A stretch of DNA of 64,000 nt from Marinicella sediminis (GTDB lineage: Bacteria; Pseudomonadota; Gammaproteobacteria; Xanthomonadales; Marinicellaceae). Each line of letters starts with the position of its first letter. Position 1 is the stretch's first letter. The stretch spans positions 1-64,000 of the forward strand of contig NZ_MVBD01000007.1 of NCBI RefSeq assembly GCF_002000055.1, read 5' to 3'. The position numbers and the translations under genes are program-made. A model generated the notes under the pieces. The model was not told where the DNA came from. It did no database searches and was given only the letters and a program-made list of their open reading frames with translations. Below are positions 1-64,000 of the stretch, one piece after another.

Positions 1-40
1 CGAATGCAATTTGTTCTTCTGTAAACTTCGATTTCTTCAT
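1..40 (-). CDS. IS3-family transposase OrfA, N-terminal fragment (cut by window edge)
   Basis: The first 13 codons on the minus strand read MKKSKFTEEQIAF, the usual opening of IS3-family OrfA proteins, the helix-turn-helix protein that acts with OrfB in transposition. An AGAGG Shine-Dalgarno sits about nine bases before the ATG. The rest of the gene lies outside the window, so intactness cannot be judged. The assignment rests only on this short N-terminal match, which is distinctive for the family. Confidence 0.75.
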   Translation of the reverse strand, partial: MKKSKFTEEQIAF

Positions 41-98
41 GACAAAACCTCTTTTCTTTGGTTAATTTTGCCAGATTTTTCTAATTTATAGTGGTACT

Positions 99-140
99 GT
101 TTTTAGGGGAAAGGTCAATGTTTTTAGGGGAAAGGTCAAT
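99..140. repeat. Two tandem copies of a 21-bp IS-end sequence
   Basis: Positions 99-119 and 120-140 are identical 21-bp units sharing the core AGGGGAAAGGTCAAT. The unit looks like the outer tip of the IS inverted repeat. The duplication may reflect insertion next to an older IS end or slippage at the terminus. Confidence 0.85.
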
Positions 141-289
141 CTACGGCAGGTCCAAGGTCAAGGTATAACGAAGTAGGTAAGGAAATTTGGTCTATTTGGC
201 AGCAATCAAACAACAAGAGTCAAAATAAATAATTTAATTAAGTGATATGATCTGATTATTAAAAACTCCGTTTTACTGACTAAAATTTA

Positions 290-613
290 ATGCCAATATT
301 TTCTTGCAACGAAATTGACAGACTACAAATTCAATTGAATTCAACAGATACCCTTCTATGTGAAGGGTTTCGACGGAATAAAACTGAGTATACCCTTATT
401 TGTTACCTAAACAATATCACAGCATGTTATTTATCAAAAAATTCAAAACCCATTAATACATTCATTAGAAGAGCCAGGAAGCATATGAAAAGATATCCCG
501 CCAATGATAATTGGGTGTCTTTTTATAAATTGGCAGATGAATATGTCAACCTCGTAGAAAAGCACCTCCAAGAACATGGAATTGATACGACCTACAAATT
601 TAACTCCCGCTGA
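290..613 (+). CDS. Hypothetical protein, 107 aa
   Basis: I do not recognise a family. The predicted protein is soluble, without a signal peptide or membrane segment, and rich in Asn, Thr and Lys/Arg, with a helical-looking C-terminal half around WVSFYKLADEYVNLVEKHLQE. There is no clear Shine-Dalgarno before the ATG at 290. It lies between an IS end and a repeat array, and its base composition looks more AT-rich than the genes further right, so it may be acquired DNA or a remnant. That it is expressed is uncertain. Confidence 0.4.
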   Translation: MPIFSCNEIDRLQIQLNSTDTLLCEGFRRNKTEYTLICYLNNITACYLSKNSKPINTFIRRARKHMKRYPANDNWVSFYKLADEYVNLVEKHLQEHGIDTTYKFNSR

Positions 614-621
614 AAAGATAA

Positions 622-747
622 AATCTCAATTTATGCGTCCCAAATTATAAGTAATCTCATGTTAAGCGTCTTTGAATCTCATTTTATGAGTCTTATAGGC
701 TTGTAAGTTATTGTTTTTTTTACCTTGAGAATCTCATCTTATGTGTC
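622..747. repeat. Four copies of an 18-bp motif AATCTCATNTTATGNGTC
   Basis: Copies start at 622, 653, 675 and 730 and share AATCTCA, then TTA(T/A)G and GTC. The start-to-start spacings are 31, 22 and 55 bases, close to whole helical turns. Such phased arrays are typical of protein-binding sites, for example transposase-binding repeats at IS21-family ends or operator arrays. The protein that binds is unknown. Confidence 0.7.
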
Positions 748-785
748 GTTTCACGTCACTTGACGCGTCAAGTTCAATGAAACTG

Positions 786-816
786 AAAGGCCTTGCATTA
801 CATTGCGGGCCTTTTT
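786..816 (+). terminator. Rho-independent terminator candidate
   Basis: AAAGGCC at 786-792 can pair with GGCCTTT at 808-814, followed by further Ts. The loop is about 15 bases. It would end transcription coming from the 290-613 gene or the repeat region. Confidence 0.55.
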
Positions 817-1257
817 ATCATCTGTTAAATTAATATCTCCACTAACACTTGGACTGATATTTCAATCAATCTAAAAAATGAGGCCCCTAGGTGAAGGGAA
901 AAGTGACACATTCATTTTCAACTGGTTTTGTGGCTTTGCTTGGCCGGATGACTGATTTCTATTCCTCTCTTGAAGTCTCTCCTAAATGGAAAGAATTCCA
1001 ATAAAACCATTTTCAGTTTCATTCATCACTTCTGAGTTTATTGGCCAATAATACTCCTCTGATTCCTGCTTTATTTATTTTTTCCATTCAAAAACCAGTT
1101 CAATGTCATGAACTGGTCTCTCTGGCTAATGCCTGTCCTCTTACTTCATTAATCCTGATGCACCCGAAATACTTTATATGCCATAAATGTGTCTATATGC
1201 ACATGTAAATGGTGCGGTCGTTGGTATATTGAGTTGATTAAATTTTTTGAGCCACTC
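817..1257. other. Intergenic stretch, no gene seen
   Basis: No convincing coding frame or RNA gene is visible. The stretch probably holds the promoter of the S9 peptidase gene starting at 1258, but I see no clear -35/-10 pair. Confidence 0.5.
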
Positions 1258-3237
1258 ATGATGCGACCAATCAAACAATTCTTCATCCTATTTTCTCTGG
1301 TTTTGACGCCGGTGGCGTCTGCCAAACAAAGCACACTGAACAACGGTAATTTGGTGTTGCAAAACATGCCGCCCATTCCTGTCGAAATCAAAGCCGAGCT
1401 GAATCGCTACCAAAACATCCGCTCAGCTGGGTTTGTTGACTGGGCCGATGATGACCAAAGCATTTACATACGCACCCGTTTTGGTGACGTTTCGCAGTTA
1501 CACCTGGTCAGTCAGGCCGGTGGCACCCGATATCAAATGACGTTTTTTGATGAGCCGATTGGTTCGGTCAGCAAAAAGCCGGACAGTACTGAATTGAGTT
1601 TCACCATGGACGCCGGCGGCAGCGAATTTGCACAAATCTTTGTGTTGGACCCCAACACGGGCGACAGCCGCATGATCAGCGATGGTGAGTCACGTAATGG
1701 GGCCGTGGTATGGAACAACACCGGCACCGCCATGGCGTATCAAAGCACCCGCCGCAATGGCGCATCCAATGACCTGTGGATCATCAATCCCGACAACCCC
1801 GAAACCGCTGACATGATCCTGGAATCTCCGGATGGCAGTTGGTGGGGTGTGACCGATTTCAGCGCCGATGACAAGCAGGTGCTGGTGGCCAACTATGTCA
1901 GTGCCAACCAGTCAGGGGTCCACTTGTTGAACCTTGAGGATAAAAAACTGACCCCTTTGGTTCAAACCAAAGACCGCAAAAGCACCAATTTACCCATCGC
2001 TTTTGATGACCTGAACAACGGTTTTTTCTTCATCACTGATCAATACAGTGAATTTTCGCAATTGGCCTGGAAATCATTGGCCGACCCAACCGCTAAGCCC
2101 GTCATTATTTCAGCCGCCATTCCCTGGGACATCGATGACATGGCGATCAGCAAAGATGGGCGCCGGGCCGCTTTCAGTAGCAACGAGAATGGGCGTTCGC
2201 AGCTGTATTTGATGGACGTCAAAAATCAAACCCATGCCAAGGTGGATGGCATGCCCTTGGGTGTGTTTGGTGGCTTTGAATTCAATGACCGCGGCGACAA
2301 GTTGGCCATCACCATCAATACGGCGCAAACCCCCAGCGACACCTATGTCATTGACCTGAAGAAAAACCCATTGAAAAAAGGCGATCTGACCCGCTGGACC
2401 TACAGTGAAGTAGGTGGTTTGAACACCAACCATTTCGTCGTGCCTGAAATGATTTCATACCCCACTTTTGACCAGGTGAATGGTCAAGCCAGACTGATTC
2501 CTGCCTTCATTTATAAACCCAAAACGCCAGGGCCTCATCCGGTGGTGGTTTCCATCCATGGCGGACCGGAAGGACAGGCCAGACCCTGGTTCAGTAGCAC
2601 GTATCAGATGTGGGTCGATGAATTGGGCGTGGCCGTGGTGGTCCCCAATGTCCGCGGCTCCGATGGCTATGGTAAAAGTTACTTACTGATGGACAACGGC
2701 TTCAAGCGAGAAGATTCGGTGAAAGACATCGGTGCTTTGTTGAACTGGATTGAAAAACAAGATGACCTTGATCAGGATCGGGTGGCTGTGTATGGCGGCA
2801 GTTATGGCGGCTATATGGTACTGGCCTCAGCTGTGCATTACAGTGACCGGCTCAAAGCCGCAGTGAACATCGTCGGCATTTCGAATTTTGTGACCTTTCT
2901 GGAAAACACCCAGGATTACCGCCGCGACTTGAGGCGGGTTGAGTATGGCGATGAACGGATTCCTGAAATGCGCAAATTTCTCAATGACATCAGCCCCCTG
3001 AATAATGTTGATAAGATCAATGTGCCAATGTTTGTCGTACAAGGCGAAAATGACCCCAGGGTTCCGGTGACCGAAGCCGACCAAATTGTCGCCGCACTGG
3101 AAGAAAAAGAGCAAACCGTGTGGTACATGAATGCCTTGAATGAAGGCCACGGCTACCGCAAAAAAGAAAACCGCGACGTCTATCAGCAAGCCGTCATCCT
3201 GTTTTTCGAAAAATACCTGATCCCTAATGGCGAATGA
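1258..3237 (+). CDS. Exported S9-family (prolyl oligopeptidase-type) peptidase
   Basis: A 659-aa serine peptidase expected to cleave short peptides in the periplasm or outside the cell. The N-terminus (MMRPIKQFFILFSLVLTPVASA) is a signal peptide, so I start at 1258 rather than at the upstream ATG at 1189, which would add 23 unlikely residues. Residues about 50-400 have the repeated beta-propeller pattern of S9/TolB-like proteins (DGRRAAFSSNENG). The C-terminal alpha/beta-hydrolase domain carries the triad: Ser515 in GGSYGGYM, Asp599 in GENDPRVP and His631 in NEGHGY. The family is clear; whether it acts as dipeptidyl- or acylaminoacyl-peptidase cannot be read from the sequence. Confidence 0.92.
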   Translation: MMRPIKQFFILFSLVLTPVASAKQSTLNNGNLVLQNMPPIPVEIKAELNRYQNIRSAGFVDWADDDQSIYIRTRFGDVSQLHLVSQAGGTRYQMTFFDEPIGSVSKKPDSTELSFTMDAGGSEFAQIFVLDPNTGDSRMISDGESRNGAVVWNNTGTAMAYQSTRRNGASNDLWIINPDNPETADMILESPDGSWWGVTDFSADDKQVLVANYVSANQSGVHLLNLEDKKLTPLVQTKDRKSTNLPIAFDDLNNGFFFITDQYSEFSQLAWKSLADPTAKPVIISAAIPWDIDDMAISKDGRRAAFSSNENGRSQLYLMDVKNQTHAKVDGMPLGVFGGFEFNDRGDKLAITINTAQTPSDTYVIDLKKNPLKKGDLTRWTYSEVGGLNTNHFVVPEMISYPTFDQVNGQARLIPAFIYKPKTPGPHPVVVSIHGGPEGQARPWFSSTYQMWVDELGVAVVVPNVRGSDGYGKSYLLMDNGFKREDSVKDIGALLNWIEKQDDLDQDRVAVYGGSYGGYMVLASAVHYSDRLKAAVNIVGISNFVTFLENTQDYRRDLRRVEYGDERIPEMRKFLNDISPLNNVDKINVPMFVVQGENDPRVPVTEADQIVAALEEKEQTVWYMNALNEGHGYRKKENRDVYQQAVILFFEKYLIPNGE

Positions 3238-3280
3238 TGTGGGATGGGTTGGGTGGTTTGACGCCATGCAAAAAAATCAA

Positions 3281-3332
3281 AATTCAATGGGGTCAGAGTC
3301 ATTGATTTGCATTGATTTGACCCCATTGATTA
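3281..3332. repeat. REP-like palindrome with GGGGTCAGAGTC core
   Basis: CAATGGGGTCA at 3285-3295 is mirrored by TTGACCCCATTG about 20 bases later, forming a hairpin. The same GGGGTCAGAGTCATTGATT core recurs inverted at 4249-4277 and in variant form at 18249-18326. Motifs of this kind are commonly mobilised by REP-associated tyrosine transposases; none is encoded in this window. Confidence 0.75.
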
Positions 3333-3411
3333 TCCCACTGATTCCTTGATTGTGTTACATCGGGATTAAACTCGAATACAATGATGGTTTCGGTTTAAAG
3401 GGTTGCTACCC

Positions 3412-4008
3412 ATGTTTAAATTCAATGATCGAATTCTTTTGAGTCTGGAGTCACTCAAGCTTGAAAGACCTGGCATTGGGAGACTCAGGGTTAAACACAC
3501 AAATCACTCTGGCAAGTTTGATAGATCATTTATGGTTACCATCTTTGTGAGCCTGCTTTATGTGTTTTGGCTTGGCATGATGGGGAGTGCCCATCCGTTT
3601 TTTCATCAATGGCCTTTCTTTGTTTATGTTTTGATTTTGTTGGCATCGTTGGTTTACATTTGGTGGCCAGGATATGTCGAGTTTGACAATGTAAAACAGC
3701 GTATTATTGTCAAAAGATATCAGTACAAGGTTCGTCCAGCTAAAGTGATCCCATATGCTGACATCAAAGGTATCCAATTACAACTGACTCAAATTCCCAA
3801 TGAATCCGGGGGAAGCTATGTGAAATACTTTTTTAAATTGAAGCTCAGAAAAGGCGGCATTCAGCCCATGTTTAGCTTGTCAGATAAAAGAAAAGCCAAA
3901 AAAATCAAAATATGGATTGATGATCATGTGAACTTTGATTTCGAAATGAAAAGAAAAAGAATCAAACGTCGCAAACCCATTTTTCATTCTGATACAAACA
4001 ATAGCTGA
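3412..4008 (+). CDS. Two-TM membrane protein with PH-like cytoplasmic tail
   Basis: A 198-aa protein with no family I can name. Two hydrophobic helices at about residues 38-60 and 66-85 form a hairpin, followed by a beta-rich stretch (VEFDNVKQRIIVKRYQYKV) resembling bacterial PH-like domains and a very basic tail (KRKRIKRRK). ATG at 3412 is preceded by AAAGGG at a good distance; a TTG three codons upstream is a weaker alternative. The gene sits between two inverted copies of the GGGGTCAGAGTC repeat (3281 and 4249), which may have moved with it or simply accumulated around it. Confidence 0.6.
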   Translation: MFKFNDRILLSLESLKLERPGIGRLRVKHTNHSGKFDRSFMVTIFVSLLYVFWLGMMGSAHPFFHQWPFFVYVLILLASLVYIWWPGYVEFDNVKQRIIVKRYQYKVRPAKVIPYADIKGIQLQLTQIPNESGGSYVKYFFKLKLRKGGIQPMFSLSDKRKAKKIKIWIDDHVNFDFEMKRKRIKRRKPIFHSDTNNS

Positions 4009-4524
4009 CATTAATCAGTAGCCACTCAGCAAAACAGTGACTCTAAACTGATTGCTTTTCCAATGATTCCAACTGCTGGTCAATTATGCTTCCGAAAGAC
4101 CCGTTCAATTCAAGAAACTGGGTTTTGTAGAGATCAGTTGGTTAAGCTGTGGCATATGCCTGAACAGGTCAAATGATATTTCCTAGGGAGTGCCTGTCTT
4201 CGGTGATCTTTTTTATCGGTGGATATCGGAAATTTTCAAGATCAAACCAAATCAATGACTCTGACCCCATTGATTTACAGGTATTTCAACGGCATTGGAT
4301 AGCTTAAGCATTTGATTTGAAGTGTCAATTTACGATAGTTCCGACAACCGGTTCAACCCAAAAATCAGTAAAGCGGCTTAGGCTGCAAAACAAAAGTCGT
4401 CTGCGCAGTCGAACATGTTTGTTGATTATAAGCTGTTAAATGTGCCTGTGGTTTAGCTGTTGGAGGAATTAACAATATCCTACAACCCATCTGATAACTT
4501 ACAACCTTTTGAATACTCAAAAGC
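4009..4524. other. Intergenic stretch with one REP-like copy
   Basis: No gene is visible. The only recognisable element is the repeat at 4249-4277. The last 100 bases presumably contain the promoter of the protease gene; I see no strong Shine-Dalgarno before 4525. Confidence 0.5.
4249..4277. repeat. Inverted copy of the GGGGTCAGAGTC repeat
   Basis: AATCAATGACTCTGACCCC followed by ATTGATT is the reverse complement of the first arm at 3281-3310. The pair therefore flanks 3311-4248 as inverted repeats. Confidence 0.75.
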
Positions 4525-5370
4525 ATGAAAATAAAAATCATACTGTTGTTTTTCACAATCACTTTTACAACAAGCACACTGTCAATGATCATCCGTCATG
4601 ATGTTGATCCAGAACTATACCTGGCCAATGAAAGTGATTATCCTGCCGTCTTTCCAGTACGGATTCATGAAAAAAGAAAAGAATGTGTGGCTACATTAAT
4701 TGACACAAAGTGGGCCATCACAGCCGCTCACTGTACGGTGTTAATTAATCCAACCAGTAAAAATCCGCATACGTTTTTAATCAACAACAAAAATTATCCG
4801 GTTAAGTCAGTCATTATTCATCCTGAATTTGGAGAAGTGCGGGGAGTCCATGATGAGGGTGGGCAACTCATTGACGTCATCATGGAACCGAAAAACATGA
4901 GCTATGATGTTGCGTTGATTGAATTAAGTCAACCCGTCCAAGACATCAAGCCGATTCAATTGTATTCGAACCATGACGAAATCAATCAAGAAGTGGTGTT
5001 GTTAGGCTGGGGTGATTTTGCCAATGGAAAAATTGGGGCAAACAGAGACCAGCCGGTTAATGATGGACAATTCAGAAAAGCCCATAATTTAATTGAAGGC
5101 ATCGAGGACAATTACCTGACTTTCCGTTTTGATGCTCCAAACTCCAGCAAGGCGCTTAAACAAGAAGGGGTGAATGGACCCGGTGACAGTGGTGGGCCGG
5201 CATTCATATTGAAAGCTAAACAAATGTATATCGCTGGTGTCAGCTCCAGGGGTTACTACGCCAATGAAAACGAAGACCCGAACGCAGAAGGAAAATACGG
5301 GTGGATTGAAAACTATGTTCGCATCAGTTCCATAACAAATTGGATAAACAAGCACATTGGCCAACCTTAA
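4525..5370 (+). CDS. Secreted trypsin-like serine protease (S1 family)
   Basis: A 281-aa protein with an N-terminal signal peptide (MKIKIILLFFTITFTTSTLS) and the full chymotrypsin-fold triad: His69 in TAAHC, Asp128 in YDVALIEL and Ser222 in GPGDSGGPAF. Cys70 beside the His and the paired Cys53 follow the usual His-loop disulfide pattern. It is a single-domain S1 protease without an added C-terminal domain, secreted or periplasmic, with unknown substrate. The N-terminus after the signal peptide lacks the classical IVGG start, so activation may differ from that of trypsin. Confidence 0.88.
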   Translation: MKIKIILLFFTITFTTSTLSMIIRHDVDPELYLANESDYPAVFPVRIHEKRKECVATLIDTKWAITAAHCTVLINPTSKNPHTFLINNKNYPVKSVIIHPEFGEVRGVHDEGGQLIDVIMEPKNMSYDVALIELSQPVQDIKPIQLYSNHDEINQEVVLLGWGDFANGKIGANRDQPVNDGQFRKAHNLIEGIEDNYLTFRFDAPNSSKALKQEGVNGPGDSGGPAFILKAKQMYIAGVSSRGYYANENEDPNAEGKYGWIENYVRISSITNWINKHIGQP

Positions 5371-5995
5371 CCAGCCATCCCAGCCTGTAGTGGTCAAATC
5401 ATTTTGGCCACGGTTTTAGATTCGCGCCAGAACTATCGCTCTGACTCAATAAGTATCATTCCTCCGTTGTATGCGTGAGGCCTGACATTGCAACAGTAAC
5501 CAACAATGCAGTTGATGACCGATTGTTTCAGCGCATTAACTGATGCCGTCCCCCATGTTTTATTCACCGTGTTGTTAGATTGAACTGTCAATTTCATGGT
5601 TGCTTTGCAGTCATGTGAATGATGGTTTAAACACAGTAGGTGTTTTTAGAGAGGCCCCTTAAAGCCTTTAAAAAAAACAATGCTTTGCAACAGTTCCAAT
5701 GATGAAAAACAAAATGGTCTTCCCCCAGTAATTTGAATTTCACAAAGCGTTTGACAAGTCCGGTCATTAAAGTCAGAGAGGTGTATTCTGATTGATCTCG
5801 AAACTTGCGCAATTGAAAATAAACAAAGCATTGTGTCTATGTATATGCGTAAAAAGATGAAGATCAGGGACAACTCATTTAAATTATTTTTTTATGTCCG
5901 TTTGTCATCGGTTTTGACACATACCTTGATGAGGTGGCTTTGATGTTTACATGTCATGGCTCGATTTTTAAAAATTTAATCAACGAGGAAGCAAC
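5371..5995. other. Intergenic stretch; possible small minus-strand reading frame
   Basis: No strong gene. On the minus strand 5597-5433 is an open frame of 54 codons (MKLTVQSNNTV... ending GGMILIESER) with protein-like composition but no Shine-Dalgarno; it may be a remnant. The 100 bases before 5996 should contain the promoter of the next gene. Confidence 0.35.
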
Positions 5996-7102
5996 ATGAA
6001 AAAACTGATTCTAACGCTTGTAATGGTGGCATTGAGCAACTGGGTTTACGCCGGTGGGGTTTCGGTGCCACATACTTTTTCACCCAATACGCCAGCTAAG
6101 GCCAGTGAGGTGAATGCAAATTTTGCAGCTTTGATGGCGAAAATAGATGAATTGGAAACCAGGCTAGAGGCCATTGAAGGTAATTCTGTTTTGGCATTAG
6201 ATGGTCAATTAAAAAGTGGTACTTTTAATGGTGTGGATACTGCCATTTTTGAAGATGTCAATGTGCAAATCATCAATGGCACAAACAACTCCTTAATCAA
6301 AAACCAAAAGGGTAACTTAATCATTGGTTACAATGAAAATGAGGGTAATGCAGACTTTTTTTGTAACATCCCAACGCATGAAAACCAAGTAGATTGTGAG
6401 TTCGCAGGTGGCGTATGGGACAATTATGTTTTTTCAGGTTCACACAATTTGATTTTAGGCAAAGATAACTCTTTTGATAACAATGCATCCATTATTCTAG
6501 GTCAGTCAAATATTTCAAATCAAAATTATACCGTCGTACTGGGTAACAGTAATTATTCCGACGGTTCATTTGCATCCGTTTTGGGTGGTCGGAATAACAG
6601 AGCATCAGGCGTTGAATCAACCATCAGTGGTGGTACTCAAAATGCCACATCCGGATTCCAATCAACTGTAAACGGCGGAACCTTAAATACAGCATCGGGG
6701 TTATTATCATCAGTGAGTGGTGGTAGCGCAAATGAGGCATCAGGTGAAAGCTCAACAATCAGCGGAGGAGGAGGTAATGTAGCTGCTGGATTTGTGTCAT
6801 CTGTAACTGGCGGAAGTGCTAATTTCGCATCTGGTATTGCCACATCAATTCTGGGTGGAACTGAGAATATCGCATCGGGCGATATGGCATCGGTTACAGC
6901 AGGTGAAGACAATGTGGCATCAGGCGCTATTTCATCAGTTACCGGCGGGGCTGACAATCAGGCTACCGGCGTTGGAGCGACAGTCAGTGGCGGTGTACAA
7001 AATGTTTCCAGTGCGCCCGGCGCTACGGTCAGCGGCGGTCAAAACCGATCTGCCTCAGATGATTTTGATTGGACTGGTGGATCTTTGACTGAAGACAACT
7101 GA
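5996..7102 (+). CDS. Secreted YadA/trimeric-adhesin head-repeat protein without membrane anchor
   Basis: A 368-aa exported protein. A signal peptide (MKKLILTLVMVALSNWVYA) is followed by a short coiled-coil stretch (VNANFAALMAKIDELETRLEAIEG). Residues about 191-356 hold eleven 15-residue repeats of the form ASGxxSTVSGGxxNx, the left-handed beta-roll repeat of YadA-type adhesin heads. The C-terminus ends in DDFDWTGGSLTEDN, and no YadA beta-barrel anchor is present, so it cannot insert into the outer membrane as a classical trimeric autotransporter. GAGGA precedes the ATG. The next gene begins 10 bases downstream and is likely co-transcribed. Confidence 0.8.
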   Translation: MKKLILTLVMVALSNWVYAGGVSVPHTFSPNTPAKASEVNANFAALMAKIDELETRLEAIEGNSVLALDGQLKSGTFNGVDTAIFEDVNVQIINGTNNSLIKNQKGNLIIGYNENEGNADFFCNIPTHENQVDCEFAGGVWDNYVFSGSHNLILGKDNSFDNNASIILGQSNISNQNYTVVLGNSNYSDGSFASVLGGRNNRASGVESTISGGTQNATSGFQSTVNGGTLNTASGLLSSVSGGSANEASGESSTISGGGGNVAAGFVSSVTGGSANFASGIATSILGGTENIASGDMASVTAGEDNVASGAISSVTGGADNQATGVGATVSGGVQNVSSAPGATVSGGQNRSASDDFDWTGGSLTEDN

Positions 7103-7112
7103 GGAGATGACC

Positions 7113-7502
7113 ATGAATAAATACATCATGCTTCTTTGTTTAATGACTCAGCCAGTATATGCCGGAGATTTGATCTTTAAAGCCGGCTTTGAGAACCGGG
7201 GGTTGGTTTCAGGCACGGTTAATGGATTGACAGCTTCTGGTTTGAGTTTACAACTGAATCATGGACCGAACCTGGAGTTTCTGACCATCGATGAAAACGG
7301 ATCATTTACATTCTTTGGAGAAGTCGATATTGGTTTCAGTTGGACTGTTGCGATCAACACTCAGCCAATTGGTCAAAGCTGTACCTTGCAGGGTAACTCG
7401 GGAACCATGGCACCAGGAGGCGCCAATACATTGGTCGTTGATTGTGCTGATGGCAGTAATAACTGGGACGAAATGAACTGGGACCAAGGCAACTGGCAAT
7501 AA
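7113..7502 (+). CDS. Small exported protein with acidic/Trp-rich tail
   Basis: A 129-aa protein with signal peptide MNKYIMLLCLMTQPVYA, then LIFKAGFE directly after the predicted cleavage site, a beta-rich middle with two cysteines (SCTLQGNSG and VVDCADG), and the C-terminal tail NNWDEMNWDQGNWQ. I choose ATG 7113 because GAGGAG at 7101-7106 is correctly spaced for it and abuts the ATG at 7107. It follows the head-repeat protein closely, and both end in acidic tails containing Trp, so they may form a secreted pair. No family is recognised. Confidence 0.65.
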   Translation: MNKYIMLLCLMTQPVYAGDLIFKAGFENRGLVSGTVNGLTASGLSLQLNHGPNLEFLTIDENGSFTFFGEVDIGFSWTVAINTQPIGQSCTLQGNSGTMAPGGANTLVVDCADGSNNWDEMNWDQGNWQ

Positions 7503-7526
7503 AAGTCTGATTGTCAATTTTTAACC

Positions 7527-7552
7527 AAACCCAAGGCAAATGTCTTGGGTTT
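7527..7552. terminator. Bidirectional terminator between convergent genes
   Basis: AAACCCAAG at 7527-7535 pairs with CTTGGGTTT at 7544-7552 around an eight-base loop. It serves both the small exported protein gene (plus) and the sigma factor gene (minus). Confidence 0.8.
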
Positions 7553-7554
7553 GA

Positions 7555-8109
7555 TTATTGAAGCGCTCGAAAAAGCCACAATTTAGCGACAGACCAATCT
7601 CTTTGTACCGTTTTGCTGGAGACTGACAGCACTTCAGCAATTTCCTCATTGGACAAACCGCCAAAAAACTTCATGGTAACGATATCAGCTTGTCTGGCAT
7701 CCAATTGTTCAAGTTTTTGTAAGGCGCTATCGAGGTTGTCCAGTGGTATGTCTTGATCTGCCTGTTGCAATTCGTCCTTATAGGTTAACAAGGTTTGGTT
7801 GTTGCCCCGTTTGTTGGCATTGTTTTTTCGATACTGTTCAACAAGAACTCGTCTCATGGTACGGGCTGCCATCGAAAAAAAGTGGGTTCGGTTTTGCCAA
7901 TCCACACTGTTTATATCAACCAGCCGTAAATATGCTTCAGAGATCAATTCGGTACACTGAATGTTGTTTTTCTTGTTTCTCTTAAGCTGGATTTTGGCCA
8001 GGCGATGTAACTCTGAGTAAACCTGTGGAATCAGTTTTTCCAAAGCACGTTGGTCTCCTCCTTGCCAACGGTTAAGGAGTTGGGTTACCTGAATGTTGTC
8101 ATCAGTCAT
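7555..8109 (-). CDS. ECF-type RNA polymerase sigma factor (kinase-associated group)
   Basis: A 184-aa sigma-70-family factor with the short two-domain ECF layout: sigma2 at about residues 20-95 (LISEAYLRLVD, FFSMAARTMRRVLVEQYRK) and a sigma4 helix-turn-helix at about 130-180 (GLSNEEIAEVLSVSSKTVQRDW). The RRVLVEQYRK form is typical of the subgroup found beside Ser/Thr protein kinases, and that is the case here: its start overlaps the 3' end of the kinase gene by eight bases. No membrane anti-sigma factor is encoded nearby, so the kinase is the likely input. Targets are not visible. Confidence 0.9.
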   Translation of the reverse strand: MTDDNIQVTQLLNRWQGGDQRALEKLIPQVYSELHRLAKIQLKRNKKNNIQCTELISEAYLRLVDINSVDWQNRTHFFSMAARTMRRVLVEQYRKNNANKRGNNQTLLTYKDELQQADQDIPLDNLDSALQKLEQLDARQADIVTMKFFGGLSNEEIAEVLSVSSKTVQRDWSVAKLWLFRALQ

Positions 8110-10432
8110 TGTTTTGTTGCTTTTGCCTTCGATCTAACTCTTCAAACAACTCAAGCAGGTCTCGTGTCTTCATGCCTTTTGAGCGCATAAAATCAGCTGT
8201 TTTTTGTGCTGCCTGCAGTTTGTTTAAGTAGATTTCTGCATGTAGCTTGTTGTGAACAAAATGCAGCTCTTCGTTTTTCTCAGTCAATCGAATGATTCTT
8301 TGGTAAGCGTCATTAAAAATTTCATTACTGGCTGCAACCTCACCCTGTTCAAACAACAGTTGTCCTTTGATGTTCATGTTACTTATCATATCATTTTCTG
8401 TGGACTGATTGTCTGGATCCCATTGGTTCAGTTTGCGACTGATGGCCAGTGCTTTGTTTATGTTTTCAATGGCTTTTTCAGGTTGATTCATATTTCGGTA
8501 AAGCCCAGCCAAAAATCCAAGATCAATCGAATGATTAAAGTTCAGCCGAAATTCATCAGGTGCTTGTTGCAGTGCTTGCTCACTGAGCTGAGCCATTTCA
8601 GTACAAGCCTTGAGCACTTGTTGGTCAATCTTTAACTGATACAGCGTATTACATTTCATATAAATGATGTCAGCGTAGTTTGGTAACAAGGAAGGCAATT
8701 TGGCGGCTGCATCTTTGGCCACTGGAGTGATTTTTGATAACAGTGACAAAGCAGAATCTAACTCACCTTTGCGCCTGTAAGTGTCAGTAATCATGTAAGT
8801 TGCGCGTAAATGCAGCCACCAACGGTCGTGAGTGCTTGGTTCATTTTCAGATGTATTTTCTGGGGGTGTGTCTGTGGTTAATTTTTTACCCACCTCAATG
8901 GCTATTTTCAATTCTGGCAGTGCAGCATCAAAATCACCGATAATGGTTAACAACTCGCCAATATTCATGTGAGCTTGTCCAAGCCGCAACAGAACCACAT
9001 GATCATCTGGGTTGGACTTATTGAGCTGAATTAAAATTTGCCTTGCTTTCTTATATGTTTCTAATGCTTTTTCCGTATGTCCCTGGTCATCAAAAACAGA
9101 GGCAATTTTAATCAAAGCAAGTGCTTGTTTGTCATGCGTTTTTTGACTTTGTTCAGGGTCTAAATTGTTATAATAAGACAGGGTTTCTGAGGCGGTGGAT
9201 TCTAACAACCCGAGTTTGCCCAAAGCACGTAATTGTGGGTGTAAGTCATGCAACATAAAACTGGCCAATTTTTCTGCCTCTATACGTGCTGCATTGGCCT
9301 TATTGGTCTGATGTTGCAAATCAGTTGTATATTTCCAGCCAGAGAATAATGCCAATGTGAGCAAACTAAAACCAAGTATCCATCTGTTTCTGCGTTTTGG
9401 AAAATTTTGAATCCGTGTGATTTCGGCCAGTGTGCTTCTCGCTGATGGTCGCCCTTCGGCATTCGCATTCAGTAAACTTTGAATCAGTTTGGACTCAGCT
9501 GATGGTATTCTTTTGGGTATTTTAAATTGCGCTGCCTGGGTTCTTGCAAGCAATTCGTCTGCTGAAGAATTTTTGGGATGGGGCTGACTTCCAGAGAGCA
9601 ATTCACACAACAAAATCCCAAAACTCCACAAGTCTGTGGCAGTGGTGGTCTGTTGACCCAGGCTTTGTTCGGGGGACATGTAACCTGGAGTCCCAGCTAT
9701 CTGGGTGTGTTGAACAGTTTGTTGACGGGTGGCATGGACTGGATTTGAGTCCGAAAATTCTGTAAACCTTGCCAAGCCGAAGTCCAGAATTTTCACTTGA
9801 CCCTCATCTGTGATCATGATGTTCTCAGGCTTCAAATCTCTGTGAATAATCCCTCGTTCATGTGCCACCACAAGAGCGTCAACAATCTGCTTTGCAACAT
9901 TTAGACCATCTATATTTCGTTGCTCTTCCAATCGTTGTCGCAGGGTTTGTCCTTCAATTAACTCAAGTACCAAAATGTCTTTGTTGTCATTTTCAAAGAA
10001 TTCAAAAACCTGGCATATATTGGGATGCTGCAAACTAGATAAAATCTGGGCTTCATTTAAGAAATCAGATTTGCCCTTAGAGGATAAGTGGAGTCCTGCT
10101 TTGATGACCTTCACGGCTACTCGCCTTTTAAGCACTGTGTCGAGACCAGAATAGACCTCTCCCATTCCTCCAGTGGCTATCAGTTGGTCCAATTGTATTT
10201 TACCGATGCGACTTTTGAGTTGTGGTTTTGGAAAATCTGTTGAACCTAATGATAATGCGTTTTGTTCCAGGAAATCAGCATGGATACTTTGATTCAGTAA
10301 AGCCTCAACTTCATAACGCAACTCAACATCATCACCACATTCTTTATCAAGGTATGCAGATCTACGATGGTTTGGTAGTTCCAGTGCATTGGCAACCAAT
10401 TCAGTCAGTTTTTTATATTGGTCAGGTCTCAT
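8102..10432 (-). CDS. Membrane Ser/Thr protein kinase with TPR-like C-terminal domain
   Basis: A 776-aa kinase from the start at 10432 (MRPDQYKKLTELV), chosen because this N-terminal segment matches the usual opening of such kinases; an in-frame ATG at 10447 is possible and neither has a strong ribosome site. The Hanks kinase domain spans about 75-330: glycine loop ATGGMGEVYSG (86-96), Lys108 in VAVKVIK, HRDLKPEN (197-204), DFG (217-219) and GTPGYMSPEQ. One membrane helix at about 350-368 separates it from an alpha-helical, TPR-like region of about 400 residues (for example GHTEKALETYKKARQIL). It overlaps the downstream ECF sigma gene, suggesting a phosphorylation-controlled sigma pathway. 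Confidence 0.9.
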   Translation of the reverse strand: MRPDQYKKLTELVANALELPNHRRSAYLDKECGDDVELRYEVEALLNQSIHADFLEQNALSLGSTDFPKPQLKSRIGKIQLDQLIATGGMGEVYSGLDTVLKRRVAVKVIKAGLHLSSKGKSDFLNEAQILSSLQHPNICQVFEFFENDNKDILVLELIEGQTLRQRLEEQRNIDGLNVAKQIVDALVVAHERGIIHRDLKPENIMITDEGQVKILDFGLARFTEFSDSNPVHATRQQTVQHTQIAGTPGYMSPEQSLGQQTTTATDLWSFGILLCELLSGSQPHPKNSSADELLARTQAAQFKIPKRIPSAESKLIQSLLNANAEGRPSARSTLAEITRIQNFPKRRNRWILGFSLLTLALFSGWKYTTDLQHQTNKANAARIEAEKLASFMLHDLHPQLRALGKLGLLESTASETLSYYNNLDPEQSQKTHDKQALALIKIASVFDDQGHTEKALETYKKARQILIQLNKSNPDDHVVLLRLGQAHMNIGELLTIIGDFDAALPELKIAIEVGKKLTTDTPPENTSENEPSTHDRWWLHLRATYMITDTYRRKGELDSALSLLSKITPVAKDAAAKLPSLLPNYADIIYMKCNTLYQLKIDQQVLKACTEMAQLSEQALQQAPDEFRLNFNHSIDLGFLAGLYRNMNQPEKAIENINKALAISRKLNQWDPDNQSTENDMISNMNIKGQLLFEQGEVAASNEIFNDAYQRIIRLTEKNEELHFVHNKLHAEIYLNKLQAAQKTADFMRSKGMKTRDLLELFEELDRRQKQQNND

Positions 10433-10637
10433 TGATTTGTAATGCATAGGTACGAAGACAACTGAGTTGCACAGCATTTTTTTGCTTTATATAAAACAGG
10501 CAATTCACACAGAATTATGTGTTTCTACTCTATTCATTTCACTGAGCAATACCAGGGGTAAAAATCAAGATCAGTCATTATCACCCAGGGCGCTGAATAA
10601 CAGATAAACAAGTATATCCTAAAGGCTGTATGGTAAG

Positions 10638-10662
10638 GCCTGAAAACTGCAGGCATTTTTTT
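10638..10662 (+). terminator. Orphan Rho-independent terminator candidate
   Basis: GCCTG (10638-10642) and CAGGC (10650-10654) form a short stem followed by A and seven Ts. The flanking kinase gene is on the other strand, so nothing annotated would be terminated by it. Confidence 0.4.
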
Positions 10663-10724
10663 GCTAAATACGGTCAATTAGCTATACAGGGAAGAGCTGA
10701 TGATCAGCTCGACCCGCCGAAACG

Positions 10725-10822
10725 GTTAGGCAGATCATGCAGATATGGCGGTTTGACGAAGTCAGGAAGCCATAATGGAATGATCAATAAGCCGTGAGCG
10801 AAAGCGAATCAGAGACTCGAGC
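10725..10822 (+). repeat. Dispersed repeat, copy A
   Basis: GTTAGGCAGATCATG, then CGGTTTGACG, AATGATCAATAAGCCGTGAGCGAA and a CAGA-CTC segment occur in the same order at 55749-55848 with scattered differences. No protein is encoded; function unknown. Confidence 0.65.
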
Positions 10823-11220
10823 GATTGATTACTTGGCATGATCGCCGTGGCCTCGGTCTCTGTTCCAGACGAAACCCTAACTCCTCCATCCGTAGAGTCA
10901 GCTTTCACTTTGGTCAGGAACAAAAGTGAATGAAGCCCTAAGGTCATTCCTATTGAATCAGGCAGATGATGTCATCATACGGTTTGTCACAGCCAGGGTG
11001 CTGCACCGTCATGGTTGATCAGTCGCAGGCAAATGCACATAACCAGACCTGTCAGACCATGAACCGGAATGGACCGAAAAAATTGAACCGGCTGACTTTT
11101 GTTTCGAACATTGGCTGAACAACCCCAAGATCATTCATTTTTCAGAATTAATTCATTGTTTATTCATTATTCAAATCTAGCCAACTCCTACAATGATTTC
11201 CTTTTGAAGGAACTCATGTG

Positions 11221-13821
11221 ATGTCATTGATTATCAGAATTTTTACTGCGATTTGGGTGATGCATGCTTATGTCGGAAATACAGCGGCAAGTGAATTGTA
11301 TTGGTTGTCTGAGCCATCTGTGGATGTTGGCCTGCTGCCCGATAACGAAGCAGAGCAAGTCAAAGTATCCACCAACAGCCGTTACATCAGCTTTGTCAGC
11401 AGGGCCAATAACCTCGTATTGGATGACTTCAACCACATCGAAGACTTGTTCATCAGAGACACCCAGACAGGCATCACCGAATTGGTGTCTGTAACAGCCA
11501 GTGGAGCACAAGCTTCAACTGAAGGCATCACCAGATTCTCCAAACCCTCATCTGATGGTCGTTATGTGGCGTTTGTCAGTGTTGCTCCTGAATACCCTGG
11601 TGGTAACGGAGATGACCACCAATTATTTGTGAAAGACCTGGTCACCGGTGTACTCAGCAATGAGAGCAACTTTGGATCAGGTGATTTATTCACTGTTAAC
11701 TCGGGACATGTTTATCTTCATGATGATGGCTTGTCCGTTATCTTCAGCACCAACGGAGAAATTGACCCATTGCATGTGGGAACATTCAGTACCCAGGTGT
11801 ATCTTAAGGATTTGACTGATGACAGCTATACCCTGTTGAGCACGTCACTGAGTGGCACTGAAGTCGCAGATGACAACACCTATCTGGAACATGTTTCTGG
11901 TAGCGGGCGATACCTGCTGCTCAAATCGAGGGCCGATAATCTGAGTGCTGCCGTGATCAACAATTCAGGCGAAAACCTGTTCTCGCTGGACCGGGTGGAT
12001 GACTCCAGATCATTGGTGAATGTCACGCCTTCCGGAGACAGTTCTTCAGACACCAGTTTCACGGGATTTCAAGGACAAATCAGCAACCAGGAAACCGTGG
12101 CTTTCACTTCAAATCAGGACGACCTCGTTGCCAATGACAACAACAATCGCCTGGATGTGTTTTGGTTTGACAACGGGCTGGTCACACGCATCAATGTAGA
12201 TGCATTGGGCAATGAAATGACCGGCACCAATAACTTTAACGATGTGGCCATCAGCGGCGATGGTAACCGGGTGGTGTTCACTGAATATTCAGATGAGCTG
12301 TTTCCAGCAGATGTGAACCAAAGTTATGACATGTACAGCTATGCAACTGCTACGGGAGCAATATCACTGGTGTCTCAAAATGAGCTGGGATTGAAAGTCA
12401 ATGACCACAGTTATGAGCCTCAATTTGGTTTTCTGTCAGATCTGTTGATTTTCAGATCAGTGGCCAGTGATTATAACAATGAGCCTGTGTACGGTAAAAA
12501 CATGTCTATTTATCTTCACGATTTCAACACCGGTGATGTGACACAACAACATGTAGCGGCATTCCCCCCGGAAACGTTGATGGACGATGCCATTCACGTA
12601 AAAACCAGCACTGACCTGAACAGCATTGTGTTTTCATCCTTGTCGCCTAACCTGGTACCTGAACCCATCGCTGAAACTGTGGACTTATTCCTGTTGGACC
12701 GCAGTACCAACGCTATGAGCCGCATTGCTTCAAACATCATTTCATCCGAACATGACATATCACCATCAGGTCGTTACATCACCTTTCGCACTCAACACTT
12801 ACCACCTGACGGGACCTCCCCAATCGGCAGTGTTCTGATTTATCGCTATGATCTGCAAACCGACACGTTTTTAGCCATCGAAGCAGGACAAGAAAGCCTG
12901 GTGAGCGACCTGGGGGCGGTGGCGTTCACCACCTTTGATGACTTATCAGTCAACGATACCAATGGCCAACTGGATGTCTACGTCTACAACCCCAATAACG
13001 GCAATGTGGTATTGGTCAGTGAAGACCTGAATGGCGACGCTGCGGGTGCAGCGGACTTTGACCTGGGCGGAACAGGCAATGAAGTTTTGGTGGTTTACAC
13101 TTCAGATAATGACAACATTGTGGCCAATGACAACAACGGAAAAGCCGACGTATTTCTCAAACAATTCGGCACTGCGACCGGTACCATTCTGATCACAGCA
13201 ACCAGTGACGGTACCCAGGCCAATGATCAAAGCTTCGCACCAGCCATTTCTGATGATGGGCAATGGGTGGCATTCATCACCGAGGCGGATAACCTGACCA
13301 CTGATAACTACACCGATGCCCACGTAGCACAAGTCCTGTTGTATGACCGCCAATCACAGGAACACACTTTGGTCTCGCTGAATGAACACGGTACACCACT
13401 GACCTCTGCAGGGACCAGCAGCATCACCAGCATTGCAGTGTCCAATACCGGACGTTACCTCACGTATGTATTCAGTGATGCACAAGCCAATGGCGATGAT
13501 AATGTCATTGCTGGTGTCATCACACCTGAATTCGCCAATGACACCGATGGCAACAAAGACGTGGTGCTGGTTGACACCGCTAACCTGAATCGGGCAATCA
13601 TCTCAAAATTGATCAACGGCCAGGAAACGGTCGATGAAGCCAAAGATGGCATTCAAATCCGCTCTAACTTAACCAGCACGTCTCCAGAGGTAGGTGTGGT
13701 TTTTATTGCTGACCATGGCACCCTCACAGGACGCACCGGTCACCCGGGACATCGTGAAGTTCACCTCTACCAACAACCCATTTGGGCTGCGGATGCGATT
13801 TTCCTGGATGATTTTGAATAA
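11221..13821 (+). CDS. Secreted WD40/TolB-like beta-propeller protein
   Basis: An 866-aa exported protein with an N-terminal signal peptide ending near GNTAAS. The remainder is built of repeated propeller blades (for example PSSDGRYVAFVS, ISGDGNRVVFTE, ISDDGQWVAFIT, VSNTGRYLTYVF), about a dozen in all, each followed by a DLFIRDTQTG-like strand. It ends in DAIFLDDFE, matching a C-terminal tag seen in other exported proteins of this window. Start ATG 11221 has AAGGAA eight bases upstream; a GTG one codon earlier is the alternative. No catalytic domain is apparent, so a binding or scaffold role is likely. Confidence 0.8.
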   Translation: MSLIIRIFTAIWVMHAYVGNTAASELYWLSEPSVDVGLLPDNEAEQVKVSTNSRYISFVSRANNLVLDDFNHIEDLFIRDTQTGITELVSVTASGAQASTEGITRFSKPSSDGRYVAFVSVAPEYPGGNGDDHQLFVKDLVTGVLSNESNFGSGDLFTVNSGHVYLHDDGLSVIFSTNGEIDPLHVGTFSTQVYLKDLTDDSYTLLSTSLSGTEVADDNTYLEHVSGSGRYLLLKSRADNLSAAVINNSGENLFSLDRVDDSRSLVNVTPSGDSSSDTSFTGFQGQISNQETVAFTSNQDDLVANDNNNRLDVFWFDNGLVTRINVDALGNEMTGTNNFNDVAISGDGNRVVFTEYSDELFPADVNQSYDMYSYATATGAISLVSQNELGLKVNDHSYEPQFGFLSDLLIFRSVASDYNNEPVYGKNMSIYLHDFNTGDVTQQHVAAFPPETLMDDAIHVKTSTDLNSIVFSSLSPNLVPEPIAETVDLFLLDRSTNAMSRIASNIISSEHDISPSGRYITFRTQHLPPDGTSPIGSVLIYRYDLQTDTFLAIEAGQESLVSDLGAVAFTTFDDLSVNDTNGQLDVYVYNPNNGNVVLVSEDLNGDAAGAADFDLGGTGNEVLVVYTSDNDNIVANDNNGKADVFLKQFGTATGTILITATSDGTQANDQSFAPAISDDGQWVAFITEADNLTTDNYTDAHVAQVLLYDRQSQEHTLVSLNEHGTPLTSAGTSSITSIAVSNTGRYLTYVFSDAQANGDDNVIAGVITPEFANDTDGNKDVVLVDTANLNRAIISKLINGQETVDEAKDGIQIRSNLTSTSPEVGVVFIADHGTLTGRTGHPGHREVHLYQQPIWAADAIFLDDFE

Positions 13822-13975
13822 GACCACCAGCGTTCTTTCCAATCAGGATCAAAGCTGGAGGCCATACCCGGGCCTTCAGCCTATCAGGCGTCAGTCAGAA
13901 CATGGTACAGTGACTGGATCCAACAGCTTCACGGACTTTTCATGACCCCAGATCAGGGCTAAGCCGCGGTTACCT

Positions 13976-15367
13976 TCAATCTGTTCTCGACAGGGTCAAG
14001 CCACTGAGGTAGGCAAAGCGTCCGGTCCCGGATGGGCTCACATCAATGGACAACTCAATTGTATCACTGCCGGTCAGACCATCGAATACCACACTACCGG
14101 TGGTGTTATCGGACACTTCCAGGTCTTCGAACTGGCCATCGATGGTGTAGCGGGTAAGGCGTCCGTTGCCACCATCATTGCCTGAACGGCTGGCGTAAAG
14201 TTCAAGGCGATAGGTCGCCAACGCATCCAAACCTGCAATCTCCACTGTGGCTGACTCCAGTAACGCTGCTGCGTGACCATCAAATGAACCGACCCAGAAA
14301 TTGTCCGCGGTGACGGATTCCGGCACACCCACTCCATTGGCGGCTATGCCATTTTGGTTGGTGCCATTGAATGCATCACTGATGACCACACTGACGGTGG
14401 TGACAGTGGCCTGATCATCGGTCAGCTGGATGGTTGAACCGGCGGTGTTATGAAGGTTGTTCCAGGGTACCGCAGTGGCACCGGCCTGGATCCCAAAATC
14501 CACCTCGACATCCCGACCGGTCGCCAACGGCTCAGGATCAGTAATCGCTGGGTTTTTATAGCCCAGGAACCAGTCATAGATGTCATGTCCGGCTGACAAA
14601 TCATAGGTCCGTTGCCAGGAGTTGTGACCCACCCCCGGATAAATCACCATGCGCGTGTCAATTGGCGCCGGGTCGGTGCAACTGAGCAGGTTGTTAATCG
14701 GACCAGTGGTACCGCCCACGCCGACGGTGCCATCGGCATCGCCATGAAAGGCCCAGATCGGTACCCGGTTCAACTCACAACCCGCTGAGTTATACGCTGA
14801 GTTACCGTTTCCGGCGATGGGCACCACCGCAGCAATCTGGTTGTTGGTGTGTGCGGCCAGGTAATTCCAACTACCTATGGCGCCACAACTGAGACCGGTC
14901 AGATAAACCCGTTTGGGATTGATGCGGTATTCAGTTTTGGCGAACTGAATGAAATCAAAAATGCTTGATGCGCGGGTACAACCACCCAAAGAATTCTGCG
15001 GCGACAACACCACAAACGGCAAGTCCTCCTGCCATTCATCATCAGCTATCAGACGAGGTATGCCAGTACTCAGCAAATCATCGATCTGGCTGTCACCATC
15101 GCCGTTCTCGCCCAACCCGTGGATGAATACCAGCAGAGGGTATGCCTGCGCATCCTGATCATATCCTGGTGGCAGGTATTCATAGTAACCCTGATTTGAT
15201 GCTGTGGTCCCCAAGGTCCTGGAGACATGCCGGTCAGAAGTTAATCCGGTGAAATTGCACAACACCGGTAAATCATCGTTGAACTCAAAACCAAACCGAC
15301 TGAGGGTATCGCAGGCATGAGCAGTACCCGCCGCCAACAGCAGCAACACAAACAGCAATCGTTTCAT
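13976..15367 (-). CDS. Secreted PHB-depolymerase/LpqC-like esterase with C-terminal beta domain
   Basis: A 463-aa exported alpha/beta hydrolase. Signal peptide MKRLLFVLLLLAAGTAHA is followed by CDTLSRFGFEF. The hydrolase domain (about residues 60-270) has the oxyanion-site HGLGENG, nucleophile Ser in GLSCGAIG, Asp in HGDADGTV and His in GVGHNSW, the layout of LpqC/poly(3-hydroxybutyrate) depolymerase-like esterases. The final ~180 residues are beta-rich (ATYRLELYASRSGNDG), resembling a carbohydrate- or surface-binding module. The start could also be the ATG three codons upstream at 15376. The substrate, a polyester or feruloyl-type ester, cannot be decided. Confidence 0.85.
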   Translation of the reverse strand: MKRLLFVLLLLAAGTAHACDTLSRFGFEFNDDLPVLCNFTGLTSDRHVSRTLGTTASNQGYYEYLPPGYDQDAQAYPLLVFIHGLGENGDGDSQIDDLLSTGIPRLIADDEWQEDLPFVVLSPQNSLGGCTRASSIFDFIQFAKTEYRINPKRVYLTGLSCGAIGSWNYLAAHTNNQIAAVVPIAGNGNSAYNSAGCELNRVPIWAFHGDADGTVGVGGTTGPINNLLSCTDPAPIDTRMVIYPGVGHNSWQRTYDLSAGHDIYDWFLGYKNPAITDPEPLATGRDVEVDFGIQAGATAVPWNNLHNTAGSTIQLTDDQATVTTVSVVISDAFNGTNQNGIAANGVGVPESVTADNFWVGSFDGHAAALLESATVEIAGLDALATYRLELYASRSGNDGGNGRLTRYTIDGQFEDLEVSDNTTGSVVFDGLTGSDTIELSIDVSPSGTGRFAYLSGLTLSRTD

Positions 15368-15562
15368 CGGTCTCATCAGAATCTTTGGATTAAATAAAAC
15401 ATAGCACAGGCTGACCAGTGGTGCCTATCCATTGAGGCGGTTTTTGTGACGCCGTGCTGCTTTAAAGAGCAAATAAACAAATCTGCTGAGCTGTGGTGTA
15501 CCTATCGCCGTTCAGCTGAAGTGCCGGCACTTCACCGAATTGAATGTGCTCACAGGATAAGG

Positions 15563-15657
15563 TGAGATGAGAACATCATGCAGCCATGTGTGCTGTTTGC
15601 TTGGGTCCGGGTGTGTGCCTGCTGATTGCACACACGGCTTGAATGATTTGTTAAGTT
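15563..15657 (-). repeat. Decayed terminal attC-like site
   Basis: On the minus strand it begins ACTTAACA, which supplies the stop codon of the adjoining cassette gene, then ATTCAAGCC. An internal perfect 8-bp stem pairs GTGTGTGC (15611-15618) with GCACACAC (15628-15635). The far end (GGCTGCATGATG) resembles the expected complement but lacks a good GTTRRRY core. This is probably the last, degenerated site of the array. Confidence 0.5.
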
Positions 15658-16016
15658 TCTTCAATCTTATTTACCTGGTAATATTCATGAACAGCAGGAT
15701 TTACCCATACTTTTATTTGCTCGGGAAACTCTTCTTTTTTATTTAGCCCAGACTCTATAAGCACTCCATCTTTACATTCGAGTAAAATTGATTTATTGAA
15801 ATCTGGTAGTTCTCATTCACCAATCACCCAGTAAAACTCATGCTGATCATCACTTGATGAATCAGTTAAATAGCATTTACCTTCAACAAGTTTAGGCCAG
15901 CTTGGGTCTTGATCGAGATACTCTTCAGCATCATTTCTTTCCGGAACAAAATTCGGATCTGGATCAACAAGTGCTATCCCTGTCATTTTTTTAAAGAACC
16001 ATTTGTAGAGTCCCAC
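15651..16016 (-). pseudogene. Cassette gene interrupted by an in-frame TGA
   Basis: Starting at GTG 16016 (SD AAGGAGA), the frame encodes 67 residues (MGLYKWFFKKMTGIALVDPD... FYWVIGE), then TGA at 15815-15813, and continues in the same frame for 53 more protein-like codons (ELPDFNKSILLECKDG...) to TAA at 15653-15651. That TAA is embedded in the attC core exactly as in the other four cassettes, so the 121-codon frame was the original gene and the TGA is an internal nonsense change, most simply TGG to TGA. Family unknown; a short acidic cytoplasmic protein. Recoding as selenocysteine is not supported. Confidence 0.75.
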
Positions 16017-16031
16017 AATCTCTCCTTGAAA

Positions 16032-16090
16032 ACCTAACGCGTTAATAAGCCGCGCGTCTTTTTTGCATCGGCTTGATTTGATTGTTAGGG
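16032..16090 (-). repeat. attC site
   Basis: In minus orientation it runs from CCCTAAC (16090) to GTTAGGT (16032), 59 bp, with internal arms AATCAAGCCG and GCGGCTTATT. It carries the TAA stop of the 16085-16519 gene and precedes the ribosome site of the next cassette. Confidence 0.85.
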
Positions 16091-16519
16091 TTCGATAGCA
16101 CTAAACACACTATCATAGTCATTTGACTTTACCCATTCAGATATCGGTGGTTCATACGATAGCACATCAACAAAATAACTCATGGATAGAAACTGGTAAT
16201 GAACAGGAATCCTCCCGTCACCCTGCAATCTAGAATCAGTAAATGACTTTATCCACTCAGAATTTTCCACAACTAGAAGTGGATAGCCTCCATTGTTATT
16301 TGGGATGGCTGGAATGTTTTCATTATAATCAACATGGGGATGGGCAAATTCTTCATGTATTGTCATGGCATGTATTTGAGAAAATTCTAACTTCAAATCA
16401 TTATCACTCCCATGTAACAAAAGAATAGTGTGACCATTTCCCAACGAAAAGACAGAAATTCCACCGAATGGTTCTGTTATTCGATAATCTGGTTTCCAAA
16501 TATTGTACGACTGCTCCAT
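16085..16519 (-). CDS. Cassette-encoded hypothetical protein, 144 aa
   Basis: A soluble acidic protein (MEQSYNIWKPDYRITEPFGG...) with no signal peptide or membrane segment and no recognised domain. ATG 16519 has AGGG from the preceding attC core five bases upstream; a GTG two codons earlier is possible. The segment IHEEFAHPHVDYNENIPAIPN and the Trp/Tyr-rich C-terminal half suggest a compact alpha/beta fold. Its stop codon lies in the attC at 16032-16090. Cassette proteins are often immunity, toxin or unknown small proteins; nothing here decides between these. Confidence 0.7.
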   Translation of the reverse strand: MEQSYNIWKPDYRITEPFGGISVFSLGNGHTILLLHGSDNDLKLEFSQIHAMTIHEEFAHPHVDYNENIPAIPNNNGGYPLLVVENSEWIKSFTDSRLQGDGRIPVHYQFLSMSYFVDVLSYEPPISEWVKSNDYDSVFSAIEP

Positions 16520-16524
16520 ATTCA

Positions 16525-16602
16525 CCCTAACGCCTTGCCCACAGGCCGAACGAATGTGAGGTCCAGAACGTTTGCGTGCGATTGTGCGGCAACTTGTTAG
16601 CT
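16525..16602 (-). repeat. attC site
   Basis: In minus orientation AGCTAAC (16602) to GTTAGGG (16525), 78 bp. Arms AAGTTGCCGC and CAAGGCG-type sequence flank a less-paired centre. It supplies the stop of the 16597-16986 gene and the AGGG ribosome site of the next. Confidence 0.85.
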
Positions 16603-16986
16603 GTATGCACTGTGGCTGCCCTTAATTTCAATTTTAAACCCAGTAGCGTTGACCACCCATTGAACCCATGGCTCGCGATTTAGGAAGCCACCGAACTCAA
16701 AGGTGTCACCATTAAAATCTAAGTTCATGACCTCATCAATTGGAAAGTCTGGACTTGGATGCGGCTTGCCTTCTTTGTCATCGTACCAGAATAATGGTAA
16801 TTCATCTGTGACATTGAGAAGATGCAAAACACCAGATTCAATTACCCAATCTTCTCCTTTAGAATCTGGATGCTCTTTACTTAGAAAAGCGCCTTCAAAT
16901 TCTATAGAAATCTCACCTGGCTTCCGATCGATTTTTTCAATCGAAGCATCGTGAAAACTAAGCTTGTCGAAGTTTGTAGTGATCAT
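16597..16986 (-). CDS. Cassette-encoded hypothetical protein, 129 aa
   Basis: A soluble acidic protein beginning MITTNFDKLSFHDASIEKIDR. The SFHDA opening followed by alternating beta strands (ISIEFEGAFLS, LPLFWYDDKEG) and the ending EPWVQWVVNATGFKIEIKG recall small Imm-type or DUF proteins common in cassette arrays, but I cannot name a family. Start ATG 16986 follows AAAAGAG. The TAA stop is within the attC at 16525-16602. Confidence 0.72.
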   Translation of the reverse strand: MITTNFDKLSFHDASIEKIDRKPGEISIEFEGAFLSKEHPDSKGEDWVIESGVLHLLNVTDELPLFWYDDKEGKPHPSPDFPIDEVMNLDFNGDTFEFGGFLNREPWVQWVVNATGFKIEIKGSHSAYS

Positions 16987-16996
16987 CTCTTTTTGC

Positions 16997-17086
16997 AGCT
17001 AACGTTTTCGCTGAACCGCGCCGCCGATAAACATACCTCGTAGCGCCACTATGCTTTTCGGCGTCGGATCGAGCGGTTTGTTAGAT
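16997..17086 (-). repeat. attC site
   Basis: In minus orientation ATCTAAC (17086) to GTTAGCT (16997), 90 bp. AAACCGCTCG near one end pairs with the CGCGGTTCAGCG arm near the other, with further pairing around GGCGGC/GCGCC. Confidence 0.85.
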
Positions 17087-17434
17087 AGCATTGCTTCGTT
17101 CCCAACAAGTAAAAGTCTCATTTGAAGTGCTATTCATGCCCTTAATTTCAAACCCTGGAAGATTTTTTAAATTATTTATCACATCATCGCATCCTGATGC
17201 TCCCAACGGGAATAAAACTTCACAAGAATTTGATCTAAGGACAAACCACACATCTATCCCCCATGGTCCAGTATCGTTGATTTGTACTTCAACTTTTAAT
17301 AAGCTATTCCATGCAATCGAATCTTTAGTGCCGTCTGGGGACAGCACCGATAATTGGGTGCCATCGTCGCTGACAAGATACTTATTCTCTAGATTCAGAT
17401 GTTTCCTTTTAGTAAATTTAGTAAATAGTCCCAT
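17081..17434 (-). CDS. Cassette-encoded hypothetical protein, 117 aa
   Basis: A soluble protein beginning MGLFTKFTKRKHLNLENKYLV with beta-rich pattern (WGIDVWFVLRSNSCEVLFPLG) and ending FEIKGMNSTSNETFTCWERS. The last part (LPGFEIKGM, FTCWER) looks like a conserved signature, but no family name comes to mind. ATG 17434 follows AGAGAG contributed by the adjoining attC core. The stop TAA lies in the attC at 16997-17086. The opposite strand also has a long open frame here, which I regard as a shadow because the strand of this gene fits the array. Confidence 0.7.
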   Translation of the reverse strand: MGLFTKFTKRKHLNLENKYLVSDDGTQLSVLSPDGTKDSIAWNSLLKVEVQINDTGPWGIDVWFVLRSNSCEVLFPLGASGCDDVINNLKNLPGFEIKGMNSTSNETFTCWERSNAI

Positions 17435-17440
17435 TTAGCT

Positions 17441-17551
17441 CTCTAACGCCCGGCTAAACCGCCGGAACGGAGTTGGTTGTTTTGTGCGAGCGTAGCGGAA
17501 AAGCACAAAACAACCAACGCAGTGAAGGTCGGTTTGAGCCGCTTGTTAACT
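17441..17551 (-). repeat. attC site with long perfect hairpin
   Basis: In minus orientation AGTTAAC (17551) to GTTAGAG (17441), 111 bp. The centre is a perfect 16-bp stem, GTTGGTTGTTTTGTGC at 17472-17487 against its complement at 17503-17518, with a 15-base loop. AGCGGCTC and GCCGGGC-type arms flank it. Confidence 0.88.
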
Positions 17552-17929
17552 GTGATATGGACCGGACCATACGTAGCCTTCCCTTTTAGTTTTAAAATCG
17601 CCTTCGATTAGCTGGGTACCACCACCTTTCATTGCACTACCCCACATAAATATTTTATCGTTAAACATATCTTGGAGGTATTCAGCTACCTCTGAAACTA
17701 TTTCCTTAACCTCTTCGATATCATCTGATTTCTCGTTGATATAACCGCAATGCCAATGAGTAAAGTTTCCTACAAAAATAGTGAGTTCATCATAGTCATC
17801 TTGGATATCGATACTGCCAACTTGCTCATAAGCTGGTGGAATAGAAATTAGCTTCTTCCCATCGTCAGCACTAAATTGTAACGATGGGAACTTATCTTCT
17901 ATTTCTTTCTTCATCGCTTCGTAGAGCAT
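17546..17929 (-). CDS. Cassette-encoded hypothetical protein, 127 aa
   Basis: A soluble acidic protein, MLYEAMKKEIEDKFPSLQFSADDG..., with strand pattern DELTIFVGNFTHWHCGYINE, a helical stretch EEVKEIVSEVAEYLQDMFNDKI and a Gly/Trp end (MWGSAMKGGGTQLIEG). No family recognised. ATG 17929 is preceded by AAGAGGAATC, a good ribosome site, lying just after the GTTAACT core at 17944. The stop is in the attC at 17441-17551. It is the first cassette in the direction of transcription. Confidence 0.75.
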   Translation of the reverse strand: MLYEAMKKEIEDKFPSLQFSADDGKKLISIPPAYEQVGSIDIQDDYDELTIFVGNFTHWHCGYINEKSDDIEEVKEIVSEVAEYLQDMFNDKIFMWGSAMKGGGTQLIEGDFKTKREGYVWSGPYHS

Positions 17930-17943
17930 GATTCCTCTTGTAC

Positions 17944-17950
17944 AGTTAAC
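17944..17950 (-). repeat. Terminal GTTAACT core of the cassette array
   Basis: This core marks the 5' boundary of the first cassette. Further right, 17992-18110 forms a nested imperfect palindrome (CGTGCACATCT against AGATGTGCATG outside, AGTCATTGATTTC against GAAATCATTGACT inside) that could be a decayed attC or another hairpin. Confidence 0.5.
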
Positions 17951-18062
17951 AATTTATTAATGGTGCATCTGTGCCATCTATCAAGATATTGGCGTTTATT
18001 CGTGCACATCTTTTTCTATGGGTTCATTGTAAGTCATTGATTTCTCACTTTGAAGGAAATCA

Positions 18063-18272
18063 TTGACTGCGTCATTATCAGGTAATGGGCGGATAGATGT
18101 GCATGAATGCGTTAATTTACGTCTATTACAGGCTTTAAGTGCAATAAATGAAATTATTGGATCATGTGGCGACCAAACTAAGATTGCTTCACTAAAGCAG
18201 AAAAACCGAGATCAATTACGTCTCATGGATCAAGAAATATATTTTGAAATTCATTGGGGTCAGTGTCAGTGA
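18063..18272 (+). CDS. Possible small ORF, 69 aa, ending in a REP-like repeat
   Basis: TTG start at 18063 with AAGGAA five bases upstream. The frame has protein-like content (ALSAINEIIGSCGDQTKIASLKQ) but its last codons (HWGQCQ) are encoded by the REP-like repeat, suggesting a truncated gene. No family is recognised and the start lies inside a palindrome. It may equally be non-coding. Confidence 0.3.
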   Translation: MTASLSGNGRIDVHECVNLRLLQALSAINEIIGSCGDQTKIASLKQKNRDQLRLMDQEIYFEIHWGQCQ

Positions 18273-18326
18273 TTTTGGTCCTGATCTGCCGACTTTCATA
18301 CTTTTCAGCACCTCTGACCCCAATGT
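18249..18326. repeat. REP-like inverted pair with GGGGTCAG core
   Basis: CATTGGGGTCAG at about 18252 is mirrored by CTGACCCCAATG ending near 18325. It is a variant of the elements at 3281 and 4249 and lies just past the 3' end of the lipoprotein gene, where it may also stabilise transcript ends. Confidence 0.7.
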
Positions 18327-18358
18327 GTTTACCACTGTTCAGTCACTGCAATGGTTTG

Positions 18359-19138
18359 TTAAAACGCAACTTGCAGGCTGCTGCCAGGATTGGAGCCACC
18401 GATGATTCGAAAGTAACCACTGCCGATGGTGCGACCAGCCAGTTTTCGGTTGCGATTGGTGGCCCCTGGTTGTACCGTGAAGGTTTCCAGTATTTGGCCA
18501 GTGGCAATCGAAATGAAATCAATGGTCACCGCTGCGTTGCCGTTGTTTTGAATGAAGCCAATGGTTCGTCGATCAACAGGTGCATTCGGATCATCGTTGG
18601 GCCAATTTGGCGGTCGCCTGCTCAGCCATTGGGTTTGAAAATCGATTTCACCTGAACCGCCCACTTTCGCCAGGCGCCAACTCAAACTTTCCAGTTGAAA
18701 CAATTGCAGTTCATAGGAGCCGGTCGTGACCTGCCGGCCTTTGCTGTCTTTGGCCGATGCTTTAACCGTCAGACTTTCCCATTGGTTTGCTGCGATTCTG
18801 ATACCACCGTTGACCTCGGGTTTGCCTGGACTGATGTTGTCCACGTGCCGCGGTCGGGTGACCACCCCATTTAAACCATTGGTCACCACGTCAATGGTGA
18901 CTTCGGTGATTTTGGCGTCTTTGGTCTTGGCTGTGGTGTTGATGCGAATGTCCTGGGCTTCTGTTAACACCACCTGGTGCCCCGTACCCCTTGATCCTGT
19001 GGATGTGATTGCTTTGTGTTGAGTCCATGGACTGCCACTGGATACAATGGGTTTTGTTTCCAAAGACAACCTCACAGACGTACATCCGGCCAGCACTGTC
19101 AGCCATACACCCATCGTTATTAAATGCTTTATTTTCAT
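18359..19138 (-). CDS. Lipoprotein of unknown function
   Basis: A 259-aa protein with a lipoprotein signal, MKIKHLITMGVWLTVLAGC, Cys19 being the lipidation site. Start ATG 19138 follows AAAGGGGAATAA; an upstream frame extension is unlikely. The mature part is beta-rich: about residues 50-170 look like an immunoglobulin- or CARDB-like domain (ITEVTIDVVTNGLNG), and the C-terminal part (TIGFIQNNGNAAVTIDFISIATG) resembles a second small beta domain. No catalytic motif. Likely attached to the outer membrane. No close gene partners. Confidence 0.7.
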   Translation of the reverse strand: MKIKHLITMGVWLTVLAGCTSVRLSLETKPIVSSGSPWTQHKAITSTGSRGTGHQVVLTEAQDIRINTTAKTKDAKITEVTIDVVTNGLNGVVTRPRHVDNISPGKPEVNGGIRIAANQWESLTVKASAKDSKGRQVTTGSYELQLFQLESLSWRLAKVGGSGEIDFQTQWLSRRPPNWPNDDPNAPVDRRTIGFIQNNGNAAVTIDFISIATGQILETFTVQPGATNRNRKLAGRTIGSGYFRIIGGSNPGSSLQVAF

Positions 19139-19557
19139 ATTTATTCCCCTTTTTAGAGTTAACTCACACATAAGCCTGATGGCTCCTTCCTGATGGCATT
19201 GTTCATCTTATGGATGAGATTTGATATCCATATTTTCTTACATTAATGTATATCTTTATTGACTGTATTGTGACATTTTCTGCCGATTCAATAAAAAATG
19301 ACGGCCCAACATGAGATTAGATTTTCATCAGATTATGTATTCAACTCAGTCATTTGAAATGTTTATCGAGCATGGTTTAGCTGATTTAAACCGGTGTCAT
19401 TTTTCGTAACTGTCATATTTCGATGAGCCCTTGATGGGCACTACACACCCTTCAAGACTGCTGCGCTCCATCGAGGCAAACTCACTATTATGACTTTTAT
19501 CAAAGTCAAATGGCCTGCAATGGCCTATGCTTAATGGTCATTCATTGTTAGGCAGAT
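19139..19557. other. Intergenic region between divergent genes
   Basis: No gene is seen. It should contain the promoters of the lipoprotein (minus) and acetyltransferase (plus) genes. A GTTAGGCAGAT string sits directly before 19558, also seen in the dispersed repeat at 10725. Confidence 0.45.
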
Positions 19558-20097
19558 ATGAACATTATGAAACAACACACATTACCCTCCTGGGAATTGA
19601 AGCTAAAAGGCGGTACCCGGTTAACCATCAGACCCATTACCTTAAGTGACCAGACGATGGAAAAAGCATTTTTTGAACAACTGTCCCAGGAAAGCCGGCA
19701 CTACCGGTTTTTAGGCGGTGTTTCGGAATTAAGCAGCCAGACACTGGCCAAGTTGTGCGATATGGATTACTGCCATGACATGGCATTCCTGGCTGTCATT
19801 AACAGCGGCAAAGAGGAGCAGATCATTGGAGTGGTCAGATATGCCGAAGACCCAAAGTCACCTCATGTGGCTGAATTGGCAGTGACTGTAGCTGATGATT
19901 GGCAACACCAGGGAATTGCCACTGAACTGTTAACCAGGCTGATCCAATATGCACAAAGCAAAGGAATTAAAAAAATCTATTCTGTTGACAGCTATGCCAA
20001 CAGAAAGATGCAGCAACTGGCCAGCGATTTTGGCTTTAAAAGCCATCCCGACCCGGATGACAGCACCCAAGTGATTTATGAAATTGATATCAGTTGA
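19558..20097 (+). CDS. GNAT-family N-acetyltransferase
   Basis: A 179-aa acetyl-CoA-dependent acetyltransferase. The N-terminal TRLTIRPITLSDQTMEKAFFEQLS is typical of the GNAT domain found at the end of Pat-type protein acetyltransferases and their stand-alone relatives. Motif A, with the acetyl-CoA pyrophosphate loop, is WQHQGIATELL (about residues 118-128), followed by IKKIYSVDSYANRKMQQLASDFGF, the usual motif B. The substrate, protein or small molecule, is not evident. The dnaJ-like gene follows 85 bases later, but co-transcription is unproven. Confidence 0.85.
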   Translation: MNIMKQHTLPSWELKLKGGTRLTIRPITLSDQTMEKAFFEQLSQESRHYRFLGGVSELSSQTLAKLCDMDYCHDMAFLAVINSGKEEQIIGVVRYAEDPKSPHVAELAVTVADDWQHQGIATELLTRLIQYAQSKGIKKIYSVDSYANRKMQQLASDFGFKSHPDPDDSTQVIYEIDIS

Positions 20098-20182
20098 TTT
20101 AATCAGATGACAGTGACATTCCTGTGATAACAACAGAACGACTGAAAACATTGCTGATTCAATTGGCACACAAAGGCTAAAT

Positions 20183-21091
20183 ATGGATTTTAAAGACTAC
20201 TATGAAATCTTGGGTTTGGATGACAAAGCTGACTTAAAAGCCATCAAAGCGGCTTATCGGCGATTGGCCAGAAAATACCACCCTGATGTCAGTAAAGATG
20301 CCAACGCTGAAGAAAATTTTAAGGCAGTGGCCGAAGCATACGCGGTACTGAAGAACCCTGAGAAGAAAGCTGAATACGATGATTTACGGCATCAGTTCCG
20401 CTCTGGTGAGTATTCAGCAAAGCAGCAATCCAGGTCAGGTGATCAGCCCCCCGGCGAATATGATTTTTCTGATTTTTTTGAATCTGTATTCAATCAGGCC
20501 AGTGCTTCAGAGCGACGTGCCAATGCGTACAGTAAACAAGCTGCCCACAAAGGTCAGGATTTGGAAATGTCGTTGGCCATCAGTCTCGAAGAAGCCTTAT
20601 CTGGCGGTGATAAAACCATTTCTTTTCAGTTACCCAAAGAGCGTCAGGCGAAAACCCTGAAGGTTAAAATTCCACCCCACACCCTGGCTGGCGATTTAAT
20701 CCGCTTAAAAGGCCAGGGAATGCCGGGTTCTGGGAAGGCTCAGGCAGGTGACATCTACCTGAACATTCAGTATGCACCTCATAAATACTTCGATGTGACT
20801 GGTCTGGATGTATTCCTGACGGTGCCGGTCAGTCCCTGGGAAGCGGCCCTGGGAACTCAAATCATCATCCCCACACTGACCAGCAAGCTCAACTTAACGG
20901 TCCAACCAAACAGCCAAACCGGTCAGAAACAAAGAATCAAAAACAAAGGCCTGAAAAGCAAACATGAATCAGGAGACTTGTTTGTGATTTTTAAAGTTGT
21001 GATGCCTGATTCAGGCACCACCGAAATGAATCATATCTGGCAACAAATGGCCGAAACATCTTCCTTTAACCCAAGATCTGACTGGAGCTGA
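20183..21091 (+). CDS. cbpA: Curved DNA-binding protein CbpA (DnaJ homologue)
   Basis: A 302-aa J-domain co-chaperone. Residues 1-70 form the J domain ([31 protein letters not shown]) with the HPD tripeptide that stimulates DnaK. A Gly/Phe-poor linker leads to the C-terminal DnaJ substrate-binding domains ([36 protein letters not shown]). No zinc-finger CXXCXGXG repeats are present, which separates CbpA from DnaJ. It is followed four bases later by cbpM, whose product inhibits CbpA in E. coli, a diagnostic pairing. Length matches E. coli CbpA (about 306 aa). Confidence 0.93.
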
Positions 21092-21095
21092 TGAC

Positions 21096-21395
21096 ATGCC
21101 TGCCATGATTAAATTCACCTATAGCCTGACACAACTTTATCAAACAACTCATTTATCATCGGGATTCATAGAAAAGTGTGTGGAGTACGGAATTCTTGAC
21201 CCCCTGGTAAGCCAGTCGGGTGACTGGTTATTTGAAGTTGATCAGCTCATCAGGTTAAAAAAAGCAGCTCGGTTAAGGGATGATCTTGATCTCAATTGGA
21301 ATGGTCTGGCACTGGCCATTGATTTGATAGATGAAGTGGAACAATTGCGCAATGAGAACAGAATCATAAAAAGCAGGTTGAAACGATTTTTGTGA
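21096..21395 (+). CDS. cbpM: Chaperone modulator CbpM
   Basis: A 99-aa MerR-like helix-turn-helix protein. TQLYQTTHLSSGFIEKCVEYGILDPL matches the first helices of CbpM, which binds the J domain of CbpA and blocks its co-chaperone and DNA-binding activities. The C-terminal part (LALAIDLIDEVEQLRNENRIIKSRLKRFL) is a helical, coiled-coil-like tail. Length matches E. coli CbpM (101 aa). The start at 21096 has GGAG about nine bases upstream; an ATG three codons later (MIKF) is possible. Confidence 0.9.
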   Translation: MPAMIKFTYSLTQLYQTTHLSSGFIEKCVEYGILDPLVSQSGDWLFEVDQLIRLKKAARLRDDLDLNWNGLALAIDLIDEVEQLRNENRIIKSRLKRFL

Positions 21396-21986
21396 TTTCA
21401 AAGCTGGGTGGGCCAACACTCAAAGCAAACGATGTTTAACCGCCATTCAAGTTTCTCTGGGGCCGACCATGTTTTCACCTTCAGCCACAACAAGCCAGTT
21501 GGTATGGTGCTCACATTGACTGAGTTAACTGAATGTTCTCATCATGCGTCAATTTGACATGGCCTTATATTCAATTAACAAATCCTTCGTATAAGGCAGA
21601 TCAGGCACATGTAATCTGCGCCAGGTGCGGCCTTGATAATGGCCTGGCTCAGCAAAGTTGATCAAGACCGTGTTAACCATCTGCCTGAAGCCAGGCCCTG
21701 CGATGCAACAGGAGCCGGCACTTTGCACCAGTCATTTTAAGTGTCAAAAATTGGCAGTTCATGCCCTGCACCGATTGAACCACGTCGTTTTCAGTCAAAA
21801 AAAATGACGCAAAGACAACAAATCAGTGGTTTGTGACATTTGTTATCAATGTTCACTCAGATCAAATTGTCCTTCGCCGCTGCAGTCGGTATTATTTATG
21901 TTGTGGTTGGTGAAGTTACCGCACTGAACAATCACACATCAGGTACTGGAACAGGGGGATATTAATATGGGTTTTAGAGGTGTTAT
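21396..21986. other. Intergenic stretch with a candidate membrane micro-ORF
   Basis: Most of it shows no gene. The only coding candidate is the 38-codon frame at 21849-21965, described separately. AGAGG at 21976-21980 is the ribosome site of the gene starting at 21987. Confidence 0.45.
21849..21965 (+). CDS. Candidate 38-aa single-helix membrane peptide
   Basis: ATG at 21849 opens MFTQIKLSFAAAVGIIYVVV, then GEVTALNNHTSGTGTGGY and TAA. It has one hydrophobic helix and a Gly/Thr-rich tail, like many small membrane proteins. There is no clear Shine-Dalgarno and no homologue I can recall. It lies 21 bases before the 21987 gene. Confidence 0.3.
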   Translation: MFTQIKLSFAAAVGIIYVVVGEVTALNNHTSGTGTGGY

Positions 21987-22415
21987 GTGAGCCATTCTTT
22001 AGGTAACAATCTGTTTAATGAAATGAAGAACTGGGGTTTTATCGACCACAATGGCCAGTTCAAAAAAGGCCTTTTGATGAATGATCAGGGTAAGCGTTTA
22101 TTGATTAAGCAAATATTCCCCAAAAAGTCTCCCGGACTGATTGATGTATACTTCCAATACGCCCATGTGGTGACCGTCAATGGCTATCACAAATCGGATC
22201 CCGCAGTGGTCTTGGGCTTTGACCTGAAAAATCAGGCCATTTACCCGGTGCTATACCGCAATGATCTGCTGGATCACACCATCAGTGTTTATCAGCAAGG
22301 CACTCAGGATGAAGACAAAGCCGAATGGTTATTGAAGTTCTGCACTGACTGGTTTGGTGAGTTGAATGCCGATGATTATGATCACCTTGAACAGGCTCAC
22401 TTAAAAGCCGGTTGA
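21987..22415 (+). CDS. Hypothetical cytoplasmic protein, 142 aa
   Basis: The GTG start at 21987 has AGAGG six bases upstream. The acidic soluble protein opens MSHSLGNNLFNEMKNWGFIDHNGQF, has a beta-rich middle (GLIDVYFQYAHVVTVNGYHKSDPAVVLGFDL) and a helical end (KAEWLLKFCTDWFGELNADDYDHLEQ). It lacks a signal peptide or catalytic motif. I do not recognise the family. It is followed by a strong terminator shared with the convergent VOC gene, so it is probably a single-gene transcript or joined to the micro-ORF upstream. Confidence 0.7.
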   Translation: MSHSLGNNLFNEMKNWGFIDHNGQFKKGLLMNDQGKRLLIKQIFPKKSPGLIDVYFQYAHVVTVNGYHKSDPAVVLGFDLKNQAIYPVLYRNDLLDHTISVYQQGTQDEDKAEWLLKFCTDWFGELNADDYDHLEQAHLKAG

Positions 22416-22451
22416 CATCAGTCTTCCCTGTCACAATCCGACTCAGATCCA

Positions 22452-22482
22452 ACACTGAACCTGATCAACTCAGGTTCAGTGT
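22452..22482. terminator. Strong bidirectional terminator
   Basis: ACACTGAACCTGA at 22452-22464 and its exact complement at 22470-22482 form a 13-bp stem with a five-base loop. It lies between the convergent 21987 and VOC genes. Confidence 0.85.
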
Positions 22483-22489
22483 AAAAGCC

Positions 22490-22876
22490 TTACTCAACCA
22501 TACAAAAAGCATTCAGTTTGTTACCATCCAGATCACGGAAGTAGCCCGCATAGAAACCTTTGTCGGCAGTTTCGGGGCGAAACCCAGGTTTACCTTCATC
22601 GGTTCCACCCAGTTCCAGGGCTTTTTGATAAAAGGCATCGACTTTTTCCGGAGCATCCAGATAAACCGCCACCATGGTGCCATTGCCCGCAGTGGCTGGC
22701 TCCTTGTTAAACGGAATGGTCACAGCCATACCAGCCACTTCCATGCCCGGTGACCAGGCCACGAAATAATTCTCTTCTTCCATCGAACGACCCACGCCGA
22801 TGGACTTGAACAGTTCATCATAATACGCCGTGGCGCGTGGTAAATCGTTGGTTCCTAAAGTAACGTATCCAATCAT
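22490..22876 (-). CDS. VOC-family (glyoxalase/bleomycin-resistance fold) protein
   Basis: A 128-aa protein of the vicinal oxygen chelate fold: MIGYVTLGTNDLPRATAYYDELFKSIG is the usual first beta-alpha-beta unit, and GFYAGYFRDLDGNKLNAFCM the last, with the Asp-Gly-Asn-Lys loop typical of small VOC dioxygenase/glyoxalase-like proteins. Metal ligands of true glyoxalase I are not clearly complete, so the reaction is unknown. The gene is divergent from a WYL-type regulator 125 bases away, which may control it. Confidence 0.88.
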   Translation of the reverse strand: MIGYVTLGTNDLPRATAYYDELFKSIGVGRSMEEENYFVAWSPGMEVAGMAVTIPFNKEPATAGNGTMVAVYLDAPEKVDAFYQKALELGGTDEGKPGFRPETADKGFYAGYFRDLDGNKLNAFCMVE

Positions 22877-23001
22877 TTTGATTTCTCCGGTTGTGGTTAA
22901 TTAAATAAGAAATGCCAGCTTAGCAAAGGACTGCTGACAGCATGGTGTCAGCAGTGTTTTGCTAGGCTATAATCAATCCACTTACAGTCAGGCAAAGACC
23001 C

Positions 23002-23691
23002 ATGAGACGTGCAGACAGGTTACTGAAAATCACCCATTACCTCAGACAACACCGACAGGCGGTCACCGCCCGTCAGGTGGCTGATCACTTTGGTATTTGT
23101 AAACGCACTGTCTACCGTGACATCCAATGCCTGATGGATGCCGGCACTCCGATCCGTGGAGAAGCCGGGGTTGGTTACACCATTGATAAACATTATTACC
23201 TGCCACCAGTGACTTTTGATGCGGATGAACTGGAAGCCATTGCGCTGGGCATCAGCATGGTCAGGCAATGGACCGATGACCGCTTTGCAGAAAAAGCCAG
23301 TAGTGCATTGGACAAGGTACAAGCTGTTCTGCCAGCTGGCCTGCAGGGCGAATTACAACAAATCACTACCTATGCGGTGGACAACCGACCTGAAATTCCC
23401 TGGTCGGTGCCGTTTTCCGATCTCAGGGAACACATCCGCGGTCAGCGTAAAATTGAACTGGACTATGCCGATGAACAACAACGAAAAACCAATCGCACAG
23501 TGCGCCCATTGGCCTTGTTGTTCTTTAATCCGGTATGGTTACTGACAGGCTGGTGTGAATTGCGTCAGGACTTCAGGAATTTCAGGCTAGACCGGATCCA
23601 ACAACTGACCAGCACCGAAAAGACATTCACAGATGAACCCGGCAAAAACCTGACTGCTTACCTGGCAAAAGTCCGCAGCTGTGATGGCTGA
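23002..23691 (+). CDS. YafY-type HTH/WYL-domain transcriptional regulator
   Basis: A 229-aa regulator. An N-terminal DeoR/HTH_11 helix-turn-helix (RADRLLKITHYLRQHRQAVT, then VADHFGICKRTVYRDI) is followed by a WYL domain at about residues 140-200 (KIELDYADEQQRKTNRTVRPLALLFFNPVWLLTGWCELRQDFRNFRLDRI), expected to sense a small ligand. This layout is the common YafY/PafC-like family. The VOC gene is transcribed divergently from the same 125-bp gap, and such pairs are frequent, so mutual regulation is a fair inference. Confidence 0.9.
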   Translation: MRRADRLLKITHYLRQHRQAVTARQVADHFGICKRTVYRDIQCLMDAGTPIRGEAGVGYTIDKHYYLPPVTFDADELEAIALGISMVRQWTDDRFAEKASSALDKVQAVLPAGLQGELQQITTYAVDNRPEIPWSVPFSDLREHIRGQRKIELDYADEQQRKTNRTVRPLALLFFNPVWLLTGWCELRQDFRNFRLDRIQQLTSTEKTFTDEPGKNLTAYLAKVRSCDG

Positions 23692-23841
23692 AACTATGCC
23701 ATGAAAGTTTATTTTTGGACCAATTCAATGGGTGATGCTTAAATCACCCGGGCTGATTTGATCAGATTGTCACCCCTGGCGCTGCCATTTGGTCAGAACT
23801 GCTCTACATCTGGTTCAGTGTCAAGCCTATGAAGTGATTGA

Positions 23842-23867
23842 TAAAACCACCCAAACAGGTGGTTTTA
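23842..23867. terminator. Bidirectional terminator
   Basis: TAAAACCACC (23842-23851) pairs perfectly with GGTGGTTTTA (23858-23867) around a six-base loop, between the convergent WYL regulator and BlaR1-like genes. Confidence 0.85.
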
Positions 23868-23891
23868 TGATACACCTGTCAAGACATGTTT

Positions 23892-26207
23892 TTAACTCAG
23901 GGCAGCCAGTACCCGGTTGCGCTCATACTCGCTGCCAATGGCACGGGATGCTTCTTTGATCCGTGCCTTGATGGTGGCGTTAATGGGTTGTTGCTTACTG
24001 ATACTGAGCAACAAATTGGCCAGTTCGAAATCAGAACCAATGTGATCTGCTGCCGATTCAATCATGCTCACCAAATGACGTTCGCTTAAATCATGCTTTA
24101 ACACATCGGCATAGACTTTCTTCATTTCAAAATCAGAACCAATGTGACTGGCCAAAGCCAGGTAGGCATCAAACAAGGCATCGCTGCTGTTGGTCTGATC
24201 AATGTGTTGATTGGCAGCCAGCAGCACTTTGGCAAGTTCAAAATCTGAGCCAATATCGGCAGCTACTGCAAACAAATGCTGAACATTGGTGGCTTCCTGA
24301 CCCTTACGCTCCAGGTAAGCCATCAACACTTTGGCCATCTCAAAATCGGAACCAATGCTTTCTGCGGCGTTGAAGTATGCCTGGTTGATGTCCTCCGTTT
24401 CAGGCAGTTGTGGTAACACATTGAGCATGGTTTTGGCCATTTCAAAATCAGAGTCGATGGATTGAGTGCTGGCAAAATAAGACAACCACAAATCTTCTGA
24501 ACCGAGGTTTTGGGTTTCAACCAGCTTGGATAACACCTGACTGAGCTCAAAATCAGAGCCGATATCCACGGCCAGTGTCATGGCGTATTCCAGGTCATCT
24601 TCAGCTAATTGAGCCAACTCAAATAAATGGCTGAGATAGGTTTTACGTACAAAATCACTTTCAATCAGGGCCACTTCATCAAGCACGCCAGTATCACCAC
24701 GGCTGTCCCGGATGCGTTCTACACGGGCCTCAGCCTGTAAGCCGGTTTCCCGCCAAACCATGGGCATAACCTCAGCCAGCCAGGCTTGTGCCGACGCATC
24801 AAAGGCTTGCTTTTTACCTTCATACCAGTAAGTATAGCCGGCATTTTCGGCATGAGTCCCAGGGGCACTTTCAATCAGGATCCGGCGTTTGATACCATCT
24901 GCCTGGTGGGTCAGGTCAAAACGACTGTTCGCAGGGAAAGCTGTGATCCGGGACTCATCATCTGTGAAGACCATGTCACCCGTTAGTTTGGCTTTGAGTT
25001 TCAATGACCTCTCATCATTACTTGAACTGAGTTTGATGTCGGTCACGCCATCATCAATGCTGATGTGGTGCGAGGATGAGCCACTGGCCTGATAGACACC
25101 TATAGACTTGGCCACCACTCCAGGGCCGGTAACCAGGATCAGTAACACGGTACTGATCAGGCCAAAGGTCCACAGACGGCTGGTTCTTTGGGAGTTTGGC
25201 TGCAGGATGTTTTCCACACGTTGCAGCAATTTACTTTTTTTGGAGGACATAGCGGGTACCATTTGAAGTTGGGGTTGAGTGCGATTGTGTTTAGCCACAT
25301 CAAGCAAAGTCATGGCCAGCGCCCGGGGATTTTCAGTCCACTCGGCAGCCATGTCATCAGCCTTTTGTTCAGTGGCCTGATGGATGTGTTGCATCAGCAG
25401 GCGATTCAGAGGTTGAAAAAACAACAACACCTGAAACCATTGGGCAAACGGTAACCACCAGCCATCACGGCGTTTAATATGTGCCAATTCATGGGCCAGT
25501 GCTGCTTCAATGCGTTCAGGCGGACTGTATTGCAGAAAATCTGCCGGGCAAATCACTTCACGGCAATGAGCAACCGGTGAGCTGATCACTGTGGACTGAC
25601 TGAGTTGTATGTCAGCGGGCAAACCACTGCGGCTCAGCAGGCGATTATAAATCGCCACAATGGATGCATCGCTCACCTGGATTCGTTGAGCCATCAGGAT
25701 TTGCCACTGTCGTTGACACCGTGTTTGTCGCAAACCGAGTAGCGTCAAGCCAGTCAACCACAACGACAGCCAGGCCAAGGCCCCAAGGCCGGTTTCTTTA
25801 ACCGGTCTGACAACTTCAGATGTCACTACAGGCTGACTGGATTCAATGACCAGAGGTAAAACCTGCGGCGCCGGGGATTCAGGGACTGAGCTCTGTTCCA
25901 TGGATTGCGGTTGTTTGATTGTCGTGATCTTAGGATGGTCAGTTGATGGTTCAGCAACAGTCCACTGCCAGCTGAGGACAGACCAGCCACTCTGGGTCTT
26001 GACCAACCAGCCATTGGTTTGTGCCAGTGCCGTGAAACACCCCAGTAACAAGGCAGATTTCATCACCCATTCTCCCAGGCGGTCATAACTCAGGAGCCGC
26101 CCATGGATGGCCAATAAAACCAGACCAAGCAACACCGTTGAATGGATGAAATAATTGATGGAAAACAGCAGCACCTGGTCTGCCAGTTGGGAAATGAATT
26201 CAATCAC
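23892..26207 (-). CDS. BlaR1/MecR1-like M56 metallopeptidase sensor with IGSDFE repeats
   Basis: A 771-aa membrane sensor/protease. Several N-terminal helices and a zinc metallopeptidase core with HELAHIKRRD (His239, Glu240, His243) match the M56 family, whose members cleave BlaI-type repressors on signal. After a further membrane helix (about residue 350), a periplasmic region follows. The penicillin-binding sensor domain of classical BlaR1 is absent; instead residues about 515-771 carry about seven repeats of roughly 36 residues centred on IGSDFE(L/M)AKVL, probably an alpha-helical solenoid. The GTG start at 26207 has GAGGAGGTGAAAC upstream and overlaps the blaI-like stop by eight bases. 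Confidence 0.88.
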   Translation of the reverse strand: MIEFISQLADQVLLFSINYFIHSTVLLGLVLLAIHGRLLSYDRLGEWVMKSALLLGCFTALAQTNGWLVKTQSGWSVLSWQWTVAEPSTDHPKITTIKQPQSMEQSSVPESPAPQVLPLVIESSQPVVTSEVVRPVKETGLGALAWLSLWLTGLTLLGLRQTRCQRQWQILMAQRIQVSDASIVAIYNRLLSRSGLPADIQLSQSTVISSPVAHCREVICPADFLQYSPPERIEAALAHELAHIKRRDGWWLPFAQWFQVLLFFQPLNRLLMQHIHQATEQKADDMAAEWTENPRALAMTLLDVAKHNRTQPQLQMVPAMSSKKSKLLQRVENILQPNSQRTSRLWTFGLISTVLLILVTGPGVVAKSIGVYQASGSSSHHISIDDGVTDIKLSSSNDERSLKLKAKLTGDMVFTDDESRITAFPANSRFDLTHQADGIKRRILIESAPGTHAENAGYTYWYEGKKQAFDASAQAWLAEVMPMVWRETGLQAEARVERIRDSRGDTGVLDEVALIESDFVRKTYLSHLFELAQLAEDDLEYAMTLAVDIGSDFELSQVLSKLVETQNLGSEDLWLSYFASTQSIDSDFEMAKTMLNVLPQLPETEDINQAYFNAAESIGSDFEMAKVLMAYLERKGQEATNVQHLFAVAADIGSDFELAKVLLAANQHIDQTNSSDALFDAYLALASHIGSDFEMKKVYADVLKHDLSERHLVSMIESAADHIGSDFELANLLLSISKQQPINATIKARIKEASRAIGSEYERNRVLAALS

Positions 26208-26589
26208 GTTTCACCTCCTCATCTAACAGGGCTTTGATTTTCTGCAGATCGGCTTCAGAGACCGATTCCTGATCAACCAGATGATGAACCAGGGCTTCCG
26301 GCTCTCCGTTGAACAAATGATTGAGCAGGTTTGCCAACATCGATGAACGGACTTCGGCTTCACTGACCCGGGCAAAATACAGGTATTGACGGCCTGCTTT
26401 TTCGTATCCTACGATGTCTTTTTCCTGCAGCCTTTTCAACACCGTGGCCACGGTAGTCAAGGCCAGCTGTTTGTGTTGATTGAGTGCCTGGTGAACATCA
26501 CTGACTGCCAGTTTGTCGTGTTGCCAGAGGACTTTCATCACGTCGATTTGTGATTGGGAGAGTTTGATTGGTTTACGGCTTTCATGCAT
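26200..26589 (-). CDS. BlaI/MecI-family transcriptional repressor
   Basis: A 129-aa winged-helix repressor: KLSQSQIDVMKVLWQHDKLAVSDVHQAL and TTVATVLKRLQEKDIVGYEKAGRQYLYFARV are the conserved DNA-binding halves of the family, and the C-terminal part mediates dimerisation and carries the region cut by BlaR1-like proteases. It lies upstream of and overlaps the M56 sensor gene, so the two form one operon. Two perfect ACTACANNTGTAGT operators overlap its promoter, implying autorepression relieved when the sensor cleaves it. No beta-lactamase gene is beside it. Confidence 0.93.
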   Translation of the reverse strand: MHESRKPIKLSQSQIDVMKVLWQHDKLAVSDVHQALNQHKQLALTTVATVLKRLQEKDIVGYEKAGRQYLYFARVSEAEVRSSMLANLLNHLFNGEPEALVHHLVDQESVSEADLQKIKALLDEEVKRD

Positions 26590-26605
26590 GACAACAAGGC
26601 TAATT

Positions 26606-26650
26606 ACTACAACTGTAGTTTAATTTAATACTACATATGTAGTTTGTCAA
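26606..26650 (-). promoter_or_regulatory. blaI-type promoter with two perfect operators
   Basis: ACTACAACTGTAGT (26606-26619) and ACTACATATGTAGT (26630-26643) are perfect palindromes 24 bases apart. On the minus strand TTGACA (26650-26645) and TAAATT (26627-26622) are 17 bases apart, so one operator fills the spacer and the other covers the start point. This matches the TACANNTGTA sites known for BlaI/MecI. Confidence 0.88.
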
Positions 26651-26706
26651 CTTGTTTTGCTTAAAATGAACCTTTGCTCATGCTGCACAGTAACCTGTGT
26701 GGGTAT

Positions 26707-28095
26707 CTAACCATTAAACCCTTCGACAAAAATCACATCATGATTCGGGTTATATTCATCGGCGCCAACATCCGCGTTGGGGCCACCTGATCTGCTTTCA
26801 CCATCATGATCAAACAGCGCTTCAACCGGTGCCGTGACCTGATCCATCACCGTGGTGGCACTGCCCCTGAGGTGCAGATCACCGGTCGCTGGGTTGAGGA
26901 ACATGCCCTGGGTCGCTGAATCCAGGTTGCCGGATGCAGTGAACGTGGCTCCATTGCGTGAGCCAATGCTGGCATCATTGAGGTTGTTGATTACCTGACT
27001 ACCAGTGGTGTCAAAGCGCATTTCGATCGACAGTCTTTGGTTTTGATTGCTCAATATGGTGTTGTGCAACACCTGGGTCTGCGGTGAATCCCAGACGATG
27101 ATCAGGCCATCAGAGCCGTTGCGCCTGCTGGCGCTGAATAAACCGGGAGAGGAATACACCATGTTGTTGCGGATGATACCGCCAGTATGGTCTGCACCTG
27201 ATGTACGATTCACCAGCCCGAATGCAATGGCCCGGTCAACATCAATAAAAACATTGTTTTCGGCCACGGTGTTGCTGGCACCATTCCACATCAGAATGGC
27301 CGGGTTCCACAGGTTGTCACTGTCATCCGGGGTGTGAAAATTTTGAAACAGGTTGTTGCGGATCAACCAGCCATCCCCACCATGGATGTCCACCCCATTG
27401 GTATACCCGGAACCTCCTCCGCCATGGTCGGTCACCGGTGGCGAATTGGTATAGGCCATGATGGTGAATTCAACCACCCCATCATTGACACCGTTACCAA
27501 AACCGCCGGATGAGCCTTTGATGAATTGCTCTCCTGCATCCAGCAACCGCAGGTTATACAGCCACGGTGCATCGGCTGACGGATCAAACTGAATGGGATG
27601 AAAGTACACCTCACGGATGGTCAGGTTAAACACTTTGAGGTTAGCCGCATTGGTCCAGATGCCGTGGGGTACCTGGCCATAATTGGCATTTTCCATACCC
27701 TGCCCGATCAGGTTAACCGCATCACAACGGTCACTGTTGCCACGGATGGTGATGTCATCCTGTTGGATGTACAGGGTCTGATTGAGCTGGTAATCACCTG
27801 GCTCGAGCAAGATGGTGGTCCCGGGCTGGAGGTTGCTGATTACCTGATGCAGGGTCGCCACATCTGAAACCATTGCCACAACACCGCTGACCGGAGCTAA
27901 AGGCGGGGCACCCAAACAAGCAGGTGATCTGAGGGATGCTGCCACCAGCAATCCAGGTGCAGCAAAAAAGCACAGCATCATGACACCCAGTCTGAATAAA
28001 CCGGATGAGGTTTTTTCGCTGCATTGGATGTTGGAAATGACCGTCATGCCCTCACTGTACCGCAGAATCTCCCACCGCGATGAGACCCGCTTCAC
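26707..28095 (-). CDS. Secreted parallel beta-helix (pectate-lyase-like) protein
   Basis: A 462-aa exported protein with a hydrophobic signal segment LGVMMLCFFAAPGLLVAASL after a long N-region; GTG 28095 has GAGG well placed, while ATG 28047 gives a more usual signal peptide. The body shows right-handed beta-helix turns (TILLEPGDYQLNQTLYIQQDDITIRG, LIRNNLFQNFHTP, NTVAENNVFIDV, IIRNNMVYSS), as in polysaccharide lyases and related surface proteins. It ends ADVGADEYNPNHDVIFVEGFNG, combining a common beta-helix ending with a GFE-like tag. The oxygenase gene 30 bases upstream is likely in the same operon. Enzyme activity is unproven. Confidence 0.78.
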   Translation of the reverse strand: MKRVSSRWEILRYSEGMTVISNIQCSEKTSSGLFRLGVMMLCFFAAPGLLVAASLRSPACLGAPPLAPVSGVVAMVSDVATLHQVISNLQPGTTILLEPGDYQLNQTLYIQQDDITIRGNSDRCDAVNLIGQGMENANYGQVPHGIWTNAANLKVFNLTIREVYFHPIQFDPSADAPWLYNLRLLDAGEQFIKGSSGGFGNGVNDGVVEFTIMAYTNSPPVTDHGGGGSGYTNGVDIHGGDGWLIRNNLFQNFHTPDDSDNLWNPAILMWNGASNTVAENNVFIDVDRAIAFGLVNRTSGADHTGGIIRNNMVYSSPGLFSASRRNGSDGLIIVWDSPQTQVLHNTILSNQNQRLSIEMRFDTTGSQVINNLNDASIGSRNGATFTASGNLDSATQGMFLNPATGDLHLRGSATTVMDQVTAPVEALFDHDGESRSGGPNADVGADEYNPNHDVIFVEGFNG

Positions 28096-28125
28096 TGAAT
28101 CACCTCAGGATGATGTGCCTGATCC

Positions 28126-28893
28126 TCAGGGCCTGGACTTGGCTGGACTGATTTTATACACAGTGGAATGTATTTTTTCGGGGATGTTGCGGGTGTAATA
28201 ATACATGGCGATCGACTTGCGTTGCCGGTCCTCCGGGCAGTTCAGTGGCTTGGGATGGCCATGAAAAGAGTTTTCATCGGTATTGAACACCGAAATGCGA
28301 TTGAAGATCGGTTCAATCTCAACTTCCATCCTTGAAATATCATGGTTCCATAACTCCAGATTCCCTCCGTATTCCGGCAACCACTTTTTATTGAGGTAAA
28401 TCAACACATTGATCCGCCGGGTGAATTGGGTTCTTGGATGGGCATTGAAATCGGCATGAACTTCTAACCTGCCCCTTGGTAACACTGAGTGCAGACCGCC
28501 ACCCACCAGGTCCGGATCTGGTAAAAGATCGGGTATCCCTGTCAGTTTTTCCAGAAAACTCAGGAAGGGCCTGGCATTCAATTCATAAATCAGGTGCCGG
28601 GTGAACATCGGAATCATTGAGTCATGACTGGTCCCGTTCTTGTGCCATTCCACCACATTCCTGAACTGCGTCCAATCTTCTTGTTGTTCAGGTTCGGCAA
28701 ACTCCCGTTCGACCACATCCAATACTTCCGGGGCAAAAAAATCATCAATGGCGATGTGTGGAAACGGCGAACCATTGATGTATTCACTGTGCCAGTCTTG
28801 CACATGATCTGCCATGAACTTGAGTGGCAGGTAGGATTGATTTTCTGACAAGTACCGAAGTGCCTTGCGGTACTTCAGGAATGACAACAACAT
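28126..28893 (-). CDS. 2-oxoglutarate/Fe(II)-dependent oxygenase (prolyl-hydroxylase-like)
   Basis: A 255-aa cytoplasmic oxygenase. The double-stranded beta-helix core carries the iron ligands His146 and Asp148 in LEVHADFNAH, a distal His in SFHGHPKPL (211 or 213), and an Arg in the following DRQRKSIAMYYYT for 2-oxoglutarate. RRINVLIYLNKKWLPEYGGNLELW is typical of the 2OG-FeII_Oxy_3 group, which hydroxylates proline-like residues or sugars. It precedes the beta-helix gene on the same strand; whether that protein is its substrate is speculation. Confidence 0.88.
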   Translation of the reverse strand: MLLSFLKYRKALRYLSENQSYLPLKFMADHVQDWHSEYINGSPFPHIAIDDFFAPEVLDVVEREFAEPEQQEDWTQFRNVVEWHKNGTSHDSMIPMFTRHLIYELNARPFLSFLEKLTGIPDLLPDPDLVGGGLHSVLPRGRLEVHADFNAHPRTQFTRRINVLIYLNKKWLPEYGGNLELWNHDISRMEVEIEPIFNRISVFNTDENSFHGHPKPLNCPEDRQRKSIAMYYYTRNIPEKIHSTVYKISPAKSRP

Positions 28894-29178
28894 ATCGGTT
28901 TTCCTCTGAAAAAGTCTGGCTCACCAACCTCAGCTGACCAGACAGCCATTTTTTGCTTACTCATCACTGAAGAGTGAATCTGAGACCCCGGTTTTTTCGC
29001 AGTTAGCGATTTTTGGATTTTAAACGATGAAGCTGATAAATCATACGTCCAGACGGTGGTTTTTATGACCACCATGATCAATGTCAAAAATGGCCCATAA
29101 AATAATGACGGGTTGAAACTGGCTGCTTGTTCAATATGTGCTATTCTGTATATGTAAATTTAACAATATGGGGGAAAT

Positions 29179-30630
29179 ATGAAATTCAGAGATCTTCACG
29201 GTGGTGCCTCAGGCCATAAAGGCTGGCTGGCCAGTGGCATGCTTCTGTTCAGCTCACTATTGTCCGCTGAGGTAATTACCAGCTATGTTTTGTACGGCCA
29301 GAACACTTCAGGAGATGCCACACCCATGGCCAGAGTGATCGTTGATGGGGTTGACCAATCCTGTCCCGCTCTGCTTTCAGCACACGGGTCGCCAATAACC
29401 ACCCATGCCAGAATCAATCCTGATCCGGCACATTTCCCAATCACCGTGTGTGAGGCCCTTTATCCTTTTGACCAGGCGTTACAAGTGGCAAACAGTCAGG
29501 TAACACTGCCCGTGGTAGACAAAAAAATCAAAACAGTTGCGGTGTTTGGTGACACCGGTTGTAAGCCGTCTCACCAGGATTGCTCAGCACAATCAAGCAA
29601 CTGGCCATTTCCCGGTCTGATCAAAGCCGCCGCAGGGAAAGATCCTGACGTGGTGCTGCACATGGGCGACTATAATTACAGCGGCACACCGGGAACCATC
29701 ACCATAAATGGGGTTGGCCCGGTTTCGGTTTATGATGCCGGTGACAACACCACCCAGGGCATGTGCCGGATTCCAGGCGCCAGATACGGCCAAAACTCGG
29801 CGGGCAGCCAACAACCAGACAGCTGGGTCCACTGGCAGGCGGATTTTTTCTCCGCTGCCCAACCGTTGTTTTCGCTTTCGCCATGGATCTTCGCCAGAGG
29901 TAACCACGAATTGTGTTCCCGGGCCGGGCCGGGCTGGTTCTACCTGTTGGATCCGAACTCCGCCTTACTGGGCCAGTATCAGCAACAACTCAACTGTCCC
30001 TCCGCCGACAACCCCACTCCGGACGTATTGTCCGCACCTTATGTGATCGACTTAAGTGGTTTGAATGTGGCTGTGCTGGACTCCGCCAATGCCTGTGATG
30101 CCGGTTCGCTGTTTGTCAACAGCTACGAAAATCAACTGGCCCTGATGAATCAGCTGATCCGGAACGCAGGTCAGGATGAGGCCACCTGGGTACAAACCCA
30201 CCGCCCACTGTGGGGAGTGGATCAACTTGATGACAACGGTAATTGTGGCAGTGATCCGGGTAAATACTGCATGATCAATCAAACCTTACAACGCGCCATG
30301 AACAGCCAGCCACTGGACGCAACCGTGCGGCTGATTATGTCCGGTCACATGCACCGATTTCAGGTTGCTGATTTTAAATCAGCCAAACACCCTGATCAGT
30401 TTGTGATCGGAAACAGTGGGGTCAGGTTATCAGGCATGCACCCAAAAACAACCCAAAAGCTGATCATAGATGGCCACCAGGCAACGGTCATGGGGCTTGA
30501 CCAGTTTGGCTTCATGGCATTCAGTCTGCAGAAACACAATCAATGGCAGGGTGAGGTACTGGACAGTCAGAGCAATGCCTTGCTGACCTGTGATTCGGAA
30601 CACAAACCGATATGCACAAAACCCGATTGA
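29179..30630 (+). CDS. Secreted calcineurin-like metallophosphatase
   Basis: A 483-aa protein exported through an N-terminal hydrophobic segment (WLASGMLLFSSLLSA). The metallophosphoesterase motifs are all present in order: GDTGC (Asp125), MGDYNY (Asp164), GNHE (241-244), QTHRP and SGHMHRFQ, giving a two-metal site. The order and the purple-acid-phosphatase-like GDYNY suggest a phosphatase or phosphodiesterase acting outside the cytoplasm. GGGGGAA precedes the ATG. No neighbouring phosphate gene helps to define the substrate. Confidence 0.87.
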   Translation: MKFRDLHGGASGHKGWLASGMLLFSSLLSAEVITSYVLYGQNTSGDATPMARVIVDGVDQSCPALLSAHGSPITTHARINPDPAHFPITVCEALYPFDQALQVANSQVTLPVVDKKIKTVAVFGDTGCKPSHQDCSAQSSNWPFPGLIKAAAGKDPDVVLHMGDYNYSGTPGTITINGVGPVSVYDAGDNTTQGMCRIPGARYGQNSAGSQQPDSWVHWQADFFSAAQPLFSLSPWIFARGNHELCSRAGPGWFYLLDPNSALLGQYQQQLNCPSADNPTPDVLSAPYVIDLSGLNVAVLDSANACDAGSLFVNSYENQLALMNQLIRNAGQDEATWVQTHRPLWGVDQLDDNGNCGSDPGKYCMINQTLQRAMNSQPLDATVRLIMSGHMHRFQVADFKSAKHPDQFVIGNSGVRLSGMHPKTTQKLIIDGHQATVMGLDQFGFMAFSLQKHNQWQGEVLDSQSNALLTCDSEHKPICTKPD

Positions 30631-30710
30631 AATCCGTGGCCACTGCGTTCTTCAAGTGGAGCTGAACGGAAAAATGATGAATATTGAGGTAGCAAAGGGA
30701 AGAAAACAGA

Positions 30711-30786
<76 letters not shown>

Positions 30787-30953
30787 ACTGTGTTGGTTGG
30801 CTCGTATAAAACGAGGATGCGAAGTATAGTCAAGTTTAGCACATTGTTCAACTTTTTTTTGTCAAATCCATTGGTCACCAATATCTTGGTAGATGCTTCT
30901 CATTTGCGGCCATTCTTGCGATAATGAAGGGCTTTGATAAGGCTCTATAAGCA

Positions 30954-31706
30954 ATGACTCCACTTAAATTAACCATGCAGGGCATGGAACCACTGAATGA
31001 CAACACCGTCAACATACGTTTTTCTGTGGATTCTGAACAACCCTTTGTGGTCATTGCCGGGCAGTTCCTGCGTTTGCACTTCACCCAAAACGATGGTTTT
31101 GAAACATTCAGGAGTTATTCTGTGGCAACAATTTTCCCGGAGGAAAAAGCCATCCTGGACGACATTGAAATTGCCGTTTCCTGGGTGCCAGGCGGTTTGG
31201 CCACTGAGAAGCTGTCAGCCATGAAAGTGGGTGAACAAATGGATGCCACCGGCCCTTATGGCCGCTTTTGTCTGCTGCCTGACCGGCACGACCGGTATTT
31301 CCTGATTGCTACCGGCACGGGTGTCACGCCTTACCGGGCCATGCTCAGGGAAATTGAACTGCGGTTACAATCAGGCTCTGAGTTTTATGTGGTGATGGGT
31401 GCACAGGATGAATCAGGCTTGTTGTATGAAGCTGATTTCATGGCCATGGATGAACGTCATGAAAACTTTCACTATGTCCCTTGTTTATCCAGGAATCAAC
31501 GTCCAGAACCAAAGGGTAATGATCAGTCCGGTTATGTCCAGCATTATCTGGCCGGACATGATTTTGATCCTGAAAATGACATTGCCTACTTATGTGGCAA
31601 CCCCAACATGGTGGATGAGGCTTTTAAATTGCTCAAAGAAAAAGGCATGCCGGTGCCGTTGATCAAAAGAGAAAAATACGTCAGTCCACCGGTGCGTAAA
31701 AAATAA
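30954..31706 (+). CDS. Ferredoxin/flavodoxin-NADP reductase-like oxidoreductase
   Basis: A 250-aa flavoprotein. The FAD-binding domain (residues about 1-105) contains RSYSVAT, the RxYS flavin motif; the NAD(P)-binding domain begins IATGTGVTPYRAML (about 124-137), and the C-terminal CGNPNMVDEAFKLL is the conserved pyridine-nucleotide-site helix. Length and layout fit ferredoxin-NADP reductases of the bacterial Fpr type. There is no iron-sulfur domain. The Shine-Dalgarno is weak. It would transfer electrons between NADPH and a ferredoxin or flavodoxin. Confidence 0.85.
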   Translation: MTPLKLTMQGMEPLNDNTVNIRFSVDSEQPFVVIAGQFLRLHFTQNDGFETFRSYSVATIFPEEKAILDDIEIAVSWVPGGLATEKLSAMKVGEQMDATGPYGRFCLLPDRHDRYFLIATGTGVTPYRAMLREIELRLQSGSEFYVVMGAQDESGLLYEADFMAMDERHENFHYVPCLSRNQRPEPKGNDQSGYVQHYLAGHDFDPENDIAYLCGNPNMVDEAFKLLKEKGMPVPLIKREKYVSPPVRKK

Positions 31707-31783
31707 TCCGCTGTGACCATTGGTACATGCAATTCCATTCTTGAAAATTCTATAATCATTAACGTTAAACAGCTTACAAATCT

Positions 31784-33217
31784 ATGAAAAAATCTCTCTG
31801 CCTGGCTTTTGCCTGGTTGTCTGTTGGTCATGCCAGTGACCTGGAACTGAAACCCTGCTTCATTGGTGCCGATGGTTCTTCGGTCAGCACCGCTGCCCAT
31901 TGCGGCACATTGACCGTTCCTGAAAACCGCGACCAGCCTGAACGCACAATTGACCTCAACCTGGCGGTCATCAAATCAACCTCAACAGAAAAACTCAATG
32001 ACCCCCTGCTGCTGCTGGCCGGAGGACCGGGGCAAGGTGCGGTCGACACTTTTGCGGGCCTGGTTAACATCTTTAAGGCACTGCTGCCTCACCGGGACCT
32101 GGTGATGGTTGACCAGCGAGGTACCGGCCAGTCAAATCCACTGCGTTGTGAGGTGAGCCCGGAAGACCTGGAAACCTTGAGCGACCTCAATTCTGACGCC
32201 TGGAAAGCCTGGACCAAAGACTGTCATGACAGCCTGGATGCGGACACCCGCTATTACACCACCAGCGAAGCCATTAGAGACCTGGAGGCTGTCAGACTGG
32301 CGCTGGGGGTTCAACAATGGAACCTCTATGGCGGCTCGTATGGTACCCGTAAAGCCCTGACATATATGAACATGTTTCCTGAATCGGTGCGTTCAGTTGT
32401 GCTGGATTCGGTGGTCGCTCAGGAAGAAGCATTGGGCACATCTCACGAAGCCAACCTGCGACAAACCCTGACCCGGGTGTTCCGGCTTTGTGACGCCGAT
32501 GAAGCCTGTAACGAAGCGTTTGGTGATGCCGAACAGCAAATGTGGAAATTCCTCGATGGCCTGAAAGAAACTCCCATCACGCTGCGGTTACAAAACTCGG
32601 ACACCGGTCGCTATGAAACCGTCACCATGACCCGTGATTATGCGGTCTTGGCTTTGCGCATGTTCAGTTACTCCCCAGAGACCATGGGTCTGATCCCGCT
32701 GATGGTATCACTGGCCAACAACGGTCAACCGGAAACCATGGCGCATCAATCTCTGATGGTGATGAACAGCCTCAACCAGGGCTTGAACAATGCCCTGGAA
32801 ATGTCTGTAACCTGTGCCGAAGATGTGCCGTTCATGCCCAAGGAAACCAACCAAACCAATTCACTGTTTGGCGACAACCTGTTTGAATTGATGCACGCCC
32901 GATGCGAGCTTTGGGATTCCATTGTGGTGGATGATTCATTCAAAGCCCCGGTAGAGTCAGACATTCCTACACTGTTGCTGTCAGGTGAATATGACCCCGT
33001 CACTCCACCAGAATTTGCCGACCAGGCCATGGAAACGCTGAGCAACGCGCAACACCTGGTGGCCAAAGGACAAGGACACATTGTCGGCACACGTGGCTGC
33101 ATGCCCGGGGTGGTTACCGACTTCATCAAAGACCCTGAAGCAGAACTCGACAGCAGTTGCATGAAAAACTTCCGCGACTTTTCTTTTTTCATCAACATGA
33201 ATGGACCCAAAGAATGA
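31784..33217 (+). CDS. Exported S33-type alpha/beta hydrolase (proline aminopeptidase/TAP-like)
   Basis: A 477-aa exported hydrolase with signal peptide MKKSLCLAFAWLSVGHAS. The catalytic triad is Ser185 in GGSYGTR, Asp404 in GEYDPVTPP and His432 in GQGHIVG. The oxyanion segment GGPGQGA and DQRGTGQS match the prolyl aminopeptidase/tripeptidyl aminopeptidase group, with a C-terminal TAP-like ending. Its stop overlaps the ATG of the ABC ATPase gene by four bases, so the two are translationally coupled. The link between a peptidase and a NatAB-type exporter is of interest but not explained. Confidence 0.88.
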   Translation: MKKSLCLAFAWLSVGHASDLELKPCFIGADGSSVSTAAHCGTLTVPENRDQPERTIDLNLAVIKSTSTEKLNDPLLLLAGGPGQGAVDTFAGLVNIFKALLPHRDLVMVDQRGTGQSNPLRCEVSPEDLETLSDLNSDAWKAWTKDCHDSLDADTRYYTTSEAIRDLEAVRLALGVQQWNLYGGSYGTRKALTYMNMFPESVRSVVLDSVVAQEEALGTSHEANLRQTLTRVFRLCDADEACNEAFGDAEQQMWKFLDGLKETPITLRLQNSDTGRYETVTMTRDYAVLALRMFSYSPETMGLIPLMVSLANNGQPETMAHQSLMVMNSLNQGLNNALEMSVTCAEDVPFMPKETNQTNSLFGDNLFELMHARCELWDSIVVDDSFKAPVESDIPTLLLSGEYDPVTPPEFADQAMETLSNAQHLVAKGQGHIVGTRGCMPGVVTDFIKDPEAELDSSCMKNFRDFSFFINMNGPKE

Positions 33218-33942
33218 TACACGTAGACCAAATCAGTAAATCCTTTGGTGAAGTACAGGCTGTTAAAAACGTCAGCCTGACAGCCGAAGACGGTAAAATC
33301 ACCGCCTTGCTGGGCGCCAATGGTGCAGGAAAAACCACCTCCATGCGAATGATCTATGCGTTGATCACTCCGGAAACCGGCCACGTGACCGTGGACGGCA
33401 TCGATTCAAAGAATGATCCGGTTGCAGCACGGGCCAGAATGGGTGTTTTGCCTGATGCCAGGGGCTTGTACAAGCGCCTGACAGCCCGTGAAAACATCGC
33501 TTATTTTGGCCGCTTACAAGGTATGAGCGAAAGCGACATCCAGCGCCGTGCCGATGAACTCATTGAACGATTGGGAATGAGCAAATTTGCCGACCGGCAG
33601 ACCGATGGCTTCTCACAGGGTCAACGGGTCAAAGTGGCCATTGCCAGGGCCCTGGTTCATGACCCGCAAAACATCTTACTCGATGAACCCACCAATGGCC
33701 TGGATGTGATGAGTACCCGGGCAATACGGGCCTTCCTCAGGGAAGAAAAAGCCCGTGGCAAATGCATCCTGTTTTCTTCTCACGTGATGCAGGAAGTCTC
33801 GGCAGTCTGTGACGAAATCACCGTGGTGGATGCCGGGGTAGTCAGGGCCGTTGGCTCTGAGGCTCAATTGCTGGAAATGTCCGGACAGCACAACCTGGAA
33901 GACGCCTTTGTACACTTGGTAACCCAGGGAGGTGACGCATGA
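33214..33942 (+). CDS. NatA-type ABC transporter ATPase
   Basis: A 242-aa ABC ATPase starting MIHVDQISKSFG at 33214 within the previous stop. Motifs: Walker A GANGAGKTT, signature FSQGQRVKV, Walker B ILLDEPTNGLD, and the H-loop FSSHVMQEV. LPDARGLYKRLTARENIAYF is characteristic of NatA, the ATPase of a Na+/drug efflux ABC system. The permease gene follows with another four-base overlap. Confidence 0.9.
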   Translation: MIHVDQISKSFGEVQAVKNVSLTAEDGKITALLGANGAGKTTSMRMIYALITPETGHVTVDGIDSKNDPVAARARMGVLPDARGLYKRLTARENIAYFGRLQGMSESDIQRRADELIERLGMSKFADRQTDGFSQGQRVKVAIARALVHDPQNILLDEPTNGLDVMSTRAIRAFLREEKARGKCILFSSHVMQEVSAVCDEITVVDAGVVRAVGSEAQLLEMSGQHNLEDAFVHLVTQGGDA

Positions 33943-35123
33943 TAACCAAAGCATTCAAAACCGTGTTCTTCAAAGAAGTGATGGAGAACCTGAGAGACAA
34001 AAGAACCCTGATGTCATCGGTGATCATGGGCTCATTCATGGGGCCATTATTTGCCCTGGGCATGATTTCTATGACCGCGCAAATGGGCAAGGAAAAAGCC
34101 GAAAAACAACTGGAATTGCCAGTAATTAATATGCAGTTTGCGCAAAACCTGGAAAAACACCTGCTGTCCAATGACGTCAAAATCCTTACTCTGGATAAAA
34201 CGCCAGAGGCGGCAATCAAAGACAAGGATCACGATGTGGTACTCGAAATTGATGAGTCGTTCAGTGACGCCATGCAAGCCGGCACCCCGGCGAAGGTCAA
34301 AGTCTATTACGACGCTTCGGCAAAGGGAGCAGCCAATGTTTCGGTGCGGCGGGTCAAAGCGCTGATCAATGGATACTCATCAAGCATTGGAGCCATGCGC
34401 CTGCAGTTGCGGGGTGTCTCACCCAACCTGATGAATGTGGTTAAAATTGAAAACCATGACCAGGCCACATCACAATCCAAAGGCGCTCAGCTGATGCTGT
34501 TCCTGCCGTATTTCCTGATCATGGGTTTGTTTGTTGGCAGTATGTATCTGGCCATTGACACCACAGCGGGTGAAAAAGAGCGGAAATCTCTGGAGCCCTT
34601 GTTCCTCAACCCGGTCAGTCGCACGTCCATCCTGTCAGGCAAGCTGGCGGCAACCGTGAGTTTTGGGCTACTGACCCTGATCCTGACATTGATCGCCTTT
34701 AAATTGACATTGCCGTTCTACCCGATGAAAAAATTGGGCATGTCACTGACCCTGGGCCTGGATGATTTGCTGGTCATGCTGGTGGTGCTGATTCCTTTGG
34801 CTGTTTTAGCTGGCTCGGTACAGACCATCATTGCTGCCTTCAGCAAGTCTTTCCGCGAAGCCCAAACCTATGTCAGTGTGGTGATGTTCATTCCTTTGAT
34901 TCCGAGCATGCTGCTGATGTTCATGCCCATTAAGGAAAAGCTGTGGATGTATGCCATCCCCATTCTGAATCAAAACATCGTCATCAACAGCATCATCCGT
35001 GGTGAACAAATCGGTGCGGCAGCCATCGCCCTGACTGTCTTGGCCACCCTGATTCTGGGCCTGGCACTTGCATGGTTTGCAGTAAGACTGTATAACAAAG
35101 AAAGTATGTTGTTTACGGACTGA
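33939..35123 (+). CDS. NatB-type ABC-2 permease
   Basis: A 394-aa permease: one N-terminal membrane helix (LMSSVIMGSFMGPLFALGMI), a large extracytoplasmic domain to about residue 180, then five helices (LPYFLIMGLFVGSMYLAI, KLAATVSFGLLTLILTLIAF, LLVMLVVLIPLAVLAGS and two more). TTAGEKERKSLEPLFLNPVSR is the conserved cytoplasmic segment contacting the ATPase. With the preceding gene it forms an efflux pump; substrate not readable, Na+ or peptide possible. Confidence 0.88.
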   Translation: MITKAFKTVFFKEVMENLRDKRTLMSSVIMGSFMGPLFALGMISMTAQMGKEKAEKQLELPVINMQFAQNLEKHLLSNDVKILTLDKTPEAAIKDKDHDVVLEIDESFSDAMQAGTPAKVKVYYDASAKGAANVSVRRVKALINGYSSSIGAMRLQLRGVSPNLMNVVKIENHDQATSQSKGAQLMLFLPYFLIMGLFVGSMYLAIDTTAGEKERKSLEPLFLNPVSRTSILSGKLAATVSFGLLTLILTLIAFKLTLPFYPMKKLGMSLTLGLDDLLVMLVVLIPLAVLAGSVQTIIAAFSKSFREAQTYVSVVMFIPLIPSMLLMFMPIKEKLWMYAIPILNQNIVINSIIRGEQIGAAAIALTVLATLILGLALAWFAVRLYNKESMLFTD

Positions 35124-35125
35124 AA

Positions 35126-35668
35126 ATGAGAAAACCATCCATTGCTTTGTTGTTGGCGGCTGTATCACTGAGTGTGCTGGCCGCCGACGAGAAAAAAATC
35201 TACAAATACACCGATGAAAACGGGGTCACCCATTACACCGAAACCAAGCCCAATGACAATTATGAAGAGGCTGATTTACCGCAGCTATCAGTGGTGCCTT
35301 CGATTGCCCCAAAACCCGCATCGGTCAGCTCAACAACAGCTGATGATGATGAAGGAAGCAGCGAAGTTGCTGAAGTCAAAGAATTCAAACTGCTTTCCCC
35401 TGCCGATCAACAGAACCTGTGGGGCACGGGTCTGAAACTGACTGCCCGCACCACTGCACTTACCGAAGCCCAGAAACAACTGTATCAGATCCAGTTTGTG
35501 ATTGATGGCAAAGCCCAAACCCCAACCAACAGCAGTGAACAAACCTTTGAAAACATTTTCCGGGGTGAACATCAACTGCAAGCCAGGCTGCTGAACAGAC
35601 AAACCAGTGATGTGGTGAAACAAACGCCCACAATCACCTTTTACATGCATCAAAACACAAAAAAGTAG
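35126..35668 (+). CDS. DUF4124 domain-containing exported protein
   Basis: A 180-aa protein with signal peptide MRKPSIALLLAAVSLSVLAA followed by KKIYKYTDENGVTHYTETKP, the DUF4124 domain of many proteobacterial envelope proteins. An acidic linker (DDDEGSSEVAEVKEFKLL) leads to a beta-rich C-terminal half (TARTTALTEAQKQLYQIQFVIDGKAQ). It begins two bases after the permease stop and is probably in the same operon. Function unknown; periplasmic. Confidence 0.88.
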   Translation: MRKPSIALLLAAVSLSVLAADEKKIYKYTDENGVTHYTETKPNDNYEEADLPQLSVVPSIAPKPASVSSTTADDDEGSSEVAEVKEFKLLSPADQQNLWGTGLKLTARTTALTEAQKQLYQIQFVIDGKAQTPTNSSEQTFENIFRGEHQLQARLLNRQTSDVVKQTPTITFYMHQNTKK

Positions 35669-35731
35669 ATAACGGCCGGAACCGCACCAACAAAGCCCGG
35701 CCGGATCGAATTCGTTGACCCTGTGCTGACC

Positions 35732-36814
35732 ATGCTGACTTTATTAACCGGCTGTCTGACTGGCATGACTGTGCTGGCTGCCTGGCGACAACATTCCTGG
35801 GTCTTGCTGATCATGACGCTGTTGTTGCTGACCTCAGTGACCTTGTCCCTGACCACTGGTTTTTGGTCTGTACCACCACTGTTTGGTGTGTTGATCATGT
35901 TGTCTGCGACCGTGCTGTTGGCCGACCCACTGAAACATTTTCATCAGCTGATGCAATTGAGCACTCTGCTCACTTTACACCTCACCGCTGCTGCACTGAC
36001 ATTGACCACCAGCCTGGTGTTGTTGACTGTGGCAGTGTTGCTGGTTGTGATGATCAGGATGGTACGCCAACAAGGCACAATGAAGCAGCTGGTCCTGTTG
36101 GCGTTGTGCCTGTTAAGCCTGCCGGGCACCCTTGACACCCTTGTGGTCATTGTGGCTGTGATGTTGACCATTTGGCTGATTCGCACGCTCAGTCAATCCG
36201 CCGCGGGCGATCAACAATCAACAATCTCGGTTTCCTTTGAAACGGCCGAGGACATCAGAAGCAAAGAGCGCAGTCGCATCTATCAGAACATCCACGATGA
36301 CGTGGGCGCAGATTTACTCAAACTGATTTACCAAACCACCGATGAAAACCAACGCCTGGCCATCAAGAACATCATGGATCGTTTGCGTGAGGCGGTGGCA
36401 CAAACCACCCATCGTCGCCTGGAACTCAGCGAATTATTGGCAGAAATCTGTACTGAGACCGCTGCCAGCTGTCAGGCTGCCGGCATTGACTTTGAACAAC
36501 AACTGTCCGTTGATCAACACACCGTGAACCTTGATCTGCCTACTCATTTACAACGCATGATCAAAGAATTAACTACCAACAGCATCAAACATGCGCAAGC
36601 CACTGTTATTCAGTTAACCGCCCGAACAGAACATGATGTGTTACATTTAACATTCTGTGATGACGGATCCGGCATCAGCGCAGACACCAATCTGCCACAG
36701 GGCAAAGGGCTGCTGTCACTGCGTCGCAGGGCTTTGCAGCATGGCGCCACCATCGATTGGCAACCGGCAAACACCAAAGGTACAATGGTCACCCTGAAGG
36801 TACCGCTGAAATGA
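35732..36814 (+). CDS. Membrane sensor histidine kinase (NarX/HisKA_3-like)
   Basis: A 360-aa kinase. The first ~155 residues are almost entirely hydrophobic (four to six helices) with no clear extracellular sensor domain. The dimerisation/phosphoacceptor segment is ERSRIYQNIHDDVGADLLKL, His in the HDDVG box, and the ATPase domain has KELTTNSIKHAQA (N-box) and CDDGSGISAD, QGKGLLSLRRRA (G boxes). GTG 35723 is an alternative start. The response-regulator gene overlaps its stop by four bases. The signal is unknown. Confidence 0.88.
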   Translation: MLTLLTGCLTGMTVLAAWRQHSWVLLIMTLLLLTSVTLSLTTGFWSVPPLFGVLIMLSATVLLADPLKHFHQLMQLSTLLTLHLTAAALTLTTSLVLLTVAVLLVVMIRMVRQQGTMKQLVLLALCLLSLPGTLDTLVVIVAVMLTIWLIRTLSQSAAGDQQSTISVSFETAEDIRSKERSRIYQNIHDDVGADLLKLIYQTTDENQRLAIKNIMDRLREAVAQTTHRRLELSELLAEICTETAASCQAAGIDFEQQLSVDQHTVNLDLPTHLQRMIKELTTNSIKHAQATVIQLTARTEHDVLHLTFCDDGSGISADTNLPQGKGLLSLRRRALQHGATIDWQPANTKGTMVTLKVPLK

Positions 36815-37470
36815 AGCAGCAGCAGACGCAGGTGTTGTTACTGGAAGACCTGCCCCATGTCAGTGAGTGGGTCAGCCAGGCCATTGAAGTGGCATTTTCT
36901 GAGGGCCTCAACATCACCCTGGCAACCACCCTGGCTGAAGGTTTACTGGCGGTGAAAGAACAATCATTCAGCATGGCTCTGATTGACATTGGATTACCTG
37001 ATGGCAGTGGCCTGGATGTACTGAAACAATTGATACAGCATCAACCACAATGCCTGAATATCATGTCGACCATATTTGACGATGATCAGCATGTGTTTCA
37101 GGCCTTGCGCCTGGGTGCCAAAGGATACATCCTTAAAGACCAGTCTAAAGCTGACATGGCTAAGATGCTACAGGGGATATCACTTGGGCACTATCCGATC
37201 TCACCGGCCATCGCCAACAAATTGCTGCACTTTTTTCAACCCCAGGAACAACCACAGCCGGAACCACCACTGACCCACCGCGAAAACGAAGTCCTGACCT
37301 TGCTGGCCAAGGGCATCACCGTACCCAAAGTGGCTGAATTACTTGGCATCAAAGCCAGCACCTGTTACGGCTATGTCAAAGACATTTACCGCAAACTCAA
37401 CATCAACTCAAGAGCCGAAGCCACACTGGCTGCCACCCGCATGGGGCTGATATCCCCTCAAGCTGACTGA
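36811..37470 (+). CDS. NarL/FixJ-family response regulator
   Basis: A 219-aa regulator starting MKQQQTQVLLLEDL at 36811. The receiver domain holds the phosphorylated Asp in MALIDIGLPDGSGL and a Lys in KGYILKDQSK. The C-terminal LuxR-type helix-turn-helix is LTHRENEVLTLLAKGITVPKVAELLGIKASTCYGYVKDIYRKL. It is coupled to the kinase at 35732-36814. It follows the ABC exporter/DUF4124 block, which it might regulate, though the promoter regions show no recognised site. Confidence 0.9.
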   Translation: MKQQQTQVLLLEDLPHVSEWVSQAIEVAFSEGLNITLATTLAEGLLAVKEQSFSMALIDIGLPDGSGLDVLKQLIQHQPQCLNIMSTIFDDDQHVFQALRLGAKGYILKDQSKADMAKMLQGISLGHYPISPAIANKLLHFFQPQEQPQPEPPLTHRENEVLTLLAKGITVPKVAELLGIKASTCYGYVKDIYRKLNINSRAEATLAATRMGLISPQAD

Positions 37471-37555
37471 GCAGAGACAAACCCGGGGGCTAAACCCGAC
37501 TTTACAAAAACATCTACGAAATCTATAATAGTTGTGAATCATACCGGTGAAACAC

Positions 37556-39934
37556 ATGCGCCTCTTCTTCATTTTGTTTTGCATTCTGACCTGTGTTAAC
37601 ACGGGCTACGCTCAATCCATTGACCTGAGTAAACCCCACGAGACATGGCAATCTGCGGGCTCCGGGCCGGTGGCTCATGCCCATCTGAAAAACTCCGGAC
37701 AAAACCACAAAAGTCAGCTCATCAGTGAGGGACCGTTTATCAGTTATCAGGTCAATGTCAATGAATCGGGCTTTGACCTCACCAACGATGCAGGCAATGA
37801 GCCCTCCATTGCAGTGAATCCACTGAATCCCAAACAAATCGTCATCGGCTGGCGCCAGTTTGATAACATCAACAGTGATTTCAGACAGGCTGGCCTGGCC
37901 TGGTCCAATGATGGTGGACTGACCTGGAACAACAACGGCCCCCTGGAAGCTGGCGTGTTTCGCAGTGATCCGGTATTGGCTGCAGACGCCGATGGTACAT
38001 TTTTTTATCAAAGCCTGGCCGTCAGGGACACCAATGGAATGCCCGGCATCCAATCGGATGACACCTTCAGCGTTGATCAGTGGCGTTCAACCGATGGCGG
38101 GCAAAACTGGTTTGATAAAACCAATGCCATTGGCGGAGACAAAAGCTGGTATGCGATCGACCACAGCAACACAGAAAACCGCGGTAACATCTATGCCGCA
38201 TGGAATCTGGCAGGCAACAACCACTACCCCAACAGTTTCAATTATTCAGTGGATAATGGCCAGTCATTCAGTGCCCCGGAGGTATTGCCTAATTCCCCTA
38301 TTTTTGGCACCGTGGCGGTGGGTTTTGATGGTGAAGTATATGTGGCTGGCGTCAATGGAGAAACCAGCCTGAATGACATCCAGCTGATCACCACCAATAA
38401 CCCCATATCAGCAATGTTTCCTGATTTCGGCCCGGTTCCGGCCTTCCTCAATCTGGGCGGCACATTGGGTATAGGCGGAGTTAACCCTGTGGGTTTATTG
38501 GGTCAGGTTTGGGTGGCCACTGACCGTTCTGAACGTCACACACGGGGACGCATTTATCTGGCTGCTTCTGTCGACCAATTTGGCACTGATCCGTTGGATG
38601 TCACCTTTATCCGCTCTGTCAATGGCGGACAAACCTTCAGCACCCCAATGAAAATCAACGAAGACAACAGCGACCTCAACTGGCAATGGTTCGGTACCAT
38701 GGGGGTCGCCCCCAATGGCCGCATTGATGTGGTCTGGCTGGACACCCGTAACCATGGCAGCTCTCTGTCAGCCAAAACCCGGTCACAGTTGTTCTACAGT
38801 TATTCCTATGATGGCGGGGTGAGCTTCTCTGATAACCAGGCAGTGTCTGCTGATTTTGATCACACCCTGGGCTATCCGGTGCAACAAAAAATGGGTGATT
38901 ACATCGACATTGTCTCAGCCAATTCAGGAGCTCATGTGGCCTACACCGCAACTTTCAGCGGTGGACAGGATGTGTATTACATCCATATCAAACCTTCAGC
39001 GGTCGAGGAAAACCCATATTTTCCCAGTCATCAGATGGATGGTATCTGGCACAACCCGGACATCCCTCGCCAGGGTATCATCAGCAAGACCCTGGTCCAA
39101 AATCCCAGCTCAGAGCAAGCCCAGGTGATAAATTTTGAAGCGGTGTTTACCGAAGAACCCGGAGGTCAGCCCACCTGGTTTGTGCTGCAAACTGATCACC
39201 CCCTCAGCGGAGATGAAATCAGTTACATGGTCCTTTTTCCAACCGGTGACCTGGCCGTTGACGGCACACCGCTTCGTCCCATTGGTATGGTCACCAAATC
39301 CCGTCTTTATGACAGCAACAACGAACTGCTCAGAAACCGTGTGCGCTACGCTTTTGACATGACCGATTCAGTCATTGACCAGCTCAGTGAACTGGCAGTT
39401 TTTGACCAGGATTTTTTCACTGGTAATCCGTTTTATGGCCAATCGCTGGTCATTGAACTGCAACCTGTGATTGCCACAGAACAAAGCCGTGAAGTCCACT
39501 GTTTGATGCAAAATCTGGTTACTGAAAATCCCCTTGAGCGCAATGAAGGACGCGTTCCGGTGATCTATCAGCAACAGGGCGAAGCACATATGTTTGTCGC
39601 CGATTTCACCTATCAAAAAACCACCGAAGCCGATGGTAGCCAAACCTTGATATTGGATGATGAAGGACTGGCCATCCCCACCTGGGAAACCAGCAATACC
39701 CTTTCTGGTGACTGGCTGAAAGGCGATGTGATGATCAACGGCATTGGTCGCCCCAATGGTGGCAATGGGTTTTTCCGGGTCAATGACACCGACCCCGGCC
39801 TGACTCAGATCGCCACCGAAAACCTGCAGGTTACTGCACAATATCAACTCACCAGCGAACGCGATAACGGCGCTTCAGAAGTGCTCAATGCCGTCGCATT
39901 AAACAGCTATTGTGGCACCGACATGAATCTCTGA
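37556..39934 (+). CDS. Secreted sialidase-like (BNR/Asp-box) protein
   Basis: A 792-aa exported protein with signal peptide MRLFFILFCILTCVNTGYA. Five Asp-box-type motifs are visible (SNDGGLTW, STDGGQNW, SVDNGQSF, SVNGGQTF, SYDGGVSF), as in sialidase-type six-bladed propellers, in residues about 60-470. The C-terminal ~300 residues contain two beta-rich domains (QPTWFVLQTDHPLSGDEISYM...). No clear sialidase catalytic residues are seen, so a carbohydrate-binding or glycosidase role remains open. The GTG at 37547 is an alternative start. Confidence 0.78.
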   Translation: MRLFFILFCILTCVNTGYAQSIDLSKPHETWQSAGSGPVAHAHLKNSGQNHKSQLISEGPFISYQVNVNESGFDLTNDAGNEPSIAVNPLNPKQIVIGWRQFDNINSDFRQAGLAWSNDGGLTWNNNGPLEAGVFRSDPVLAADADGTFFYQSLAVRDTNGMPGIQSDDTFSVDQWRSTDGGQNWFDKTNAIGGDKSWYAIDHSNTENRGNIYAAWNLAGNNHYPNSFNYSVDNGQSFSAPEVLPNSPIFGTVAVGFDGEVYVAGVNGETSLNDIQLITTNNPISAMFPDFGPVPAFLNLGGTLGIGGVNPVGLLGQVWVATDRSERHTRGRIYLAASVDQFGTDPLDVTFIRSVNGGQTFSTPMKINEDNSDLNWQWFGTMGVAPNGRIDVVWLDTRNHGSSLSAKTRSQLFYSYSYDGGVSFSDNQAVSADFDHTLGYPVQQKMGDYIDIVSANSGAHVAYTATFSGGQDVYYIHIKPSAVEENPYFPSHQMDGIWHNPDIPRQGIISKTLVQNPSSEQAQVINFEAVFTEEPGGQPTWFVLQTDHPLSGDEISYMVLFPTGDLAVDGTPLRPIGMVTKSRLYDSNNELLRNRVRYAFDMTDSVIDQLSELAVFDQDFFTGNPFYGQSLVIELQPVIATEQSREVHCLMQNLVTENPLERNEGRVPVIYQQQGEAHMFVADFTYQKTTEADGSQTLILDDEGLAIPTWETSNTLSGDWLKGDVMINGIGRPNGGNGFFRVNDTDPGLTQIATENLQVTAQYQLTSERDNGASEVLNAVALNSYCGTDMNL

Positions 39935-40020
39935 ACCGGACCCGATTAGGCGTATTAATTACGGCAGAAAAAGACAGAATCAGTTAAGATAGCGCTGTTT
40001 TTTACCGCATTATTTTAACC

Positions 40021-41727
40021 ATGAGAACCACGGCATTTCATTTAGTCACCAGAAAGGAAACCCCACAGGACGCTGAGATCATTTCACATCAACTGATGAT
40101 TCGTTCAGGCATGATCAGAAAACTCGGCGCGGGCTTGTATACCTGGGCACCACTGGGCCTTCGGGTTTTACAGAAAGTGGAACAGATCATTCGCGAAGAA
40201 ATGAATGCGGCCGGAGCCCTGGAAATGCTGATGCCGGCGGTACAACCCAAAGAATTGTGGGAAGAAACCGGTCGCATTGATGACTTTGGCGGCCAGCTAC
40301 TGGCCATCCATGACCGAGCTGAACGGGATTATTTCTTCGGCCCCACTCATGAGGAAGTGATCACTGATTTTGTGCGTAATGAAATCAATTCATACAAACA
40401 ACTGCCCATCAATTTCTACCAGATACAAACCAAATTCCGCGATGAAATCAGACCCCGTTTCGGAGTGATGCGCTCACGTGAGTTCATCATGAAAGATGCC
40501 TACTCCTTCCATTTGGATCAGCAGTCACTGGAAGTCACGTACGAGGCAATGAAGCAGGCCTATACCAAAATCATCAATCGCATTGGGCTGGAGTTCCGTT
40601 GTGTGTTGGCTGATTCTGGTGCCATTGGTGGTTCGGGTTCTCAGGAATTCCATGTTATTGCTGATTCCGGCGAGGATGCCATCATGTACTCAGACACCGG
40701 AACCTATGCGGCCAATCTGGAAAAATGTGCGGCGGTTAGTTTGCTGGACAATCGGGCGGAAGCCACTGAAGCCATTAATAAAGTCGCAACGCCAACGCAA
40801 AAAACCATTGAAGAAGTGGCTGAGTTTCTCAAACTCAGAAAAAACCAAATGATCAAAACCCTGCTGGTGGCAGGCACTGAACAACCTGTGGCGCTGGTGG
40901 TACGCGGAGATCACAGTCTCAATGAAGTGAAAGCCGTCAATCTGGAGTCAGTGGCCAGCCCATTGCGCATGTTGAATGACGAAGAAATTAAAGACCTGGC
41001 AGGTTGTGAAGCCGGCTTCATTGGCGTCAAAGACCTGGCGTGTCAGATCATCGTCGACCGCACAGTGGCCAACATGAGTGATTTCACTTGTGGGGCCAAC
41101 GAAAATGGTTATCACCTCAGCGGTGTTAACTGGGACCGCGATGCCAGTTATCATGCCGTTGAAGACCTGCGTGATGCCGAGGTAGGCGACCCCAGTCCTG
41201 ACGGAACAGGCACCCTGCAAGTGGCCCGGGGCATCGAAGTGGGCCACATCTTTCAGCTGGGCAGCAAATACTCCAAAGCCATGAATGCCGTGATCCTCAA
41301 TGAACAAGGCAAATCCCAGGCCATGGAAATGGGTTGCTATGGCATGGGCGTGACGCGTATGGTGGCCGCGGCCATCGAGCAAAATCATGACGACAAAGGC
41401 ATCATCTGGCCGGCCAACATTGCACCATTTGCTGTGGCCATTTTGCCGATGAATTATCAAAAATCTGAACGCGTCAGAAGAGCCGCTGATGATTTGTATG
41501 AACAACTGTTGTCGATGGGTATTGAAGTGATTCTGGATGACCGCAAAGTCAGACCGGGGTTCATGATGTCAGATTTTGAACTGCTGGGCATTCCCCATCA
41601 GGTGATCATTGGCGACCGGGCACTGGATGAGGGTGAAGTTGAATATCGTGACCGACGGGACATGGCGTCCACCCGGGTGAATCATGATACAATCATTCAA
41701 TTCCTGACCGATCGCCTCCAGGCATGA
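40021..41727 (+). CDS. proS: Prolyl-tRNA synthetase
   Basis: A 568-aa class II synthetase that charges tRNA-Pro. The bacterial-type layout is clear: motif 2 region [20 protein letters not shown], a YbaK-like editing insertion at about residues 230-400 ([21 protein letters not shown]), motif 3 [13 protein letters not shown], and a C-terminal anticodon-binding domain ([34 protein letters not shown]). The length matches E. coli ProS (572 aa). The next gene overlaps its stop by four bases. Confidence 0.97.
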
Positions 41728-42308
41728 CCAAAAAAGTAAAGAACTCACTCAAAGACTCGGCTTTGTTTCTTAAACACGCCATCACCAGTCCCATGCAGGT
41801 GGCATATTTCATGCCTTCATCACCCTGGTTGATTGATCAGGTGGCCAAATGCGCACATTTAAGTGATGCCAGGCACATCATGGAACTGGGCCCCGGAACC
41901 GGTGGTACGACCCGCGGGATCTTGAAATACATGCAACAGGATGCTGAGCTGATCAGTGTTGAAATCAATCAGAAATTCATTGACCACATTGAAAAGACCA
42001 TCACCGATGAACGCTTGTCAATGAGCAACAAAGGTGCACAGAACCTGGTGGAAATCATGACTGATCACGACTGGGATTCGGCCGATGTGATCATCTCCGG
42101 CATACCTTTCACCACTTTACCCAAAGGCATGGACCGGGCCATCATGCAATCCATTCATGACGCCCTTAAACCAGGTGGTATTTTTCTTGCTTATCAATTT
42201 CGTGATCATGTGAGCAAATTAGCCCAACCCTTGTTTGGTGAATACACCTTTAAAAAAGTCGAATTCAAAAACATCCCTCCAATGCGGATTTATACCTGGC
42301 AAAAATGA
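41724..42308 (+). CDS. SAM-dependent methyltransferase (phospholipid N-methyltransferase-like)
   Basis: A 194-aa class I methyltransferase. Motif I is [16 protein letters not shown] with the acidic SVEINQKF that follows. The opening [28 protein letters not shown] and the [13 protein letters not shown] motif resemble PmtA-type phosphatidylethanolamine methyltransferases and their relatives. Translationally coupled to proS, which may only reflect operon arrangement. Confidence 0.8.
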
Positions 42309-42323
42309 GCCGTTCAACCACTC

Positions 42324-43037
42324 ATGGCTGATTCCATTCCCAAAACCATTGGGGTGCTCGGCGGTATGAGCTGGGAAAGCACTCAGGTTTATTACCAACA
42401 ACTCAATCAACTGATCAACCAGCAACTCGGTGGGCTGCATTCAGCGAGAATGGTACTCATCAATGTTGATTTTGCACCCATTGAAGCCCTGATGGCTTCC
42501 GGCAACTGGTCAGCCATCGGCGATCACCTGGCGAAATTGAGCCAACAAATCGAACAGGCTGGCGCTGAATTTTTACTGATCGCCACCAACACCATGCACA
42601 AATTGGCTGACCAGATTCAGCGATCAATCGACATACCTGTGTTGCACATTGCCGATGCCGTGGCCGCTGAGTTGCACCTTCAGGGTCATGATCATGTCGG
42701 CCTGCTGGGTACTGCCTTCACCATGGAACAGGACTTTTATTCCGGCCACCTGAAACAGCATCATCACATTGAGGTCATCACTCCGGTACAAACCGATCGT
42801 GACCGCGTCCATGAGATCATCTTCAATGAATTGTGTCACGGCCAGCTGCTGGACACCTCACGGGCCGATTACCTGCGGATCATTGATTCATTACAGCATG
42901 AAGGTGCACAGGCAATCATTCTGGGCTGTACGGAAATCGGCTTGTTGGTTCAACAACAACACACCCAGGTTCCACTGATTGATGCCAGCAAGGCCCACAT
43001 TGATGCCGCGGTAAAACTCGCCCTGAAAACAGCCTGA
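42324..43037 (+). CDS. Aspartate/glutamate racemase (YgeA-like)
   Basis: A 237-aa amino-acid racemase. The N-terminal KTIGVLGGMSWESTQVYY is typical. The two catalytic positions are Thr88 in LIATNTMHK, where classical aspartate racemases have Cys, and Cys202 in LGCTEIGLL. The Thr/Cys pair matches E. coli YgeA, reported as specific for L-Asp/L-Glu. It converts one enantiomer of the acidic amino acid to the other in the cytoplasm. Same strand as the previous gene, 15 bases apart. Confidence 0.9.
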   Translation: MADSIPKTIGVLGGMSWESTQVYYQQLNQLINQQLGGLHSARMVLINVDFAPIEALMASGNWSAIGDHLAKLSQQIEQAGAEFLLIATNTMHKLADQIQRSIDIPVLHIADAVAAELHLQGHDHVGLLGTAFTMEQDFYSGHLKQHHHIEVITPVQTDRDRVHEIIFNELCHGQLLDTSRADYLRIIDSLQHEGAQAIILGCTEIGLLVQQQHTQVPLIDASKAHIDAAVKLALKTA

Positions 43038-43038
43038 T

Positions 43039-43419
43039 TCAATAATGGCTGACAGCAAGCTGCGAAACTTTGGCCGCTTTGACCTGATCCACCACTGCCA
43101 CCAGCCGGGCCACCGGGGTATCACCATCTGATCGCAATTGCACCTGCAAATCAGGTCGTTCAACCTGCAACTGACTGAGGCGGGCTTCAATACCTTCCAC
43201 TTGAACCAATTGTTGATTGATCATCACCTGATGCGGTTCCAGGTGAATCAGTACCGCCTGCCCTTCGCCAGTGGTGTTGCTGGCCGGGCGACTGATGGTC
43301 AGACCATTTTCCTTGGTGAAGCTGGTGGTAACGATGAAAAAAATCAGCAGGATAAACACCACATCCAGCATGGGGGTGATGTTGATTTCCGGTTCCGTTT
43401 GTGCGCGAAATTGATTCAT
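43039..43419 (-). CDS. ExbD/TolR-family biopolymer transport protein
   Basis: A 126-aa protein starting MNQFRAQTEPEINITPMLDVVFILLIFFIVTTSF: one membrane helix with the conserved Asp (MLDVVF) that takes part in proton flow, and a periplasmic domain ending LVAVVDQVKAAKVSQLAVSHY. AAGGAG precedes the ATG at 43419. No ExbB/TolQ or TonB gene is beside it; it lies convergent to the racemase gene and divergent from 43541. It could pair with an ExbB elsewhere. Confidence 0.85.
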   Translation of the reverse strand: MNQFRAQTEPEINITPMLDVVFILLIFFIVTTSFTKENGLTISRPASNTTGEGQAVLIHLEPHQVMINQQLVQVEGIEARLSQLQVERPDLQVQLRSDGDTPVARLVAVVDQVKAAKVSQLAVSHY

Positions 43420-43540
43420 GACAAGCTCCTTTGGTTTTAAAATTCTGACACCCCGGATGTTGATGTGGTTCAAAAAAACCACAATCAGATGTTGTGATAT
43501 TGGGTACAATGTTGATTAACGTCTCCTTCATCAGCACAAC

Positions 43541-44209
43541 ATGCAATACCTCATTCGTGAATACAAAGAACTGCTGAATGCCTGGCTGGCAGTGCTGGCC
43601 TTTTACCTCAATCCACGCTGGCTGACCCGTAACATTGCCCGGCACAACGCCATCGAGCACACCATGGGAGTGGTGAAAAAATCCATTGCCACCATGGTGC
43701 TGTCCATAACCATCCTGTCATTGTTTTTTGGCACCTTTGAATTTGTTCAGGAACATGAAAAGCCGGCCGAAATATTTGCGGTGCTGTTTGTGCATGGTGC
43801 ATTGGTGTCAGCCATACTGGCAGTTATGTTCTGGCTGTGGTTGCGAGATCATCATCAGGTCGGCATGCTGGTGGGGTGGTTTATGCTGGTTTACTGGGTG
43901 CCGCTGTGGTTTTGGAACATGGCTTTTGAAATACATGTCGGCTTCTCAGGGGGACAGCACAACAACCTCTTCCTGCAACTGGCACACCAAGAAGTCCTGA
44001 GTCGCACACAAGGTTGGCTGTTGATGGCCATCTGGTTGCATGCCACCATCATTGCCATTTATGGTTTACACCGCCTGCTCAGCTTCCGACATGTGCTGAT
44101 TTGGGTCTTTGGCCTGCTCGGATCGGTGATGTATCTGGCGTCCTTCCTGATGGTTCACCACATTCAGAAAGGAGTGGAGATTGTGTATCTGATGTTTGGC
44201 ATGGAATGA
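43541..44209 (+). CDS. Multi-pass membrane protein of unknown function
   Basis: A 222-aa protein with five or so hydrophobic helices (VLSITILSLFFGTFEF, VLFVHGALVSAILAVMFWLWL, VGMLVGWFMLVYWVPLWFWNM, WLLMAIWLHATIIAIYGLHRLL, VLIWVFGLLGSVMYLASF). It has a cytoplasmic N-terminus (YKELLNAWLAV) and His-rich loops. I cannot name the family. It is divergent from the lone exbD gene. Confidence 0.6.
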   Translation: MQYLIREYKELLNAWLAVLAFYLNPRWLTRNIARHNAIEHTMGVVKKSIATMVLSITILSLFFGTFEFVQEHEKPAEIFAVLFVHGALVSAILAVMFWLWLRDHHQVGMLVGWFMLVYWVPLWFWNMAFEIHVGFSGGQHNNLFLQLAHQEVLSRTQGWLLMAIWLHATIIAIYGLHRLLSFRHVLIWVFGLLGSVMYLASFLMVHHIQKGVEIVYLMFGME

Positions 44210-44436
44210 AGCCCACTGCTGACTGAGCAAAACACCTCACCATGAGGCCAGACGCAACATGGGTCATGGTCTGCACCACGAGGCTGAGATGAAAAAGTTC
44301 ATCGCGTGGGCATACCATCAGATCAATGCATGATCTGCCACCCTGGCGGCACACATGTTTTTTTCAGCTTTTTGTAACCTTTGGCAGTTTCGCTCCCTAT
44401 AAGTAATCATATCTAATACTTAACAGGAGCTTTGAT

Positions 44437-45333
44437 ATGAAAAAAACGTTAACCACCCTCACCCTGATGATTACCCTGAGCTGGTCTTTCACCAGCCAGG
44501 CCACCGCCTATGATGAAGCCAACTGGTATGTCAGCATTGATGTCCAGCAAGTTCGCGACAAAATCGTTCCATTGTTGCCCCACAATGAACCTGAACAACA
44601 TGAATTTTCTGTAGCACACCACCTTCCTCAGGAAGTTCATCAAGTCACTTTGTATGGTCACAGCGAAGCCGAGAATGATTTATCCATGGCCATCAAAGGT
44701 GATTTTGCCCGGTTCTCCCTGAACGAGTATCTGCTGGGCCTGCTGTACATGGTAGATGACAAGGAAGATGTCAGCCTGGCTTTGTTCGATTCCGAAGCCC
44801 ATGGTGGCAGCGTGGTTGAACACTACCAGATCAGTGGTGATAATGAGACGAAATCTTTTTACAGTGCCATCATCAACGAGCAGACCCTGGTGTTGAGCTT
44901 TGATCAACAGGAAGTGAAGAACTGGATTGACAAAAAGTACGCCAGTCACGATTTGAACAGCTCAGGACTGGTGTCATTACTGGTCAACATTGAATCGGCC
45001 ATGGCCCATATGGGCGCTGATTTAGCAAGTAACCAGAAATCATTCAATTCAGCGGTGTTCAAAAAAATCACCCAATTCTCTGCCAGTGTATATGAAACGG
45101 GTGACAGCCTGACCATTGAGTCGGCACTGACCACTGCTGATGAAGCCACAGCCAGACAACTGGAACAGGTAATCAATGGCCTGGTTGCGATGAATGCCTT
45201 GTCCAATCTGGACCAGGACAAACCGGCCCTCAACGCCCTGGCCTCGGCATTGCAAATCAGCCAGCAGGGGCAGGATCTGTTGATCACCACGGCCTTACCG
45301 TACGCCCTGATACCTGAAATCAACATCGACTGA
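44437..45333 (+). CDS. Exported protein of unknown function
   Basis: A 298-aa protein with signal peptide MKKTLTTLTLMITLSWSFTSQATA and SD AGGAG. The mature protein is acidic, beta-rich first (YDEANWYVSIDVQQVRDKI) and helical later (SALTTADEATARQLEQVINGLVAMN). It has no catalytic motif. It lies ten bases before an ECF sigma gene and may belong to its regulatory unit, for example as a periplasmic sensor or target. I do not recognise a family. Confidence 0.62.
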   Translation: MKKTLTTLTLMITLSWSFTSQATAYDEANWYVSIDVQQVRDKIVPLLPHNEPEQHEFSVAHHLPQEVHQVTLYGHSEAENDLSMAIKGDFARFSLNEYLLGLLYMVDDKEDVSLALFDSEAHGGSVVEHYQISGDNETKSFYSAIINEQTLVLSFDQQEVKNWIDKKYASHDLNSSGLVSLLVNIESAMAHMGADLASNQKSFNSAVFKKITQFSASVYETGDSLTIESALTTADEATARQLEQVINGLVAMNALSNLDQDKPALNALASALQISQQGQDLLITTALPYALIPEINID

Positions 45334-45343
45334 AGGCCCGGGG

Positions 45344-45874
45344 ATGACTGAGCAACAACTCATCAGCCAGGCTCAGCAAGGCGCCACCGATTGCTTTTCG
45401 CAACTGGTGGCGTCTTACCAGTCACGGCTGTACAGCTACTTGCTGGGTCGTTGCCACAATGCTTTTGATGCCGATGATGTGCTACAGGAAACTTTCATCA
45501 ATGCGTACCGGTATCTGGACAGCTACGACGCACGCTGGCAGTTTTCCACTTGGTTATTCACCATCGCCCGCCGCCTGTTGGGCCAGTTGAAAACCGTTTA
45601 TCATGTGACTCTGGACGCTTTGTCCGGTCGGGAGCCCGCGATTGAAAACGACCTGCTGGCACTGGACCGGAATAACTTTTGGCGCTTGATAAAACGGGAT
45701 GTATCGGCCAGACAGTATGACCTGTTGTGGTTTTTTTATGTAGAACAATACACCATCAAAGACATCGCCCACATCATGAAACAAAGCGAATCCTGGGTGA
45801 AAACCAACCTCCATCGGGGTAAAATGACCCTCAGCAATAACCGTGAACTGGCCGCATTACTGGAGCACAACTGA
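45344..45874 (+). CDS. ECF-type RNA polymerase sigma factor
   Basis: A 176-aa sigma factor with sigma2 (LGRCHNAFDADDVLQETFINAYRYLDSYD, FSTWLFTIARRLL) and a sigma4 helix-turn-helix near the end (YTIKDIAHIMKQSESWVKTNLHRGKMTL). The following gene, two bases after its stop, encodes a small membrane protein that is probably its anti-sigma factor. Together with the exported 298-aa protein upstream it forms a compact envelope-signal module. Confidence 0.87.
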   Translation: MTEQQLISQAQQGATDCFSQLVASYQSRLYSYLLGRCHNAFDADDVLQETFINAYRYLDSYDARWQFSTWLFTIARRLLGQLKTVYHVTLDALSGREPAIENDLLALDRNNFWRLIKRDVSARQYDLLWFFYVEQYTIKDIAHIMKQSESWVKTNLHRGKMTLSNNRELAALLEHN

Positions 45875-45875
45875 C

Positions 45876-46250
45876 ATGAACAACCCTTTCATCAACCGCT
45901 TACAACAAGACGCCCGGGCCATCCGCGGGTTGGCTGATCAACGTCTGAAAAACATGAACCTGGATCAGCAACTGAGTGAACAACTTCAACAACCCCAACC
46001 GACACGCTGGCCCTGGGCAGTGGCCGCAGCGGTTTGTCTGATGGTGCTCGGCGGAGTCCTGTTACAGCCGCAACTGGCCAACCAGTCATCGACCCTGCCA
46101 TTGAATGCCAAAGTGCAACCGGCCATGAAACTGAACTGGGAACTGTCTACCGGACAATTGGAACAAGCCATTAATCAACCACTGATCAATGAACAACAAG
46201 CCATCATGGAAGACCTGAAAACCCTGCGCAAAGCCATGCTGTCCATCTGA
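45876..46250 (+). CDS. Small single-TM protein, probable anti-sigma factor
   Basis: A 124-aa protein starting MNNPFINRLQQDARAIRGLADQ, with a basic-to-neutral N-terminal cytoplasmic part, one membrane helix (WPWAVAAAVCLMVLGGVLL, about residues 49-67) and a short periplasmic tail (NQPLINEQQAIMEDLKTLRKAM). This topology beside an ECF sigma gene is that of an anti-sigma factor; no zinc-binding HxxxCxxC motif is present, so it is not of the ZAS type. Assignment is by context. Confidence 0.6.
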   Translation: MNNPFINRLQQDARAIRGLADQRLKNMNLDQQLSEQLQQPQPTRWPWAVAAAVCLMVLGGVLLQPQLANQSSTLPLNAKVQPAMKLNWELSTGQLEQAINQPLINEQQAIMEDLKTLRKAMLSI

Positions 46251-46382
46251 ACCGTCACTCACCAGGCTTGGTATCATCCGACCCTGCGGTGTCTTTACAC
46301 CGCAAACTGACCACTCATCCTGTTTTCTGTTTTCATCCTTTGACTTGACATACACTGGGTTTTTTCATGCAATGAGGTGATC

Positions 46383-48110
46383 ATGTTTCAATCTATCAAT
46401 AAATACACCCTGCTGTTGATCTTGCTGGTCATCAGTTGTCCTTCTCTGGCGGACCTCAGTGGCGACTGGGAAGGTGAGCTTGATGCCAATGGTGTGATTC
46501 TGCCCATTGTCATTCACCTGAAAGACAGCGGCGATAAAGCCACTGGCACCATGGATTCCCCGGCGCAGGGGGCTTTTGATATTCCCATGACCAAAGTGGC
46601 ATACGACGAGCAAGACCTGATGTTTGAAGTGGAACACATTGGGGTGCACTACAGCGGTTCATTGGATGCCGAAAGCGACCAGATCAGTGGCAACTTTATT
46701 CAGGGCGGGGTGATACCACTGACGTTCAGCCGGGTTGACCCCAACGCCAAAACCGGCAGTAACAGCAGTGCAGTCACTGAAATCCTTGGCCAGTGGGGCG
46801 GCACTGTGGAGATTCCGGGTAATCCATTGAGCCTGATCCTGCACATCAACGATCAGGATGGCCAGGTCAAAGCCACCGCTGACAGCCCGGATCAGGGCGC
46901 CACCGGGCTGCTGGTGGATCAGGTCAGCCTGGATGATGGCTTGGTGCGCTTCACCATGCAGGCCCTGGGTGTTGAGTTCACCGGCCAGCTGAGTGAAGAT
47001 CAGCAAACCATCGCCGGTGATTTTGTACAGCAGGGCATGCAATTCAAGCTGACCCTGACTCGAGGCGCCAGTCCCAAACAGGTGTATGAGCGCCCACAAA
47101 ACCCGCAGCCACCGTTTGACTACCAGGTCAAAGAAGTGCTGGTCAACAACCCCCAGGCCGGTATCACCCTGGCCGGCACCCTGACCCTGCCCAAAGACCA
47201 ACCCGTAAAAGCCGCCGCGGTGATGATCACCGGTTCAGGCCCACAGGATCGGGATGAAACGGTGTTTGAACACAAACCATTTTGGGTGATTGCCAATCAC
47301 CTGACCCAAGCAGGCTATGCGGTGTTACGCATGGATGATCGTGGCGTGGGCGAATCCACTGGCGATTTTAAGACCGCGACCAGTGAAGATTTTGTCACTG
47401 ACATCAGTGCCGGGGTGGATTTCCTCCAACAACATGCTGACATACCGGCTGACAAAGTCGGTGTGATCGGTCACAGTGAAGGCGGTATGATCGGTCCGAT
47501 GCTGGCCGCAGAACGCCATGATCTGGCTTTTGTCATCATGCTGGCAGGTCCCGGTATTCCGATCACCGAGTTACTGGCTGAACAAAAATACCTGATCGCT
47601 CTGGCCAGTGGTGGCGATCAGGACACTTTACAAAAGCAGCGTGTTAAAGACCTGGCGTTTCACGACGTGCTGGCACAATACGCCGGAACCGCACAGTACA
47701 CAGAGCAAGCCAGTTTGCACCTTCGCGAAACCATGGCTGATCAGGTTAACAGCGAAGCGCAACTGGAAGCACTGGTCTCATCCACCATCAAACCCTACAA
47801 CTCACCCTGGTTTGAGTATTTCATTGCCTATGATCCCACACCATTCATTGGCCGGATCAAAGCACCGGTGCTGGCCATCAATGGCAGCAAGGATCTGCAG
47901 GTCGCCGCTGAATCCAACCTGGCTGGTATTGAACGCATCCTGTCGAAAGCAGACCATCAGGATTACACCCTGATTAACCTGCCTGGCCTGAACCATTTAC
48001 TGCAACACAGTGAAACCGGTTCACCCCTTGAGTACATTAAACTCACCACCACCGTTGAACCAGTCGCTCTGGAAGCCATGACTGAATGGCTGGCGGCACG
48101 TTTTGACTGA
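46383..48110 (+). CDS. Exported alpha/beta hydrolase with duplicated N-terminal beta domain
   Basis: A 575-aa protein with signal peptide ending near SLA. Residues about 21-120 and 125-220 are two related beta-rich domains (LSGDWEGELDANGVILPIVIHLKD and ILGQWGGTVEIPGNPLSLILHIND), probably a tandem duplication. The hydrolase domain (about 240-575) has GSGPQDRDE, Ser in GHSEGGMIGP, Asp in NGSKDLQV and His in PGLNHLLQ. ATG 46383 has GAGG at a suitable distance; GTG 46377 is an alternative. Probably an esterase or peptidase of the cell envelope. It precedes the LytS/LytTR pair on the same strand. Confidence 0.85.
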   Translation: MFQSINKYTLLLILLVISCPSLADLSGDWEGELDANGVILPIVIHLKDSGDKATGTMDSPAQGAFDIPMTKVAYDEQDLMFEVEHIGVHYSGSLDAESDQISGNFIQGGVIPLTFSRVDPNAKTGSNSSAVTEILGQWGGTVEIPGNPLSLILHINDQDGQVKATADSPDQGATGLLVDQVSLDDGLVRFTMQALGVEFTGQLSEDQQTIAGDFVQQGMQFKLTLTRGASPKQVYERPQNPQPPFDYQVKEVLVNNPQAGITLAGTLTLPKDQPVKAAAVMITGSGPQDRDETVFEHKPFWVIANHLTQAGYAVLRMDDRGVGESTGDFKTATSEDFVTDISAGVDFLQQHADIPADKVGVIGHSEGGMIGPMLAAERHDLAFVIMLAGPGIPITELLAEQKYLIALASGGDQDTLQKQRVKDLAFHDVLAQYAGTAQYTEQASLHLRETMADQVNSEAQLEALVSSTIKPYNSPWFEYFIAYDPTPFIGRIKAPVLAINGSKDLQVAAESNLAGIERILSKADHQDYTLINLPGLNHLLQHSETGSPLEYIKLTTTVEPVALEAMTEWLAARFD

Positions 48111-48125
48111 TCAAAGAGAACTTAT

Positions 48126-49199
48126 ATGAACTGGCTGAAAGCACCCAAATCCAACCGTTATTTTTGGTGGTTCCACTTCACCTTGTGGGGTGCTTTCAGC
48201 CTGATCAATTTATTCACCAGACAGTTCTATAAGATCGAAACCCTGGAACAGGGTGTGGTGTCATTGGTGGTATTACTGGTGGTCAATACCTTGTTGTGCC
48301 TGATCCTCAGAGAAACCATTCATCGCCTGCATCTGCACAATTTGAACACCCGCAAAATCTGGCTTAAACTGACCGCATTGATTGTGTTTTTTGGCTTCGT
48401 TTCAGCCACCCTGATGACCTTGGGTTTAGGACTGTATTTTCTGCTTGCGGGATATACCCAGCATTTAGTTTTCTTTATGCTCTCAGTGTATCAGAACTGG
48501 TTGATCATGGCCCTGACCATAGGTCTGTGGGCCGTGGTTTATGTGGTGATCATGCACATCCAGACACATAATCGACTGCAGTCTGAGCAACAACAAACCC
48601 AATTGAAACTGAAAGAAGCTGAGCTGAATAACCTGGCTGGCCAACTCAACCCCCACTTCTTATTCAACGGCCTGAACAACATCCGTGCACTGATCAATGA
48701 AGACGCTGCCAAAGCCCGGTATATGCTCACCGAGTTATCTGATTTGTTGCGCTATTCCCTGACCGCACCCAAACATCAGCTGACGTCACTGCAACAGGAA
48801 CTGGAGATGGTCCGGGCCTGTGTGCAACTGGCACAGATTCAGTATGAAGAACGGCTCAATTATGTCGAACAGATTGATGCAGAAAATGACCTACAGGTTC
48901 CACCGCTGATGATTCAACTGTTGGTAGAGAACGCCATTCGTCACGGTATCGATCACCACTCCGAAGCAGGCACACTGGCTTTAAAGGTTGTTCAACATGC
49001 TGACCATTTGCTGATAGAGGTCAGTAACCCGGGTAACCTTGCTGGCAGGGGATCATCATCAGCCGGGATTGGTTTGAAAAACATCCATAAACGGTTACAA
49101 CTTCTGTTCGGCGAGGATCAGTCATTTACCATACAACAACATGGTGATGTGGTCACAGCCAAGCTGACCCTGCCATTGATTCGGAACACAGACTCATGA
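48126..49199 (+). CDS. LytS-like membrane sensor histidine kinase
   Basis: A 357-aa kinase. Four hydrophobic helices occupy the first ~145 residues; no periplasmic sensor domain is obvious. The phosphoacceptor His lies in QLNPHFLFNGLNNIRALI, the His_kinase signature of the LytS/YehU group, and the ATPase domain contains LLVENAIRHGID and GIGLKNIHKRLQLLFG. The LytTR regulator gene overlaps the stop by four bases. The input may involve the membrane state or the product of the neighbouring hydrolase. Confidence 0.9.
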   Translation: MNWLKAPKSNRYFWWFHFTLWGAFSLINLFTRQFYKIETLEQGVVSLVVLLVVNTLLCLILRETIHRLHLHNLNTRKIWLKLTALIVFFGFVSATLMTLGLGLYFLLAGYTQHLVFFMLSVYQNWLIMALTIGLWAVVYVVIMHIQTHNRLQSEQQQTQLKLKEAELNNLAGQLNPHFLFNGLNNIRALINEDAAKARYMLTELSDLLRYSLTAPKHQLTSLQQELEMVRACVQLAQIQYEERLNYVEQIDAENDLQVPPLMIQLLVENAIRHGIDHHSEAGTLALKVVQHADHLLIEVSNPGNLAGRGSSSAGIGLKNIHKRLQLLFGEDQSFTIQQHGDVVTAKLTLPLIRNTDS

Positions 49200-49903
49200 A
49201 GATCAAAACCCTGATTGTCGAAGATTCCCGCCTGGCGCAAAACGAACTGTTGACCTTGTGTGAACCCTACAGCAGCCTGACAGTGGTCGGCAAAGCCAAA
49301 ACCCTGGCCGAAGCCAAAACCCTGATCATCAAGCAACAGCCGGATTTGTTGTTGCTTGACATTAACCTGCCTGATGGCACCGGCTTTGATCTGCTGGATC
49401 AGCTGCAATGGGTGCCGCAGGTGATTTTCACCACGGCTTATGATGAATTTGCCATCCAGGCTTTTGAACGCAACGCCCTGGACTATCTGCTCAAACCCAT
49501 CAGCGAACAACGCTTCAACCAGGCCATTGAAAAACTCACCGCCCAATCAACAGCAACCACCCCAACCGGGCTCATTGATCACAAAATCTTCGTCAAAGAC
49601 AACGACCGCTGCTGGCTGATCGACATCCAGCAGGTGCGCTATTTCCAAAGCCAGGGCAACCACTGCCAGATCCATTTCGGCGAGCACAAACCCATGGTCT
49701 ACCGCCCCCTGACTCAGGTTGAACAACGCCTGCCACCTAAACAGTTCTTTCGCGTCAACCGCAGCTATATCATCAACATCAATTGCGTCAAACACATCGA
49801 AGCCTACGGCCACACTGGCCTGGTACTGACCATGGATGACGGTGAGGACATCGACGTCTCCCGACGCCATACCAGCCACCTCAAACAGGCTTTGAGTTTG
49901 TGA
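49196..49903 (+). CDS. LytTR-family response regulator
   Basis: A 235-aa regulator. The receiver domain has the phosphorylated Asp in DLLLLDINLPDGTGFD and Lys in LLKPISE, and the C-terminal LytTR DNA-binding domain runs from about 125 (IFVKDNDRCWLIDIQQVRYFQSQGN) to the end with RVNRSYIININCVKHI. It is coupled to the LytS-like kinase. LytTR regulators often control envelope or autolysis genes, fitting the neighbouring hydrolase. Confidence 0.9.
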   Translation: MKIKTLIVEDSRLAQNELLTLCEPYSSLTVVGKAKTLAEAKTLIIKQQPDLLLLDINLPDGTGFDLLDQLQWVPQVIFTTAYDEFAIQAFERNALDYLLKPISEQRFNQAIEKLTAQSTATTPTGLIDHKIFVKDNDRCWLIDIQQVRYFQSQGNHCQIHFGEHKPMVYRPLTQVEQRLPPKQFFRVNRSYIININCVKHIEAYGHTGLVLTMDDGEDIDVSRRHTSHLKQALSL

Positions 49904-49960
49904 GCTGAACAGCCCAGTTCACTGGGCCTGTCAAATGGCCACCACTGTCTGTTGTTACAG

Positions 49961-49993
49961 TCATTGCGAGGCACACAGTGCCGCGGCAATCTG
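49961..49993. repeat. Widespread TCATTGCGAG palindrome
   Basis: TCATTGCGAGGC, then GCCGCGGCAATCTGG, is a form of the dispersed bacterial palindrome of type TCATTGCGAG...GCAATCT. An inverted copy lies at 55590-55621. Non-coding; function unknown. Confidence 0.75.
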
Positions 49994-50031
49994 GCGATGC
50001 CAGGCATGACCCACACCTGACCAACTGCCTG

Positions 50032-50985
50032 TCAAAACCCCAACTCAACCAGCAAAGGCAAATGATCCGAGCCAAATGCTTCACCGGTGTTCACATCCTG
50101 AACCACCAATTCCTCTGTCACCAGACAATGATCAATGGGGATCATCAAAGGCCACAGCCTGGTGGGCCAGGTGGGTTGAAAACCCCTGCCATCAGCAACG
50201 TTCATCAATCCATTTTCTGCAACCATGGCACGATATCCAGCGGACCAGCGTGTGGTGTTGAGGTCACCCACCACAATGACCGGTGTGTTCAATTGTTTAA
50301 TGCGTAGGGATACCTGGTTGAAATGCTCATTACGGGCCTTGAAAAACCGCTCACTGACCGGTGGTGGCGGATGCACGGCGAGCACAGTAACCGCACTGCC
50401 CTCTGCATCCAGTTCGGCTTCAATGTTGGGCAGTTCAAACAATGACCATTGATGGATGTGTTGACGGTTGATCGGATAACGACTGAGCAGTAACATGCCA
50501 AAATTGTCTGATCTGGGTACAGCAATGCGGTGTGGAAAGCGCTTTTCCAATGCCTGCAATTTATTCAGCCAGCGCTGATTGACTTCTTGCAAAACCACCA
50601 CGTCAACCTCAGCGCTTAGCACCTGATCCACCAGCCGCTGATACTGGTCATTGCTGGTCAAAACATTGGCATGAAATAACTTCAATCGTTGATTATCCGG
50701 ATCCACATACTCATGAGGAATGAGTTTCAGGGCATCAAAGATGACCATGACATTCAGCAAACAAATCGTCAGTGCCAGCCAAACAAATGTGTTGTTTTTC
50801 AACCACAGAAAAAGCACGACAAACAGCAAACCCAATACAAAATACTGCACCCGGAAATGCACAAACAATTCCAGGAACCAGTGTGTCACCGGCAACCAGC
50901 CCATTAAGCTGCACAGCAGCAACATCACACAGGCGGCCTGCAACAGCCCTCTCAAGGACAGTCTGGTGAAATTGTTGGTGTTCAC
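50032..50985 (-). CDS. Membrane-anchored endonuclease/exonuclease/phosphatase-family protein
   Basis: A 317-aa protein. GTG 50985 has AGGAGG five bases upstream, so it is preferred over the overlapping GTG at 50991. Three N-terminal helices (LLQAACVMLLLCSLMGWL, VQYFVLGLLFVVLFLWL, FVWLALTICLLNVMVIFDALKLI) precede an EEP domain with KLFHANVLTSNDQYQ, VVVLQEVNQRW (metal-binding Glu), VGDLNTTRWS and GSDHLPLLVEL (Asp/His). Such proteins act on phosphodiesters in the periplasm or on lipids. Two REP-like palindromes flank the gene. Confidence 0.87.
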   Translation of the reverse strand: MNTNNFTRLSLRGLLQAACVMLLLCSLMGWLPVTHWFLELFVHFRVQYFVLGLLFVVLFLWLKNNTFVWLALTICLLNVMVIFDALKLIPHEYVDPDNQRLKLFHANVLTSNDQYQRLVDQVLSAEVDVVVLQEVNQRWLNKLQALEKRFPHRIAVPRSDNFGMLLLSRYPINRQHIHQWSLFELPNIEAELDAEGSAVTVLAVHPPPPVSERFFKARNEHFNQVSLRIKQLNTPVIVVGDLNTTRWSAGYRAMVAENGLMNVADGRGFQPTWPTRLWPLMIPIDHCLVTEELVVQDVNTGEAFGSDHLPLLVELGF

Positions 50986-51112
50986 TTGCACCTCCTGTAC
51001 TGATCACAATTCATGTGCTTTTCATCATGGTAGCCTGGTGATGTTCAGACCCACTTCAACAAGCGGAAGTTCATTCGGAGATCCCTCTACTGCGATCGGA
51101 ACCATTCCGTTT

Positions 51113-51144
51113 CGTCATTCCGGCGCAGGTCGGAACCCAGCGTC
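51113..51144. repeat. Widespread CGTCATTCCGGCG palindrome
   Basis: CGTCATTCCGGCGCAGGTCG followed by GAACCCAGCG resembles the very common CGTCATTCCGGCGAAAGCCGGAATCCAG family of dispersed repeats. It lies between the EEP gene and the 51241 gene. Confidence 0.7.
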
Positions 51145-51240
51145 TTTATCCTGTGTAGATTCATACTATAAACCTGGTTCGCTGAACCTTTACCAACACC
51201 TGTAGTCTCAACCCCAAATTCTAAACCAGGGAAAGGGCCC

Positions 51241-51981
51241 ATGCGATCAATCATCTTTGTCTTACTGATTATGTGTTCTGGTACGGCTGCACCAACATCT
51301 TGCGGAGACACAACTGACCGGATCATTGCTCACTGTGATCAGGGGGTCTGTGAGCATCAGTTTTATGTAAAACAAGAGAAGATCAGCAATGCGTGTAAAA
51401 CCATGATTGTTTTGATGGAAACACCCCATTGGGCTAACACGGCCATTGAACACGAAATCGGCAAACAGGCATTCAACAACGTTGTCGGCATGTTTGAATT
51501 GGCAATTCAAATCGATTGGTTTCCTGGGGCCGACATCTATTCATTCGGCGAGTACCTGGCACGAAGTACAGATCTCAGTGTGCGCGACAGAATACGGATT
51601 GAGCTGAATCAGCTAAAGGATTGGAATTATTTACAAGCCAAAAATCACTGGGAAACCAAAGCCAAACATCAATTGGAAGAACAGCAACGCATCCATCACC
51701 AAAGAACCATCAGAACCATACCAATGTTGTTGGTGTTGGCTTGTTCTGTGTTTTTATTTATTCAGGGTTCGTTGCTGCGCAAAAAAGCCTATCAGGTGGC
51801 CGCCATCATCTTGCAGTTCGGCCTGTTTGCCATCTTCATCCAAACCCTTAACAGCACCATCGGAGTTCATGGAGGCTGGATCATGATCTTTTACCCGGGT
51901 ATTCTGTTTTTTCAGTTCCTGATGACATGTTGTCTTTGGCTGAAGAAAAAGCAGGCGATTGGGAAACTGAACAGAAACTAA
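51241..51981 (+). CDS. Exported/membrane protein of unknown function, 246 aa
   Basis: A signal peptide (MRSIIFVLLIMCSGTAA) precedes a periplasmic segment with four cysteines (SCGDTTDRIIAHC, GVCEHQFY, NACKTMIV), then three C-terminal helices (IPMLLVLACSVFLFIQG, VAAIILQFGLFAIFIQTL, WIMIFYPGILFFQFLMTCCLWL). The arrangement suggests a periplasmic domain tethered by a membrane bundle. Unknown family. Its stop overlaps the convergent ABC-F gene's stop by three bases (TAG/TAA). Confidence 0.6.
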   Translation: MRSIIFVLLIMCSGTAAPTSCGDTTDRIIAHCDQGVCEHQFYVKQEKISNACKTMIVLMETPHWANTAIEHEIGKQAFNNVVGMFELAIQIDWFPGADIYSFGEYLARSTDLSVRDRIRIELNQLKDWNYLQAKNHWETKAKHQLEEQQRIHHQRTIRTIPMLLVLACSVFLFIQGSLLRKKAYQVAAIILQFGLFAIFIQTLNSTIGVHGGWIMIFYPGILFFQFLMTCCLWLKKKQAIGKLNRN

Positions 51982-53840
51982 CCCTCCAATTCCTCGCTGA
52001 GCTCCAGCCATTCGGCTTCGTACTCATCCAGTTCAGCTTTCAGGCGGGCGGAGTCCTGCATGCAGCGGTTCAATTCATGCTGGTTTTCCGCTTCATAGAT
52101 ATCGGCATCGCCCAGGCGAGCAGTGACATCGGTGAGTTTCTGGTTCACCTGATCGATCAGTTTGTCGAGTTTCTGCAGGCGGTTTTTGGCCGCTTTGTTG
52201 GCTTTGTGATCCTGTTTCTTGTTGATCGGCACCACGTTGTTTTTGGCCGCTTCTTCGGCTTCGGCCTGCTTCAGTTGTTGTTTGATGAAGCTTTGGTATT
52301 CATCCAGGTCACCATCAAAAGGGTGAATCTGACCCCGGTCGATGTAAACCATTTCATCGATCACTGAATTGAGCATGTGTTTGTCATGCGACACCAGAAT
52401 CACCGCTCCTTCATAATCCTGCAAGGCGAAACTGATGGCATCGCGCATGTTGAGGTCCAGGTGGTTGGTCGGCTCATCCAGCAACAACAAGTCTGGGCGC
52501 TGGTAAACAATCAGTGCGAGGGCCAGACGGGCTTTTTCCCCACCGGAAAAGGGAGCCACTGGCGTGTCGGCTTTTTCGCCGCGGAAACCAAATCCCCCGA
52601 GGAAGTTTTTTACATCTTGTTCGGTGGCTTCCGGATCCAGTTGCAGCACATGCTCGATGGCCGAAGAGCTTCCATCCAACTGTTCCAGCTGATGTTGGGC
52701 AAAATAGCCAATGTGCAGATCCTTGGCGGTTTTGAGTTCACCGCCCTGCAGCGCCTTGTCGCCAGACATGGCCTTGATCAGGGTCGATTTACCCGCACCG
52801 TTGCGTCCCAACAATCCAATCCGTGCACCGGCGGTGACCGAAAAATTCAAGTCATTGAACACCAGGTGTTCTCCATAACCTATGTCGGCATGCTCCAGCT
52901 CAACGATCTGGTGTCTGAGATTCTGACAAGGATAAAAAGTAAAGTGAAACGGATTTTCGGCTTGCGCCGCAGCAATGGTGTCCATCCGTTCCAATGCCTT
53001 CAATCGACTTTGTGCCTGCTTGGCTTTACTGGCTTTGTAACGGAAACGGTCCACATAAGATTGCATGTGGGCGATTTGTTTTTGCTGTTTCTCAAACATG
53101 GCTTGTTGCAGGGCCAGGCGTTCCATACGGACTTTCTCGAATGCCGAATAGTTACCGCTGTACAGCGTCAGTTGTTCGTGCTCAATGTGCAGGATGTGTT
53201 TGACCACCCCATCAAGAAAATCCCGGTCATGCGAAATCAGCAACAAAGTGCCTTCATAGCGTTTGAGCCAATCCTGTAGCCACACCACGGCTTCCAGGTC
53301 GAGGTGATTGGTCGGCTCATCAAGCAACAACAAATCAGAGGGACACATCAGTGCCTGTGCCAGATTCAAGCGCATCCGCCAGCCACCAGAAAAAGATTTG
53401 ACCGCTTGGTTTTCTTCTCCCACTCCGAATCCCAGGCCATGTAACAAGCGTCCGGCGCGGGCATGAGCGGCATAACCACCCACCCGCTCCATCTCGGCAT
53501 ACAGTTCAGCCAGTTGTTCATGTTGTTCTTGATCGGTTGCCTTGGCGATGCGCTGTTCAATCTGGCGAAACACCACATCCCCATCCAGCACATAATCAAG
53601 GGCACTCATGTCCAGCGCCGGGGTTTCCTGTTTGACATGGGCAATTTGCCAGTTTTTTGGCACACTACATTCACCAAGATCCGCCTGTAACCCACCCATC
53701 AGTAAAGCAAACAGGCTGGATTTGCCGGTGCCATTGGCGCCAGTCAGGCCCACTTTGTGGCCGGGGTGGATGCTTACCGAAGCCTCAGAAAACAGCAATT
53801 TGTGGCCCCTGCGAAGGGACAGGTTGGTCAATTGAATCAT
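51978..53840 (-). CDS. ABC-F family ATPase (YheS/Uup-like)
   Basis: A 620-aa soluble protein with two ABC modules: Walker A GANGTGKSS and GRNGAGKST, signatures FSGGWRMRL and FSGGEKARL, Walker B LLLLDEPTNHLD twice. No membrane helix. A linker (GNYSAFEKVRMERLALQQAMFEKQQKQI) lies between modules, and a C-terminal coiled-coil (RLQKLDKLIDQVNQKLTDV) follows. ABC-F proteins act on ribosomes to regulate or rescue translation. Start MIQLTNLSLRRG at 53840; ATG 53849 is also possible. Confidence 0.93.
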   Translation of the reverse strand: MIQLTNLSLRRGHKLLFSEASVSIHPGHKVGLTGANGTGKSSLFALLMGGLQADLGECSVPKNWQIAHVKQETPALDMSALDYVLDGDVVFRQIEQRIAKATDQEQHEQLAELYAEMERVGGYAAHARAGRLLHGLGFGVGEENQAVKSFSGGWRMRLNLAQALMCPSDLLLLDEPTNHLDLEAVVWLQDWLKRYEGTLLLISHDRDFLDGVVKHILHIEHEQLTLYSGNYSAFEKVRMERLALQQAMFEKQQKQIAHMQSYVDRFRYKASKAKQAQSRLKALERMDTIAAAQAENPFHFTFYPCQNLRHQIVELEHADIGYGEHLVFNDLNFSVTAGARIGLLGRNGAGKSTLIKAMSGDKALQGGELKTAKDLHIGYFAQHQLEQLDGSSSAIEHVLQLDPEATEQDVKNFLGGFGFRGEKADTPVAPFSGGEKARLALALIVYQRPDLLLLDEPTNHLDLNMRDAISFALQDYEGAVILVSHDKHMLNSVIDEMVYIDRGQIHPFDGDLDEYQSFIKQQLKQAEAEEAAKNNVVPINKKQDHKANKAAKNRLQKLDKLIDQVNQKLTDVTARLGDADIYEAENQHELNRCMQDSARLKAELDEYEAEWLELSEELEG

Positions 53841-53915
53841 GCGCGTCATTCTGGCTGAGACCAGCAGTAAAATCAATTATAATCGTTGAAGTCTTTATAA
53901 TATGAGGGGTTGGAT

Positions 53916-54134
53916 ATGTCGGAAGAAAAAATCATTGGACTGTTGTTTGTCATCATGTCGCTGTTCATCCTGATGGCCGCCTTCTTCTACCGACTGATGC
54001 GGGAGACTCGCCAAATCAACGACAGCCTCAAAGACATTGCCGAATCTCAAAGGATTCTCGCCAACAACCCAAAAAACTTCGAAGAAAAGAAAAAAATCAA
54101 CGCCCTGAAGAATCAGTCGCCGTTTGATGGTTGA
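53916..54134 (+). CDS. Small single-TM membrane protein
   Basis: A 72-aa protein: MSEEKIIGLLFVIMSLFILMAAFF forms one membrane helix, followed by a charged helix (LMRETRQINDSLKDIAESQRIL) and a Lys-rich tail. GAGGGG at 53904-53909 is a strong ribosome site for ATG 53916. It is divergent from the ABC-F gene. Function unknown. Confidence 0.75.
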   Translation: MSEEKIIGLLFVIMSLFILMAAFFYRLMRETRQINDSLKDIAESQRILANNPKNFEEKKKINALKNQSPFDG

Positions 54135-54655
54135 AATGAACCGGACATAAATGAATGGCTTATCGTAACCCAGCTGGGCTTTAAGGGTATTTCTGACCGG
54201 GTATAGTTTATGACCTTTGATCCCAATAGACCCGTTCCAGCTGCTGGCGGATGTTCCTCAGCGACTGGTACTGAGGACCCTCTTAATTGGGATACCTGGT
54301 GCCTGACATGACCAAGTTGATGGCTTGATAAACACAAAGAAAGTCAGTATCGTTAAACCTGAACCGTTGTTTAAGTACTGCATTGGGAACCAGCCCCAGT
54401 GTACCTGCTTTCCCGCAATGACTCAATTCCCCGACAATGGCATAAAATGCCCTCAAATCATTGCCGGAAAGGGTAAATTGTAATCTGCTTTTGTTCATAT
54501 GATTTCAACTCATATTTGCTCAGTATCATCAAGAAATGGTTGACCAATGAAACAAAGACCACACATTTTAAATGGCATTTTTAGTGCCAAAGTCTACCGA
54601 CCAGTCATCGGTCTTGTTCCTGATCAATCATTTCTAAACCTGAAAAGCTTCGTGT
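54135..54655. other. Intergenic stretch with one weak minus-strand ORF
   Basis: Apart from the weak ORF at 54283-54498 I see no gene. No clear terminator is visible after the small membrane protein gene. Confidence 0.4.
54283..54498 (-). CDS. Possible small protein, 71 aa
   Basis: MNKSRLQFTLSGNDLRAFYAIVGELSHCGKAG..., with a fairly protein-like composition and helix-forming start, but no good Shine-Dalgarno and no family recognised. It may be a remnant. Confidence 0.35.
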   Translation of the reverse strand: MNKSRLQFTLSGNDLRAFYAIVGELSHCGKAGTLGLVPNAVLKQRFRFNDTDFLCVYQAINLVMSGTRYPN

Positions 54656-55114
54656 TCAATCCAGTCGTGTGATTTGGTCAAGATCACTGACAATGATGTG
54701 TGTTTGAAAATAATATTTTTCGGTTCGCCTGCCATTCGAGAAGAACCAAACTTTCATTCTTTTGGCTTCCCCTCTGACCAAAATGGTGTGGTCTTCAAAG
54801 TAACTTCTGATGTTTTCATTGTATTTTTTCTGAAAGGCTTCCTGGAATGAAGGTAACAATGTGACGGTTATGTTCCTTCGGTCCCGGTAATCTTCCTGTG
54901 TGTTCAAAAAAAGTCTGGCTAATTGTTTACCAGAGTTTTTGATGTGCAGTTTAAATTCACCGGTTAAGCCATCTGGTGCCCTGGCTTCGGTTTTTTCTAT
55001 GATTTCCCAAACAGAATAATGGCCAGAAGGTAATGGTTTGACTGTATCAACCTGCTGACAACCGATGATAAAAAAGAACAAGATTTGGCTGATGATGAGA
55101 CGTTTGTTATTCAT
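54656..55114 (-). CDS. Small lipoprotein
   Basis: A 152-aa protein with a lipoprotein signal MNNKRLIISQILFFFIIGC, Cys19 lipidated, and SD AAAGGA. The mature protein is basic and beta-rich (SGHYSVWEIIEKTEARAPDGLTGEFKLHIKN), ending TEKYYFQTHIIVSDLDQITRLD. No catalytic motif. Unknown family; likely bound to the outer or inner membrane. Confidence 0.72.
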   Translation of the reverse strand: MNNKRLIISQILFFFIIGCQQVDTVKPLPSGHYSVWEIIEKTEARAPDGLTGEFKLHIKNSGKQLARLFLNTQEDYRDRRNITVTLLPSFQEAFQKKYNENIRSYFEDHTILVRGEAKRMKVWFFSNGRRTEKYYFQTHIIVSDLDQITRLD

Positions 55115-55355
55115 GATATTCCTTTAAATAGTTATTTCTGGACTCCATTTATCAGTGAGAATGGCCAAACAAGTAAGCAATGATTCAAGCACCGTTACTC
55201 ACAATGATGCATTATAAACCATTCCGCTTAGCACCACAGTCATAAAATTTCACCGTTGACCTCACTTCCCAGGCATACTCAAGCTACCTATGACTGATTG
55301 GTGTGATTGACATATACAGGACATGTGAGCCATACCAGCACAAATGCGAAGCTGA

Positions 55356-55493
55356 AGGATTCATCAACATGGACATACCTGGATTGATCCCCTGGTTTTC
55401 ACCATGGATGGCGATGTGCAGCGATGGCAGGATGTGAAAGCTGTCAAACACAAGGATGACGGTACAGAAATTCTTCTGAAATGCTTAAATTAA
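55356..55493 (+). pseudogene. Possible C-terminal gene remnant
   Basis: An open frame of 45 codons without a proper start ends in TAA and reads ...WIDPLVFTMDGDVQRW, then QDVKAVKHKDDGTEILLKCLN, which has the look of a real protein C-terminus. No homologue is recalled and no start or ribosome site is apparent. Confidence 0.3.
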
Positions 55494-55589
55494 CACGTTG
55501 CCTTTGACTATTGGGCGGTCATAAATCGATGGCACAGCTGAGTCTGTATGATTGTTAAACTCTTAATGAGGGATTGGTAAATCTTAGGG

Positions 55590-55621
55590 AGATTGCCGCG
55601 TCGCTTTACTCCTCGCAATGA
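55590..55621. repeat. Widespread TCATTGCGAG palindrome (inverted copy)
   Basis: AGATTGCCGCGTCG, then CTCCTCGCAATGA is the reverse complement form of the element at 49961-49993. Confidence 0.75.
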
Positions 55622-55748
55622 TCGAGACACTTTGTTGGCTTTAGGTGACGAAGCAAGCCAGATAATCAACTCATCAATGTCTGCGCAGTGGTTGCGGTAT
55701 ATTTCAGCAACAATTGAATGTTTTGCAGAGCCACCTTCCATGTTGATT

Positions 55749-55848
55749 GTTAGGCCAGATCATGAAAACATGACGGTTTGACGGCACGGCAAGAAGTCTT
55801 GTTTGAATGATCGATCAGGCCGTGAGCGAACCGAGCCAGATTAGCAAC
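55749..55848 (+). repeat. Dispersed repeat, copy B
   Basis: It matches copy A at 10725-10822 over about 100 bases (GTTAGGCCAGATCATG, CGGTTTGACGG, GAATGATCGATCAGGCCG, GTGAGCGAACCGAGCCAGA). Its end runs into the tandem repeat array. Confidence 0.65.
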
Positions 55849-56125
55849 TCATTAATGGCTCTGAAGAGGTTACGGTTTTTTCCGCAGCAAAAAGAAGTGG
55901 CTCCGCAGCAAACAGCTCTACATGTTGCTGGTTGGCGAGTTTACGAGCCAGATAAGCAACTCATTAATGGCTCTGGAGAGGTTACGGTTTTTTCCGCAGG
56001 AAAAAGAAGTGGCTCCGCAGCAAACAGCTCTACATGTTGCTGGTTGGCGAGTTTACGAGCCAGATAAGCAACTCATTAATGGCTCTGGAGAGGTTACGGT
56101 TTTTTCCGCAGGAAAAAGAAGTGGC
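55833..56125. repeat. 112-bp tandem repeat, about 2.6 copies
   Basis: Units begin at 55833, 55945 and 56057 with GAGCCAGAT and are nearly identical; the period is exactly 112 bases, not a multiple of three. The third copy is cut after about 69 bases, just before the gpsA stop. Several short inverted repeats inside (GAGCCA/TGGCTC) may fold. No ORF of the expected kind is conserved across units. Confidence 0.85.
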
Positions 56126-56141
56126 CTCGTAAGAAACCTCA

Positions 56142-57131
56142 TCAATCGAATTCGGGCCTGAGATCCCTGCCCATCAGTGCCGTCAAGGCTTCAACGGTGG
56201 TCAATTCGCCATGTACCACTTTCCACACGTGTTCAGTGATTGGCATGTCAATGTCGTGTTTTTTCGCCAGACGCATCACTTCATCGGTGGTGCCGATGCC
56301 TTCGACCACCTGGCCAATGGTTTGCTTGGCTGATTCAATCGATTCACCGCGCCCCAGGGCCAGGCCCATGCGACGGTTACGCGACAGATCACCGGTTGAG
56401 GTGAGCACCAAATCACCCAGGCCTGACAGGCCCATCAGAGTTTCCGGCTTGCAACCCAGGGCTTCACCCAGGCGCATCATTTCCGCCATACCCCGGGTCA
56501 TCAATGCGGCACGGGTGTTATCACCCAGTTGCATGCCATCAGCGATGCCAGTGGCCAGTGCCAGAACATTTTTCACCGCACCACCCAACTCAGCTCCGAT
56601 CACATCTTCGGAAATATAAGCCCTGAAATTATCACTGCGCAGTGCCCAGCTGACCTGTTTGGCGAACTCCTTGTGGCTGGATGCCACTGCCACGAGGGTG
56701 GGTTTATTCATCGCCACATCTTTGGCAAATGACGGTCCGGTCACCAGCGCCATAGGCACCTGGTCGCCAATGATTTCATCGGCCACTTCATGCAAAAACC
56801 GGCCGGTACCGGGCTCAAATCCCTTGCTGGCCCAGGCCAGCGGACGGTCACCCAGCAGGGGTTTGATTTTTTTGAGGATGTCACCAAAAGCATGTGATGG
56901 ACAAACCACCAGCACTGCTTCGCAATGACTGATGGCTTGTTCAAGATTCGCTTCAACAATCAGTTTGCCCGGAAACCGAATGCCAGGCAGGTATCGCTCA
57001 TTGCTGCGCGTTTGTTGCATCGCAGCCATGGCCGCCTGATCACGACCCCACAGGATGGTGTCCCCGTTGCGTGCCAATTGCATCGCCAACGCGGTCCCCC
57101 AGGAGCCGGCACCCAGTACGGCAAACTTCAT
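56142..57131 (-). CDS. gpsA: Glycerol-3-phosphate dehydrogenase [NAD(P)+]
   Basis: A 329-aa enzyme that reduces dihydroxyacetone phosphate to sn-glycerol 3-phosphate for phospholipid synthesis. The N-terminal Rossmann motif is VLGAGSWGTALA; GVV-type segment VTGPSFAKDV, the catalytic Lys in GAVKNVLALATGI, and SGLGDLVLTSTGDLSRNRRMG are all conserved. Its length matches E. coli GpsA (339 aa). The ATG shares one base with the secB stop (TAATG). The conserved order rhodanese-secB-gpsA supports the name. Confidence 0.97.
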   Translation of the reverse strand: MKFAVLGAGSWGTALAMQLARNGDTILWGRDQAAMAAMQQTRSNERYLPGIRFPGKLIVEANLEQAISHCEAVLVVCPSHAFGDILKKIKPLLGDRPLAWASKGFEPGTGRFLHEVADEIIGDQVPMALVTGPSFAKDVAMNKPTLVAVASSHKEFAKQVSWALRSDNFRAYISEDVIGAELGGAVKNVLALATGIADGMQLGDNTRAALMTRGMAEMMRLGEALGCKPETLMGLSGLGDLVLTSTGDLSRNRRMGLALGRGESIESAKQTIGQVVEGIGTTDEVMRLAKKHDIDMPITEHVWKVVHGELTTVEALTALMGRDLRPEFD

Positions 57132-57616
57132 TATTGTTTGGTGCTGCTGGCGGCTTGTTCCTGAGCCTGTTGCATTTGTTGTGCGTACATTTGCTCGAAG
57201 TTAACAGGTTGTAACATCAATGGCTGGAAACCACCTGACAGGACCAGTTCGCTGACCTGTTGTCTGACGTATGGGAACAGCACGTTCGGGCAATACACAC
57301 CCAACGTTTGATGCAGCACCTGATCGGTGAAATTTTGCATCACAAAAACACCAGCCACACAAACTTCAACCAGGTAAGCGGTGCCATCATTGACACTGCA
57401 GGTCACGGTAGAAGTCAACGCCACTTCATAGGTGTTGTCATCCAGTTTGTTGACCTTTTGGTTCATGTTCATTTTGATTTCAGGCTGACCCTGCTCATTG
57501 AAAATGTGCGGTGCCTTGGGGGCTTCAAATGACACGTCTTTGGTGTAAATTTTTTGCAAAGACATGGATGGTCCCTGGTTTTCCGTGTTGGCTGCTGCTT
57601 GATTTTCTTCTGTCAT
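57131..57616 (-). CDS. secB: Protein-export chaperone SecB
   Basis: A 161-aa chaperone that holds precursor proteins unfolded for SecA. LQKIYTKDVSFEAPKAP, the conserved VEVCVAGVFVMQNF strand-helix and CPNVLFPYVRQQVSELVLSGGFQPLMLQPVNFEQMY match the family closely. SD AGGAAATC precedes the ATG. It lies between the rhodanese gene and gpsA as in E. coli, but without grxC. Confidence 0.97.
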   Translation of the reverse strand: MTEENQAAANTENQGPSMSLQKIYTKDVSFEAPKAPHIFNEQGQPEIKMNMNQKVNKLDDNTYEVALTSTVTCSVNDGTAYLVEVCVAGVFVMQNFTDQVLHQTLGVYCPNVLFPYVRQQVSELVLSGGFQPLMLQPVNFEQMYAQQMQQAQEQAASSTKQ

Positions 57617-57676
57617 GATGATTTCCTAATAAAAAAATTTTGGACCGCTTGATCCTTGTGCTATGAGGTTGGTGGT

Positions 57677-58102
57677 TTAACTTTTGGTCAATGGTAATTT
57701 GTCACTGATCCAGGCGTTGATGCCACCCTGTAAGTTGAAAACCTGCTCGAAACCAGCATCTGTCAGTTGCTTGCTGGCGGTTTGTGAGCTTTTGCCGATC
57801 TGGCAACAAACCACCACAGGTTTTTTCTTCAGTTTATTTATCTTGGCTTTGCCTTCGGTGATGTCTGACAAAGGCAGGTTGATGGCATTGACAATGTGAC
57901 CCTGATCAAAGGCTTCTTTGGGGCGCACATCGATCACCTGAGCGTTTTGCTGGTTCACCAATCGGGTCAGTTGATCCACATTGACGTTTTGATGGGTTTG
58001 GCTTTTTTCTTTGTACAAAGCATTGAGAAATAAAAACAATGCCGCCAGAAACATCAGCACCATGAAGGGATGATTGCCCGCAAATTCAACCAATTGTGAC
58101 AT
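57677..58102 (-). CDS. yibN: Membrane-anchored rhodanese-like protein (YibN-type)
   Basis: A 141-aa protein with one N-terminal helix (HPFMVLMFLAALFLFLNALY) and a rhodanese domain (VIDVRPKEAFDQGHIVNAINLP) with the catalytic Cys in VVVCCQIGKSSQTA. Sulfur transfer at the inner face of the membrane is expected. It stands immediately before secB, the position of yibN in E. coli. Confidence 0.87.
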   Translation of the reverse strand: MSQLVEFAGNHPFMVLMFLAALFLFLNALYKEKSQTHQNVNVDQLTRLVNQQNAQVIDVRPKEAFDQGHIVNAINLPLSDITEGKAKINKLKKKPVVVCCQIGKSSQTASKQLTDAGFEQVFNLQGGINAWISDKLPLTKS

Positions 58103-58286
58103 CTGCTGTCCACCTGAAAAATAAAAAAGGACAATATAAGGTATGCGCGTAAAAAATCAAGTCATCGGTCACAAAAAGGCCCGTTATCTGACCGAATCAA
58201 ACAGAATGACCGCGAAAACAGTTTTTTCTGCGGTTTGAGTTTGCTAATATGGCTGCCAATTAACCACCTGTCCCGCACCCAAACCA

Positions 58287-59429
58287 GTGTTATTCCGCCT
58301 ATTGATTTTGTTGTTGAGTCTGATGATTTTGTCATCCGGCATGGCACAGGATGATGTTGATGAGGCTGAGATCAATGCCCGTCTGGCTGACATACGATTG
58401 CGCCTGAGCGATCTCAAAAATGCCCTCAATAAAGCCGAAGGCGAGGAAGCTGGTTTAATCAGGGAACTGGAAGCTCAGGATCAGCGCATCAACCGCCAGG
58501 GCCAGCTGATCAGGGATCTGAAGAGTAAGGTGGCCACCGCTGAAAAACAAATCACCGTTTTAACCGGGGAAATCAACAGTAAAAACAACAGCATCAGTCA
58601 GCAAAAATCACAAATGGGGGAACTGTTGCGGTTGCACATTTTCATCAATCATGACCGGATTCTGAAAATGATGTTGCTCAATCCCAACACCAGGCAGGCT
58701 GAAATCACCCAGCATCAGATTAAATACCTGCAGCACCAGCTGTATGAATTGATCAAAAACATTGCTTTGGAAATCAAACAACTTGAAGCCTATCAACTGC
58801 GTATCAGTGAACAGAAAGATCAATTGCTGGCACAACAAAATGAATTACAGACTGAACAGTCGGCCATGCTCGAACAAAAAAGACAGCGGGCAGTTGTGCT
58901 GGCCGAGCTCCGAAAAACCATCCGCAGTTACCAAACCGAGAATGACACCCTGAGTAAAGACTCTCAAAGGCTCAATCAACTGCTGTTACAAATCACCCAA
59001 TACCTGGATGACTTGCCTGAAAACCTGGGTGAAGACACCTCTTTCGCCGGCTTGAAAGGCCGTTTGAATAAACCCCTGGATGGATCCATCATTCGATCGT
59101 TCCGCTCACTGCGGGCCGGCTACAGTCGCTGGGACGGGGTGGTGATTGGTGATGAGCCCGGTGAGAACGTGGTGGCTTCGGCTTATGGTCGGGTGGCATT
59201 TGCCGACTGGTTGCGTGGTTATGGCTTGCTGATCGTGCTGGACCATGGTGATGAGTACATGACCCTCTATGGTCACAATGAATCACTGCTGGCTGAAGTG
59301 GGTGACTGGGTTCAGGCCGGGCAGGTAATCGCCACAGCCGGAAATTCAGGAAACATCGACCCCACCGGCGTATATTTCGAGATCCGCAAGGCTGCCGACC
59401 CCACCAACCCAATGCCCTGGTTTAAGTAG
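58287..59429 (+). CDS. envC: EnvC-like murein hydrolase activator (degenerate LytM)
   Basis: A 380-aa periplasmic protein. GTG 58287 opens a signal peptide (MLFRLLILLLSLMILSSGMA). Long coiled coils (residues about 22-245, for example LRLSDLKNALNKAEGEEAGLIREL) precede a C-terminal LytM/M23 domain (DGVVIGDEPGENVVASAYGRVAFADWLRGYGLLIVLDHGDEYMTLYGHN). The zinc ligands are degenerate (SRWDG and VYFEIR replace the HxxxD and HxH), as in EnvC, which activates the amidases AmiA/AmiB at the division septum. It is divergent from the yibN-secB-gpsA block, near its usual position. Confidence 0.87.
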   Translation: MLFRLLILLLSLMILSSGMAQDDVDEAEINARLADIRLRLSDLKNALNKAEGEEAGLIRELEAQDQRINRQGQLIRDLKSKVATAEKQITVLTGEINSKNNSISQQKSQMGELLRLHIFINHDRILKMMLLNPNTRQAEITQHQIKYLQHQLYELIKNIALEIKQLEAYQLRISEQKDQLLAQQNELQTEQSAMLEQKRQRAVVLAELRKTIRSYQTENDTLSKDSQRLNQLLLQITQYLDDLPENLGEDTSFAGLKGRLNKPLDGSIIRSFRSLRAGYSRWDGVVIGDEPGENVVASAYGRVAFADWLRGYGLLIVLDHGDEYMTLYGHNESLLAEVGDWVQAGQVIATAGNSGNIDPTGVYFEIRKAADPTNPMPWFK

Positions 59430-59655
59430 ATTCAACCACAGGCAGGTCATCATTTGTTGTTGCGTGTTGATGACTGCCTGGCAGTTGACCACACCGCCAC
59501 CAGAATACGACAAGGTGGTGATAAAAACGAGACATCAATTGAAAAAACTTGATTTGAATTTCATCTGAGCTTTTGATTCAGACTTCATTCAGTTTGCTGG
59601 GATTATGATTAATAGAACAACACATTTATACCCTGAAAACACCAAGGAGAAAGAC

Positions 59656-60057
59656 ATGAAACGCATCACCATACTCGTCACACTGCTGTTGAGCAGTACC
59701 GTTTTTGCCTACGATTTCGCCTCACCGAGCGAACCGTCTGCCAAAATCATCATGAACCATTCAATCAATGCCAAGCAATTGTTTCCAATGAGGTTATTGA
59801 TGGTTAATGGTGAAAACATCACTGTACGCGGTTCGGCTGTTTGGCTGTCACCTGGTGAGTATGAACTGCGGTTTTCACCGACCATCGATACCAATTACAC
59901 CACCAAAACTGTGAGCGTCAGAGAACGCAATGGTATGCGGGAACTGAAAAACACCCTGAAAATCACCGTGGAAGACGGTAAGTCCTACTATGTGGCTTAT
60001 GATGCATCCAGCAGCGAAACCAAAGACTGGGAACCGGTGGTTTATAAAGTGAAATAA
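59656..60057 (+). CDS. Small exported protein (DUF2057-like)
   Basis: A 133-aa protein with signal peptide MKRITILVTLLLSSTVFA and SD AAGGAG. The mature part, with LSPGEYELRFSP and KNTLKITVEDGKSYYVAYDASS, resembles DUF2057/PEGA-like proteins of the envelope, a family with no assigned function. A terminator follows directly. Confidence 0.65.
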   Translation: MKRITILVTLLLSSTVFAYDFASPSEPSAKIIMNHSINAKQLFPMRLLMVNGENITVRGSAVWLSPGEYELRFSPTIDTNYTTKTVSVRERNGMRELKNTLKITVEDGKSYYVAYDASSSETKDWEPVVYKVK

Positions 60058-60076
60058 TTCACACTTTTTACCTCGT

Positions 60077-60112
60077 AAGGCCGGTGACTCTTTGGATGAA
60101 CCGGCCTTTTTT
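60077..60112. terminator. Rho-independent terminator
   Basis: AAGGCCGGT (60077-60085) and ACCGGCCTT (60100-60108) form a stem followed by Ts. It is shared between convergent genes. Confidence 0.85.
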
Positions 60113-60123
60113 ATGTGTGTGTC

Positions 60124-61128
60124 TTATTCGTCACCGTAGATCGCAACCGCAGATTTTTCAGGAGTTCGGTAACCCCGGTACATCCCTGGGGTATTGAACA
60201 CCATCACCGGGTTACCTTGTGGGTCCATGCCGATGATGCCACCGGATCCACCCACCTCATTGAGCTCCTGCATGATCACTTCATCAGCAGCCTGCTGTAA
60301 TGATTTACCTTGATATCGCACCCGGGCACAGATGTCATGGGCCACTGCATAACGTATGAAAAACTCCCCATGACCGGTCGCCGAAATCCCGCAACTGCGG
60401 TTATCGGCATAGGTACCTGCGCCAATCACCGGGGAATCGCCGATCCTGCCCCAGGCTTTGTATGTCATCCCACCGGTTGACGTCCCCGCAGCAATGGTTC
60501 CATGCTGATCAAAGGCCACGGCACCCACTGTGCCAAACTTGAATTCGGCATCCAGTACATCTTGTCCATCAGCGGTTTCTGCTTGTTTGGCTCGGGTTTT
60601 GGCATCCACTTCCTGCCAGGCTTTGAACCTGGCTTCGGTGTCAAAGTAATTGTTCTCAACCTGTTCCAGTCCGCGCAGTTTGGAAAACGTGTCAGCCCCA
60701 CTGCCTGCCAACATCACGTGGGGGGAGTTAAGCATCACCTGTTCTGCTGCCATGATCGGGTTTTTGGTGAATGACACGCCAGCCACAGCACCAGCCTGCA
60801 GATCACTGCCTCGCATGATTGAAGCATCCAATTCATGTTTCCCGGGTTTGGTATACACCGCTCCTTTACCGGCATTGAAATGTGGTGCATCTTCCATCAC
60901 TTTGATCGCCGCTATGATTGCCTGGGTCGAATCGCCTCCGCCTTCCAGCACCGCATATCCTGCGTTCAGAGCGTCCTGCAATGACTGTTTGATGGCTTGT
61001 TCTTGTTCAGTGCTCAACTGATCCCGTTTGATGGTTCCGGCACCGCCGTGTATGACAAGAGAAATTTGTTGTTCTGCGGCCATGGCCAGTCCCCCCAGTA
61101 AGCACAATAATGTGGTGATGATTTTCAT
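60124..61128 (-). CDS. iaaA: Exported isoaspartyl peptidase/L-asparaginase (Ntn hydrolase)
   Basis: A 334-aa Ntn-hydrolase with signal peptide MKIITTLLCLLGGLAMA, unlike the cytoplasmic E. coli enzyme. The precursor self-cleaves before the catalytic Thr200 in FGTVGAVAFD; GNTPGMYRGY-like and GTSTGGMTYKAWGRIGDSPVIGAG complete the active-site region. It hydrolyses isoaspartyl dipeptides and asparagine in the periplasm, likely for nutrient use or repair. Gene symbol by family resemblance only. Confidence 0.9.
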   Translation of the reverse strand: MKIITTLLCLLGGLAMAAEQQISLVIHGGAGTIKRDQLSTEQEQAIKQSLQDALNAGYAVLEGGGDSTQAIIAAIKVMEDAPHFNAGKGAVYTKPGKHELDASIMRGSDLQAGAVAGVSFTKNPIMAAEQVMLNSPHVMLAGSGADTFSKLRGLEQVENNYFDTEARFKAWQEVDAKTRAKQAETADGQDVLDAEFKFGTVGAVAFDQHGTIAAGTSTGGMTYKAWGRIGDSPVIGAGTYADNRSCGISATGHGEFFIRYAVAHDICARVRYQGKSLQQAADEVIMQELNEVGGSGGIIGMDPQGNPVMVFNTPGMYRGYRTPEKSAVAIYGDE

Positions 61129-61335
61129 GTGTGTTGTCCTCTGATTCAGGTATTGATTGATGGTTTTACCTGTGTTGATCGGTCAATGTTCACTGGTGCT
61201 TTGCTGCCAGCCAGTGATGAACTACAATAGCAAAAAATCAGCAATCCTGCACAATGACTGAACATTTTTTTATTCATTGGCCAACAGGATGATTCTATGA
61301 CCCATTAGTTCACTGCCCCGGGCAAAGTGGACAAT

Positions 61336-64000
61336 ATGAACCTGGATTACAACATGAACATGCCAAGTTCCATCCACACAGAGCAGGTCCTGAGCTGGCT
61401 GGATCAACACCACCAACTGACCGGAGAGCTGACCCCCCTGGTTGGGGATGTCGATCACAACTTTTGTTTGACCACCGAGTCAGGAAGTCAGTATACCGTC
61501 AAAATCAGTTGCTCTGTCAGCTCCGAAGCGTTGACTTTTGAATCGGCTTTGCTGAATCACCTTTGCCAGCACCCAGTGGATCATTTGCAACTGCCGCAAC
61601 CAGTACTGGACCAACAACAGCTATGGATCACCCCGCTCAGCGCAGAACCCCAAACCCCATTGATGCGCGTGTTAAGTTGGGTGGATGGCCATTTGTGGTC
61701 ACAATTCCGCCCTCACAACCCATCACTGATTCACCACCTGGGCGCACAAATGGCTCGCCTCGACAAAACCCTTGAAGCTTTTGATCACCCCAAAGCCTGT
61801 CGTGAATTCTCCTGGGATCTGGCACAGTGTTTATGGATCAAAGACCACCTGTCACTCCACTGCGAACAACAAAAAGCCCTGCTCAACCACTTCATTGATT
61901 TGTTTGAATGCCATTTGTCAACCTATCAGAAACTGCGACAGCAAGTGATTCACAATGACCTGAATGACAACAATGTGCTGGTAAGCATGGCCAGTGATTC
62001 ACTGGCCAGAGTCACTGGGTTCATTGATTTTGGGGATGCGGTTCACAGCCAACTGATCAATGAAGTTGCGATCGCTGCGGCATATGTATTGATGGATCAA
62101 CCCGATCCACTGGAAGCAACTGTTCAACTGCTCCGGGGTTATCACCAGGTGATGCCCTTGCTGCCCGAAGAACTGCCTCATTTGTACCAACTGATTGGTA
62201 TGCGCCTGGCAGTCAGTGTGACTCAGGCAGCCATTGCCCGCCAGCAAGCGCCTGAAAACGCCTATAAATCAATCAGTGAACAACCGGCTTGGGACTTGCT
62301 TGAGCGCTGGCAATCCATACACCCAGAATTTGCCCACTTCCGCTTTCGAGAAGCCTGTGGTCTGCTTGCCCACCCACAACAGGCTCTGTTGAAAGAGCAC
62401 CTTCAAAAGCAAGCGGTCAGTCTGACTGAGGTGTTCCCCGAACACAGTCATAAAAAGCACATCCATGTGGTCGACCTGAGTGTGGGCAGCACCCTGTTGG
62501 GCAATGCCGCTGATTATGAAAACCATGCCTTACAGCTGTTTCAAATGCATCAGCTACAAAACCGATATCCCGGGCATTTTTTGCTTGGTGGTTACCTCGA
62601 ACCCAGGTCTTTTTATGCCTCTGAGGCCTTCAGCACTGAAGGAAATACAGGTCGTGAGTACCGCACCATACATCTGGGACTGGATGTCTGGCTGGATGCC
62701 GGTACGGCGATTCATGCCCCGTTATCAGGAGTCGTGGTGGGTCTGCATGACAACGATCACCGCCGTGATTATGGCCCCACCCTGATCCTCGAGCACCGCT
62801 TCCTGGCAGCTGATCAGGAAGTGGTGTTTTACAGCCTTTATGGCCACCTCAGCCGCCAAACTTTGCAACTCCACATCACCGGCGATGAGGTCAAAGCAGG
62901 TCAACTATTGGCCTGGACCGGTGAAGACCATGAAAACGGTGGCTGGAGCCCTCATTTGCACTTTCAACTGATGCACGATTTGCTGGGCCATGAACACGAT
63001 TTTCCCGGTGCCTGCACACCAAATCATCAAACCACCATGCAAAGCCTGTGCCCCAACCCGGAATGGTTGTTCAAGGAAAGCAGCAACTGGTCACATCAGG
63101 CACAGCACAATCAGGCGCTGATTGATTACCGTCAAAAACACCTGGGTAAATCACTCAGTTTATCGTATTCAGAACCGCTTCAAATGCTCCGCGGTGATGA
63201 CGTGTATTTACTTGATCAATGGGGTCAAAAATACCTGGACACCTGCAATAACGTAGCACATGTCGGTCATGAACACCCGACTGTGGTAACTGCTGGCCAA
63301 GAACAAATGGCGGTGTTGAACACCAACTCCCGCTACCTCCATCCGGCAGTCGTACGGTTCACCGAAGCCTTGTTGGAAACTTTGCCCGCTGAGTTATCAG
63401 TGGTCCATCTGGTGAATTCCGGATCAGAAGCCAACGAATTGGCTTTACGCATGGCCAAAGCCTGCTCTGGAGAACAAGATGTCATTGCCTTGGAGTCAGG
63501 TTATCACGGAAACAGCAATGCCTGTATTGACATCAGCTCATATAAATTTGATGGTCACGGTGGCCACGGTGCGCCGCAACACACCCACATCGTCCCCCTG
63601 CCCGACACCTTCCGCGGTCTGTACCGCACGCCGGATGCCGGTGCAGCGTATGCCGGTCATGTAGCGCAGGTGATCCAACAACTGGAAACGCAGGGCCGGC
63701 GGCCAGCGGCATTCATCGCCGAAAGCATTGTCTCATGCGGCGGGCAAATTGAACTGCCCGATGGCTTTCTGCAACAGGTTTATCAATCCGTAAGGGCTGC
63801 TGGCGGGGTCTGCATTGCCGATGAAGTCCAGGTCGGTTGTGGGCGCATTGGCTCTCATTTCTGGGCCTTTGAAGCTCATGGGGTGGTACCTGACATACTG
63901 ACCATCGGCAAACCCATTGGCAACGGCCACCCACTGGCGGTGGTGGTTTGTACCCGAAAGGTGGCTGACCAGTTTGCCAATGGCATGGAGTATTTCAATA
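61336..64000 (+). CDS. APH-M23-class III aminotransferase fusion protein (3' end outside window)
   Basis: The frame opens at ATG 61336 ([18 protein letters not shown]) and stays open to the last base, so at least 888 residues. Domain 1 (about 1-330) is aminoglycoside-phosphotransferase/kinase-like with HNDLNDNN (His206, Asp208) and FIDFGD (Asp231). Domain 2 (about 430-590) is M23 peptidase-like with HLGLD (His446, Asp450), LYGHLS and HLHFQL (His540, His542), all zinc ligands present. Domain 3 (from about 620) is a class III PLP aminotransferase: [28 protein letters not shown] and Lys859 in TIGKPIGNG. Fusion order kinase-peptidase-aminotransferase suggests one pathway acting on an amine or amino sugar. 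Function unknown. Confidence 0.88.

Follow-up and report, generated by a model that had tools for sequence, protein, structure and literature searches.

A probable nonsense mutation in the distal cassette gene of a Marinicella sediminis integron with a relic integrase gene

Results

An interrupted gene at the end of a cassette array

The last gene of a five-cassette integron array in Marinicella sediminis has a TGA at codon 68 and then stays open in the same frame as far as the stop codon within its attC site. We put at roughly 0.84 the probability that this gene, once about 121 codons long, was hit by a nonsense change in an array without integrase. The premature stop is most likely that of a broken gene, a matter of ordinary decay rather than of a new way of reading a stop codon. 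The window, i.e., the whole stretch of 64,000 nucleotides that was analysed, had been described in an earlier note that reported the in-frame TGA and the continuing frame. Both are real, and the codon counts given there (67 before the TGA and 53 after it) are correct. The note gave no strand; readings of 15651-16016 on both strands place the gene on the minus strand, where a single stop precedes the final TAA, as against several stops on the plus strand. The elements of the gene are the following:

15651..16016, minus strand: gene of cassette 5, interrupted; it has a GTG start and, with the TGA read through, 121 codons
16020..16027, minus strand: Shine-Dalgarno-like AAGGAGAG, three bases upstream of the GTG, as seen in the sequence
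16014-16016, minus strand: GTG start codon, the first of the 67 codons up to the TGA
15813..15815, minus strand: in-frame TGA, codon 68, read directly in the sequence
15654..15812, minus strand: open stretch of 53 codons after the TGA, with a codon composition resembling that of the sister cassettes
15651-15653, minus strand: terminal TAA of the frame, inside the attC R'' core ACTTAAC (15650-15656)

The frame shows no second lesion after the TGA. It includes no in-frame ATG or TTG in this part and a single GTG, so the second half is unlikely to be translated separately.

The gene belongs to an array of five head-to-tail cassettes on the minus strand, from 15572 to about 17946, in which cassette 5 is the most distal from the attI end. 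From that distal end onwards, the array and the region that adjoins it comprise:

15572..15656, minus strand: attC of cassette 5, the last in the array, with R'' ACTTAAC and pairing arms that form an imperfect hairpin (fold z -1.33)
16032..16090, minus strand: attC of cassette 4, from its cores and fold (z -0.47)
16085..16525, minus strand: cassette 4 gene, an intact ORF of 146 aa
16526..16602, minus strand: attC of cassette 3, from its cores and fold (z -1.39)
16597..16986, minus strand: cassette 3 gene, an intact ORF of 129 aa
16998..17086, minus strand: attC of cassette 2, from its cores and fold (z -0.98)
17081..17434, minus strand: cassette 2 gene, an intact ORF of 117 aa
17441..17551, minus strand: attC of cassette 1, from its cores and fold (z -5.72)
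17546..17929, minus strand: cassette 1 gene, an intact ORF of 127 aa that adjoins the attI-like region
17947..18245, no strand assigned: attI-like region and start of intI, 84% identical (250/299) to L002 1294-1592, the matching region beside the other intI of the genome
18148..18245, plus strand: intI relic, about 33 codons long, in which codon 16 is a TAA (18193-18195); unrelated sequence follows

Folding was one basis for assigning the five attC sites; resemblance to the cores, order, and position counted for as much. The support from folding is uneven, with z -5.72 at the attC of cassette 1 and no better than -0.47 to -1.39 at the remaining four. At the attC of cassette 5, 18 of 200 shuffles fold equally well. 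The strict R'' consensus is RYYYAAC, which two of the five R'' cores fit. The R' halves start with GTTAG at four of the five sites, and one of the five fits the strict R' core consensus, GTTRRRY in the excerpt of PMC8876359. The R' half of cassette 5, GTTCTCA, is off this consensus, as could be expected if the flank is chromosome. A scan for promoters and terminators gave no excess over shuffles (7 promoters against 7.6 expected and 1 terminator against 2.3).

Five cassettes on one strand, with an attI-like region and an intI relic on the plus strand, make up an integron-cassette array. As in chromosomal integrons, the genes are short and arranged head to tail on the same strand, each is followed by a sequence assigned as an attC with the stop in its R'' core, and a divergent intI and an attI-like region stand at one end of the array. 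Two features are unlike chromosomal integron cassettes: the frame of cassette 5 is broken by the TGA, and its attC, the last one, has a non-consensus R'.

The integrase gene of the array and its relatives

There is no intact integrase gene beside the array; the genome has eight matches to TIGR02249 (E 1e-5), none of them on the contig of the window. The second intI copy lies on another contig (L002 1444-2205; G000:C5:32840-33535) and matches only positions 1-230 of the 315 of the integrase model, with its C-terminal part absent and a score about at the model cut-off. Divergent cassette-like ORFs adjoin this copy. An integrase match above the cut-off is present in 13 of 18 genomes from the genus; one of these matches is the truncated copy just described and the other 12 are full-length, spanning at least positions 2-313 (12 of the 17 other genomes searched). 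One congener also has an intI remnant (G003:C19:274389-274592) that covers positions 2-69 only, with an in-frame TAG, and is comparable in extent with the relic of the window.

A short inverted repeat, TGGGGTCAG, occurs at 18255-18263 and 18314-18322, close after the intI relic. It has five copies in the window (3288, 4261, 18255, 18314, and 30417) for 0.79 expected, and none of 100 shuffles reaches five, in a count for which the pattern was picked after the inverted pair at 18255 and 18314, itself two of the five copies, had been seen. It is possibly a small dispersed repeat.

The frame beyond the TGA resembles a coding sequence

The strongest single point for a coding second half is the place where the frame ends, on the TAA of the R'' core. 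The earlier note had remarked that every cassette here ends in this way, and the frames of all five do. Beside the 12 full-length integrase genes of the congeners, 26 divergent ORFs have 70 codons or more; these are mechanical calls, many of them surely spurious. Nine of the 26 end at TAACAA, at eight of the 12 loci, so a core stop is common in the genus. One of the four loci that have no ORF ending at TAACAA has just 52 bases on that side, and no ORF.

The composition of the stretch points the same way. Dinucleotide shuffling of the 159 post-TGA bases leaves the 53 codons open in only 129 of 20,000 sequences, and their codon score, under a model drawn from the four intact sister cassettes, is reached by only 187 of 20,000. 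When the six frames of the stretch are scored with this cassette model, the reading frame comes first (0.047), and the next has -0.049. By the cassette codon model and the shuffles, the sequence after the stop is coding-like in the same frame, which is a mark of a pseudogene. The G+C content by codon position is 0.55/0.33/0.30 before the TGA and 0.55/0.21/0.23 after it. A model from 33 long ORFs of the window provides no separation, with 11,148 of 20,000 shuffles matching the post-TGA score. This chromosomal model cannot judge cassette genes, because it also gives negative scores to all four intact sister cassettes.

An assembly or base-calling error, with the gene intact in the organism, would leave precisely one stop in an otherwise open frame, which is the sole difference from the intact sisters, and the assembly is a draft in 44 contigs. 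Against an error stand the quality of the genome (98.31% complete, 0.04% contaminated) and the rarity of isolated substitution errors in modern assemblies, and we consider such an origin of the TGA very improbable.

Searches for homologues

The read-through protein has no match in Pfam, NCBIfam, or PHROGs at E 1, nor by tblastn in plasmids and phages at E 0.01. Searches with patterns for it gave 1, 99, and 80 stretches in viral contigs and 23 in genome contigs, none of which was confirmed. A degenerate pattern, FYWV[VIM]G[DE], gave at least 116 stretches in genome contigs; tblastn on the 116 listed put none below E 0.10, and they were set aside as unrelated. In genome sets that overlap, the protein was found in its own genome (1/1), in 1 of 101 relatives, in 1 of 369 genomes of the class, and in 1 of 398 of the phylum, each match being the own genome. 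At E 0.1, five of 398 genomes of the order set match it, i.e., the own genome and four weak matches, and at E 0.01 there is one weak match among 296 genomes of the family of a Vibrio genome. The absence of matches in six chosen genomes and in 298 genomes of the Marinobacter order is uninformative, as neither set includes a positive genome. Of the weak matches, three (L014, L016, and L017) are short and were judged from their alignments to be due to chance, a fourth (L015) gave no alignment with tblastn, and L148 lies out of frame within a frame of 621 codons. The single match in the PDB (9d01, E 0.0068, molecule a-iTHR-201) was also taken as chance; no stretch passed alone. The AlphaFold model of the read-through protein, built without an alignment, has a mean pLDDT of 42, too poor for use.

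As a control, we searched the four sister cassettes against the plasmids with tblastn. Two of them have relatives, at 27-46% identity, which shows that this search is able to find relatives of cassettes; the other two have none, and the absence for cassette 5 is therefore not unusual. The relatives of the cassette 2 protein are on Novosphingobium and Burkholderia replicons, and those of the cassette 3 protein, at 37 and 46% identity, are on two replicons of Vibrio sp. THAF190c. In the set of relatives, the cassette 3 protein was found in its own genome (1/101) and in none of the 100 others. For cassette 5, it is composition, frame, and attC stop that suggest a formerly functional gene in the 121-codon form.

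The true product could instead be a protein of 67 residues, with the remainder either left over from a longer ancestral frame or open by chance. The 67-codon frame does have a plausible start and ribosome site, and missing relatives are not telling, since two of the four intact sisters also lack them among plasmids. The post-TGA frame nevertheless stops at the attC-core TAA exactly like those of the other four cassettes, and few shuffles match it in openness or in codon score under the cassette model. We find it very doubtful that the gene was meant to end at codon 67.

TGA is an ordinary stop codon in the window

A TGA that is read through or recoded, by a near-cognate tRNA or as selenocysteine, would yield products of 67 and 121 residues and would fit a post-TGA frame that was kept without any second lesion. 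The gene is like those of bacterial selenoproteins, in which UGA is read as Sec, in that the frame is open on either side of an in-frame TGA. It is unlike them in that the genome has no tRNA-Sec match above the cut-off and the locus no SECIS-like structure. The tRNA-Sec model had 12 matches in the genome (98.31% complete), of which the best, at 43.5 of the 47 bits needed, is a tRNA-Ser by ARAGORN; the nine inspected (eight genome loci and one in the window) all coincide with ordinary tRNAs by the same program. No SECIS-like or otherwise unusual fold was seen around or after the TGA (62 bases, z 0.22, with 109 of 200 shuffles folding equally well), and an Rfam scan of 15300-18500 found no family at its threshold. 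Among the 33 long ORFs that were taken from the window, TGA is the commonest stop, closing 23, so it acts here as an ordinary stop; a reassignment of TGA to Trp would leave it unused in this role. No homologue sharing the TGA was found in the collections searched.

The earlier note had held readthrough or recoding to be conceivable, and nothing in tRNA-Sec, folding, or stop usage came to its support; we regard it as extremely unlikely. That a leaky TGA, giving mostly the 67-residue and sometimes the 121-residue form, has been selected as a switch of dose or isoform is scarcely credible.

Discussion

The simple nonsense mutation that the earlier note thought likeliest is the best supported explanation, and the support comes from the context: the cassette is the distal one, the intI gene is a relic, tRNA-Sec is lacking at the cut-off, and TGA is an ordinary stop. 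The nonsense mutation may be placed in a sequence of events. The integrase gene of the five-cassette array would first have been reduced to a relic. As a consequence, cassette 5 would no longer be movable by any integrase of its own array. Cassette promoters normally sit at the attI end, from which this cassette is the most distant, and for this reason it is probably poorly expressed. In the excerpt of PMC11014356, cassettes are mostly promoterless and their expression is tied to the distance from the promoter at that end, with some carrying promoters of their own. The stop codon would then have arisen under little or no selection, and the product would probably have lost its function. The frame has otherwise stayed open, so the loss of cassette 5 is probably recent relative to that of the integrase. 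This order of events, the integrase first and the distal cassette gene afterwards, is suggested by the present state of the locus.

Several findings count against a nonsense mutation in a decaying array. Cassettes 1 to 4 have kept intact genes, and decay across the array is thus not visible. The post-TGA frame is without the second lesion that a long-dead gene should accumulate. Finally, the collections searched yielded no homologue of the read-through protein to back a functional 121-codon form, and the chromosomal codon model lends no support.

With five assigned attC sites and no more than an intI relic nearby, the locus belongs with the CALIN, in which two or more attC sites lack a usable integrase alongside; here the integrase was lost by a stop and a truncation. 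It is unlike a CALIN without any trace of intI in that a recognisable 5' relic of the gene persists in the window, which identifies the locus as an integron decayed in place. Such decay has precedents. Nearly a third of the intI genes surveyed are pseudogenes in the excerpt of PMC2426708, inactivation of intI is widespread in some Xanthomonas species according to that of PMC12444791, and the class 2 integrase usually carries a premature TAA (excerpt of PMC8876359). According to the excerpt of PMC9024848, clusters of attC sites that lack an integrase and complete integrons occur in about equal numbers. The excerpts of this literature deal with the decay of the integrase and of whole arrays rather than with stops within cassette genes.

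The finding means little beyond its locus, to which it adds a further example of the decay of a cassette gene after the loss of the integrase. It is a small and clean case, in which the order of loss is suggested to be the integrase first and then the distal cassette gene. It also advises caution: finding an in-frame TGA within a cassette array makes, by itself, a poor case for recoding.
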